DNA from: Collinsella aerofaciens
GTDB lineage: Bacteria > Actinomycetota > Coriobacteriia > Coriobacteriales > Coriobacteriaceae
Direction of reading: 5' to 3'
Length of the DNA: 40,062 nucleotides
Assembly (NCBI RefSeq): GCF_901212495.1
Contig: NZ_CAAKNY010000002.1
Span: 1-40,062, forward strand
Part shown: positions 1 to 40,062 of the stretch, piece by piece
How positions within the stretch are numbered: the first letter of the stretch is position 1
How the letters are laid out: every line of letters starts with the position of its first letter
Program-made: the position numbers and the translations under genes
Notes under the pieces: model-generated
Told to the model about the DNA's origin: nothing
Database searches by the model: none
What the model saw: the letters and a program-made list of their open reading frames with translations, nothing else

Positions 1-267
1 TAGTCGTTGGGGACGTTCTTAAACGACTAGCTGTTGGGGGACACTCTTTCGCCACCCGGCAGCTGGGGACGTTCCTTTCCTGCCGGCACTTGGGGACAGT
101 CCCTAACTGCCGGCAGGAAAGAAATGTCCCCAAAGGCCGGCATATTGGGACAGTCTTTGCCAACCCGACCGGCAGACCGGCGAATCGGCAAAGACTGTCC
201 CCGATGGCTGGTCGTTTAAGTCTGTCCCCAATGACTACTCTTGGTCGTTTAAGTCTGTCCCCAATGA
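1..267. repeat. Mosaic of palindromic and direct intergenic repeats
   Basis: No gene is supported here. The stretch is built from several inverted repeats containing the word GGGGAC or its complement. TAGTCGTT at 1-8 pairs with 22-29. A 25-nt arm at 64-88 pairs with 108-132 with two mismatches. GGGACAGTCTTTGCC at 147-161 pairs perfectly with 187-201. Two near-perfect direct copies containing GTTTAAGTCTGTCCCC lie at 210-234 and 243-267, 33 bp apart. It lies 3' of the ABC exporter operon and could act in transcription termination or be a decayed repeat cluster. The window starts inside it, so the left edge is unknown. Confidence 0.75.
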
Positions 268-287
268 GTGCCCCGATGGCTAGACGG

Positions 288-1493
288 CTAGGCGCGGGAT
301 TTGGCGTGTGAGAGGGCGAGGCCTACGGCGGCGATGGCGGCGGCAAAGAGCACCGTGATGCCCAGGTCGCAGGCGATGTCGCCCAACACGGCAGACGTCA
401 AATCCGAGGCAAGCGCCTTGTTGATCGCGTCGCTCACCCAATATGTCGGCACAAAGTGCGCCACGGTCTGCACGGCCGAGCCCATCATCGAAAGCGGCAT
501 CCAGGCACCGCCCAAAAACGTCATGAGCAAGCCAAGCAGGTTGCCCACACCGTTGAGCAGCTCTTCGCGCGCACCCAGGCTCGAAAGGGCAAAGCCAACG
601 GCCAGCGGCGTGCACGCCAGGGCAAACGTCGCCGCCAGCGCCAGGCACACGCGACCCACACCGACCTCGGCAACCGCGCCGGCAAAGCCCACGACGCCCA
701 TCATGCTCGACACAAGCCAGATACAGACGGTGAGCACGGCGGCGGCCGCGAACACGGCAAGCGAACGCCGGCGCTCGGGGATTGGGCCGGCATCCATACG
801 ACGCACGCGCTCGGGCTCGTTCATGCCCGAAAGCACCAGCCCCACCGACACGATGACCGACGAGATGATCGCGTACGCACCAAAGTTGAAATACGACTCG
901 AGTGTGGCGGCGGCAGTCGAGTCGACCTTGACCCGCTCAATCTCGACCTCGGCACGCTTGGCGGCGGCATGCTCAGCGGCCTTGGCGACACTGCCGTTAG
1001 AGGCGACGGGCTCCAGGGCCGCCGCAGCCCCCGCGAGCGAGATCCACCGCGAGGCCTCGGCAGACGAAAGCGCTGCCGCCATGGTGCCGGAGCCGTAGGT
1101 CACGTCGAGTTTGGGCAGGGCCTCCCCCGCACGGGCGGCCGCGATCAGGTCGTCCTCAAACCCCTCCGGGATAAAGAACACGCAATCGGCGTGACCCTTG
1201 GCGCCGTTGCTCTTGGAGAGCGCGTCCGCAAGATCGTATGTGTCGTCGCCGACGCCCGTGACCAGGTCAAAGCGCGACCCCAAGTGCTTGGTAAGCGCCC
1301 GCGAAAGATCGCTGTCGTCGCGGTCGACCACGACCACGTTGGCATCGCAAGGCTTGTAGTCGGTGAGCTGCGACGAGTTCGAGCTCACCGATGCCGCGAT
1401 AAACACACCCAGCAGTGAAAGAAACACCGTATAGATGAGCAGGTAGAGCGGGTGCGCGAGCGCCATGCGAAGCGCAGTCTTAAAGGTGCTCAT
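288..1493 (-). CDS. ABC-2 type exporter permease (second permease of the operon)
   Basis: Membrane subunit of an ABC exporter, acting in the cytoplasmic membrane; substrate unknown. About 401 residues. One hydrophobic segment near residues 15-35 is followed by a large extracytoplasmic domain (about 40-190), then five or six hydrophobic segments in the C-terminal half, the layout of the ABC2_membrane_3 family. The ATG at 1493 is chosen because AAGGAG lies 6 nt upstream; an in-frame start at 1508 lacks this spacing. The start overlaps the 3' end of the preceding permease gene by 14 nt, which indicates translational coupling. The two permeases are diverged relatives and probably form a heterodimer driven by the ATPase at 2677-3615. 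The gene ends in TAG. Confidence 0.85.
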   Translation of the reverse strand: MSTFKTALRMALAHPLYLLIYTVFLSLLGVFIAASVSSNSSQLTDYKPCDANVVVVDRDDSDLSRALTKHLGSRFDLVTGVGDDTYDLADALSKSNGAKGHADCVFFIPEGFEDDLIAAARAGEALPKLDVTYGSGTMAAALSSAEASRWISLAGAAAALEPVASNGSVAKAAEHAAAKRAEVEIERVKVDSTAAATLESYFNFGAYAIISSVIVSVGLVLSGMNEPERVRRMDAGPIPERRRSLAVFAAAAVLTVCIWLVSSMMGVVGFAGAVAEVGVGRVCLALAATFALACTPLAVGFALSSLGAREELLNGVGNLLGLLMTFLGGAWMPLSMMGSAVQTVAHFVPTYWVSDAINKALASDLTSAVLGDIACDLGITVLFAAAIAAVGLALSHAKSRA

Positions 1494-2667
1494 AGCGGCT
1501 CCTTCCAAAGATTAGCGATGCGGCGGTGACAAACACCAGGGCCATGAGGACCAGCGCGCCGGCGCGAACGGCAAAGGGTCCCAGATCCTCAAAGAAATAC
1601 AGACGGTTGAACATGTCGCAGATGAGCTTGACAGGATTGAGCCAGCACTCGGCCGGGCAGGCGCGGGCGACGTCGTCGGCAAGTCCCATCGCCGGCACGC
1701 CGTAGAGGCCGGCGAACAGGGCGCACGTGGTGGCAAAGCCCGTGAGGATGCCGGACTTGGACGCCTTGCCGCCCTTAACGGGAAGCGTGCCCACAAAGAG
1801 CCCCAAGCCCGTGGCGGCTAGCGCGGACACAGCGCCACCTACCAGGCACAGCCCCTCGCGCCCGCCAAAGTCGACACCGACCACCAGGCGCACGTAGCCG
1901 ATCGCAACCGCTATCGAGGCAAAGGAGACCAGCCATGATCCCACAAAGATGCCGGCCAGCGACGCCGTCTTGGAAAGGCCGCCCACGCAGCGACGCGTGC
2001 CGAGGCCGGACAGATTGGGCTGCAAATCGACGACGCTCAAAGCGGCAAACTCAGCAGACATCATCGCGACCAGGCCAAAGAGTGCGAAATAGTAGATGGT
2101 CGTAGCGTCGGGCGTGGTGCGCGTAAGGCTCACGCGACGGGCGCCGCCCTCGAGCGATAGGGCGCGCGCAACCGCCTCCGGATCGGTAAGCGCCGCCGGG
2201 TTGTCCTGGGCAATCTGGCGCATGAGCTCGGCATTTTGCGTATACGAGCTTGCCACCGTCTCCAGAATGCTGCGGTCGGCGAGCACCGACGTCGCACGCG
2301 AGCTGTCATAACTCGAAAGCAACGTGAGCCTGGGTGCGCCCGCATCGTCGACCGTATAGATGCCCGCGACCTCGCCGGCCTTGAGTGCTTTGCGCGCGGC
2401 TGCCAAATCTTTGTACTCGCTCACATCGAGCAGCTGGTCGTCACCTTCCTTGGCAAGCGACGTCGCAACGTCCTTAAAGGTCGAAGCGTCCCAGGCCTCG
2501 TCCGCCACGACGGCAACCGGCACCGGGTCGATCTTACCGTCGGAGCTGAGGTTCACAAACATAAACATAAACATCGTGGAAAGCGCGATGGGAAAGACCG
2601 CGCTCCAGACCCACGTGCTCGGCCGGCGCAGCAGCGTCTTGACCGTGGTGATGATGGTGTTGAACAT
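1480..2667 (-). CDS. ABC-2 type exporter permease (first permease of the operon)
   Basis: Membrane subunit of the same ABC exporter. 395 residues: an N-terminal hydrophobic segment at about 18-38, an extracytoplasmic region to about residue 200, then a cluster of membrane segments to the C-terminus, as in ABC2_membrane_3 proteins such as NatB/YhaP-type permeases. The gene starts 9 nt after the TAG of the ATPase gene and its end overlaps the next permease gene, so ATPase-permease-permease form one operon. The substrate cannot be read from the sequence; exporters of this form handle drugs, lipids, sodium or peptides. No lantibiotic or immunity gene lies nearby. Confidence 0.85.
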   Translation of the reverse strand: MFNTIITTVKTLLRRPSTWVWSAVFPIALSTMFMFMFVNLSSDGKIDPVPVAVVADEAWDASTFKDVATSLAKEGDDQLLDVSEYKDLAAARKALKAGEVAGIYTVDDAGAPRLTLLSSYDSSRATSVLADRSILETVASSYTQNAELMRQIAQDNPAALTDPEAVARALSLEGGARRVSLTRTTPDATTIYYFALFGLVAMMSAEFAALSVVDLQPNLSGLGTRRCVGGLSKTASLAGIFVGSWLVSFASIAVAIGYVRLVVGVDFGGREGLCLVGGAVSALAATGLGLFVGTLPVKGGKASKSGILTGFATTCALFAGLYGVPAMGLADDVARACPAECWLNPVKLICDMFNRLYFFEDLGPFAVRAGALVLMALVFVTAASLIFGRSRYEHL

Positions 2668-2676
2668 GGCCGCCCC

Positions 2677-3615
2677 CTAGTCGCGCAGCTCGCGGCCGGT
2701 GATCTCGAGAAACACGTCGTTGAGGGTCGGCGGTTCGCTCCATACGCGGCCGAGCGCCACGTCGGCGGCGCGCAACGTGTCGAGGATGTCAACCAGATTG
2801 TGCGGGCTCGCTTCGCAGGTGCAGACGAGCTCGCCGTCGGACAGCTCAACCGAAAGCACGTGCTCGAGGGCGCGCAGTCGCTCGACCGTGGCGGGCTCGA
2901 CGGCGCCGACCTCGACGGTCACGCGCTCGCCCATCTGAATCATGCGCTTGAGCTCGTCGTTGGTGCCCTGCGCCAGCACGCGCCCGCCGTCCATGATCAT
3001 GATGCGGCTGCAAATCTGCTCGACTTCCTCCATGTAATGGCTGGTATACACCACCGTAGCGCCCTCGTCGCGCAGGCGGCAGATGCCCCCCAGGATGGCG
3101 TTGCGGCTCTGGGGGTCGACCGCCACCGTGGGCTCGTCAAAAAAGATGAGCTCGGGCTTGTGCGCGATACCGCAGGCAATGTTGAGCCGGCGCGCCAGAC
3201 CGCCCGAGAGCTTACCGGGGCGAAACTTGGCAAAGTCGCCCAGCCCGACAAAGTCGATCGCCTCGTCCACCAGCGCGCGGCGGCGCTTGCGGTCGCTGAC
3301 GTAAAGGCTGCAGAAATAGTCGATGTTCTCGCGCACCGTGAGCTCGTTGAACACCGCAACTTGCTGCGGGACCACGCCGATGCGACGCTTGAGGTCATAA
3401 CGCGTGGGCGTCATGGGCTCGCCGAACAGCTCGATGGTGCCTTTGTCGTAGGCGAGCAGCTGCAAAATGCAGTTGATGGACGTGGTCTTGCCCGAGCCGT
3501 TGGGGCCCAGCAGGCCAAAGATCTCGCCGGGAGCGATGCTCAGGTTAAAGTGGTCGAGCGCAATAAGATCGTCATAGCGCTTGACGAGGTTTTCGACATG
3601 GACGATGTCTGTCAT
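2677..3615 (-). CDS. ABC exporter ATP-binding protein
   Basis: Cytoplasmic ATPase that powers the two ABC-2 permeases downstream. 312 residues from the ATG at 3615, beginning MTDIVHVENLVKRYDD. It has Walker A GPNGSGKTT (about 39-47), a signature motif LSGGLARR (normally LSGGQ-x-R), Walker B ELIFFDEPTV with the catalytic Glu, and an H-loop in VVYTSHYMEE. A C-terminal domain of about 90 residues resembles the extension of drug-exporter ATPases of the DrrA/CcmA type. An upstream in-frame start at 3681 would add 22 residues unlike the family, whereas AGAAGG precedes the ATG at 3615. The Gln-to-Leu change in the signature loop is tolerated in some exporters. It is the first gene of the three-gene operon. 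Confidence 0.93.
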   Translation of the reverse strand: MTDIVHVENLVKRYDDLIALDHFNLSIAPGEIFGLLGPNGSGKTTSINCILQLLAYDKGTIELFGEPMTPTRYDLKRRIGVVPQQVAVFNELTVRENIDYFCSLYVSDRKRRRALVDEAIDFVGLGDFAKFRPGKLSGGLARRLNIACGIAHKPELIFFDEPTVAVDPQSRNAILGGICRLRDEGATVVYTSHYMEEVEQICSRIMIMDGGRVLAQGTNDELKRMIQMGERVTVEVGAVEPATVERLRALEHVLSVELSDGELVCTCEASPHNLVDILDTLRAADVALGRVWSEPPTLNDVFLEITGRELRD

Positions 3616-3729
3616 GAGGAAGCCCTTCTGTCGGTCGTGGTCTGGTACGGCTGCATCATCGCAGGAGCCGCCGGCGCGCACCAGTGAGCTTTGTCACGAG
3701 TGCAGCGCCAACAGAACCGGCATCGCCAC

Positions 3730-3806
3730 GGGACAAAGCAATCAGATGTGTTTGTCCCAAATCTTAAGTAAGTGGGGCCTGCATTTCTGATCACTTTGAC
3801 CCGTCC
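3730..3806. repeat. Dispersed inverted repeat, copy A
   Basis: GGGACAAA at 3730-3737 and TTTGTCCC at 3751-3758 form a perfect inverted repeat around a 13-nt loop, followed by AAATCTTAAG and a second, degenerate hairpin half ending in GACCC near 3802. The same arrangement recurs at 6987-7062. It lies 3' of the ATPase/DUF4143 gene and may limit read-through into the ABC operon, but it has no U-run. Confidence 0.7.
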
Positions 3807-3825
3807 GCGCCGTAGCAATCACTAG

Positions 3826-4998
3826 CTAAAACAGCTCCACCTCATCCCGCAAGAACTGCTCAACCGAAACGTTACGATCGCCCACAATCATCGGCTTCGC
3901 CTGAGGGTTCTGCGCCAAAAACTCAGTCATACCGCTCTTGGACACGCGGCCGCTTTTAACCTCGATCGCCGCAAGGGCGTCATCGCCGCGCTTCGCCACA
4001 AAGTCCACCTCGAGATTACCCTCACGCCACCAATACAGCTCAAAGCCTTCTGTTTGAGCACGCGCGATGAGCCGGGCGCCCACCGCAGTTTCGACCAAAT
4101 GCCCTCGCAGGGCAGAATCAGCCAACAAGTCACCCGCCCCGCGCCACATCGAGAACATTAATGAGGGATCATGCACAAGCAGTCGCGGCGAGCTTGCCCT
4201 CGACCTCACCTGTTTGGCGTCGTATTTTTGCAACCCGCTCATCATGCCCGCCTTGGACAGCAGGTCAAGATAATGACGCACGGTATCAGTGTTTCCCTTA
4301 TCGTCGAGCTGCCCCAGCAGTTTTCGATACGATATCTCCTGCGCCGAATACTGCGCACCCAGCTCAAAGAGGGCTCGCATGAGCGCCGGCTTGCGTACGT
4401 CCTCCATCTGCAATACGTCACGCGAAATCGTCGATTCCACGATCGAATCGCGCATATACTCTCGCCAACGATTGACATCGCTCTTGAGAATCGCGGCACC
4501 CGGATACCCGCCAAACATCAGATAATCCTCGAAGCTATAGCCAAACGCCTCGGACATCTCGGAGAGACTCCAATGCGTCGAACGCAGTAGCTCAAATCGC
4601 CCCGCAAGCGATTCGGTCAGCCCACTGCCGAGAAGCAAGCTCGACGAACCGAACAGCACCACGAGAAGCTTGGTGTCGTTCCAAGAGTCTTCGTCCCACA
4701 GGGCCTTGACCGTCTCGGACCAACCCGTAACTTTTTGTATCTCGTCGAGCACGAGGATGGCACGCGAACCATTACTTGTCAGCTGCCGAGCCTGGCGCCA
4801 CTCAAGGTCGATCCAATCCCCCGCGAGCTCGCGCGACGAGTCGGCACTCGCCACGCGACACGGAAGCCCGCAAGCCTTGACCGCCTGCTTGATGGCCGTG
4901 GTCTTGCCAGTTTGTCTGGGGCCCATAACCACCTGAATAAAGGAACGCGGCCCCATGAGTCTTTGCTGTAACACGGTCGATATCTTGCGCCTATACAC
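3826..4998 (-). CDS. AAA ATPase with DUF4143 domain (COG1373 type)
   Basis: Predicted ATPase of the COG1373 group; cellular role unknown. 390 residues. The N-terminal AAA domain has Walker A GPRQTGKT at 26-33 and Walker B ILVLDEIQKV at 81-90. The C-terminal DUF4143 part ends with a nuclease-like pattern, a D in EVDFVAKRGDD followed by EVK in AAIEVKSGR, matching the D...ExK core of PD-(D/E)XK folds. The start is GTG at 4998, with AAGAGG a few nt upstream. It is monocistronic, with a 22-bp-period iteron array at 5023-5080 immediately upstream. A second, diverged member of the family at 28113-29417 shares the architecture. Such genes are scattered in gut bacteria and archaea, often near mobile DNA, and are not established toxins or defence genes. 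Confidence 0.88.
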   Translation of the reverse strand: MYRRKISTVLQQRLMGPRSFIQVVMGPRQTGKTTAIKQAVKACGLPCRVASADSSRELAGDWIDLEWRQARQLTSNGSRAILVLDEIQKVTGWSETVKALWDEDSWNDTKLLVVLFGSSSLLLGSGLTESLAGRFELLRSTHWSLSEMSEAFGYSFEDYLMFGGYPGAAILKSDVNRWREYMRDSIVESTISRDVLQMEDVRKPALMRALFELGAQYSAQEISYRKLLGQLDDKGNTDTVRHYLDLLSKAGMMSGLQKYDAKQVRSRASSPRLLVHDPSLMFSMWRGAGDLLADSALRGHLVETAVGARLIARAQTEGFELYWWREGNLEVDFVAKRGDDALAAIEVKSGRVSKSGMTEFLAQNPQAKPMIVGDRNVSVEQFLRDEVELF

Positions 4999-5022
4999 CT
5001 AGAGCCTCTTTTTGATAAATCT

Positions 5023-5080
5023 ATCTAGCAAAAATAATAGCTGTATCTAGCAAAAATGATAGATACAACTATCAAAAATG
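5023..5080 (-). promoter_or_regulatory. Three iterons at 22-bp period before the ATPase/DUF4143 gene
   Basis: The word CAAAAAT occurs at 5029, 5051 and 5073, exactly 22 bp apart. The first two copies share the longer word ATCTAGCAAAAATRATAG; the third is less conserved outside the core. The array ends about 25 nt before the GTG start at 4998 and therefore covers the expected promoter and leader. Same-face spacing of about two helical turns suggests cooperative binding of a regulator, perhaps the gene product itself (inference). Confidence 0.65.
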
Positions 5081-5127
5081 CTCAGGTGAAATGATTGTCG
5101 GCGAGATTTAGTCGCGGTCCCCTTGCT

Positions 5128-5141
5128 GTGACAAATGTCAC
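5128..5141. promoter_or_regulatory. Palindrome upstream of the two-component operon
   Basis: GTGACA-AA-TGTCAC is a perfect inverted repeat, centred about 60 nt before the histidine kinase start. Its size and place fit an operator, for example a binding site for the LuxR-type response regulator of the same operon. The binding protein is inferred only. Confidence 0.45.
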
Positions 5142-5181
5142 GGTTGCTCCTGACGGCGCCTCCCCCACGCGCGCCATCGCG

Positions 5182-5187
5182 TACAAT
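5182..5187 (+). promoter_or_regulatory. Probable -10 element giving a leaderless kinase mRNA
   Basis: TACAAT lies 6 nt before the ATG at 5194, so transcription would start at or next to the start codon. There is no Shine-Dalgarno sequence between them, and no clear -35 hexamer. The same hexamer occurs upstream of coaX and folP in this window, so it is probably the local -10 form. Confidence 0.45.
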
Positions 5188-5193
5188 ACCCGT

Positions 5194-6339
5194 ATGAACA
5201 GGCTATTCGACAAATCGATCGTGCTGGCGTGCTGCATCGCGGCCGCCTTGGGCCTTGCTGTGGATGCTCGCTTGGTCGCGGCGTTTTGCCTTGGCGTTGT
5301 CATCGCCGCACTGGCCGAAGTCGTGCAGGGAAACCGCGCCCGCCGTGCGAACGAGGCCGTGAGCTACGCTTACATCATCGCGGCCGTCTTTGTGCCGTCC
5401 TTTGTGCCGTTTGCGCCCCTCGCCTTCTACGACATCGCGCAGCATGTGCGCCGCGAGCACGCATGGCCCGCACTGGGCGTGGCCACCACTTTTGTCTTCG
5501 CGCTCGTTGCGGATTATCGCGCGGGCACGCTTCCCGCCCGCGCGCTGCTGCTGACCGCCATCCTTTCGGTCGCCGCCACCTTACTATCGCTGCGCACCGC
5601 CCAGCTGGAGCGCGAGCAGGAGCGTATGCGCCGCACCCGCGACGAGCTGCAGGAACGAGCCCTGGCATTGGAGGCGCGCAACCGCGATCTTGCGGACCGC
5701 CAGGACTACGAAGTCGAGCTCGCGACACTCGCCGAACGCGCCCGCATCGCGCGCGAGATTCACGATAACGTCGGGCACCAGCTCACGCGCGCCTCACTGC
5801 AGGCCGAAGCCCTGTGCGTGGTCCACGCCAATGAACCCGGCGTCGCCGCCGATTTCGCCGATGTCAAACGCACGGTCGATGAGGCGCTCCAGCTCGTACG
5901 CGCCAGCGTCCATGCGCTCAACGACAACGCCGTCGACCTTTCCGTGCAGCTCGAACGCATTGTTGAAGGCGCGCGCTCGGACGGCGGTCCGCAGATTGAG
6001 CTTGAGGTTTTGGCCGAGCATGCACCCGCCAACGTCGCCAATTGCTTTGCGGCGATCCTGCGCGAGGCGCTCTCCAACACCATGCGTCACGCCCGTGCTC
6101 AGAACGTTACCGTGCGGTGCATGGAACATCCGTCGTTTTACCAGCTCGTCGTTTCCGACGACGGAACGGGAGCGACCAAGACAAACAGCCGAGGCATCGC
6201 AGAAGGCATGGGGCTCGGCTCCATGCGCGAACGCGTCGAGGCGCTTGGCGGGACCTTTACCGCCGGGCCGCGCGCCGGCGCCGGCGGCTGGCGTGTGTTT
6301 GCCACTGTTCCCAAACAGCAAGGAGATGACGCCCGATGA
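5194..6339 (+). CDS. Sensor histidine kinase, NarL/LiaS-type (HisKA_3)
   Basis: Membrane-bound sensor kinase of a two-component system; signal unknown. 381 residues from ATG 5194. Four or five hydrophobic segments fill residues 8-132 with almost no extracellular loop, so sensing is probably in the membrane or by an accessory protein. A coiled-coil linker (about 135-180) leads to a HisKA_3 dimerisation domain with REIHDNVGHQL and the phospho-acceptor His at 190. The HATPase domain follows, with N-box LREALSNTMRHA, G1 box VVSDDGTGA and G2 box GMGLGSMRERV. A more upstream in-frame ATG at 5095 is rejected because it adds residues with no family likeness and overlaps the palindrome and -10 element. 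The 3' end overlaps the response regulator by ATGA. Confidence 0.9.
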   Translation: MNRLFDKSIVLACCIAAALGLAVDARLVAAFCLGVVIAALAEVVQGNRARRANEAVSYAYIIAAVFVPSFVPFAPLAFYDIAQHVRREHAWPALGVATTFVFALVADYRAGTLPARALLLTAILSVAATLLSLRTAQLEREQERMRRTRDELQERALALEARNRDLADRQDYEVELATLAERARIAREIHDNVGHQLTRASLQAEALCVVHANEPGVAADFADVKRTVDEALQLVRASVHALNDNAVDLSVQLERIVEGARSDGGPQIELEVLAEHAPANVANCFAAILREALSNTMRHARAQNVTVRCMEHPSFYQLVVSDDGTGATKTNSRGIAEGMGLGSMRERVEALGGTFTAGPRAGAGGWRVFATVPKQQGDDAR

Positions 6340-6965
6340 GGCTCATAGTCGTCGACGATGACCGCCTGGTGGTCGATTCGCTCAAGATTATCCTGGGTGC
6401 CCAGCCGCAGATCGAGGTGGTGGGTACCGGCGCCAACGGCAACGACGCGGTGGCGCTCTACACCGAGCGCGCACCCGACATCGCGCTGCTCGACATTCAG
6501 ATGCCGGGGCGCGACGGCCTTTCGGCGGCCCGCGAGATCCTCGAGTACGACCCCACGGCACGCGTGGTGTTCCTGACCACGTTTTCGGATGACGAGTACA
6601 TTGTGTCGGCGCTCAAACTGGGTGCCCGCGGCTATCTGATCAAAACCGATGTCGCCGCCATTCCGCCAGCGTTGACGCAGGTCATGAATGGCAAACGCGT
6701 ACTCGAGGGCAAGGCGATCGAGGATATCGATTTTGATGGAACGGATGTTGAGGCCGGCACGCCCCGCCGGCCCGCAGCCTTTGCCGGCCTGACCGACCGC
6801 GAGTTCGAGGTCGCCGAGCTCATCGCCCGCGGACTCGACAACAAGGAGATTGCCGCCACCGCCTATATGGGCGAAGGCACCGTGCGAAACCACATCAGCT
6901 CGATCCTGGCCAAAATGGGCCTACGCAACCGCACCCAAATCGCCATTGCCTACCTGCGCGGATAG
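6336..6965 (+). CDS. LuxR/NarL-family response regulator
   Basis: Cytoplasmic DNA-binding partner of the kinase encoded just upstream, coupled through an ATGA overlap. 209 residues. The receiver domain (1-120) has acidic residues D7-D9, phospho-acceptor D53 in LLDIQMPG, T81 and K103. The C-terminal HTH (about 145-205) has the LuxR signature LTDREFEVAELIARGLDNKE followed by the recognition helix TVRNHISSILAKMG. Targets are unknown. Candidates are its own promoter (palindrome at 5128-5141) and the ABC exporter at 288-3615, since kinase-regulator-exporter sets of this family are common; the intervening ATPase/DUF4143 gene weakens that link. Confidence 0.93.
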   Translation: MRLIVVDDDRLVVDSLKIILGAQPQIEVVGTGANGNDAVALYTERAPDIALLDIQMPGRDGLSAAREILEYDPTARVVFLTTFSDDEYIVSALKLGARGYLIKTDVAAIPPALTQVMNGKRVLEGKAIEDIDFDGTDVEAGTPRRPAAFAGLTDREFEVAELIARGLDNKEIAATAYMGEGTVRNHISSILAKMGLRNRTQIAIAYLRG

Positions 6966-6986
6966 CCACCGGCCCAGCAATCCGGC

Positions 6987-7062
6987 GGGACAAATTAATC
7001 AGATTTATTTGTCCCAAATCTTAAGAAAACGGGACAAACACTACTGATTACTTAGTCCCATT
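6987..7062. repeat. Dispersed inverted repeat, copy B
   Basis: GGGACAAA at 6987-6994 pairs with TTTGTCCC at 7008-7015 around a 13-nt loop, followed by AAATCTTAAG and a second hairpin whose arms are GGGAC and GTCCC (about 7031-7059). Loop length and flanking word match copy A at 3730-3806. It lies directly 3' of the response regulator gene and could help terminate or stabilise its mRNA. Confidence 0.7.
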
Positions 7063-7087
7063 GCTGCCACCGATTTAATGTCATTTC

Positions 7088-7239
7088 AAAACTATGCCGG
7101 TTTACGGGGCTGGAGTCAGAACCCTCATCCATACCCGCTATTTTTGAAAAATGGCAGACCGTCTACCTGCGGTTTTAATTTCGCGATTTTCGGTATGGTC
7201 GAGGGTTCGCAATCCAGCCCCGTAAACCGGCATAGTTTT
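7088..7239. repeat. 152-bp element with 27-bp perfect terminal inverted repeats
   Basis: A 27-nt arm at 7088-7114, containing CTATGCCGGTTTACGGGG, is repeated as its exact reverse complement at 7213-7239. Inside, GAACCCTC and CCATACC pair with GGTATGG and GAGGGTTC, so the stem can extend, with two short internal mismatched stretches, to about 42 pairs. The centre of about 60 nt contains ATTTTTGAAAAAT. No coding sequence and no clear target duplication are visible. It may be a MITE-like element, a structured RNA or a large bidirectional terminator between the regulator (+) and the hydrogenase operon (-). Confidence 0.7.
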
Positions 7240-7270
7240 GTTCGCGGTGGCCTGACCGCACGCTCAAACG

Positions 7271-7305
7271 TGGGGCCGGTGGGGCATTTTTGCCCCGCCG
7301 GCCCC
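7271..7305 (-). terminator. Terminator-like hairpin after the Ech operon
   Basis: GGGGCCGGTGGGGCA at 7272-7286 pairs with TGCCCCGCCGGCCCC at 7291-7305 around a TTTT loop, one G-T pair apart from perfect. It lies 21 nt beyond the stop of echF. The run of U after the stem on the minus strand is weak. Confidence 0.6.
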
Positions 7306-7326
7306 TGTTCCAGCTCTATTCCAGCG

Positions 7327-7668
7327 CTATTCCGGTTTGGTTTCTACCGTGGGAGTCTTGTCCGCCGCGACCGGGGTGCGGGCGGTGTCCATACTCAGGC
7401 AGCGCTTGGGGCAGCTTTCGATGCATTCGCCGCACACCACGCAAGCGTACGGGTCGATCGACCAGGTGCCGCGCTTGCGATCGACCACGAGCGCGCCCGC
7501 CGGACAGCGACGTGCGCACATGCCGCAGCAGATGCACGCGTCCATGTCATTGACGATATGCCCGCGCAGGCGCTCGGGCGCCGCCAGCTTCTCCTGCGGA
7601 TAGCACACCGTGACCGGCTGCTTGACCATAGAACCCAAGGCCGTCTTGGCAAATGTCAGCAAACTCAT
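7327..7668 (-). CDS. echF: Ech hydrogenase polyferredoxin subunit
   Basis: Iron-sulfur subunit that passes electrons from ferredoxin towards the [NiFe] site, on the cytoplasmic side of the membrane complex. 113 residues. Two complete CxxCxxCxxxCP motifs give two [4Fe-4S] clusters: Cys 45/48/51/55 and Cys 76/79/82/86. This is the NuoI/HycF/EchF pattern. The C-terminal 20 residues are rich in Thr, Ala and Pro and are probably disordered. It is the last gene of the operon, 7 nt after the large-subunit gene, and is followed by the hairpin at 7271-7305. No NAD-binding module lies nearby, which supports ferredoxin as electron partner. Confidence 0.88.
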   Translation of the reverse strand: MSLLTFAKTALGSMVKQPVTVCYPQEKLAAPERLRGHIVNDMDACICCGMCARRCPAGALVVDRKRGTWSIDPYACVVCGECIESCPKRCLSMDTARTPVAADKTPTVETKPE

Positions 7669-7675
7669 GCCGCGC

Positions 7676-8764
7676 CTACCTTTCCGTGCAGCTAATGCAG
7701 GGGTCGATGGCCAGGATAATCATGGGCACGTTGGCAAGGAGCACGCCCTGCAGCGCATGCGTCAGACCCGCTAGGTTTTGCGACGTCGGCGTTCGCACGC
7801 GAAAACGGTCCAGGTTCTTGGTGCCGTTGCCGCGCACATAGTAATACGCCTCGCCGCGCGGCTGCTCAATCACAACCTCGCCGCGAGCGCCGTCGGCCGG
7901 CGTAAGCTTGGTGCGCCCGCCGATACCGTCGTGCGGGATCTTGCCCACAAGCTCCTTGATGATGTCCATGGCCTGCGTGACCTCGGCGCAACGCACCTGG
8001 CAGCGGGCATAGCAGTCGCCGTCGGTCGCCACGATGGGCTCAAACGCGGCCAGATCCGCATAGGCACCGTCGCCGAACATGCGCACGTCGTAATCCACGC
8101 CCGAGGCGCGCCCGAACGGGCCGACCATCGACAGATCCAGCGCGTCCTTCTTGCTGATCACGCCCACGCCGTGCAGGCGCTCGCCGCAGCTGTCGTCATC
8201 CAAAAACGTATGCACGAGGGCCTCGTAGTCGGGACGCATGGCATCGAGCGTCCGGACAATACCCGCCAGCTCGGAGTCCTCGATGTCGTGCTTAAGGCCG
8301 CCGATCTCGTTGATCGACAGAATCACGCGGCCGCCGCACGTACTCTCGAAGATCTTGAGAATCTGCTCGCGCAGCGTCCACGAACGGTAGAACAGCGCCT
8401 CGAAGCCAAAGGCATCGGCGAGCAGGCCCAGCCACAGCAGATGCGAGTGAATGCGCGAAAGCTCATGCAAAATGGTGCGGATATACTGCACGCGGCCGGG
8501 CACCTCGATGTCGAGCATACGCTCGCAGGCGCTGGCATAGCCGCAGCTATGACCCACGGCGCAGATACCGCAGATGCGCTCGGCGATGTAGCCAAACTGG
8601 TGCATGTCGCGCTTTTCGGTGAGCTTCTCGAGTCCGCGGTGCACAAAGCCGATCTGAGGAATTGCCTCGATGACGCGGTCGTCCTCGAGCACTAGGTCCA
8701 AGTGAAGCGGCTCGGGCAGCACCGGGTGCTGCGGGCCAAACGGAATAACGGAGCGATGTGCCAT
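7676..8764 (-). CDS. echE: Ech [NiFe]-hydrogenase large (catalytic) subunit
   Basis: Holds the [NiFe] centre where protons are reduced to H2. 362 residues. The N-terminal L1 motif ERICGICAVGHS has C65 and C68; the C-terminal L2 motif DPCISCTER has C356 and C359. All four Ni-ligand cysteines are therefore present, so this is a hydrogenase and not the NuoD subunit of complex I, which lacks them. The protein stops directly after CTER, with no C-terminal extension to be cleaved, as known for some group 4 enzymes such as EchE and CooH. The ATG at 8764 is preceded by GGAGGC. The gene lies between echD and echF in canonical Ech order. No hyp maturation genes are in the window. Confidence 0.92.
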   Translation of the reverse strand: MAHRSVIPFGPQHPVLPEPLHLDLVLEDDRVIEAIPQIGFVHRGLEKLTEKRDMHQFGYIAERICGICAVGHSCGYASACERMLDIEVPGRVQYIRTILHELSRIHSHLLWLGLLADAFGFEALFYRSWTLREQILKIFESTCGGRVILSINEIGGLKHDIEDSELAGIVRTLDAMRPDYEALVHTFLDDDSCGERLHGVGVISKKDALDLSMVGPFGRASGVDYDVRMFGDGAYADLAAFEPIVATDGDCYARCQVRCAEVTQAMDIIKELVGKIPHDGIGGRTKLTPADGARGEVVIEQPRGEAYYYVRGNGTKNLDRFRVRTPTSQNLAGLTHALQGVLLANVPMIILAIDPCISCTER

Positions 8765-8769
8765 GGACC

Positions 8770-9483
8770 CTATGCCTCCTTTTTCTGCTTGTCGCGGGCG
8801 GCCTTGGCGGCAAGCGCCGCGCGGACCTTGGCCGCTTTCTCGGGATCCATGGCGGCAAGCTTTGCCTCCATCTCAGCAGCCTTGAGCGCGGCCTTCTCAG
8901 CAGCCTCGTCATGCTGAGCATCGGAGCCGGCAGCCGCAGCGGGCTGGACGGCAGCAACGCTCGCAGCATCGCCGACACCCGCGGCGCCCTCCCCCGCAGC
9001 CGCAGCGGCGACCTTCTCGGCAGCAGCCTTGCGCGCTTTGGCCTCGGCGGCGGCGCGGACCTTCATGGCCTTCTCACGCGCGGCTTTCACCTCGGGTGTG
9101 ATAACGCTCATGGGTTCGGCAGTCGAGACCTGGTAAAAAAAGCCCTTAAAGTCAATCTGCATGTCGGTAATGGCAAGACCAAACAGGTCGTGGGCCTCAT
9201 TTTCAAACGGGAACACCGCCGGATAATACGAGCTGATGGACGGAATCTCCTGATATTGGTCGATGCCCTCGACTACCAGGTTCTCAATCGCATAGCTGCC
9301 GTCCTGTGCAATATGCTCCTGAGCAGCACGAACATTGATAAACGTATAGACCAGGCGATACGATCCGTCGTCCACACAGCGCTCGGCATGCATCTGCACA
9401 AAGCGCGCGCCGGCACCCTTGAGCGCCTGCACATGCGCCAGGAGCTCGTCGATCCCGACGGTGGTATAGATTGCCTTTTGCAT
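8770..9483 (-). CDS. echD: Ech hydrogenase subunit D (NuoC/30-kDa like) with long Ala/Lys-rich tail
   Basis: Peripheral structural subunit of the hydrogenase complex. 237 residues. Residues 1-125 match the complex I 30-kDa/NuoC fold, with the hallmark ENEAHDLFGLAI at about 95-106. From about residue 132 the protein continues as roughly 105 residues made mostly of Ala, Lys, Glu and Arg, predicted helical or coiled coil, which is not part of the family domain. AAAGGAGG lies 7 nt before the ATG at 9483, and the start overlaps the stop of echC by one base (TAATG). The tail keeps the reading frame and high-GC codon use, so it looks genuine rather than a frameshift product. Confidence 0.87.
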   Translation of the reverse strand: MQKAIYTTVGIDELLAHVQALKGAGARFVQMHAERCVDDGSYRLVYTFINVRAAQEHIAQDGSYAIENLVVEGIDQYQEIPSISSYYPAVFPFENEAHDLFGLAITDMQIDFKGFFYQVSTAEPMSVITPEVKAAREKAMKVRAAAEAKARKAAAEKVAAAAAGEGAAGVGDAASVAAVQPAAAAGSDAQHDEAAEKAALKAAEMEAKLAAMDPEKAAKVRAALAAKAARDKQKKEA

Positions 9484-10064
9484 TACTCGGCCTCCTTTGC
9501 AGCGGCGGGCACACCGTCAGCCGTGCCTGCGTCGACACCGGCCCCGGCGCCCGCAGCAGCTACAAACCCGTCGTCGCTCAGCTCAACGCCACCGTCCCAG
9601 GTTGCGGCGCCGCCCACGGTAAGCGGATCGCCGCCAGCACGCATCACGGCCTCCTTCTGATCAAGGATGCCGCACGCCTCCACGATGGCATCGATCACGG
9701 TCTCGGGACGAATGGCGCACCCGGGCGCGTACACGTCCACGGGAATCGCGCGGTCCACGCCGCCGATCACGTTGTAGGCATCGCGGAACACGCCACCTGA
9801 GCACGCGCAGATACCGCACGCCACCACACACTTGGGCTCGAGCATCTGGTTGTAGATCTGGCGCACGACGGGCAGGTTCTGCGCGTTGACCGAACCCGTC
9901 ACCAAAAAGATATCCGCGTGCTTGGGGTTGCCGGTGTTGACCACACCAAAGCGCTCCGCATCGAACAGCGGCGTGAGCGAGGCCAGCACCTCGATATCGC
10001 ATCCGTTGCAGCTCGAGCCGTCGTAATGAATAACCCACGGCGAGCGCGACATTTTATGATCCAT
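9483..10064 (-). CDS. echC: Ech hydrogenase small subunit (NuoB/HycG like)
   Basis: Carries the proximal [4Fe-4S] cluster next to the NiFe site. 193 residues. Ligand cysteines are visible in SSCNGCDIEVL (C19, C22), in CVVACGICACSGG (C79, C83, C86, C88) and in VYAPGCAIRPE (C116), the NuoB/HycG pattern. After about residue 135 there is a tail of about 58 residues rich in Gly, Ala and Asp with no known role. The ATG at 10064 has AGGAGG 8 nt upstream. It lies 12 nt after the fused membrane gene and is coupled to echD through TAATG. Confidence 0.9.
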   Translation of the reverse strand: MDHKMSRSPWVIHYDGSSCNGCDIEVLASLTPLFDAERFGVVNTGNPKHADIFLVTGSVNAQNLPVVRQIYNQMLEPKCVVACGICACSGGVFRDAYNVIGGVDRAIPVDVYAPGCAIRPETVIDAIVEACGILDQKEAVMRAGGDPLTVGGAATWDGGVELSDDGFVAAAGAGAGVDAGTADGVPAAAKEAE

Positions 10065-10076
10065 GGATGCCGCCTC

Positions 10077-12959
10077 CTAAATAAACACGTCGACGAGGAT
10101 GGGCATAAGGTTGAGCAGGCCAAACACCAGCGCCACGCCCCAGCCGAGCTTAAAGCAGCTGCGCCAGGTGCTGCGGGCGAAGGTGTTATCGATCAGCACC
10201 TCGACAAAATACGTCGCGGCCATCACGACCAGGGCAACGACCCAGCTCACCGGGTTATCCCAGACAAAGAACATGCCCACCCACATCAAAAACAGCACGG
10301 TCTCGCACCAGTGCATGAGGGTCATCTTGGCCAGCGTGCCGCCGCTCATCTCGGTGGCGACGCCCTGGACGATCTCCTGATGCGCGTGATGCGAGTACGA
10401 AAGGTCAAACGGCGACTTGCGCAGCTTGATGGTAAGCACCGCGAGCAGCGCAAGGAAAATGGGCGCGCTGTACATGATGATGGGGGTCGACTGCCCCGTC
10501 ACGGCGATGGAATCGAAGCTATCGGTAGCGAGATACAGGCCCACGCTCATCAGCAGAACGGCGGGCTCGTAGCTCATAACCTGCAGTAGCTCGCGGTCGG
10601 CACCGACCTGCGCAAACGGGCTTTGCGTCGAGGCGGACGCCAGCACCACAAAGATCGCGGCGAGCGTCACCATGAAGGCGCACAGCAGCGTGTTGGAACC
10701 CGACACAAAGATGCCGCCGCCTACCACGGTAAAGATGAGCGCACATGCCATATAGGTATCGTCCATGGTGTTTACGCTGGCGGGGGCCTTGCGCAGGAGC
10801 TTGGCAACATCGTAGAACGGTTGCAGCAAGCGCGGGCCCACGCGGCCCTGCATGCGGGCCGAAAGTTTGCGGTCAACGCCGTCGATCAGGCCACCCACAA
10901 GCGGCGCGACCAGGGCAAACGCCACGGTGCCTATAAAGATGCCCACGACACCCGAGCCTTCGAAATACTTGCCGCGCAGCACCGAGGGCGCGCTCATGGC
11001 AAGCCGCTCGGGTCCAATCCACGCGCAGCACAGCAGTGCAAACAGGATAATGGCGCAGCACACGACGCTACCCGCGGGGCCAATGCGCTTCTCGCCAAGA
11101 GCGTCCTCCAGGTACCAATTGCGCTTTTCGGCCTTTACCTCGTGACCCATCGAGCCGCGGAAATGGCGGTAATTGTCGGTTCCCACACCCGAAAGATATA
11201 CGTTTACGTGCGGTTTGTTGCTCACGCGGAACGACGTCAGCAGCACCACGGCGATAAACGCCACGATGACCACCATCAGATACATGGCGTCCTTGCCAAT
11301 AACGTACGGCACGCGGCCAAACACCATGGCCAGGTAAGGCGACACCAGACCGCTCGAGATGAGCGGGAAGGCCACACAGCACAGAATCAGTAGCGCGGCG
11401 ATGGTGTTGAGCGCTATCCATTCGGTCTTATGGACATTGACCTCAACGTTTTGAGCCGTGGGGTCGACGCCCGAAAGCTTGGCCAGCCATTTACCCCAGA
11501 AGAAGAACGTCGCGGCCGAGCCAAAGGCAAGTACCATGATCATGAGCACATTGCCGGTCTGCGCGAACGCCACCAGGGCACCCCACTTGGACACGAGCAT
11601 GCCAAACGGCGCCACGAACATGCCCATGATGCCCAGCATCATCAGGCGCGTCAGGCGCGGCATGCGGCTGAACATACCGTCTATGTCCTCGATATTGCGG
11701 CTGCCGATATGATGCTCGGCCGTGCCCACGCACAGGAACAGCAGCGACTTGGCCACCGTGTGGAACAGGATCAGGAAGATGGCCGCCCATACGGCCTCGG
11801 GCGCGCCGACACCCAAGCAGGCGCTGATGAGGCCCAGGTTGGAAATGGTGGAATACGCGAGCACGCGTTTGGCGTTGCTCTGTGAGATCGCCATAAGGGC
11901 GGCGAGCAAAAACGTGATGGCACCCACACTCGTGACCATAAAGCCGGTCACGGGATAGATGGCATAGAGCGGGCTCAGCTTGACCATCAGGAACACACCG
12001 GCTTTGACCATGGTTGACGAGTGCAGCAGGGCACTCGTGGGCGTGGGGGCAACCATGGCACCGAGCAGCCAAGTGTGGAACGGCATCTGTGCGGCCTTGG
12101 TGAGTGCGGCGAGCGACAGCAGGACGACCGGCATCACCAGCAGCGCGGACTGCGCGGTACCGGCGCCGGAAAGCTCGATCATGCCCGAGATGGTCAGCGG
12201 CATGCCGTTAACGTGCAGGTACATGAGTCCGGCCAAAAACGCGATGCCGCCCAGCATGTTGAGGATGATCTGGGTAAAGGCGTTTTTGATGGCTTCGGGC
12301 GTGCGCGTATAGCCAATCATAAGGAACGAGCACACGGTGGTGATTTCCCAGCCGCAGAACAACCACTCCAGGTTATCACTCGTCACGATGACGAACATGG
12401 CCGAGAGGAACAGGAACATGAGCGCCAGAAACTGCGGGCGACGGTCGGGCGCGGTCCGTCCGCGCAGCGCCGCCTCGTGCTCATCGTGGACCTGGAAGTC
12501 CTTCATGTAGCCCAGGGCGTACACGCAGATCAGGCTGCCGACGATGCCGACGGCAAGCACCATGATCACACTCATGTAGTCCAGGTAGAGCGGGGTGGCG
12601 GTGACGACCTCGGCCGCGGGCAACGTCATGGCCGCAAAGGCAACCGAGCCCACCAGCTGCACCACGCCGGGCACCGTGGCGAGCGTGCTCTTAAATTTGC
12701 GCGCGTTGTACAGGATGACGGCGCACAGGATGACATCGATGGCGGAGCTGATGATCGAGAGCACGTGCGAGGTGCCCGGTGCCACCTCGAAGCTCTGCGG
12801 GCCCGCGCAAAAGAATAAAACGGCGACTACAACCGTCACCGCCATAATGATGCCGGCGCCTATGAGTCCCACCGCATCGCGGGCGCGGTCACCGCGCGCG
12901 AGCAGCATGCCCAGCGCCGGTACCAGCGGAAACAGGGTAAGGAAATACAGCAATGTCAT
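10077..12959 (-). CDS. echAB: Fused Ech membrane subunit: EchA (NuoL/antiporter) + EchB (NuoH)
   Basis: Ion-pumping membrane arm of the hydrogenase in one 960-residue polypeptide. Residues 1 to about 650 are a NuoL/MrpA-type antiporter subunit with some 14-16 hydrophobic segments; the conserved stretch MPFHTWLLGAMVAPTPTSAL lies near 291-310, followed by HSSTMVKAG with the conserved Lys. From about 665 a NuoH/EchB domain begins, with the quinone-site-family signature ARMQGRVGPRLLQPFYDVAK near 700-720 and about eight further membrane segments. In Methanosarcina and Desulfovibrio Ech, echA and echB are separate genes; here one open frame spans both with no stop. Combined length equals the usual sum of the two. 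GGGGAAG precedes the ATG. It is the first gene of the operon. Confidence 0.9.
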   Translation of the reverse strand: MTLLYFLTLFPLVPALGMLLARGDRARDAVGLIGAGIIMAVTVVVAVLFFCAGPQSFEVAPGTSHVLSIISSAIDVILCAVILYNARKFKSTLATVPGVVQLVGSVAFAAMTLPAAEVVTATPLYLDYMSVIMVLAVGIVGSLICVYALGYMKDFQVHDEHEAALRGRTAPDRRPQFLALMFLFLSAMFVIVTSDNLEWLFCGWEITTVCSFLMIGYTRTPEAIKNAFTQIILNMLGGIAFLAGLMYLHVNGMPLTISGMIELSGAGTAQSALLVMPVVLLSLAALTKAAQMPFHTWLLGAMVAPTPTSALLHSSTMVKAGVFLMVKLSPLYAIYPVTGFMVTSVGAITFLLAALMAISQSNAKRVLAYSTISNLGLISACLGVGAPEAVWAAIFLILFHTVAKSLLFLCVGTAEHHIGSRNIEDIDGMFSRMPRLTRLMMLGIMGMFVAPFGMLVSKWGALVAFAQTGNVLMIMVLAFGSAATFFFWGKWLAKLSGVDPTAQNVEVNVHKTEWIALNTIAALLILCCVAFPLISSGLVSPYLAMVFGRVPYVIGKDAMYLMVVIVAFIAVVLLTSFRVSNKPHVNVYLSGVGTDNYRHFRGSMGHEVKAEKRNWYLEDALGEKRIGPAGSVVCCAIILFALLCCAWIGPERLAMSAPSVLRGKYFEGSGVVGIFIGTVAFALVAPLVGGLIDGVDRKLSARMQGRVGPRLLQPFYDVAKLLRKAPASVNTMDDTYMACALIFTVVGGGIFVSGSNTLLCAFMVTLAAIFVVLASASTQSPFAQVGADRELLQVMSYEPAVLLMSVGLYLATDSFDSIAVTGQSTPIIMYSAPIFLALLAVLTIKLRKSPFDLSYSHHAHQEIVQGVATEMSGGTLAKMTLMHWCETVLFLMWVGMFFVWDNPVSWVVALVVMAATYFVEVLIDNTFARSTWRSCFKLGWGVALVFGLLNLMPILVDVFI

Positions 12960-13210
12960 ACCATCACTTCCCCATGCAAAAACGCTGCAATTGTTTAACG
13001 TTATAGCTCAGCTGAGGAGTGGCAGCGGCGGGTTTTCGGTCAACTGGGGCGTTTTAGGCGTACGGGGTAGGGGCACGTCCGCTCTGGAGTAGAGAGGCGA
13101 CGCTCCCCCTATCGCAGCGACGAGCGCGCGGGCCACTGAGCGCGGTTTATTAACCACTTTGGAGGATGTTCCAGTAGGCTCGCGGCGGTCCAAAAGGTTG
13201 GCGCGGCAAG
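12960..13210. other. Intergenic region upstream of the Ech operon
   Basis: No gene is supported. On the minus strand a TATAAC hexamer (about 13009-13014) is a possible -10 for the hydrogenase operon, but no well-spaced -35 was found. AGCTGAGCT-type short symmetry lies just beside it (about 13004-13017). The rest has no clear repeats. Confidence 0.3.
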
Positions 13211-13233
13211 AAAAATGCGCCCCTGTGGGCGCA
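13211..13233 (-). terminator. Rho-independent terminator of the HTH gene
   Basis: On the minus strand TGCGCCC, a 4-nt loop and GGGCGCA (13216-13233) form a 7-bp stem followed directly by five U (13211-13215). It lies 9 nt beyond the stop codon of the gene at 13242. Confidence 0.85.
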
Positions 13234-13241
13234 CCCTCTTG

Positions 13242-13637
13242 CTACTCTGCCTGCTTAACGCGCGGCTTGCGACCGCGCGGCTTATCGACCAGTGCGGCCT
13301 CGCCGCCATCGCGATACTGACGACACCAAGCCTTGACCGAAGACTCGCTGGGAATCTTGTGCTTGATCATTGCCTCGCGAACCGTCAGGCCGTTTTCCAG
13401 ACGATCCTTTACCACGGCAAGCTTGACGTCATACGAATACGTGCGGTGATGCGAGCCCGCGTTGAGCACGGCGTCGGCACCACCCACGGCATATGCGCGA
13501 GCCCACTGACGAGCCGTGGCCTGGGGAATGCCGAGCTCCGCGGCGAGGGCACGATGACCGACCCCCTCTTGGAGGACCTCGACGGCGCGCTGCCTAACCT
13601 CGGGCGCATGCGTGCGAGTCCTTGTTGCCTCTGACAT
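13242..13637 (-). CDS. Lone HTH protein resembling a transposase DNA-binding subunit
   Basis: Predicted DNA-binding protein of 131 residues. Two consecutive helix-turn-helix units can be read: one around HRALAAELGIPQATARQWAR (about 29-48) and one around TVREAMIKHKIPSESSVKAW (about 85-104), ending in a basic tail KPRGRKPRVKQ. This matches the OrfA/HTH_23-29 type found in IS3-like transposases, but no catalytic DDE frame follows; downstream is a terminator and then the hydrogenase promoter region. The ATG at 13637 has AAGAAG 8 nt upstream; a GTG at 13646 has no usable site. It may be a domesticated transposase subunit acting as a regulator, possibly of the MITE-like repeat 400 bp away (inference). 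Confidence 0.75.
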   Translation of the reverse strand: MSEATRTRTHAPEVRQRAVEVLQEGVGHRALAAELGIPQATARQWARAYAVGGADAVLNAGSHHRTYSYDVKLAVVKDRLENGLTVREAMIKHKIPSESSVKAWCRQYRDGGEAALVDKPRGRKPRVKQAE

Positions 13638-13908
13638 ACCTGCCACTTCTTAGCCCTAAACGTTTACCTGTTTTCTCACGTTCATGTTAGATAGTAGCAT
13701 TTTGCTGTTTGCGCGTAGCAGTTAATTGAAAATCGCAATTTTGCTATCTGGGCATTTAGAGCAATTTGCGGATATTTTTTAGCATTTATTTACGCTGGTG
13801 GTTAGCGCACGGCTGAACGGCGAAAGCCTGTCGACTAAATTGGTACCCGTTTGGCAGTTCCATGCTGGAGGGTAATTATAACCCCTCGTCAACCCGCATC
13901 CACTTTGT

Positions 13909-13987
13909 CAGCTTTCCACTTGCTTTCCAGCTTCCCAGCTCACTTCCCAGCTTTCCACCTTAGGTGGCAAGTTAAGTGGAAAGCTGG
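13909..13987. repeat. Tandem and inverted CAGCTTTCCAC repeats
   Basis: CAGCTTTCCACTT at 13909-13921 has its perfect reverse complement at 13974-13986. CCAGCTTTCCAC at 13947-13958 pairs with 13976-13987 around a 17-nt loop. Further partial copies of CTTTCCAGCTT lie between and after (13922-13934, up to about 14010). Alternative foldings compete for the same right arm, which is typical of a duplicated hairpin arm. No gene is present. Confidence 0.65.
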
Positions 13988-14029
13988 AAAGCTAGTGAGA
14001 AGCGGAAACACCTTCCTCCGACGGCGGAT

Positions 14030-14230
14030 GGACAGTTAGTTCAGATACGTATTTTTTGACGGCGCCGAAGCTGCACCCCGGCCCCCTGAGAGGGCCCGCC
14101 GGCGATCATTCGCATGTAAATCGAGTCCATTCGGCCACCAAATCGTAGTTTTGGGCTGCTTATTGCTTCAAAACGTGCGTCAGGAGCGTCTACCGGGGTC
14201 TGGATTTATACGTATTTGAACTAACTGTCC
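14030..14230. repeat. 201-bp MITE-like element with 23-bp terminal inverted repeats
   Basis: The left end begins GGACAGTTAGTTCA and the right end finishes TGAACTAACTGTCC. The 23-nt ends (14030-14052 and 14208-14230) are reverse complements with one mismatch and include the word ATACGTAT. The interior of about 155 nt has no open frame. Flanks show no clear target-site duplication. Size, ends and lack of coding capacity fit a non-autonomous miniature element; its mobilising enzyme is not in the window, unless the lone HTH protein at 13242 is a remnant of it (inference). Confidence 0.6.
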
Positions 14231-14260
14231 AGAGAGGTCGTCAGCGAGTCCGCACGAGCA

Positions 14261-14295
14261 AGAAGGGGGGCGGCAACCGGGTGGTTGCCGCCCCC
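14261..14295 (-). terminator. Terminator of the surface-protein operon
   Basis: On the minus strand GGGGGCGGCAAC, a 6-nt loop and GTTGCCGCCCCC (14266-14295) form a perfect 12-bp stem followed by a pyrimidine-rich CTTCTTGC. It begins 9 nt past the TAG of the giant gene. Confidence 0.8.
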
Positions 14296-14303
14296 TTGCA
14301 TAG

Positions 14304-17300
14304 CTAGTTGGTCTTGGCCTCGTGGGGAATGCCCTCAGTGTTGATGCGCGCCAGCGTGTACGTCACGTAGTCGGAGTTCGCATAGCCGGTGAGGTTGCTG
14401 ACGTTGGCCGGCTTGTCCTCGACACCGTTGCCGGTCATGCGTGCCGTAAGCACCAAGCGGTAGTTTGCATAGGTCCGCCCTGCCTTCTCAACATCGGTGT
14501 TCACCTTAACGCGGAAGGCATGCTTAAAGGCAAGGCTATTGCCGTCGCGCGTGGCGAACGCGCCGCCATTCCCCTTGCTATCAGTAAATACGTAGTTCTT
14601 GCCATCGGCGCTCAAAGAGCCGGTAACCAACTTGTCGCTACCGAGCACCGTAATGTAGCTTGAGATGTTATCGACCGCAGCATAACTGCCATCATTCTGG
14701 CGTTTCTCCAAGCTCAGCGTGTACTTCACCGTGCTGGCGTTGGAGATCATGGCCTCGGCGCCCGCGAGCTTGGAGAAATCATACGTCCCCACCAGAGCGA
14801 TCTCGCCGTCGGCGGACTTGAGGTCATCGATGTTGATGCCCAGCTGCGACTTCTTTGAAGCCTCGAGCGCAATAGTCGATGAGCCCACATCCATGCGGTA
14901 GTATCCAGCGCGACCATCATTGTATGCCGAGTTGCTACTGGTGCTGAGCGTGTCAGCATGCGTAGAGAGGTACGCACGGTAGTTTGGCTTTGTGTACTTA
15001 TCTCTGCCGCTATTCTGCGAAGCGATAATACCAGCCTGGCACGCAGGCTCCGTCATGGTTAGAGTCGCATTCATGGTGATGGTGAACTTGCTGCCATGAC
15101 TCTTGGCAATCTCGCGAATGCCGGAGAGATCGATGGCATTACCGTTAGCATCGGCAAGCACAAGCGACATGTCGCCGCCCGTTGCAGACCAGTCTTTGGC
15201 AGCAATCGCCGGCGTTTCCGTCGTGCCGGCATCAGTCCACTTAGAACCATCCCACGTGTAGTAGTTGTTCCCCACCATCACGTAGAACGAATACGTGCCC
15301 TGGGTTCCAGTCGGGTAGCCATGCGCGCCCGCAGCGCCGCTGCCCTGGTAGTTCACGAGCGAAGAATCCAGCTGGTAGTACAGCGCATCGGTAGTCGTAT
15401 ATTCCTGCTCGCCAAACGTGACGGTGTCGTCCACATCCATATCCAGCCGATAGGTCGTTCCTCTCACGGCCATCTGGTTGGTGCCCGATTTGTTGTCCAC
15501 CAAATTATGCTGGAAGTTCGTGGCAACGCTATACGTCGAGGCGGTGTTCTCGTGCGAGTCCTTCGTCTCATCTTTATTACGAAGCGTGTAGTTAAGATGC
15601 GTGTTCACGCTTGTCTTAACCGATGTACCGGTATATCCGTTGACGCTGGCCGAGCCCTTTGGCGTGCGAACAACAAGATAGAAGCTCTCACTCTTGGGCT
15701 GCTCGCCGGCCTTCTTCTTGGGAACCGTCAAGCTGTAGAACGGTTTCTTATCCGTATCGGTCTTTACGCGGTAGTAGTCGTTGCCGATCTTCGCGCCAGC
15801 AATACCGGCTAGTTCGGCTTCGGTCTTCTCGCCCTTCTCCTTATTAGTCAGCTTAACCCACGTGCCGTCGTCCGCTTCTGTTGCCGTCGCGCCCATGGTC
15901 TCGCTGAGCCACTGCTCCGTATAGTGATTTCCGCTGGAGTCCTCAAAGTCCGTCAGCGCAACCGATGCGCAGGATCCTCCCTCGGGCACCGTGTAGTGAT
16001 ATTCCTTGTTATTGTGCGCCATATCCACGAGCGTCAGCTGCGCGCCCACAGGCAGCGCCCCCTTTTTTCCGCCGAACTCAATGCGCTTGTTAAGCGGCCT
16101 CATGTCGCCGCCGCTTGCCAGGTGCGTATTCCAGCCATACTCCGTCTCCTGGGCATACGCCTTGTTGTATGCCCAGGTAAGATAGCCCGTCATAGTCTCG
16201 CCGCTGCTAATGAGCACGTGCTTGTCGTACTTGGTGCTGTAGTCGGCGCTGTTGAAGTTCGAGCCCTCGGAATACGTTGCCGTAAAGTTAATCTCGAGCA
16301 CGCGCTTGACGATGATGGGCACCATAACCTTGTAGCTCTGGCCGGCCTCGGTAAAGGTGACGGTGAGCAGGTTGAAGCGGCCCTTGCCGTTATCCCAGTT
16401 GGAGTTAGCACTGATCGACAAAGAAGATCCGCTGCCCTTAACGTCGAGCGCCTGGTCGGCAACATTGGTTTGCTTTACAAAGACACCGTTCTTGAGCTGG
16501 AACACGTCGACCGTTGCCGAAACGTGCGATCCTCCTGCGTTCAGGCGCAGCGCATCCGAATAACCACCGTTGGTAACAATGTTGAGATAGTCCTTAACGG
16601 TATCCGAGTCGTTGCCCGAAAGAACAAGGACATCGGGGTCGCTGCTTACCTGCGCGGAATTGGTGTCATTGTTCGCGCTGAACTTACCGGCACTGGAGGA
16701 TGAGTAGTTCGAGGTATTTTGATAGGCGCCATCTTTATCGATGCCGCCGATGTTGGTGTAGGTGTAGCGGCCGGTGACATTCTTCCTCGCTTCATCCTGG
16801 ATAGTCGATGCACCAGAAACGTTCACACCGTCACCGAACAGATAACGATCGGTGGTGTCGTTGTCGGAGGCACGCACCGCCAGCTTGCTCACGGGGCTCG
16901 TGGTCACGTAGGGCGAAACAGCTGCAGTCGTGCTGTCGGCCGCATCAGCGCCGTACAGCGTTTTGCTCGTTTCCGACTCAGTATGCGTGTCATTAGTAAG
17001 CGTGTCATTATAGTCACCAAACGCGATATACGACTTCTTGTTTACGTTGGCGACGGCGCTGTCATTGAAATACTTAATCGGTTTTTGAGCCGCAGAATTG
17101 TCAGACCGATCCTTAAGTATGATATCGACGCCCGCGGCGTAGAGGCCTTTGAAGTCAGCCGCATACTGCGCGGTATCGCCCAACAAGAAGCCCTGACCGC
17201 CCGGCTGCTTAAAATCGTTTTCGCGAATTAGAACGTTAGCAATCTTAATTGTGCCGGAAGCGGCACCGACAATGCCACCGGAATGATTTCTCAGGTTTCC

Positions 17301-20300
17301 ATCACTATGGCTCCACGTTGAATTAAGCGTTCCGAACGAGCAGTTCCGCACGGTCGCATTCGTAACGATAACATTGGTTGCACCCTGGCCTTGGCAGTTT
17401 CCAAGGATGCCGCCACAACGAGCGCCATCAAATTGCACGCCATCGACAGTGATATTGTTGACACTCAGCGTGTTTCCATTTGATGTTGCCCCCACAAGGC
17501 CACCAGCATGCTCGGTTACGCCCATGCGAATCTTTTCAACCGTACAAGAATTAAGTGTCACGTTATTTCCTGTCGATCCAATAATGCCTCCCGTGCTTGT
17601 GGCATACGAATTGACAGTATTTGCCACCGCGTGCAAAGAGCCAAAGTAAGTGGGCGCTTCTTCCGAGGCCTGATTGGTTGATGTCACCTTAACGCGATTA
17701 ATATTAGAAGCATAGGTTACCGTGCGTCCCGCAATTCCGCCCACGCCAAGCGCCTTGTGGTTAACAACAAGGGACACATCTTTGATCGTTGCCACCTGGC
17801 TCGCATTTTCGCCCTGCCCGGTATTCACAACTAGAGCACCTCCCGTAAGGCCGAAGATGCCTCCAGCAGTGCTGCCCGTATCCTGCGAATCGCCTGCCTT
17901 CTCAACAACGTAAATAGTCGAACTATCGGCAACGGTTTTGTCTTTCGACACCCACATGCCGCAGGTGCCCGAATTGATATATCCTACAAATCCGGCAGCA
18001 TTTGAACGTGCGCTAACGGCAATTCCACTGTATGAGCAGTCATAAAGCTGCACTGGAGAGGATGTTCCTCCGTAATTCACAATCGAACCGTTGGCGCCAT
18101 CGGTACTACGTTTCATAAGGCCGGCACTTCCGATGAGGCCACCGGCCATGCAGCCTCCAGATACAGCGCTGTCAGAAATGCTTACATTTTTGAACACGCC
18201 ATAGGCGACCCCGTCCGAGCCTCCCTGATTTGCAGTTGAGCCCGCAAGGCAGCCAGCCCCCACCCAACTGCTTTTTGTATTGCTCGTCGACTTGGATTGC
18301 TCTTTCCCACTCAAAGATACATAGGCAAGCGAAATATTGCAGTCGTTGAAGTTGAGATTGTTTACGTTTGCGTTGCCATTTGCTTCGACGCTTCCTTTAT
18401 TGAATGCACTCGAGTAGAACTTGATAGTGCTGAACAGGCCACCTACGCCCGCCACACAGTAGTCGTCATCCACGTATTCGCGCGTGTTGTTCGACACTTT
18501 GATTGTTGCGCCGTTGCCGCTAACAGTGGCGATACCGGGAGTAATGAAATCTTTATCATTGACCTTTTTGTCGGTCGCACATGCATTTGAGTAATAGCGG
18601 CCCGAAAGGCCCAAGAAACCCGAGCCATAATCCCTCATGTCATAGGGCAGCACGCCCTGCTCAAACTTCAGATCCATGCCGCAAACGCCCATCGCGCACA
18701 CATAGCCCGTGCGCCAATCGGTTGCATATTTCTTCACCAAATAGGGCGAATTAACATCTTCTCCGTCTCGGCCGTCTAATGCGCCTTGGTATGCCTGGTT
18801 ACCCGGCGCCTTAAGATCGTCATTGATCGAGATCTCGAAATCGCCCGCCGCAACATCGGCAGGCTTTCCAACCGCAGTGTAGCTCGCGTTGCGAACCTTA
18901 CCATACCGCTCATTTCCGAACTTGTATCCCGTTGAGGGAATATCACCATGGACGCTACTGCCCTCATATGCATGCGACCCGCGATACGTGCCTTTGCCGC
19001 CTTCCGCCACATCGGTGTGAGCAGCACCAGCGCCCGCACCGCTATTGATGATGGCAGACAGCACGAGCAGGCCCTGTGAATCTTTGACTGTGGTTTGCGG
19101 AGCATTGTTGTTTTGCCGACTGACATTCCAGCTGTATTTCTTATACGTATCGACTGTGGTTACGCAGCCGGTGTCGTTCACGTTGAGCTCGTTAATCTTG
19201 TAGTTAGCGTCACCGTTTTCAACCTTACAGCCCTCGCTAAAGGCATAGCCATCAATCACGCGACCAACGTAAGGGTTGTCGTACAGCCGGAAGTTACCCG
19301 TTCCAAGACCCTGCGATTTGTTGCTGGTTCCAGCGCGCCAAGATGCCCCCGACATCTTGCGGAAGATCACACCGCCGCCCGCGATGGCGCCGACGTAACC
19401 GCCGATGGGAACAAGATATGGCTTAGTTCCGCCACCGGCAACCGTAAAGCCGGTTGTGGGGTTATCGGCCGTTGTCCCATTCACGACCGCACCATCGATA
19501 ATGTTGTCGCCGCCAAGGATGCAGCCGATAACGCCACCAAAAAACGCCGTCGGAACGCCGTCGGAATCCTTGGCGGAATACGTAATAGTCGCCTGCGCGT
19601 TCACATAGTTGATGTTGAGGCTGCGCACAACGCTGCCGTAGCTATAGGGAATAAGGCCGCGAAGCGAGCCCTCGTTATTCGCTATCTTGATGGTTGCGTT
19701 TTTATGATCACTGCCAAGGTTACCAACGATGACGCCCCTAAACGGGTTGGCTCTATTTCCAAAACCGCCAAATGATGCGCCGTCGAGAGTGATCGTATTG
19801 CCCTCAGCAGGCTCGATGCTGTAATACGCGCTCTGCATATAGCGGTGCATGGTTTCGTCGCTCAGCGTCGGTGTGGAATCGGTCGACGCGTCTCCGGTCT
19901 TCTTCTCCCATTTATTATCGGTACCGTTCGCCTGCTTGTAGACGTACGTAACCTCATTGTTGGTCGAGTGATCGCTGCTGCGGCGCGTGCAGAGCCTACC
20001 CTGGTCGGCGACAATGGTGACCTCCCAGCCATCAAGCGCCGTCATGTTATTAATGTAGTTGGCAATGGCATTCATCTCCGCCGCGTTTGTGACGGAATAA
20101 GGATCGCCGTAGGTACCACATCCCGTTACCAGCTTTGGAATGCGCTGGTTGACCCTAATTTCGTGGTACTGAACGCCAGGCTCGTCGGCTTTTCCCTTAT
20201 AAACATAAGGAAGGAAGTCACCAAACACGGGGGCATCGACATTCGCCGTCTTATCCCCAGCCTTCACCAAACCATTAGGGGTGTCATACGTCGCTTCGTC

Positions 20301-20630
20301 GTAATACCAAAGCTGCTTGCCGGAGTATTCCTTACCCTTTGCATCGATTTCGCTTCCGTACGTCACCATTCCGGCATTGGCATCGGCCTTAGTAAAGGTG
20401 TAATCCGCAGAGCCCGTGCCCGTACTTTTGTAGCCAAAGCTCTCCAGCAGGCTCGCATGGGTGAAAATCATATTGCCATTTTGGCTGGGCAAGCTGATTC
20501 GCTCAAACTTTGCCGTCACCTGATCGGCCTCACTGCCTACACCAAGCTTTCCGAACAGCGACGTAGCCGCCTTGGTGCCACTCGTGTACCCAGTAGTCTT
20601 GATGTTCTTCGCGTTCAGGCTCACGTACTT
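14304..20630 (-). CDS. Giant surface protein, C-terminal part after second TAG
   Basis: An open frame of 2,108 codons, starting KYVSLNAKNIKTTGY directly after the second TAG; a GTG two codons in (20624) could be called a start, but only a weak GAAG lies before it. GLUG-like repeats continue to about residue 1,150 (GGIIGSTGNNVTLNSC, AGGLVGATSNGNT, GGIVGAASGT). The rest is repeat-poor, with Ig-like or receptor-binding character (for example VMVPIIVKRVLEINFTATYS), ending IPHEAKTN. There is no sorting signal, membrane helix or choline- or SLH-type anchor at the end. A perfect terminator follows. Confidence 0.72.
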   Translation of the reverse strand, partial: KYVSLNAKNIKTTGYTSGTKAATSLFGKLGVGSEADQVTAKFERISLPSQNGNMIFTHASLLESFGYKSTGTGSADYTFTKADANAGMVTYGSEIDAKGKEYSGKQLWYYDEATYDTPNGLVKAGDKTANVDAPVFGDFLPYVYKGKADEPGVQYHEIRVNQRIPKLVTGCGTYGDPYSVTNAAEMNAIANYINNMTALDGWEVTIVADQGRLCTRRSSDHSTNNEVTYVYKQANGTDNKWEKKTGDASTDSTPTLSDETMHRYMQSAYYSIEPAEGNTITLDGASFGGFGNRANPFRGVIVGNLGSDHKNATIKIANNEGSLRGLIPYSYGSVVRSLNINYVNAQATITYSAKDSDGVPTAFFGGVIGCILGGDNIIDGAVVNGTTADNPTTGFTVAGGGTKPYLVPIGGYVGAIAGGGVIFRKMSGASWRAGTSNKSQGLGTGNFRLYDNPYVGRVIDGYAFSEGCKVENGDANYKINELNVNDTGCVTTVDTYKKYSWNVSRQNNNAPQTTVKDSQGLLVLSAIINSGAGAGAAHTDVAEGGKGTYRGSHAYEGSSVHGDIPSTGYKFGNERYGKVRNASYTAVGKPADVAAGDFEISINDDLKAPGNQAYQGALDGRDGEDVNSPYLVKKYATDWRTGYVCAMGVCGMDLKFEQGVLPYDMRDYGSGFLGLSGRYYSNACATDKKVNDKDFITPGIATVSGNGATIKVSNNTREYVDDDYCVAGVGGLFSTIKFYSSAFNKGSVEANGNANVNNLNFNDCNISLAYVSLSGKEQSKSTSNTKSSWVGAGCLAGSTANQGGSDGVAYGVFKNVSISDSAVSGGCMAGGLIGSAGLMKRSTDGANGSIVNYGGTSSPVQLYDCSYSGIAVSARSNAAGFVGYINSGTCGMWVSKDKTVADSSTIYVVEKAGDSQDTGSTAGGIFGLTGGALVVNTGQGENASQVATIKDVSLVVNHKALGVGGIAGRTVTYASNINRVKVTSTNQASEEAPTYFGSLHAVANTVNSYATSTGGIIGSTGNNVTLNSCTVEKIRMGVTEHAGGLVGATSNGNTLSVNNITVDGVQFDGARCGGILGNCQGQGATNVIVTNATVRNCSFGTLNSTWSHSDGNLRNHSGGIVGAASGTIKIANVLIRENDFKQPGGQGFLLGDTAQYAADFKGLYAAGVDIILKDRSDNSAAQKPIKYFNDSAVANVNKKSYIAFGDYNDTLTNDTHTESETSKTLYGADAADSTTAAVSPYVTTSPVSKLAVRASDNDTTDRYLFGDGVNVSGASTIQDEARKNVTGRYTYTNIGGIDKDGAYQNTSNYSSSSAGKFSANNDTNSAQVSSDPDVLVLSGNDSDTVKDYLNIVTNGGYSDALRLNAGGSHVSATVDVFQLKNGVFVKQTNVADQALDVKGSGSSLSISANSNWDNGKGRFNLLTVTFTEAGQSYKVMVPIIVKRVLEINFTATYSEGSNFNSADYSTKYDKHVLISSGETMTGYLTWAYNKAYAQETEYGWNTHLASGGDMRPLNKRIEFGGKKGALPVGAQLTLVDMAHNNKEYHYTVPEGGSCASVALTDFEDSSGNHYTEQWLSETMGATATEADDGTWVKLTNKEKGEKTEAELAGIAGAKIGNDYYRVKTDTDKKPFYSLTVPKKKAGEQPKSESFYLVVRTPKGSASVNGYTGTSVKTSVNTHLNYTLRNKDETKDSHENTASTYSVATNFQHNLVDNKSGTNQMAVRGTTYRLDMDVDDTVTFGEQEYTTTDALYYQLDSSLVNYQGSGAAGAHGYPTGTQGTYSFYVMVGNNYYTWDGSKWTDAGTTETPAIAAKDWSATGGDMSLVLADANGNAIDLSGIREIAKSHGSKFTITMNATLTMTEPACQAGIIASQNSGRDKYTKPNYRAYLSTHADTLSTSSNSAYNDGRAGYYRMDVGSSTIALEASKKSQLGINIDDLKSADGEIALVGTYDFSKLAGAEAMISNASTVKYTLSLEKRQNDGSYAAVDNISSYITVLGSDKLVTGSLSADGKNYVFTDSKGNGGAFATRDGNSLAFKHAFRVKVNTDVEKAGRTYANYRLVLTARMTGNGVEDKPANVSNLTGYANSDYVTYTLARINTEGIPHEAKTN

Positions 20631-23501
20631 CTACATCTCGTTGATGAGCAGAGGCATATAGGCGTTAGCGTCCGTGGCGCTGTTGGCGCCGTCGACAATC
20701 AGATTGTTGAGCGTAAGGCCGTCGATTGAGATCTTTCTAATCTTGGTGCCATTGCCGTCGCTGGACCCATACACGTAGCGGCACACGAGTGCGCCCGATG
20801 AGCTTCCGCCCGCGCCAATAGCGTCAGTAGAGCTCTTTGCGTCATTGATAACGGGCCCAACGGTACCACCCAAAGTGACACGATTTACCGTGAGATCGCC
20901 GTTTGCCACCGTTCGAAAAAGACCGCAGTGCATGTTCTCGTGCTGGGTGGCATCGGAGTTTAGCTTGTTGCCATTCTGCTCGGCCTTGATCTCGGAGTAA
21001 TAGAAGGTGATGGCCGCATTATTAACCGTCACGTTTCCGATCGGTTGAGTAGGATAGTAGCTGTAGCCGGCCAAATCGATTGTGCCGGTTATGGTTATGG
21101 AACCATCAAGCCCTGTCGTACCATCGGGAACGATTGTCGAACGAATACCGGCGGGAGCATAGCAGAAAGCAGACCATAAGAGCAGCTTGTCCGCTGTATT
21201 GATTTGGCCGCCGCTAAAGCCGCCTTTACACCTATCATAGGCTCTGTCGAGGTTGTAGAAGTAGCGGGTATTGCCGTTCGTTTTGTGACTTTGGCCGAAA
21301 GTCGAGCGGTTCCGGTAGCTGTTGTCATGTGTGGCATCGCCGTCCATGTCCAGCTTGTCATTCTGCGTGTGCAGCGAAACGACCGTGTTCCAGTCGGCGT
21401 CCATGAGTTTGCTGCCTTTGTTTGGTTTTACACCGCTGCCAACCCATTCATCGAAAGACGTTACACCCGGCGCAACGATGGACCCCTCGCCGCTGGGCAC
21501 CCTATAGGCGGTCTCCCAATAAGCCCTGTCCTCCAAGTACAGACCTATGTAGTTCTCGACGCCATATGTCGTCTTATTATCCACCTTGCAGCCACGACAA
21601 ACCAGAACGCCGAGCGTCTGGGCGGCGTCTGCATGAATGGTTGTGCCCGAGAGATCGATGGCGTAGTTGTTGATAATCCAGTGACCACTGGCTGCGTATA
21701 CGAGGCCGCCGACCTCGGTAGAGTCGTTTGCAGTTACAGTCGTGTCGTTAGAAGTTTTGAGGGCATAGGTGCTGTCGCTGTTGTTCACGGCAGTATTGCC
21801 AATGGTAACGGTAGTTTTGCCCCAGCTGTAGCCCAAAAGGCCACCGGTGCCCTTGAGCGCATCACCGTTCCTACCGACTTTCATCTTGAACGCGCTGAAT
21901 GAAAGGCCCGAAATGTTCACATACTTATCAGCTGAGCCGACTATTTCCCCTGCATTGTAGGCACTCTGTGCGATGCAGCCGATAAGACCGCCGACCTGGG
22001 CGATCTTGCCGCCGGCGCAATCGCCGGTTTTGATTTCGCCGCCGACTTCGAGGCCCGCAACATTGAATGTCGAGGCATAGTCGCTCACATAGCCGACGGC
22101 GCCACCAACGCGCATATTGCCGTTAAGCGTTCTAGCCGCAGTGATGGTCGCTTGGGCCTTGCTGTTACCCTGAAGCGTAACCGTGGAAGCTGCCGACACG
22201 CTGCCCGCAATTCCACCAACGTTCACATCATTAGCCAACGTATCATCGCACGCGATATTCGTTTTGCACGTTGCACCAGACAGCGTCAGACCACCCGCAA
22301 CGGTACCCGCAAGCGATCCGGCATCAATGCCCACGCCGTTATCGAACTTCATTGAGCCCGCGATGGTGACGTTGGAGACGGTTGCGCCGTTGATTGCTGC
22401 GAACAAGCCCAGGCGGCCGTGGCGGTAGATTTTGCCGTTGCCGGCACTGATGTCGTCGGCGCCCAGAGGGGCGTTCCCGCGCTTGCCGTACGCCTCGCCG
22501 ACGGCAAGTTTGATCGTACCGTCTCCATTCAACGCACCCGAGAAAACTTGCGAATTGCTTGCGCGGTCCTGCGTGAAGCCCGTCAGACCTGTGCCGGCGA
22601 GGTCAATTGTGCCGTTCACCGTAATGGTCGAGGACTGTAGGCCATTCAGATTTTTTTCGGTAACGCCGTTAACCATCGAGTAGTAGCCGTTGGTTTGCCA
22701 AGTAATCGCAAGCTTGGCGAAATCCTCAGCTGTGGTTAGGGCGTAGGCACCGTTGGTCTGCGCCAACGATGCCGGCAAGGTCAGCTTATGAGTGCTGGGA
22801 TCAAGCGTAATAAAACTATCGCCCAGGCGAATAACCTCGCCGTAGGTCGCGATGTCATCCGTCTTCGAGGCCTTGTTGCTGCGCTTGTAGGTCCAACCCG
22901 TAGTGCCTTCGTCGGCTACGTTGCCGTTAGAGCCATCGCCGACAGCAAAGATCAGAGCGTTATTGTTTTCGTATACAAGCTGGCCCGTCGTGGCGTTCTC
23001 GGCAAAACTTGCGCCCGACAGGTCCGTGATGCCGCTGAACTTGATTACGGCATTCCATGCGGAGCCCGCAATGCCAGCTGCACGATTCTTTACTGCACCA
23101 CCAATGGCCTTATCACTTGTAAGCGTAAAGTCACGCACGTCGAGCGCGTTGCGCGTGTCGACAACACCCACGGCGCCACCGAACTTTCCGGTATCCGTTC
23201 GCGCCGAAGCGTCTCCCTTGCACGCAACCGTCACGCCGTTAAGCACGACAGCAACAGGCTGCGAGTTGGGATTCGCACTATCGCCAACATAGCCAACAAC
23301 GCCGCCTGCGTCGGACAGCTCGCTCGCAAGGTCAAACGCAATTGAGCACGTTTTCTTATCTGCATCCTTTTCAACAACAAAGGCGCGCAGCGCCCCATCG
23401 ACGCCCGTAGCCATCGCGAACACCTTGCCGACAAGGCCGCCGTAGCTGCCGCTAACACCGCCACCTTTTCCTGAGGCGAGCTTGCTCTTATACGTTCCGC
23501 C
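20631..23501 (-). CDS. Giant surface protein, middle part between the two TAG codons
   Basis: An open frame of 956 codons in phase with the N-terminal part, with no signal peptide of its own; the first internal ATG is at 23423. Repeats such as GGAVGVV, VGGIAGSVSAAS, VGGAVGYVS, VGGLIGCIAQ and GGLLGYSWGKTT alternate with beta-strand text, so it is the continuing helix and not a separate gene. It ends LLINEM before TAG. No ribosome binding site precedes a usable start at its 5' end, so independent translation is unlikely, and the product would stay in the cytoplasm. Confidence 0.7.
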   Translation of the reverse strand, partial: GGTYKSKLASGKGGGVSGSYGGLVGKVFAMATGVDGALRAFVVEKDADKKTCSIAFDLASELSDAGGVVGYVGDSANPNSQPVAVVLNGVTVACKGDASARTDTGKFGGAVGVVDTRNALDVRDFTLTSDKAIGGAVKNRAAGIAGSAWNAVIKFSGITDLSGASFAENATTGQLVYENNNALIFAVGDGSNGNVADEGTTGWTYKRSNKASKTDDIATYGEVIRLGDSFITLDPSTHKLTLPASLAQTNGAYALTTAEDFAKLAITWQTNGYYSMVNGVTEKNLNGLQSSTITVNGTIDLAGTGLTGFTQDRASNSQVFSGALNGDGTIKLAVGEAYGKRGNAPLGADDISAGNGKIYRHGRLGLFAAINGATVSNVTIAGSMKFDNGVGIDAGSLAGTVAGGLTLSGATCKTNIACDDTLANDVNVGGIAGSVSAASTVTLQGNSKAQATITAARTLNGNMRVGGAVGYVSDYASTFNVAGLEVGGEIKTGDCAGGKIAQVGGLIGCIAQSAYNAGEIVGSADKYVNISGLSFSAFKMKVGRNGDALKGTGGLLGYSWGKTTVTIGNTAVNNSDSTYALKTSNDTTVTANDSTEVGGLVYAASGHWIINNYAIDLSGTTIHADAAQTLGVLVCRGCKVDNKTTYGVENYIGLYLEDRAYWETAYRVPSGEGSIVAPGVTSFDEWVGSGVKPNKGSKLMDADWNTVVSLHTQNDKLDMDGDATHDNSYRNRSTFGQSHKTNGNTRYFYNLDRAYDRCKGGFSGGQINTADKLLLWSAFCYAPAGIRSTIVPDGTTGLDGSITITGTIDLAGYSYYPTQPIGNVTVNNAAITFYYSEIKAEQNGNKLNSDATQHENMHCGLFRTVANGDLTVNRVTLGGTVGPVINDAKSSTDAIGAGGSSSGALVCRYVYGSSDGNGTKIRKISIDGLTLNNLIVDGANSATDANAYMPLLINEM

Positions 23502-24965
23502 CTACACCACGATGTCGCCAGTAGAAATATCCGCCACGCCAAAGAGGGCGCCGGCGCGCTGAGACGCACCAAGCGTCACAAGGTCGCCTAAGTCGAACAT
23601 GTTGGGCTTAACGGTAAATCCCCGCGCAAAGCTCACGTCGCCGATGATGCCGCCAGAACAAGCGCTGCCCTCATCGCCAACGCCGCGCGCCGGTTTAATT
23701 GTTACGTCAGCAGCAATGGCGAGCGTGAGGTGGGCTGCCTTACCGATAAGACCGCCGCTAGCAGCCCTGCCTTTGACGCTAAAAGCAGAGAGGTCAATAT
23801 TGCCGTTAATGGCCACGGTCGCGCCGTTGCCGCAGACGCCGATAAGTCCGCCAGCGCTTGTACCGTCCTTGGTCGTCTGGATAGTCGGGTCCCCACTGTA
23901 AGTGCCCGGAAGCGCTAGCTTCTCAACGGAAAGAGACGCAGCATCTGCAAGAGTATTCACAAGCAGGCCAGCATTATCGGTTTTAGATTGGATATTAATG
24001 GCAAGGGTCTCGTTGCCTTTCGCCGCATAGTTCACGTCGAGTCTGAGTTCTCCCGACACGGAACCCAAAAGCGGCGAAGACAGGGTGGCCGCAGTGATGT
24101 CAACTGCCAGCTTATGGTGCCCGCCGTTAATCGTCGTCGCAACAACGGGATCGCTGGTCGTACCCTCCCAAGTGAGCGCAAGCGTCATATCCGTGGACAG
24201 CTCAACATTATTAAACAGGGGCCTATTTAAAACGATAGGAGAGGTCCCCAAGTCAAAGCTCCCCTTAAAAGGCGTGTTCTGGGCACCAAGGCCCAAGAAG
24301 GAAAGGGCCTTACCGTCAGCCGCCGTCACCGTGTTACATAGATTGAGGCCCGATCCCGTCGCGCCGCCCTTCGTGAGAGCCGCATCCTGGTAAATGGCGG
24401 GATCGACGTTGGAGAGCTTAATCAGATCCTCGCTGGTTCCAATGGTGACTTTGGTTACCTTATCGCCTTCGACAGTAACATTGGCATCACCAATAGCGTC
24501 TTTCAGCTTATCAACCGTGCTGTACTCATACGTGGTGTTTGCCTGTGCAGCGGCATCTGCGTCCGCGTCATTCATCTGCTCTTCGTCGGTGGTACCGTCA
24601 TCGGCAGTTGCATCGTCTTGGGATGCGTCGCCTTCCGTTGAGGCAGCGCCACCGCCGGCTCCATCGGTCGTGGAATCCTGCGACTCGCCGGCGTTGGTTG
24701 AGCCGTTGCCGTCCTCGGTAGTGCCCGTATCGGCGCCCGGGGTCGCCGCGGTGTCATCAGAGGTAGCCTGGTCGGCATCTTGCAGCGCGGTGGCCACGGC
24801 ATCCTGTACGGAGCGCGCCGTCTTGCCCGCGGCACGCGCGGCGGAGACAGACGCCTCCATAACGGCGTCGAGCTCTTGCGCGAACACCTCTGTGGAGGGC
24901 GCGAGCGCCTGGAAAATCATGATTGCAGTCAGGCATGCGGTTGTTATGCGCTTTGCCGTTCTCAT
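23502..24965 (-). CDS. Giant surface protein, N-terminal part up to first TAG
   Basis: 487 residues. The signal peptide MRTAKRITTACLTAIMIFQA has a short basic n-region and a hydrophobic core, with likely cleavage at VFA/QEL. A helical stretch and an acidic low-complexity linker (about 55-140) follow, then the first beta-helix repeats, for example GGLIGVCGNGATVAING and GGIIGDVSFARG. It ends ...STGDIVV at a TAG whose surrounding frame continues GGTYKSKLASGKGG without a break. If the stop is efficient, this fragment alone is exported. It starts 65 nt after the stop of the small membrane protein gene at 25031. Confidence 0.8.
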   Translation of the reverse strand: MRTAKRITTACLTAIMIFQALAPSTEVFAQELDAVMEASVSAARAAGKTARSVQDAVATALQDADQATSDDTAATPGADTGTTEDGNGSTNAGESQDSTTDGAGGGAASTEGDASQDDATADDGTTDEEQMNDADADAAAQANTTYEYSTVDKLKDAIGDANVTVEGDKVTKVTIGTSEDLIKLSNVDPAIYQDAALTKGGATGSGLNLCNTVTAADGKALSFLGLGAQNTPFKGSFDLGTSPIVLNRPLFNNVELSTDMTLALTWEGTTSDPVVATTINGGHHKLAVDITAATLSSPLLGSVSGELRLDVNYAAKGNETLAINIQSKTDNAGLLVNTLADAASLSVEKLALPGTYSGDPTIQTTKDGTSAGGLIGVCGNGATVAINGNIDLSAFSVKGRAASGGLIGKAAHLTLAIAADVTIKPARGVGDEGSACSGGIIGDVSFARGFTVKPNMFDLGDLVTLGASQRAGALFGVADISTGDIVV

Positions 24966-25030
24966 CTGATCCTACCTCGTTCTATCTCATGGCCCGTGCG
25001 GGGTCTCAAAATCTATGCTTGCGGCTTGTT

Positions 25031-26017
25031 CTACGCGGCCTTGCACTCTACAACGATGTCGCCCCAGTTGCCGGGTGCATCCTTCGCACGGTAGAAGGTA
25101 ATAATCTCCGACCCGGGATTCATGGTGAACGTGACCGACCTGTCACTTTTATTTTCGGTCGCGCCGGAATGATTCATCACAAAAAACGGGTCAAGCTCAA
25201 CCTTATCGCCCCATATAAGCTTGACTTTTGTTGGGGAACCTGTAACGGTCACGCGATAGTTGTAGGCGTCAAAGCTGCCAATGTTCTTGCCTTTATCGAC
25301 ACACTCGCCCGAAACGCCCGAGGCCGTTACCTCCGCGCGCTCGGCAGGCGCAATCTTGGCCGCGAGCCATTTAAGGTTGGTTCCGGGGCTGTCGGGGCCG
25401 ACCTTGGCCTTGACCGTGAAGGACGCTGTGTTGAGGTCATCTTTGTCAAACGTAACCGTATAGGTATACATGGTTGCCTTGTTGGCAGGGAAGGAAAGAT
25501 CGACCGGGCCGCTCGTCGTCAGCGCGGGTGTACCGTTAACACTCCAAGTACCCGTCGTGCCCGTCGCCCTCACGCTCAGTGTCGCATTGACATCCTTGTC
25601 ATTAACCTTGTTCTTGTCGCCCAACAGATGGTTGTAAATGCGGAAGGTAAAGGAGCAGGTTTTCTTACCCGTATCGGTGTCGACGACGACGCTTCGGACG
25701 GCAATCTCCCCGTCATCCAGGCTCTCGTTTGTGTAACCCGCAAGCATGTCCGAGGCAAACAGCGCCTGCGACGTGCCCGAAACAGCAACCGACTTAAGGA
25801 AGTCGCCCGCCAAAAAGGCCGTGTAGGTAAGGTAAGTACCCGTCGCAATCGCGATAGCGCACAGCAGCACCGCAACCGCCCACAGACGCTTGCGCACTTT
25901 GGTAACAGGGGGCGCCGACTCCACCAAGCAAGACTTCGCCTTAGAATCATCAACCTGCGCAAAGTGTTTGCCAACAGGCCTTGCGATTTCATTTTGCTCG
26001 TTCTTGTCTTTGCTCAT
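25031..26017 (-). CDS. Single-pass exported protein of the surface operon (third)
   Basis: Not recognised as a named family. 328 residues: a charged cytoplasmic N-terminus (1-44, ending KVRKRL), one membrane segment (about 45-67) followed by GDFLKSVAVSGTSQ, then an all-beta extracellular domain with text such as KTCSFTFRIYNHLLGDKNKV, which resembles TasA/camelysin-like secreted fibre proteins only in layout. It ends in a Cys-containing VECKAA. It lies 23 nt after the gene at 26041 and 65 nt before the giant protein gene, so the four genes are probably co-transcribed. The membrane segment may be an uncleaved anchor or a SipW-type signal; no signal peptidase gene is in the window. Confidence 0.7.
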   Translation of the reverse strand: MSKDKNEQNEIARPVGKHFAQVDDSKAKSCLVESAPPVTKVRKRLWAVAVLLCAIAIATGTYLTYTAFLAGDFLKSVAVSGTSQALFASDMLAGYTNESLDDGEIAVRSVVVDTDTGKKTCSFTFRIYNHLLGDKNKVNDKDVNATLSVRATGTTGTWSVNGTPALTTSGPVDLSFPANKATMYTYTVTFDKDDLNTASFTVKAKVGPDSPGTNLKWLAAKIAPAERAEVTASGVSGECVDKGKNIGSFDAYNYRVTVTGSPTKVKLIWGDKVELDPFFVMNHSGATENKSDRSVTFTMNPGSEIITFYRAKDAPGNWGDIVVECKAA

Positions 26018-26040
26018 CTGGTGCCCCTCCCTTCCTGCTA

Positions 26041-26838
26041 TTAGTTGGCGTTCGTGCCGCGAGCGATTAGGTACACCATGTCGGTCTCTTTGACATTTGA
26101 AACCTTGGTACTACCTGTGGTCACAACGCCTGGATTCCACGTACACTCGATGATGAAGTTCGTGGCGGCGTTGGCTTTCGTACCATTCCAACCGTCCAGA
26201 TCGGCTTTTTGGAATGTGTGATATCGATAGAGCGGGCGAGCGTTTTTCTGGACACTTTTATAAGTACCGTACGTTGGATCATTTGCCTCAAGCTCTTTAG
26301 CCAACGCGCCTGTCCCGTCCGCGGAGTTAATAAAAGTAAACGCAATCGGGGTGCCCTTCTTACTCCATGAGTAGGTGCGGTTGAGCCCGTCGAGGCCGAC
26401 CACATCGCCCCTCGGGGCCGACGGGTCGTTGACCTTCACGCGGTATACGTTGATTGTCAGCCCCGTGATATTCGTGGTATTGGCAACCTGCAGCTCAAAC
26501 GCCTGGCCAGCGCCGGGGTCATCGTCATTGTCGCTCTGCACGCAAAACGCGCGTCGGACGGTCACCGTGCCGTCAGCGTTCTTTGCATCGCCTCGCGACT
26601 CGTCATACGAAATCTCGATGGGCTCAATGGTCGTCTGGTTGGGACCCAGCACCTTAAGCTGTGCCGGTGTTTGAATTTTTCCCACCGTAGACAGGCTTTT
26701 GCTTCCCACAAACCACGAAAGTGACAGACCGACGATGAGAACGATTGCCGCCAAGAGCACCAAGACCGCAAGGGCTTGTGCGCGATGGCTTTCTATCCAT
26801 TTGTGGGCGTCGTCGAGGCGCGTTTGCATGGTACTCAT
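26041..26838 (-). CDS. Single-pass exported protein of the surface operon (second)
   Basis: Not recognised as a named family. 265 residues: cytoplasmic residues 1-19, one membrane segment about 20-43 ending SLSWFVGSKSLSTVG, then an extracellular beta-rich domain of about 215 residues. The WF-x(2,3)-(N/K)-x-x-(V/L)-S text after the segment also occurs in the first gene of the operon (LAWFAANNRVSATG), so the two proteins probably share ancestry and export route. The ATG at 26838 overlaps the TGA of the preceding gene (ATGA), which indicates coupled translation. There is no catalytic motif. Likely role: membrane-anchored subunit or minor component of a surface fibre together with the giant protein (inference from operon). 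Confidence 0.7.
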   Translation of the reverse strand: MSTMQTRLDDAHKWIESHRAQALAVLVLLAAIVLIVGLSLSWFVGSKSLSTVGKIQTPAQLKVLGPNQTTIEPIEISYDESRGDAKNADGTVTVRRAFCVQSDNDDDPGAGQAFELQVANTTNITGLTINVYRVKVNDPSAPRGDVVGLDGLNRTYSWSKKGTPIAFTFINSADGTGALAKELEANDPTYGTYKSVQKNARPLYRYHTFQKADLDGWNGTKANAATNFIIECTWNPGVVTTGSTKVSNVKETDMVYLIARGTNAN

Positions 26839-27860
26839 GAGCTTACGCCCTCCTGAGCGCTCATTCTAAGTTGGATGTATTTGACCTTATCGCCAATCTG
26901 CTCGTCCGCATTGTTGTACAGCGCCGAGCAGATGGCGGTATCGCTGGAGGTCATGCTGGTCGAAACCGTAGGAGCGCTGGCGGCCTCCTTGCCACCTGCT
27001 GCGCCGAAGAAGTAGTTCACTTTGTTCTTGTTCATATCCGCTTGCAGGGCGACGTAGTCAGGATTCTTGCCGTCCGTCGGCGCCGCAAACAGATTCTTGT
27101 AGTAATTCGTGTTGCCCGTAAGGACAAAGTTTTGGAAGTACTCCGGCCATACCCAGTACAGATTGATAGTGACGGACTTGTTCGTTGGCTTGGTCACATC
27201 GCCGTTTTCGCAAAATTCGCTCTTGTGAATCTCGATCTTGCTATCAACCACGCGGTCCGAGTAATAGCCGTTCTTGCAGCTCGTAAAGAACAGCAAGTGG
27301 CCTTTTACCAGGCTGAGCAGCGTACTCGCATCATCCGACAGATTGCCATCAGCTTCCTCATAGATATTGCCCTTGGCCTTAAGTATGCGGGACAGGTTGA
27401 TCGTGATATCGCCGAGGTTATCCGTGTGCGGCGTCACCGTAAACGTAATCTTGCCGCGAGCACCCGGGTACAGAGAGCCCGCAGTCTCGTTGTTCAGGTT
27501 GGAGCCGAGCGTCACGGTCATGCCATCGGCCGTATCCAGGCCGGCGATAGCATGCTTTTCCTCGGCCGTGCGCTCGTAATAGCCCACGTGCGCGTCAGGT
27601 TTGCCCTCGCCCGCGGCAGTTAGGGTGTACCGATCCGCCTTCGCCCCGATCGTACTCCCCGTGGCGCTCACCCGATTGTTCGCGGCAAACCAGGCCAGGC
27701 ACGCAAAGATAGCGACGATGGCGGCCAGCACAAACAGACCACTCACTAGGAAATCCTTCCAGAAATCCTTGAGGGTCCGCACGTGCTCGTCGGCAGCTTG
27801 ACGGTACTCGGCCGCTGTCTTGTGCCGCTGGAGCTCGCTATGTCGGTCCATGCCACTCAT
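26835..27860 (-). CDS. Single-pass exported protein of the surface operon (first)
   Basis: Not recognised as a named family. 341 residues: a charged, His/Lys-rich cytoplasmic N-terminus (1-36), one membrane segment (about 38-60) ending ACLAWFAANNRVSATGSTIG, then an extracellular beta-rich domain of about 280 residues with two Cys (in the SCKNGYY and SEFCENG stretches) that could form a disulfide. The AWFAxNxxVxA text after the helix is seen in Firmicute and actinobacterial proteins placed beside SipW-like peptidases and TasA-like fibres (from memory). It is the first gene of the operon, preceded by 250 bp without a gene. A second start three codons in (27851) is possible; neither has a strong ribosome binding site. 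Confidence 0.7.
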   Translation of the reverse strand: MSGMDRHSELQRHKTAAEYRQAADEHVRTLKDFWKDFLVSGLFVLAAIVAIFACLAWFAANNRVSATGSTIGAKADRYTLTAAGEGKPDAHVGYYERTAEEKHAIAGLDTADGMTVTLGSNLNNETAGSLYPGARGKITFTVTPHTDNLGDITINLSRILKAKGNIYEEADGNLSDDASTLLSLVKGHLLFFTSCKNGYYSDRVVDSKIEIHKSEFCENGDVTKPTNKSVTINLYWVWPEYFQNFVLTGNTNYYKNLFAAPTDGKNPDYVALQADMNKNKVNYFFGAAGGKEAASAPTVSTSMTSSDTAICSALYNNADEQIGDKVKYIQLRMSAQEGVSS

Positions 27861-28112
27861 TGCTTACGTTTGCCCTGCTTGCAGGCGTGCCATCCTTTCG
27901 GCTTGGTCGTGCTCAATCCATTGCTCGCAGGTAGAGAATTCAGGCAGAATACAACACCGTACGATAAGGTAAAAGAATAGCATTGACCTGCGGTTCGTTC
28001 CATAACGCAAGCCTTAATGGTGTCTTAAAAGTCGAGCCCTTGGTGTAAAGTAACCTGACCCCCTTGCACCAATCTGTAGCACCGGGCAGCGGACGCACGA
28101 CGCACCGTCCCC
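27861..28112 (-). promoter_or_regulatory. Intergenic region with the probable surface-operon promoter
   Basis: No gene is supported. On the minus strand TGCTATTCT (27974-27982) fits an extended -10, about 110 nt before the first surface gene, without a clear -35. CCTGC-TT-GCAGG-type symmetry lies near 27882-27893, close to the start codon, and could be an operator or an mRNA hairpin. Confidence 0.3.
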
Positions 28113-29417
28113 TTAACACCCCAACGCGCGCACGGGTATCACGTAGATACCGTCCTCGACCTCGCGGGCGTACTCACCCACCCCCACAATCACGGCCATA
28201 AACTCCGGTTCGCGTGTGCGTGAACGAGGATTTCCACAGACCTTCTTGCGAACGCGCTTGAGGCTCTCGACGCCGGCGCTCGCCTTATCTTCGCTCACCT
28301 TAATCTCAAAGGCGGCCCACCGTCCATCGGCTAGTTGCACGATGGCATCGCATTCAAGGCCCGAATCGTCGCGATAATAGCGCACGGGCGTACTATCCAG
28401 CAGGTCGAGCGACCGTGCGTAGACCGAAAGGTCGCGTATGACCAAATTCTCAAACACCAGACCAAATGTCTGCCAGTCGGCAAGCAGCGCCTGCAAGGAC
28501 ATACCCAGCAAGGCGCAGGCAAGGCTCGGATCTGCCAGATAGCGCTTGGGTTTGACGGTAAAGCGTCGTTTGTCGCGCGCGGCGGGAACCCAACCGGGGA
28601 CCTCCTCGAGAATGAACATGCCTTTGAGGGCATCCAGGTACCTGCGCACCTTGGTCTCGTCGGCAAACGCTGCGGGTTCCTCCTCGGCACCGAACATATC
28701 CATAAGAATCGTTTTATACGTGGTCGCCTGTCCCAGATTGCGCGCGATCGATGCGGAGACTCGACGAGCAATATCGGGGTCGAGACCAACCGCCGGGAAG
28801 CTGCTCGAAAACGTAGTGTTGAGATATTCGCGGGCGATGAGCTGGGCGTCAGCCGAAACCATATCGATCGCCTCGGGCCAGCCGCCGCGGCAAGCGGCTT
28901 CGACAAGCCCCGGCGTATCGCCATCGCACCGGCAGGGCTCAAAACGATGCTCAAACAAGCCCGCCAGGCTCACCTTGCCGTTGGACTCACCTGTCTCGGC
29001 AAGCGTCATGGGGTGCATGCGGACGCGGCCGATGCGGCCGGCTCCACTATGCGCGGGCGCCTCCGCCTTTGAGCCAAACGCAGGCGTGGCAGAACCCGTG
29101 AGGATATAGGCGCCGCGCGTAGTCCGGGCACGGTCGACCTCATGTCTAACGTAGTCCCAAATCTGGGGAACGCGCTGCCACTCATCGATAATATGTGGAC
29201 GGTCTCCCAGCAACATCATCGCCGGGTCGGCACGCGCGAGGTCGAGATTCTCGTCGACATACGAGACGGACGCCCCGTGCTCAAGCGCGGCCCACGTCTT
29301 GCCACACCACTTGGTGCCTGCAATCTCGACCGCGCCAAAGACACGAAGGTAGCGTTCGATTTGCGAATCCACGATACGTGGGATGTATCCGTCCCGATGT
29401 AGCCTCTCGCCCGCCAT
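28113..29417 (-). CDS. AAA ATPase with DUF4143 domain, second copy
   Basis: Predicted ATPase of the COG1373 group; cellular role unknown. 434 residues. Walker A GTKWCGKT lies at 34-41 and Walker B in RPHIIDEWQRVP. The C-terminal DUF4143 region contains ECDAIVQLADGRWAAFEIKV, a D...ExK pattern like that of PD-(D/E)XK nucleases and matching the same position in the gene at 3826-4998. The two proteins are only distantly alike, so this is not a recent duplication. Monocistronic, with four iterons at an exact 23-bp period upstream (29477-29556). GGGTGG precedes the ATG at 29417. The C-terminus ends VIPVRALGC. Confidence 0.88.
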   Translation of the reverse strand: MAGERLHRDGYIPRIVDSQIERYLRVFGAVEIAGTKWCGKTWAALEHGASVSYVDENLDLARADPAMMLLGDRPHIIDEWQRVPQIWDYVRHEVDRARTTRGAYILTGSATPAFGSKAEAPAHSGAGRIGRVRMHPMTLAETGESNGKVSLAGLFEHRFEPCRCDGDTPGLVEAACRGGWPEAIDMVSADAQLIAREYLNTTFSSSFPAVGLDPDIARRVSASIARNLGQATTYKTILMDMFGAEEEPAAFADETKVRRYLDALKGMFILEEVPGWVPAARDKRRFTVKPKRYLADPSLACALLGMSLQALLADWQTFGLVFENLVIRDLSVYARSLDLLDSTPVRYYRDDSGLECDAIVQLADGRWAAFEIKVSEDKASAGVESLKRVRKKVCGNPRSRTREPEFMAVIVGVGEYAREVEDGIYVIPVRALGC

Positions 29418-29476
29418 GAGCCACCCCCGCAGATTTCCAGGTCCTGCTTTCTGATCCTTCTATTCCACTGTAGCAA

Positions 29477-29556
29477 ATTCGGATTTTTGGGTGGTTGCGA
29501 TTCGAATTTTCATGTTCATATAATTCGGATTTTCATGTTCTAAAGATTCGGATTTT
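29477..29556 (-). promoter_or_regulatory. Four iterons at exact 23-bp period before the second ATPase/DUF4143 gene
   Basis: ATTCGGATTTT (copy 2: ATTCGAATTTT) occurs at 29477, 29500, 29523 and 29546. Copies 2 and 3 also share the following CATGTTC. The array begins 60 nt upstream of the ATG at 29417 and covers the expected promoter. Spacing of just over two helical turns puts all copies on nearly the same face of the DNA. Sequence differs from the 5023-5080 array, but position and period are the same design. Confidence 0.7.
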
Positions 29557-29687
29557 CTGAACCCGCTGGTCAGGGGCGCTCTTATTGGCAAAAGGGCGGG
29601 GAGCACCGATACGGCACTCCCTGCCCACTCAACCGTGCGCGCATTGTTCGCGCAACGGTTCGTACGTCCATTCAAACTTTGCCTCAT

Positions 29688-29731
29688 CTTAACCTCATCT
29701 TTGCTTCATTTGAGGTGAAGATGAGGTTAAG
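29688..29731. repeat. Perfect 14-bp inverted repeat
   Basis: CTTAACCTCATCTT at 29688-29701 is the exact reverse complement of 29718-29731, around a 16-nt loop that can itself pair CTTCA with TGAAG. A partial extra CCTCATCTT copy lies at 29682-29690. It sits between the second ATPase/DUF4143 gene and the terminator of the oxidoreductase gene. Nothing else is seen between 29557 and 29760. Confidence 0.65.
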
Positions 29732-29760
29732 GGCGCGTTTAAGCTCGCCTGCCTCCTCGC

Positions 29761-29807
29761 ACAAAACCGGGGCGGGACCTGCTGCGCTTGCAGGCCCCGC
29801 CCCGGTT
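29761..29807 (-). terminator. Terminator of the enoate-reductase-type gene
   Basis: On the minus strand a stem of about 17 bp with one bulge is formed by 29790-29807 and 29765-29782, containing CCGGGGCGGG and CCCGCCCCGG, followed by TTTTGTG. It lies about 70 nt beyond the stop at 29878. Confidence 0.8.
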
Positions 29808-29877
29808 GACACCCGACGGGATGCAGTCGGCCCAGGCGGATCCGTGCTACCGCCCCCCGCCTGGCCGCGATGTTCAA

Positions 29878-31908
29878 CTACAGCTCGTTGGCCGCGTGAT
29901 ATGCCGTGCGAATGGCGCTCGCAATGTCGGCGGTGCGCTCGCCCGAGCAGTCGCCCACGCAGGTCACGGGCACCGTCACGCCGTCCAGGTCAAACGCATT
30001 GGCCTTGGAACCCACGGCCATCACCACGTAATCGCAGGCGATCTTCACCGGCTCCTCGGCGCCGTCCTCGGTGGTGCGAATGGCCTCCACGCCCTCGTCG
30101 GTAATGGCGGTCAGGCGGGTCCTCACGTGCTGCTCCACGTTGTGCCCGGCAAAGTCGCTCATAATCAGCGGCAGAATGGTCTCGGACTCGCCCGCGGCAA
30201 TCTTGTCGAGCATCTCGACGATCGCCACCTCGCAGCCGTGCTGCAGCAGATACTCGGCAGTCTCGGTGCCCACCAGGCCACCGCCAATGACGGCGACGCG
30301 GCCGCTGAGCTCCACCTTGCCGGCCAGCACGTCCCAGCTCGAGACGACCTTCTCCGAGTCGGCACCCGGAACGGGGATGACCACGTCGTGCGCGCCCACG
30401 GCCACAATCGCGGCGTCGGCGGCGTTGAGGTCCTCAGCGGCAGCGGCATAGTTGAGCTCAACCTTCACGCCCAGGCCAGGCAGAATCTTCTCGTAGTACT
30501 CGACCGAGCGCATGATCTCGTCCTTGCGCGGAGGCGCGGCCGCCAGCACAATCTGGCCGCCCAGATGATCGCTCGCCTCGTAGACGGTCACATCGTAGCC
30601 GCGCTTGGCCGCCACGCGCGCGGCCTCCAGGCCGGCAATACCGCCGCCCACCACGGCGATCTTCTTGTCGCCCTCGCCCGGCTTGATGGCGATGGTCGCC
30701 TCGTCGCCGTTCTCGGCATTGAGCACGCACGAGATGTACTTGCGGTTTTGAATCGCGTCGACGCAGCCCTTGTTGCAGTTGAGGCATTCGCGGATGGGCT
30801 CACCCGTGGCGGCCTTCAGCGCAATGTCGGGGTCGCACATGAGCGAGCGGCCATAGGCGATGATGTCGGCCGCGCCGTCTTCCAGAATCTTCTCGCCGGC
30901 CTCGACCGAAACCACGCGGCCGACGGTTGCCACCGGCACGGAGACCAGGGCCTTGACGCGCTCGGCAACAGGCAGCGTCCAGTTGTAGGGCATGGCGCCC
31001 ATGGGCGGAATGGTGTCGCCCATGTTGCCGGTGTGGTTTGCCTGCGCGACCTGGATCATATCGATGCCCGCGCCCTCGAGCAGCTTGGCAAACTCGCAGG
31101 CCTCATCGGGCAGCAGGCCGCCCTTGCCGCGCGGCGTGCCGTCGGGGTTCTCCATAATCACGGGGAGCTTGTACTCCACCATCAACTGCGGTGCGGCTTT
31201 CTTAATGGCGGCGACGACCTCCAGCGCGTAGCGGGCGCGGTTCTCGAACGAGCCGCCGTACTCGTCGGTGCGCTGGTTGAGGATGGCCGAGCACAGCGAA
31301 CCCACCAGACGATCGCCGTGGACCTCGATGGCGTCGATGCCGGCCTGCTGCGCGCGGGCAGCCGAGGCAGCGATGGCCTCCTTGATCTGGGTGAGCTGCT
31401 CCACACTCGCCTCGTTCACAAAGTGCTGCATATCGTGGTGCAGCTTGGCGTAGGCCTGCTTGCGGATCTCGCTGGACTCGGCCATCTTGGCGGCAAAGGT
31501 CTCCTCGTCGCCGGCGGCCTTGGCCTCCTGCGCGGCCTTGGCGGCAGCCATGGAACCCATGACCATGCGGCCGACCCCGGGCACGTCGTACTCGGGGTGG
31601 AACAGCTGCAGCGCAACCTTGGCCCCGTGCTTGTGGACGGCGTCGGCCAGCGCCTTAAACGTGGGGATCTGGGCGTCGGCTGCCAGCTTGGGCGTGGGGC
31701 TTGCGGTCATGACGGGAGCGACGTCGCCGATGACGATGTAGCTCACGCCGCCACGGGCCAGGCGCTCGTAAAAGGCCAGGCTGCGCTCGCCGATGGAACC
31801 GTCGCGCTCCTCGTAGCCAGTGGTCAGCGGCGGGAACATAATGCGGTTCTTAAGCTCAAGGGGGCCAACCGTAATGGGCTGGAGCAGCTTGGATGCAGGT
31901 GCGGTCAT
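29878..31908 (-). CDS. FMN/[4Fe-4S]/FAD enoate-reductase-type oxidoreductase (old yellow enzyme family)
   Basis: NAD(P)H-dependent reductase of the 2,4-dienoyl-CoA reductase/BaiCD/BaiH/trimethylamine dehydrogenase family; substrate unknown. About 676 residues. An FMN-binding TIM barrel (to about 370) is followed by the cluster motif CLNCNKGC plus a fourth Cys (C377, C380, C384, C396 counted from the upstream ATG), then an FAD fold with VVGGGIAGLEAARVAAKRG and an NAD(P) fold with VIGGGLVGTETAEYLL. The ATG at 31908 is preferred because GAGAGG lies 7 nt before it; ATG 31914 is 1 nt from that site. The usual HPGR/HxGR-type active-site text is changed to FHPEYD near 105-110, followed by a charged insertion (about 120-160). 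Monocistronic. Candidate substrates: bile-acid, cinnamate or other enone intermediates of gut metabolism. Confidence 0.88.
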   Translation of the reverse strand: MTAPASKLLQPITVGPLELKNRIMFPPLTTGYEERDGSIGERSLAFYERLARGGVSYIVIGDVAPVMTASPTPKLAADAQIPTFKALADAVHKHGAKVALQLFHPEYDVPGVGRMVMGSMAAAKAAQEAKAAGDEETFAAKMAESSEIRKQAYAKLHHDMQHFVNEASVEQLTQIKEAIAASAARAQQAGIDAIEVHGDRLVGSLCSAILNQRTDEYGGSFENRARYALEVVAAIKKAAPQLMVEYKLPVIMENPDGTPRGKGGLLPDEACEFAKLLEGAGIDMIQVAQANHTGNMGDTIPPMGAMPYNWTLPVAERVKALVSVPVATVGRVVSVEAGEKILEDGAADIIAYGRSLMCDPDIALKAATGEPIRECLNCNKGCVDAIQNRKYISCVLNAENGDEATIAIKPGEGDKKIAVVGGGIAGLEAARVAAKRGYDVTVYEASDHLGGQIVLAAAPPRKDEIMRSVEYYEKILPGLGVKVELNYAAAAEDLNAADAAIVAVGAHDVVIPVPGADSEKVVSSWDVLAGKVELSGRVAVIGGGLVGTETAEYLLQHGCEVAIVEMLDKIAAGESETILPLIMSDFAGHNVEQHVRTRLTAITDEGVEAIRTTEDGAEEPVKIACDYVVMAVGSKANAFDLDGVTVPVTCVGDCSGERTADIASAIRTAYHAANEL

Positions 31909-32044
31909 GGACATTCCTCTCTTGTAGGCGCGGCGGCGATGGTGCCGCGTAGTTGTCTAGAGGATATGGCATGGGAGTACAGCAGCACAACGGAAATCGG
32001 CGGATAGCAGGTAACGGCAGGTAGATGGGGCGGGGCAGCCCGTC
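31909..32044. other. Upstream region of the oxidoreductase gene
   Basis: No gene is supported. It should hold the promoter of the gene ending at 29878; no convincing -35/-10 pair was found. The alternating repeat array starts at 32045. Confidence 0.3.
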
Positions 32045-32427
32045 GGTTTGTCTCGATCTGTAACAGTTACTCAGCAAAACCGGGTCTTACTGTTACAGAT
32101 CGAGACAAACCAAAACCGTCCCGGCGGAAAATCTCAATCTGTAACATCTAGGCCCACTTTTGACCCCTACTTGTTACAGATCGAGACAAACCAAACCCGC
32201 CTGCTAGAACATCTAAATCTGTAACAGCTACCCGGCAAAATCCGTCCCTCGTGTCACAGATTCAGATAAACGGAGCCCGGCTGCCGAAAAATCTCGTTCT
32301 GTAACATCTATCGGCCAAAAACGGCCCCACGTGTTACAGATCAAGACATTCCCCTCAGCCCATCCTCAACAATCTCAATCCGTAACATCTAGGCCCGCTT
32401 TTGACCCCTACCCGTTACAGATTGAGA
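32045..32427. repeat. Array 1: 15-nt repeat alternating in orientation every 40 bp (10 copies)
   Basis: The word TCTCGATCTGTAACA or a close variant begins at 32051, 32132, 32212, 32292 and 32373, and its reverse complement (TGTTACAGATCGAGA) begins at 32091, 32172, 32252, 32332 and 32413. Successive copies are 40 or 41 bp apart and strictly alternate, giving five hairpins of about 55 nt at an 80-bp period, separated by 25-26-nt spacers. The first hairpin has perfect 22-bp arms (32045-32066 and 32090-32111). Spacers differ, but the spacers at 32147 and 32388 are close relatives. The array ends in TTTTGTTTGAGA, shared with array 2. No promoter or gene is visible within. Confidence 0.9.
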
Positions 32428-32530
32428 TTTTGTTTGAGATTTGCCGAGGGACTATATCCACGCGTCATCGAAGCCACTGCGACAGAGGTGCGACATTACT
32501 GCGACAGAGGTGCGAAATAGATCGACCACC

Positions 32531-33973
32531 TTACCTTATCGTGTAGAACTGTTTTGGGTCGTTATGGGATGAGCCGTGCCATTCGAGCAGCCCGTCTTCC
32601 TCAATTAACTTACCAAGCACCCGGCTTGCTGTGCGGCGATTTCTCCCGATGTGCGCTGCAAGCTCCCTTGCTGTCACCCTTCCGTTCGCAAAGGCCAACC
32701 TGATGGCGGCGAGCTCATACTCCCCCAATGAGGCGATCACCTCCGGTGATACCTTGTCCTCGAGAGCCTCGCTTCTCCTTACGGTTCTGGCAACGATATT
32801 GTTCTCAAGCGTTAGCTGAACCCTTGCCCCATCAGGTTCCGTGTAGACCGGATCATTGAGCAGAGAGTTTTGCATCTCGGTATAAATGCGCTTGACGCCC
32901 TCGTTTAGCTCCCGAACCCAACCAAATTCAACCAGCGTGCGCGCGATGCGTGGGTTGCGCGAGTAACGAGTGGTCCTCATGTTGTCGAGCGTCACGATAT
33001 TGGGAAGCGCGCCTGGACTGATGATTTCCAAACGGTCGTCGAACATCGAGACCCGGATGTAGTCGCCGCGGAACGAGTAGTCGCGATGTGTCACCGCGTT
33101 GACCAAGCCCTCGAACCAGGCGAACTCAGGATACTCAGGCACGGTCTGGAATTTCCCGTCGGGCCCCAGGAACTGAAATTCGCGGAGCATGCTCGAGGTG
33201 AGTTCGTAGGCGTCTTGGATCACCTTAGGCAGCGGCCCACAGAAGCTTCGTTCTTTCGTGATGTTGAGACGCTCGCCCGTCTCCATTTTGACGCCGTCGT
33301 AGCGCAGGACACGGACTCGCGCCTGTGGCATCATCGCGGACGGATCCAGCGCGAATAGCAGGGCTCCAGCAACGGTCAGCTTTTCGTCACGCATAAAACG
33401 ACGACTTCTAAGGACCTGCTCGTCGGAAACTTCGGTTCCAAGAATCCCTTTGTAGCGATCAAGCACTTCATGGTCCACGTCATCTAGGGAGGAATCCTCA
33501 ACAAGCTCGTCCTCGAAGATTCTCTGCCCCTTATCGTACTCGAGGGCAAATACCTGTTCGCGGCTGAGCCTCACGCTCTTGTCGTCCTGCCGCAAGAAAA
33601 CCTCGCCGTCGCTCACGCGAGCAACAGAGTGGTTGGTCGAGGCATCGATGTCCAAAACGAGAACGAAGTCCTCCTCGCCCGAAGAATTGACCACGGGGAT
33701 TCGGTCTTTGCGGACAATAGGGGTTGGCGTGCAAGTCGTGAGCGCAGCGCGCTCGAATTTCTCAATGTCGCGCGCGCCGTTACGCTTGAAGCCCGTTACC
33801 TCACCATTATCCTCGATACCGATAACGAGCTTGCCTCCCGCCGAGTTGGCGAATGCACTAATATGCTTCGCAATCTCCTTGTCATCCTTGCGGGCGCTCT
33901 TTCGATCGAAATATTGATTCTCCCTGAGGGTGGAAAAAAGAATCACATCGTTTGTCGCGATGGGTTGCTGCAT
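32531..33973 (-). CDS. Schlafen/AlbA_2-domain protein with RecG-C-like ATPase fold and winged helix
   Basis: Putative transcriptional regulator or DNA/RNA-binding protein of the COG2865 type. About 480 residues from ATG 33973, which has AAGGAGG at ideal spacing; the in-frame ATG at 33997 lacks it. The N-terminal AlbA_2/Schlafen domain (about 12-140) shows RENQYFDRKSARKDD, FANSAGGKLVIGIEDNGEV and HSVARVSDGEVFLR. The central part (about 260-400) is the HATPase_c_4-like region with EGLVNAVTHRDYS and DRLEIISPGALP. A C-terminal winged helix (about 410-475) has VTARELAAHIGRNRRTASRV. Such proteins are often annotated as RecG-like helicases, but no helicase motifs are present. It is flanked on both sides by the 40-bp alternating arrays, in the same orientation. 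Confidence 0.85.
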   Translation of the reverse strand: MQQPIATNDVILFSTLRENQYFDRKSARKDDKEIAKHISAFANSAGGKLVIGIEDNGEVTGFKRNGARDIEKFERAALTTCTPTPIVRKDRIPVVNSSGEEDFVLVLDIDASTNHSVARVSDGEVFLRQDDKSVRLSREQVFALEYDKGQRIFEDELVEDSSLDDVDHEVLDRYKGILGTEVSDEQVLRSRRFMRDEKLTVAGALLFALDPSAMMPQARVRVLRYDGVKMETGERLNITKERSFCGPLPKVIQDAYELTSSMLREFQFLGPDGKFQTVPEYPEFAWFEGLVNAVTHRDYSFRGDYIRVSMFDDRLEIISPGALPNIVTLDNMRTTRYSRNPRIARTLVEFGWVRELNEGVKRIYTEMQNSLLNDPVYTEPDGARVQLTLENNIVARTVRRSEALEDKVSPEVIASLGEYELAAIRLAFANGRVTARELAAHIGRNRRTASRVLGKLIEEDGLLEWHGSSHNDPKQFYTIR

Positions 33974-34231
33974 TGCCGCCTCCTTACATGGCTCCATAAA
34001 GAAGTGTAAGTCAAAGGCATCGTATAGACGGCCCCTACATAGCGGCCCCCTTTATTGTTTTTAAGACGTCACTGTTTCTAGTTAAGGATCGTTAAGGGTC
34101 GTCGCAGCTCCTTCCAATTGGAGTCTATCAATCGACAAGTCAATCCATCCGGCCCGTGATTATCGATAGCCCGTCCGCCTCACATAATAAAAAGAGTCAA
34201 GATTCACTCATAAAGGAGAGCAACAACAAAA
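33974..34231. other. Upstream region of the AlbA_2 gene
   Basis: No gene is supported. On the minus strand TTGACT (about 34007-34012) could be a -35 but lacks a good -10. GTTAAGGATC and GTTAAGGGTC occur in tandem near 34082-34102. Array 2 starts at 34232. Confidence 0.3.
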
Positions 34232-34366
34232 TCTCAACCTGTAACAGCTACTCGGCAAAATCCGTCCCTCGTGTTACAGATTTAGACAAACGAGGGCCGG
34301 CTGCCGGAAAATCTCGATCTGTAACATCTAACCGTCCAAATCGGGTCTACGCGTTACAGATCGAGA
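34232..34366. repeat. Array 2: alternating 40-bp repeat, 4 copies
   Basis: Same repeat family as 32045-32427: forward copies begin at 34232 and 34312, inverted copies at 34272 and 34352, exactly 40 bp apart. The first spacer (34247-34271) matches the array 1 spacer at 32227-32251 with one difference, and the next is about 80 % alike to that at 32267-32291. Array 2 is therefore a relative of units 3-4 of array 1. It also ends in TTTTGTTTGAGA. It lies between the AlbA_2 gene and the initiator tRNA terminator. Confidence 0.9.
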
Positions 34367-34415
34367 TTTTGTTTGAGAGGTTGAAAACCGTGCCGAAAAC
34401 ATGGTCGTCAGATAA

Positions 34416-34446
34416 CAAAAAAGCTCGCCGGCTAGGCCGACGAGCT
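34416..34446 (-). terminator. Rho-independent terminator of the initiator tRNA gene
   Basis: On the minus strand AGCTCGTCGGC, a CTA loop and GCCGGCGAGCT form a stem with one G-U pair, followed by six U (34416-34421). It lies 10 nt after the tRNA 3' end. Confidence 0.85.
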
Positions 34447-34455
34447 GCAAGTTCT

Positions 34456-34532
34456 TGGTCGCGGGGGCAGGATTTGAACCTACGACCTCCGGGTTATGAG
34501 CCCGGCGAGCTACCAGACTGCTCCACCCCGCA
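34456..34532 (-). tRNA. Initiator tRNA-fMet (anticodon CAU), CCA encoded
   Basis: 77 nt including CCA (34456-34458). The anticodon is read from 34496-34498. The anticodon stem has the three G-C pairs (GGG/CCC around CUCAUAA) typical of initiators, and the body closely matches the Escherichia coli initiator from memory (GGUGGAGCAG, GGUUCAAAUCC). The 1-72 pair is U-G rather than a Watson-Crick pair, consistent with initiator identity, where E. coli has C-A. It is a single gene with its own promoter and terminator. Confidence 0.95.
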
Positions 34533-34563
34533 ATGTCTGGGCGCCTCATGTGCGCAAGAAAGA

Positions 34564-34592
34564 ATATTAAGCGGGAGTTCGGTAAACGGCAA
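34564..34592 (-). promoter_or_regulatory. Promoter of the initiator tRNA
   Basis: On the minus strand TTGCCG (34587-34592) and TAATAT (34564-34569) are separated by 17 bp. The expected transcription start near 34557 gives a 5' leader of about 24 nt. Confidence 0.6.
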
Positions 34593-34687
34593 GGAAAATC
34601 TCGTAGAGCATAATTCCTTCATATTTAAAACCCCTCAGCCAGTATCACCGTCAACGGATCACAGCCGAGCGCCGTCGACGGCGCGTA

Positions 34688-34693
34688 TACAAT
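34688..34693 (+). promoter_or_regulatory. Probable -10 element of coaX
   Basis: TACAAT within GTATACAATGG, 36 nt before the ATG at 34730. No good -35 hexamer was found at 16-18 bp. Confidence 0.4.
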
Positions 34694-34729
34694 GGTGCGC
34701 GTCCTTTTATGCCAACACCGGGAGTAGAC

Positions 34730-35503
34730 ATGCTGCTCGCTATCGATATGGGAAACACGCAGACGGCCATGGGCCTGTTTGACGGAAACGAGCTGGTGCA
34801 GTCGTGGCGTATGCCCACCGACCGCTCCTATACCGCCGACGAGATCCACGTGCGGCTGATGGGCTTCTTTAAGATGTACGACCTCTCGCTCGGCGCGGTC
34901 GACGCGATCGCCTTTGCCGGCGTGGTGCCGCAGCTCTCGCGCGAATGGCACGCCGTGGCCGACCGCATTGCCGCGGACGCCATCGTCATCGGGCCACAGA
35001 CGGCCGCGGTGACCAAACTGCGCGCAGCGCGCCCCCAGGCCGTTGGTGCCGACCGCATCGCCAACGCCGTCGCGGCTGAGACCTTCTACGGCGCGCCGGC
35101 GATCGTGGTGGACTTTGGCACCGCAACCAATATCGATGTCATCGACGAGGACGGCTATTACATTGGCGGAGCGATCGCACCGGGCATCCGCATCTCCATG
35201 GACGCGCTTGCCGCCCGTGCCGCCAAGCTCGCCAGCGTGCCGCTCGAGGCGCCCGAGCACGCCATCGGCCGCGATACCGAGGAGTGCATCAAGGTCGGCG
35301 CCGTGGTGGGCGCCGCCGCCATGGCCGAGGGCTTGGTCGCGCGCATGAAGCGCGAGCTGGGGCGCGAGGACGCCACCGTTATCGCCACGGGCGGCCTCGC
35401 TAGCATCGTCGCCGATTCGACCGACGCCTTCGACGTGGTCGACGGACAGCTCACCATCAAAGGCATCTGCGAAATCTACCGCCGCATGCAGGAACTGGGA
35501 TAG
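34730..35503 (+). CDS. coaX: Type III pantothenate kinase
   Basis: Phosphorylates pantothenate, the first step of CoA synthesis, in the cytoplasm. 257 residues, normal for the family. ASKHA-fold motifs: AIDMGNTQTAMGLF (phosphate 1) near 3-16, GADRIANAVAA near 103-113, VVDFGTATNIDVID (phosphate 2) near 121-134, and GGAIAPGIRISMDALA near 140-155. The ATG at 34730 has GGGAG 5 nt upstream; an in-frame ATG at 34709 lacks a site. It ends TAG. It is convergent with the biotin-ligase-like gene at 35787, a pair often found together. Confidence 0.95.
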   Translation: MLLAIDMGNTQTAMGLFDGNELVQSWRMPTDRSYTADEIHVRLMGFFKMYDLSLGAVDAIAFAGVVPQLSREWHAVADRIAADAIVIGPQTAAVTKLRAARPQAVGADRIANAVAAETFYGAPAIVVDFGTATNIDVIDEDGYYIGGAIAPGIRISMDALAARAAKLASVPLEAPEHAIGRDTEECIKVGAVVGAAAMAEGLVARMKRELGREDATVIATGGLASIVADSTDAFDVVDGQLTIKGICEIYRRMQELG

Positions 35504-35561
35504 AGCAGGGGCTTAAGTCGAGCACGCCCGATGCCACAGCCCCCGAAAACGTTCGCCAAGC

Positions 35562-35602
35562 CTATTCCTCAAAACTGAAATATTTTCAATTATGAGGAAT
35601 AG
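35562..35602. repeat. TATTCCTCA hairpin, copy 1
   Basis: CTATTCCTCA at 35562-35571 pairs with TGAGGAATAG at 35593-35602; the loop contains GAAATATTTTC, itself symmetric. It lies 3' of coaX and 45 bp before a near-identical hairpin. Confidence 0.75.
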
Positions 35603-35646
35603 AGATTCCTCGAATACGCCCAGCACAGCGATATCGTGCATGTTTC

Positions 35647-35687
35647 CTATTCCTCAAAAATGAAAAATATTCAATTTTGAGGAATAG
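35647..35687. repeat. TATTCCTCA hairpin, copy 2
   Basis: CTATTCCTCAAAA at 35647-35659 pairs perfectly with 35675-35687 around a 15-nt AT-rich loop. It is the same element as 35562-35602, in the same orientation, also 41 bp long. Both lie in the convergent coaX/biotin-ligase-like gap and may serve as terminators or be REP-type repeats. Confidence 0.75.
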
Positions 35688-35715
35688 AATTAAGATGTCG
35701 CCCCGCAGTCACACG

Positions 35716-35747
35716 AAAGCCCTCCCCGGAGCAATCCGAGGAGAGCT
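35716..35747 (-). terminator. Terminator of the folate/biotin-ligase-like operon
   Basis: On the minus strand AGCTCTCCTCGGA (35735-35747) and TCCGGGGAGGGCT (35718-35730) pair over 13 positions with two G-U pairs and a 4-nt loop. The following U-run is only two bases. It is 40 nt beyond the stop at 35787. Confidence 0.6.
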
Positions 35748-35786
35748 TCTGTTGTCATCGTCATCTTTGAGCGCGGACATCTCTCG

Positions 35787-36488
35787 TTACAGCCCGCGAA
35801 TCCGCACAGCCTCGGGCGGAAACTCCTGCTCGCCAGCGTCGGTCTTAATGGTCGCGCGGCCCCAGATGTCCAGGCCCGCAAACACGCCGACCGCAAGCGG
35901 CAGGCCGCTGGGCGACACCGCCGCGACCTGACGGCCCAGCAGCGGCACCATGTCGAAGTACTCACCCAGCACCGGGGCCAGCGGGCCGGCAGCGCCCTGT
36001 GGTGTGTTGGCGGCAACCGCCCAGGCGTCAACGCGAGCGAGCACCGCCGCGGCCAGTGCCTCGACCAGCGCTGCGTCAGCCACGTCCACGCCGAGCTCGC
36101 CCAGCGCCGCACGCTCAACATCCACCGTCACCGCGGCAAACATGCCCGCGGCACCGACACCGCCGTTGACGGCGACGCGCGCGAGCGACGTCTCAAACGC
36201 AGGCGCGCCGCACACGATGTCACTCGGCCATTGGATGCCCACTTTGCCGGCAAGCCCCAGACCCGGCGTTGCGGCCGTGCCCGCAAACGCGTCCATCATG
36301 CCCATTGCGGCCACAAACGGCAGGCCGTGGAAGGCGTGCATATTCACATCCGGACGCACAACCAGCGAAAACGTCAGCGAAGCGTCGCCCGCGCTCCACG
36401 CGCACCAGCCCGCGGACATGCCCTCGCGGCCCGCGTCACGCGCCGCGTCGAGCTCGGCACCGGCGGCAACAGCATTCATCTCGATCAT
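35787..36488 (-). CDS. Degenerate biotin--protein ligase-like protein
   Basis: Related to the catalytic domain of biotin-[acetyl-CoA-carboxylase] ligase (BirA) but without the N-terminal HTH. 233 residues. The conserved KWPND is changed to QWPSD (86-90), the biotin-binding loop GRGRxGRxW is replaced by GMSAGWCAWSAGDAS (23-37), and the KLAGILVE stretch with the catalytic Lys is replaced by AFETSLARV. The overall order of strands (LTFSLVVRP, VGIQWPSDIV) still follows the family. It may be inactive, bind a different ligand or act as an enzyme of altered chemistry. The ATG at 36488 directly follows the TAG of folPK with no gap, so translation is coupled. The start could also be 36479. Confidence 0.7.
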   Translation of the reverse strand: MIEMNAVAAGAELDAARDAGREGMSAGWCAWSAGDASLTFSLVVRPDVNMHAFHGLPFVAAMGMMDAFAGTAATPGLGLAGKVGIQWPSDIVCGAPAFETSLARVAVNGGVGAAGMFAAVTVDVERAALGELGVDVADAALVEALAAAVLARVDAWAVAANTPQGAAGPLAPVLGEYFDMVPLLGRQVAAVSPSGLPLAVGVFAGLDIWGRATIKTDAGEQEFPPEAVRIRGL

Positions 36489-38216
36489 CTACATACGCCC
36501 CAATTCGCCAACGATATGGCCCACGCGATCCTCGGGCTCCTTGACCTCGACGCCGTTGTAGCGGAAGAACCGCGCCGGGTCGTGCATCAGATCCTCGAGC
36601 GGCACCAGCACAAAGTCTCGCTCGCCGATCAGCGGATGCGGCAGGCGCAGCTTCTTGCCGCCGTGGGTCTCGCCGTCCATCCACAGCAGGTCCAAGTCGA
36701 TGGTGCGCGGGCCGTTTGCCTTGGCCTTTTTGGAGCGGTCACGGCCCAGCTCGGCCTCAATCTTCATGAGCTCGTCAAGCAGCACCAGCGGAGCCAGCTC
36801 GGTCTTGATCTCGATGATGGCGTTGGCAAACGTGTCCTGGCGTGTCTCGTAAGCCGGCTCGCTCTCGTAGATGCGCGAACAGTTGGACACACAGGTGAGC
36901 GGAATCTCGGCAATCATGTTGCGCGCGGCGCGGATGTTGTCGCAACGATGCCCCAGGTTGGAACCCACGGCCACAAACGCACGACGCGGTTGCGGCTCGG
37001 CGACAGCCCAGTAACCGTTCAGGAACTGCGCAAAGCCAGCGACGTCGTGCACGCGCACGATGTTGGCGCCGGCCTGGATGGCGCCCAGGCACACACCAAA
37101 CGTGGCGGCATCGCGCGCGGCGGCCTGGGTCACGCCCGAGACGGCACCCACAAAGCGCTTGCGCGACACGGCGCACATGAGCGGATAGCCCAGCGACGCC
37201 ATCTTGGCGGTCTCGCGCTGGATGACGATGTCTTCGTTGGCCGTCTTGCCAAAGCCCGGGCCGGGATCGATGCAGATACGGTCGCGCGACACGCCGGCAT
37301 GGATGAGCGTGCGGGCCTGGTCGGACAGAAAGCCCATGACGCGGCGCATGATGGGCGCAGAATCGGGCAGGGTAAAGCGGCGGAGCTGCGAAGTGGGCAC
37401 ATAGGCTTCCTCACGGCGGGCACTGCGGCGCATCATGGCGGCCAGGTGGTCGCTGGGCTCTGGTGCGGCTTCGGTAGCTGCGGGCACGGTCTCGGGCGCA
37501 GCGGCGGCAGGGGCAGCCTGCTCGGCAGCCGGCGTCTCTGGCTCGGACTCGGGCGCGGGCTCCGATTCGCCAAGCGGCAGCGAGGGCTGCACCACACCGC
37601 CCGGAAGCTTGGCTTCAACCTTGGGCTCGCCCAGCAACTTGCCGCGACGGCGACGGGCCGGCTTCTCGGCCTCGCGCGCGGCCTCGACAGCCGCTTCGCG
37701 TGCCTTCTCGGCAACAAACGCCGCAGCCGAGGTATCGAGCTGCACCGTCGCGTGCGTGCGTGCGGGTGCGGCAACCTCGCCGGCGTGCATTACGATAACG
37801 CCGCAGGTGCTCGTCTTAACGAACTCAACCATCTTGGGATCGGTGAAGCCCGTCACGTCGTTGACAATCGAAGCACCACAGCGCACCGCCGCCTTGGCAA
37901 CCGCCACATGACGCGTATCGATCGAGACGATGGCACCCTCTTTGGCGAGCGCGCGCACGACGGGCAGCACGCGACGCGCCTCCTCGTCGGGGTTGACCGG
38001 GGTAAAGCCGGGGCGCGTGGACTCACCGCCCACGTCGATGATGTCGGCGCCGGCATCGAGCATCGCCAGGCCGTACTCGATAGCGGCATCCTGGTCAAAG
38101 TGCTCACCGCCGTCGCTAAACGAATCGGGCGTCACGTTGAGGACGCCCATGATACGCGGACGGTCAAAGCTGAGCTCGTACTTTCCGCACCGCCATGTCT
38201 TGCTGTCGTTCGCCAT
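36489..38216 (-). CDS. folPK: Fused dihydropteroate synthase-HPPK (FolP-FolK) with an internal insertion
   Basis: Two steps of folate synthesis in one cytoplasmic protein of 575 residues. The DHPS domain shows MGVLNVTPDSFSDGG (23-37), DVGGESTRPG (61-70), SIDTRHVAVAK, IVNDVTG, then CIDPGPGFGKTANED, SRKRFVG and RVHDVAG (to about 400). Between VIVMHAGEV and the CIDPGPGFGK strand lies a low-complexity insertion of about 125 residues (150-275) of Ala, Glu and Pro inside the TIM barrel. The HPPK domain (about 412-575) has AFVAVGSNLGHR, SRIYESEPAYET and GPRTIDLDLLWMDG. The ATG at 38216 has AGGAGG 6 nt before it; ATG 38222 abuts that site. It precedes the biotin-ligase-like gene. Confidence 0.92.
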   Translation of the reverse strand: MANDSKTWRCGKYELSFDRPRIMGVLNVTPDSFSDGGEHFDQDAAIEYGLAMLDAGADIIDVGGESTRPGFTPVNPDEEARRVLPVVRALAKEGAIVSIDTRHVAVAKAAVRCGASIVNDVTGFTDPKMVEFVKTSTCGVIVMHAGEVAAPARTHATVQLDTSAAAFVAEKAREAAVEAAREAEKPARRRRGKLLGEPKVEAKLPGGVVQPSLPLGESEPAPESEPETPAAEQAAPAAAAPETVPAATEAAPEPSDHLAAMMRRSARREEAYVPTSQLRRFTLPDSAPIMRRVMGFLSDQARTLIHAGVSRDRICIDPGPGFGKTANEDIVIQRETAKMASLGYPLMCAVSRKRFVGAVSGVTQAAARDAATFGVCLGAIQAGANIVRVHDVAGFAQFLNGYWAVAEPQPRRAFVAVGSNLGHRCDNIRAARNMIAEIPLTCVSNCSRIYESEPAYETRQDTFANAIIEIKTELAPLVLLDELMKIEAELGRDRSKKAKANGPRTIDLDLLWMDGETHGGKKLRLPHPLIGERDFVLVPLEDLMHDPARFFRYNGVEVKEPEDRVGHIVGELGRM

Positions 38217-38290
38217 GAACATCCTCCTAAAATGCCCACGTCGCCGCGCTCGGGCACAGGCGGCGGGGTCGCTTTGCAATCAGTCTTTCT

Positions 38291-38321
38291 ATTGTATCCG
38301 CGCGCGCGGGCTAGAATGCAA
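38291..38321 (-). promoter_or_regulatory. Possible promoter of folPK
   Basis: On the minus strand TTGCAT (38316-38321) and TACAAT (38291-38296) are 19 bp apart, overlapping the 3' end of the sirtuin gene. The transcript would start about 70 nt before the folPK ATG. Confidence 0.45.
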
Positions 38322-39063
38322 ACGCGGCCGCGATGTCGCAAGAAATCAGCAGGTCGGCATTTGCATCCTGATCGGTGGGCGCCAAATTGCAAATGGCCAG
38401 CGCATCGCCAGTAAAGTAACGCGTGAGACCCGCCGCCGGATACACTACGAGCGAGGTTCCGCCCACGACGAGTGCGTCGGATGCGGCGATAGCAGCAACG
38501 GCGCCGGTAAGCACACGCTCATCGAGCGGTTCTTCGTAGAGGACCACATCGGGCTTGATGCGACCGCCGCACGCAGGGCACACGGGCACGCCCGCGGCAT
38601 CCTCGTGCTCGCGCGCGCAAATCCATTCGGCGCTGTAGACCGCGCCGCACGTCTGGCAGATATTGCGGTGGACCGAGCCATGCAGCTCAAACACGTGCCG
38701 TGAACCAGCCGCCCGATGCAGGCCATCGATGTTTTGAGTCACCACGGCGTCGAGCTTGCCGGCGCGCTCCAGCTCCGCCAGCTTGGCGTGGCAGTGGTTG
38801 GGCTTGGCGCCCAGCGCGATCATCTTGGTCCGGTAGAAGTCGAAAAACTCCGCCGGATGCGTCTCGTAAAAGCTGTGCGAGAGCATAGTCTCGGGCGGAT
38901 AGGAAAACCGCTGGTGATACAGACCGTCCACGCTGCGGAAATCGGGAATGCCGCTTGCCGTGGAAACGCCCGCGCCGCCAAAGAAGACCACGTGGCTATG
39001 GGTTTCGAACAGCTCCGCCAGCGCGGCGGAGGCCTGTTTGGGGTCCGATATTGTCTGCGTCAT
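38311..39063 (-). CDS. NAD-dependent protein deacylase (sirtuin)
   Basis: Removes acyl groups from protein lysines, using NAD, in the cytoplasm. 250 residues. The Rossmann loop GAGVSTASGIPDFRS lies at 30-44, the NAD and catalytic stretch TQNIDGLHRAAG near 112-123, the catalytic His in ELHGSVH, a zinc site formed by CQTCG and CPACGG, and GGTSLVVYPAAGL near 205-217. The ATG at 39063 has GGAGGA upstream; the ATG at 39111 lacks one. It is divergent from exonuclease III, with 113 bp between the starts, and is followed after 94 bp by folPK in the same direction. Confidence 0.92.
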   Translation of the reverse strand: MTQTISDPKQASAALAELFETHSHVVFFGGAGVSTASGIPDFRSVDGLYHQRFSYPPETMLSHSFYETHPAEFFDFYRTKMIALGAKPNHCHAKLAELERAGKLDAVVTQNIDGLHRAAGSRHVFELHGSVHRNICQTCGAVYSAEWICAREHEDAAGVPVCPACGGRIKPDVVLYEEPLDERVLTGAVAAIAASDALVVGGTSLVVYPAAGLTRYFTGDALAICNLAPTDQDANADLLISCDIAAAFAF

Positions 39064-39176
39064 ATATGTCCTCCGCCCGTGTCTCCGGGACGGCGGCGAT
39101 CGCGCTATCACTCGCGGACTCCGCCCCGCCCCTGTTGCGCTAATCTTAAGCCTGCCAACCCCGTCGAAAGGACACC

Positions 39177-39995
39177 ATGTCTCAGACTTACACGTTCGCC
39201 TCGTGGAACGTCAACGGCCTGCGCGCCGTGCTCAAAAAAGACCCGAGCTTTATCCAGATCGCACAGGAGCTCAATGTCGATATCCTGGCGCTGCAAGAGA
39301 CCAAGCTGCAGGAGGACCAGGTCGATATCGATCTGCCCGGCTATCACCAAACCTGGAGCTACGCCCAGCGCAAGGGCTACTCGGGCACCGCGGTCTTTAG
39401 CCGCAAGGAGCCGCTGCGCGTGCTGCGCGCCGATGCACTGCTGCCCTACGCCAGCGAGGGCGAGGCGGCCGAGCTCGTCGCCCAAGCCGCAACCGAGGGC
39501 CGCGTCTGCGCGCTCGAGTTCGACAAGTTTTGGTTTGTCGACGTCTATACGCCCAACGCCCAAAACGAGCTCGCGCGCATCGATGTACGCATGGCCTGGG
39601 ACGATGCCTATCGCGGCTTTTTGAGCGCGCTTGAGCGCGAAACCGGCAAGCCCGTCGTAACCTGCGGCGACTTTAACGTGGCTCACGAGGAGATCGACCT
39701 TAAGAACCCCAAGTCCAACCGCGGCAACGCAGGCTTTTCGGACGAGGAGCGCGGCAAGTTTACCGAGCTGCTCGACGCCGGCTTTACCGACACCTGGCGC
39801 GCGGCCAATCCAGACGTCGAGGGCGTCTACAGCTGGTGGAGCTACCGCTTTAATGCCCGCAAGAACAACGCAGGCTGGCGCATCGACTACTTCCTGATAA
39901 GTGACGCAATCGCCGGCAACGTACGCGACACCGGCATCCGCGGCGACATCTTCGGCAGCGACCACTGCCCCGTCACCCTCGCCCTGGAGCTCTAA
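39177..39995 (+). CDS. xth: Exodeoxyribonuclease III (AP endonuclease)
   Basis: Base-excision repair enzyme cutting at abasic sites. 272 residues, full length. Endonuclease/exonuclease/phosphatase motifs in order: WNVNGLRA (about 10-17), LALQETKLQ with the metal-binding Glu (about 38-46), GYSGTAVFSR, VYTPNAQNE, CGDFNVAHEEIDLKNP with the catalytic Asp/Asn, WWSYRFNARKNNAGWRIDYF and C-terminal SDHCPVTLALEL with the catalytic Asp-His. AAAGGA precedes the ATG at 39177 by 5 nt. The stop is TAA. Similar to the longer XthA group rather than eukaryote-type APE1, judged by eye. Confidence 0.95.
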   Translation: MSQTYTFASWNVNGLRAVLKKDPSFIQIAQELNVDILALQETKLQEDQVDIDLPGYHQTWSYAQRKGYSGTAVFSRKEPLRVLRADALLPYASEGEAAELVAQAATEGRVCALEFDKFWFVDVYTPNAQNELARIDVRMAWDDAYRGFLSALERETGKPVVTCGDFNVAHEEIDLKNPKSNRGNAGFSDEERGKFTELLDAGFTDTWRAANPDVEGVYSWWSYRFNARKNNAGWRIDYFLISDAIAGNVRDTGIRGDIFGSDHCPVTLALEL

Positions 39996-40062
39996 CCCCC
40001 CAAATGATCCCCCGGGGGCAGAGGAAAACGGATCGCTTTGGCTCTCCGAGGGCATCCACGCG
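39996..40062. other. Right end of window
   Basis: CCCCCGGGGG symmetry at about 40012-40018 lies 20 nt after the xth stop and may be part of a terminator. The last 40 bp show no feature that can be assigned; a neighbouring gene may begin or end beyond the window. Confidence 0.3.

Follow-up and report, generated by a model that had tools for sequence, protein, structure and literature searches.

Intergenic arrays of alternating 15-nt arms in one Collinsella clade, candidate duplex sites for a dimeric protein

One clade of the genus Collinsella carries, between its genes, arrays of a 15-nt arm that changes orientation about every 40 bp. The features of these arrays give roughly even support for and against considering them as clade-specific double-stranded sites for a putative dimeric or polymerising protein, whose role would probably be architectural.

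Two arrays are present in the window, i.e. the whole stretch of 40,062 nucleotides of Collinsella aerofaciens DNA that was analysed. In array 1, ten 15-nt copies match TCTCGATCTGTAACA with 0–3 mismatches and alternate between + and − without exception. Their starts (32051, 32091, 32132, 32172, 32212, 32252, 32292, 32332, 32373 and 32413) and their alternation, already proposed by a sequence-only reading of this DNA, are borne out by the scan, as are the gaps of 25 or 26 nt, which correspond to a pitch of 40 or 41 bp. The window contains 15 matches at ≤3 mismatches, versus 0.47 expected and at most 2 in 100 shuffles. Fourteen of them sit in arrays, ten in array 1 and four (34232, 34272, 34312 and 34352) in array 2, which the earlier reading had missed; the stray match, at 16490 (3 mismatches), lies outside the arrays. 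With a profile built from the sequences of 36 units, the seven units that score on both strands of the window are the five of array 1 and the two of array 2. The locus displays the following features:

32051..32427, no strand: array 1, five palindromic 55-bp units, i.e. ten arms
32051..32105, no strand: array 1 unit 1; the inverted repeat reaches 32045-32111 (23 nt, 100% complementary)
32132..32186, no strand: array 1 unit 2, with a T-tract spacer
32212..32266, no strand: array 1 unit 3, with an A-tract spacer and the most diverged arms
32292..32346, no strand: array 1 unit 4, with an A-tract spacer
32373..32427, no strand: array 1 unit 5, with a T-tract spacer; 91% identity to unit 2 over 57 nt
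34232..34366, no strand: array 2, two units (34232-34286 and 34312-34366)
32531..33997, minus strand: accessory gene between arrays 1 and 2, SLFN_AlbA_2 and HATPase_c_4 domains, 488 aa
29878..31914, minus strand: gene flanking array 1, Oxidored_FMN and Pyr_redox_2 domains; start codon 136 nt from array 1
34456..34532, minus strand: tRNA-Met (CAT), flanking array 2, with its own terminator-like hairpin at 34446-34422

Directly beyond array 1, a 21-nt direct repeat is present in two copies (95% identical; window 32476-32518). The tRNA-Met locus, next to the SLFN_AlbA_2/HATPase_c_4 gene, contains differing DNA in several relatives, in the manner of an insertion hot spot.

The layout seen in the window is that of a whole family, whose 15-nt arm has the consensus RTCTCRATCTGTAACA (next bases included). 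Scanning 123 loci and the window at ≤3 mismatches yields 777 arms in 157 clusters. Neighbours of the +/− type are exactly 40 bp apart in 349 of 369 cases, 16 more being nested self-overlaps at 8 bp, and those of the −/+ type (n=234) are separated by 40 bp (131), 41 bp (94), 39 bp (8) or 38 bp (1); 17 neighbours have the same orientation. As 119 of the 142 clusters with at least two arms begin with a + arm, end with a − arm and have an even count, the unit is a +/− pair of about 55 bp. The linkers that join units, scanned for lengths of 23–28 bp, measure 25 bp in 161 and 26 bp in 115 of 284 distinct cases. The sequence-only reading regarded the spacers as part of the unit; this holds, since they share the layout xxTAG-SSSS-A/T tract-SSSS-CTAxx. 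It had also named randomly spaced single hairpins as the finding that would speak against it. In the complete genome G006, searched at ≤2 mismatches, 89 of 93 arms have a partner of opposite orientation 39–42 bp away and four have none; this genome has 18 arrays with at least two arms, and the stretches fetched from it include 44 units in these 18 arrays. The family consists of arrays, not of scattered single hairpins.

The exact hairpin pattern is found in at least 120 stretches of GTDB species genomes. Among the 80 stretches listed, 77 are titled Collinsella, the three others being Crickella, Treponema and Flagellimonas. The arm (≤3 mismatches) is absent from two of these three non-Collinsella stretches and from one viral locus; L025 and L123 show one 3-mismatch match apiece. 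A three-arm pattern is present in 22 of 43 Collinsella genomes, and a two-arm pattern in 23 of the 297 genomes of the order, namely the same 22 (18–48 units each) and G037 (one). These 22 array genomes are exactly those whose type III pantothenate kinase is 96–99% identical to that of the window (≤74% in the others). The array family is specific to this clade, the nearest relatives of the window within Collinsella. In four genomes that were reached by locus, there are 34–46 strict units each, and the reversed control pattern gives none. A profile search of 149 genomes of the order, using strict filters and counting at most 36 matches per genome, retrieved 12 clade genomes and one outsider, G029, a Collinsella outside the clade with four weaker matches (best E 2.1e-9), none of them located in the 400,000 bases covered of its contig C10; these matches may stem from contamination, from a transfer or from a small array that has diverged. 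The 38.9-kb IMG/VR contig L121 carries two units at 905-1045, near one end; judging from a spacer that resembles the array at G006 363704, this array may be the host flank of a prophage. A literature search that covered few subscription journals found no published description of the Collinsella arrays, which does not demonstrate their absence from print.

Flanking DNA sorts the 133 distinct arrays into 22 groups, with 1–8 units per member. They hold their chromosomal places between species, and whole 80-bp units are gained or lost. At the window locus, inspected by eye in the 22 array genomes, 15 genomes carry one array of one to six units, bordered by tRNA-Met and, on the other side, by the Oxidored_FMN gene or other DNA; among the remaining genomes, one has a single arm next to an insertion, three contain other DNA at this place and in three the contig ends too early. 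Alleles without an array have other DNA next to tRNA-Met, and no clean empty site was found there. At this place in G006 (L193, reverse complement), an array unit is split by inserted DNA, with one arm left.

Linkers in the same slot vary as blocks. For one orthologous unit compared between 16 genomes, the mean pairwise difference per site is 0.025 and 0.054 in the arms, 0.081 in the spacer, 0.20 in the outer flank and 0.39 in the linker; therefore, the arms and the geometry are kept and the rest drifts or is swapped. A comparison of first units (spacer 0.28) was discarded as unsafe, at least 4 of its 15 rows not being the orthologous unit. Of 308 spacers, 56 have a match within 4 mismatches in another locus group, as do 27 of 200 linkers, exchange counts to be read knowing that some of the 22 groups are probably one locus. 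Such matches being few, units are private at most loci, and ectopic exchange was rejected as a general explanation.

The arms of 246 non-redundant units hardly vary, although the constancy of columns 6–14 and 40–48 is partly selected by the fetching pattern, which demanded exact inner 9-mers in one unit of each locus (columns 0–5 are unaffected by this selection). Changes affect the left arm only in 162 cases and the right arm only in 157 (319 one-sided changes), and both arms in 73 cases versus 67.4 expected if the arms vary independently; the covariance analysis suggested by the earlier reading thus gives no compensatory signal. Sixty-six of the 73 double changes are complementary, 58 of them at pair 4/50, an R/Y pair whose common states are limited to A/T and G/C; a few units do show complementary arm changes (one of two double changes at pair 5/49; L179 and L007), which speaks against the protein-site reading. 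Within the inner 25-nt spacer, pairing ends at the first base beyond the arm in 209 of 246 units versus 167 expected. When units are oriented by their tract, pairs 15/39, 22/32, 23/31 and 24/30 show less pairing than shuffled columns (z -6.0, -6.3, -4.0 and -3.2, respectively). Pair 26/28 goes from z -11.0 before this orientation to +0.8 after it, its deficit being due to the central A or T run; as the avoidance of pairing persists at the other pairs, it involves more than this run. Linkers display a like avoidance at some pairs, e.g. 3/22 (z -5.1, 46 linkers). This pattern reads as selection acting on two putative duplex half-sites, long perfect palindromes being shunned. Such shunning may reflect palindrome instability.

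An activity as RNA, i.e. as multi-hairpin RNA, transcription terminators or 3' mRNA stabilisers, is thereby made unlikely. The inverted repeats are strong and the array folded as RNA reaches an MFE of -139.7 versus -74.5 for shuffles (z -12.2), but the inverted repeats alone suffice to explain this stable fold, and the stacked hairpins or multi-hairpin RNA envisaged by the sequence-only reading do not agree with arms devoid of compensatory change and a spacer that shuns stem extension. Furthermore, no Rfam family except tRNA reaches its gathering score in 31800-34800, and a terminator search found none inside the arrays of the window. Four miRNA models of Rfam (five rows) were rejected as chance-like, below their gathering scores. 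The gene neighbourhood offers some support to this alternative. Our own rough gene caller classed 94 of the 133 arrays, 41 between convergent, 33 between co-directional and 20 between divergent genes, whereas the gaps of at least 100 bp in array loci (n=293) comprise 74 convergent, 148 co-directional and 71 divergent ones; the convergent enrichment (41/94 versus 74/293) ignores orthology. Counted by locus group (n=22), seven are co-directional, five convergent, five divergent and five without clear class, so that convergent and divergent pairs each represent 5 of 17 groups; the arrays between divergent genes (20/94, and these five groups) speak against an RNA function. In G006, seven arrays are convergent, seven co-directional and three divergent, and one overlaps a gene call, as do 6 of the 133 arrays with rough calls. 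The distance from array to start codon is 118–378 nt (one member per group), and 23 nt for the closest single array (rough gene calls). No gene arrangement accounts for the arrays; as they occupy every arrangement, a chromosomal role is not singled out over gene regulation.

A REP/BIME-type element, in which a RAYT (Y1_Tnp) transposase would recognise palindromic units as single-stranded hairpins and copy them, has a similarly small chance of being the right explanation. The layout of BIMEs is alike, being extragenic, in many copies and with modular linkers (excerpted text of PMC2817692), and Y1_Tnp genes are found in 4/4 and 37/43 Collinsella genomes. However, Y1_Tnp also occurs in array-free genomes, and the consensus of 366 distinct units lacks, at its ends, the GTAG/CGTC tag of the REPs treated in the available part of PMC3733652. 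Among eight Y1_Tnp loci from four genomes, seven have no arm at ≤3 mismatches within ~1.5 kb on each side and one has a single 3-mismatch match. All six Y1_Tnp genes of G005 and G006 are >100 kb from any array listed, and in G025 the nearest array among the matches listed is ~36 kb from Y1_Tnp. Finally, compensatory changes are lacking in the arms, and the arrays stay at their places. A REPIN-like family in the RAYT sense, another suggestion of the earlier reading, is disfavoured, no RAYT link having been found at the Y1_Tnp loci checked.

It is slightly less probable still that the arms are the ends of non-autonomous, MITE-like transposons, i.e. terminal inverted repeats recognised by a lost or foreign transposase. 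Inverted arms of 15–16 bp do flank a short core and whole units vary in number, but loci are conserved in position and insertions are not expected to yield exact 80-bp tandem spacing; in G006 (one genome, ≤2 mismatches), there is one lone distant stray arm and no arm pair was seen around a gene. The poorest candidate is a function in recombination or phage attachment, which has been proposed for the dRS3/NIME arrays of Neisseria: foreign DNA does occur at the tRNA-Met flank in several genomes, one G006 array is cut by an insertion, an accessory gene separates the two arrays of the window and L121 has an array near one end, but tRNA genes are insertion hot spots regardless, most G006 arrays (18 in total) are intact and no link between the arms and an integrase emerged.

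Among the options of the sequence-only reading, a binding array for a dimeric protein fits best; its interpretation thus stands for the alternation, the spacers in the unit and, as a candidate, the dimer-site array, and is not supported for hairpin RNA and a RAYT-type REPIN. If the arrays are sites for such a protein, each arm would be a half-site recognised as duplex, and single or polymerised dimers would dock on the arms, with two-fold axes every 40 bp. The A/T tracts, at multiples of ~10 bp, could aid the bending or wrapping of DNA. Counted from the start of the arm, AAA/TTT centres concentrate at +27 (columns 26–28), +57 and +77/78, i.e. with spacings of ~30, 20 and 30 bp. Over 167 arrays, which include orthologues and hence are not independent, tract periodicity between 7 and 15 bp has its top power at 10.0 bp (z 38 versus 60 Markov shuffles), a period that coincides with the 8th harmonic of the 80-bp repeat; power is raised at 7.25 bp too (z 25) and not at 10.5 bp (z -2.5). 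Tracts phased slightly under the helical repeat favour left-handed writhe. Several units would then make a small nucleoprotein platform between genes, organising the chromosome or holding supercoils, and recombination between units, through gain or loss of whole units, would change its length.

A more detailed version can be put forward tentatively, its chances being clearly lower. The putative protein would polymerise on ~20 fixed intergenic lattices, which have a two-fold axis every 40 bp and A/T tracts at 10-bp multiples, wrap DNA in a histone- or BIME-like manner and be kept off the stretch opposite the origin, the strength of each platform being set by its unit number; this would be a lineage-specific way of organising the chromosome. 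In G006, dnaA is at 1751403, and the sampled GC skew is roughly consistent with that origin. An array-free stretch of 583 kb spans the point opposite dnaA and another one, of 620 kb, lies elsewhere. With 13 merged places and uniform placement, P is 0.30 for the largest gap and 0.016 for the second largest, in a test that leaves the core-gene layout uncontrolled, the three genomes compared being collinear. Avoidance of the Ter region by the arrays is suggestive only.

Various known systems resemble these arrays in part. CRISPR arrays share regular repeat and spacer lengths; however, the Collinsella repeats alternate, and their spacers have a common motif and are conserved across species at the same locus. 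Noc, SlmA and parS sites are likewise dispersed duplex sites marking the chromosome, a likeness to which the array-free 583-kb stretch of G006 adds, but they are short single palindromes, not lattices. A ParB/Noc-like paralogue was considered as a clade marker and rejected: ParB_N gives one match in 13 of the 22 array genomes, conserved near dnaA, and no extra copy marks the clade.

To our knowledge, BIMEs have no agreed purpose although they have been known for decades. In the excerpted text of PMC3898611, the neisserial NIMEs also consist of short inverted-repeat words set in intergenic arrays; there, dRS3 is a 20-bp palindrome, ATTCCC(N8)GGGAAT, unlike the arm consensus, RS units are varied (30–160 bp) and no 40-bp pitch is described. 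The closest likeness is with the BIMEs of E. coli and its relatives, in which, according to the same part of PMC2817692, alternating REPs form intergenic tandem arrays with linkers as modules and serve as platforms for IHF and gyrase. The sequence-only reading knew of no named element with this layout, yet BIMEs have it: both they and the Collinsella arrays are extragenic series of regularly spaced words in alternating orientation. They differ in that a REP is a palindrome with a GTAG tag, compensated changes and ties to RAYTs, whereas in Collinsella the repeated word forms no hairpin alone, the two arms change independently of each other, no tie to a RAYT was detected and ~20 loci share the 40/40-41-bp pitch. 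On sequence grounds, the chances are about level that the Collinsella arrays are of this interspersed-array kind and work like a platform for a putative protein. As an independent family that has the BIME layout but in which no transposase signs were found, they would make it possible to test, in a gut genus that is abundant, whether the layout itself is what functions; should a dedicated protein exist, it would be a sequence-specific architectural system that originated inside one genus.
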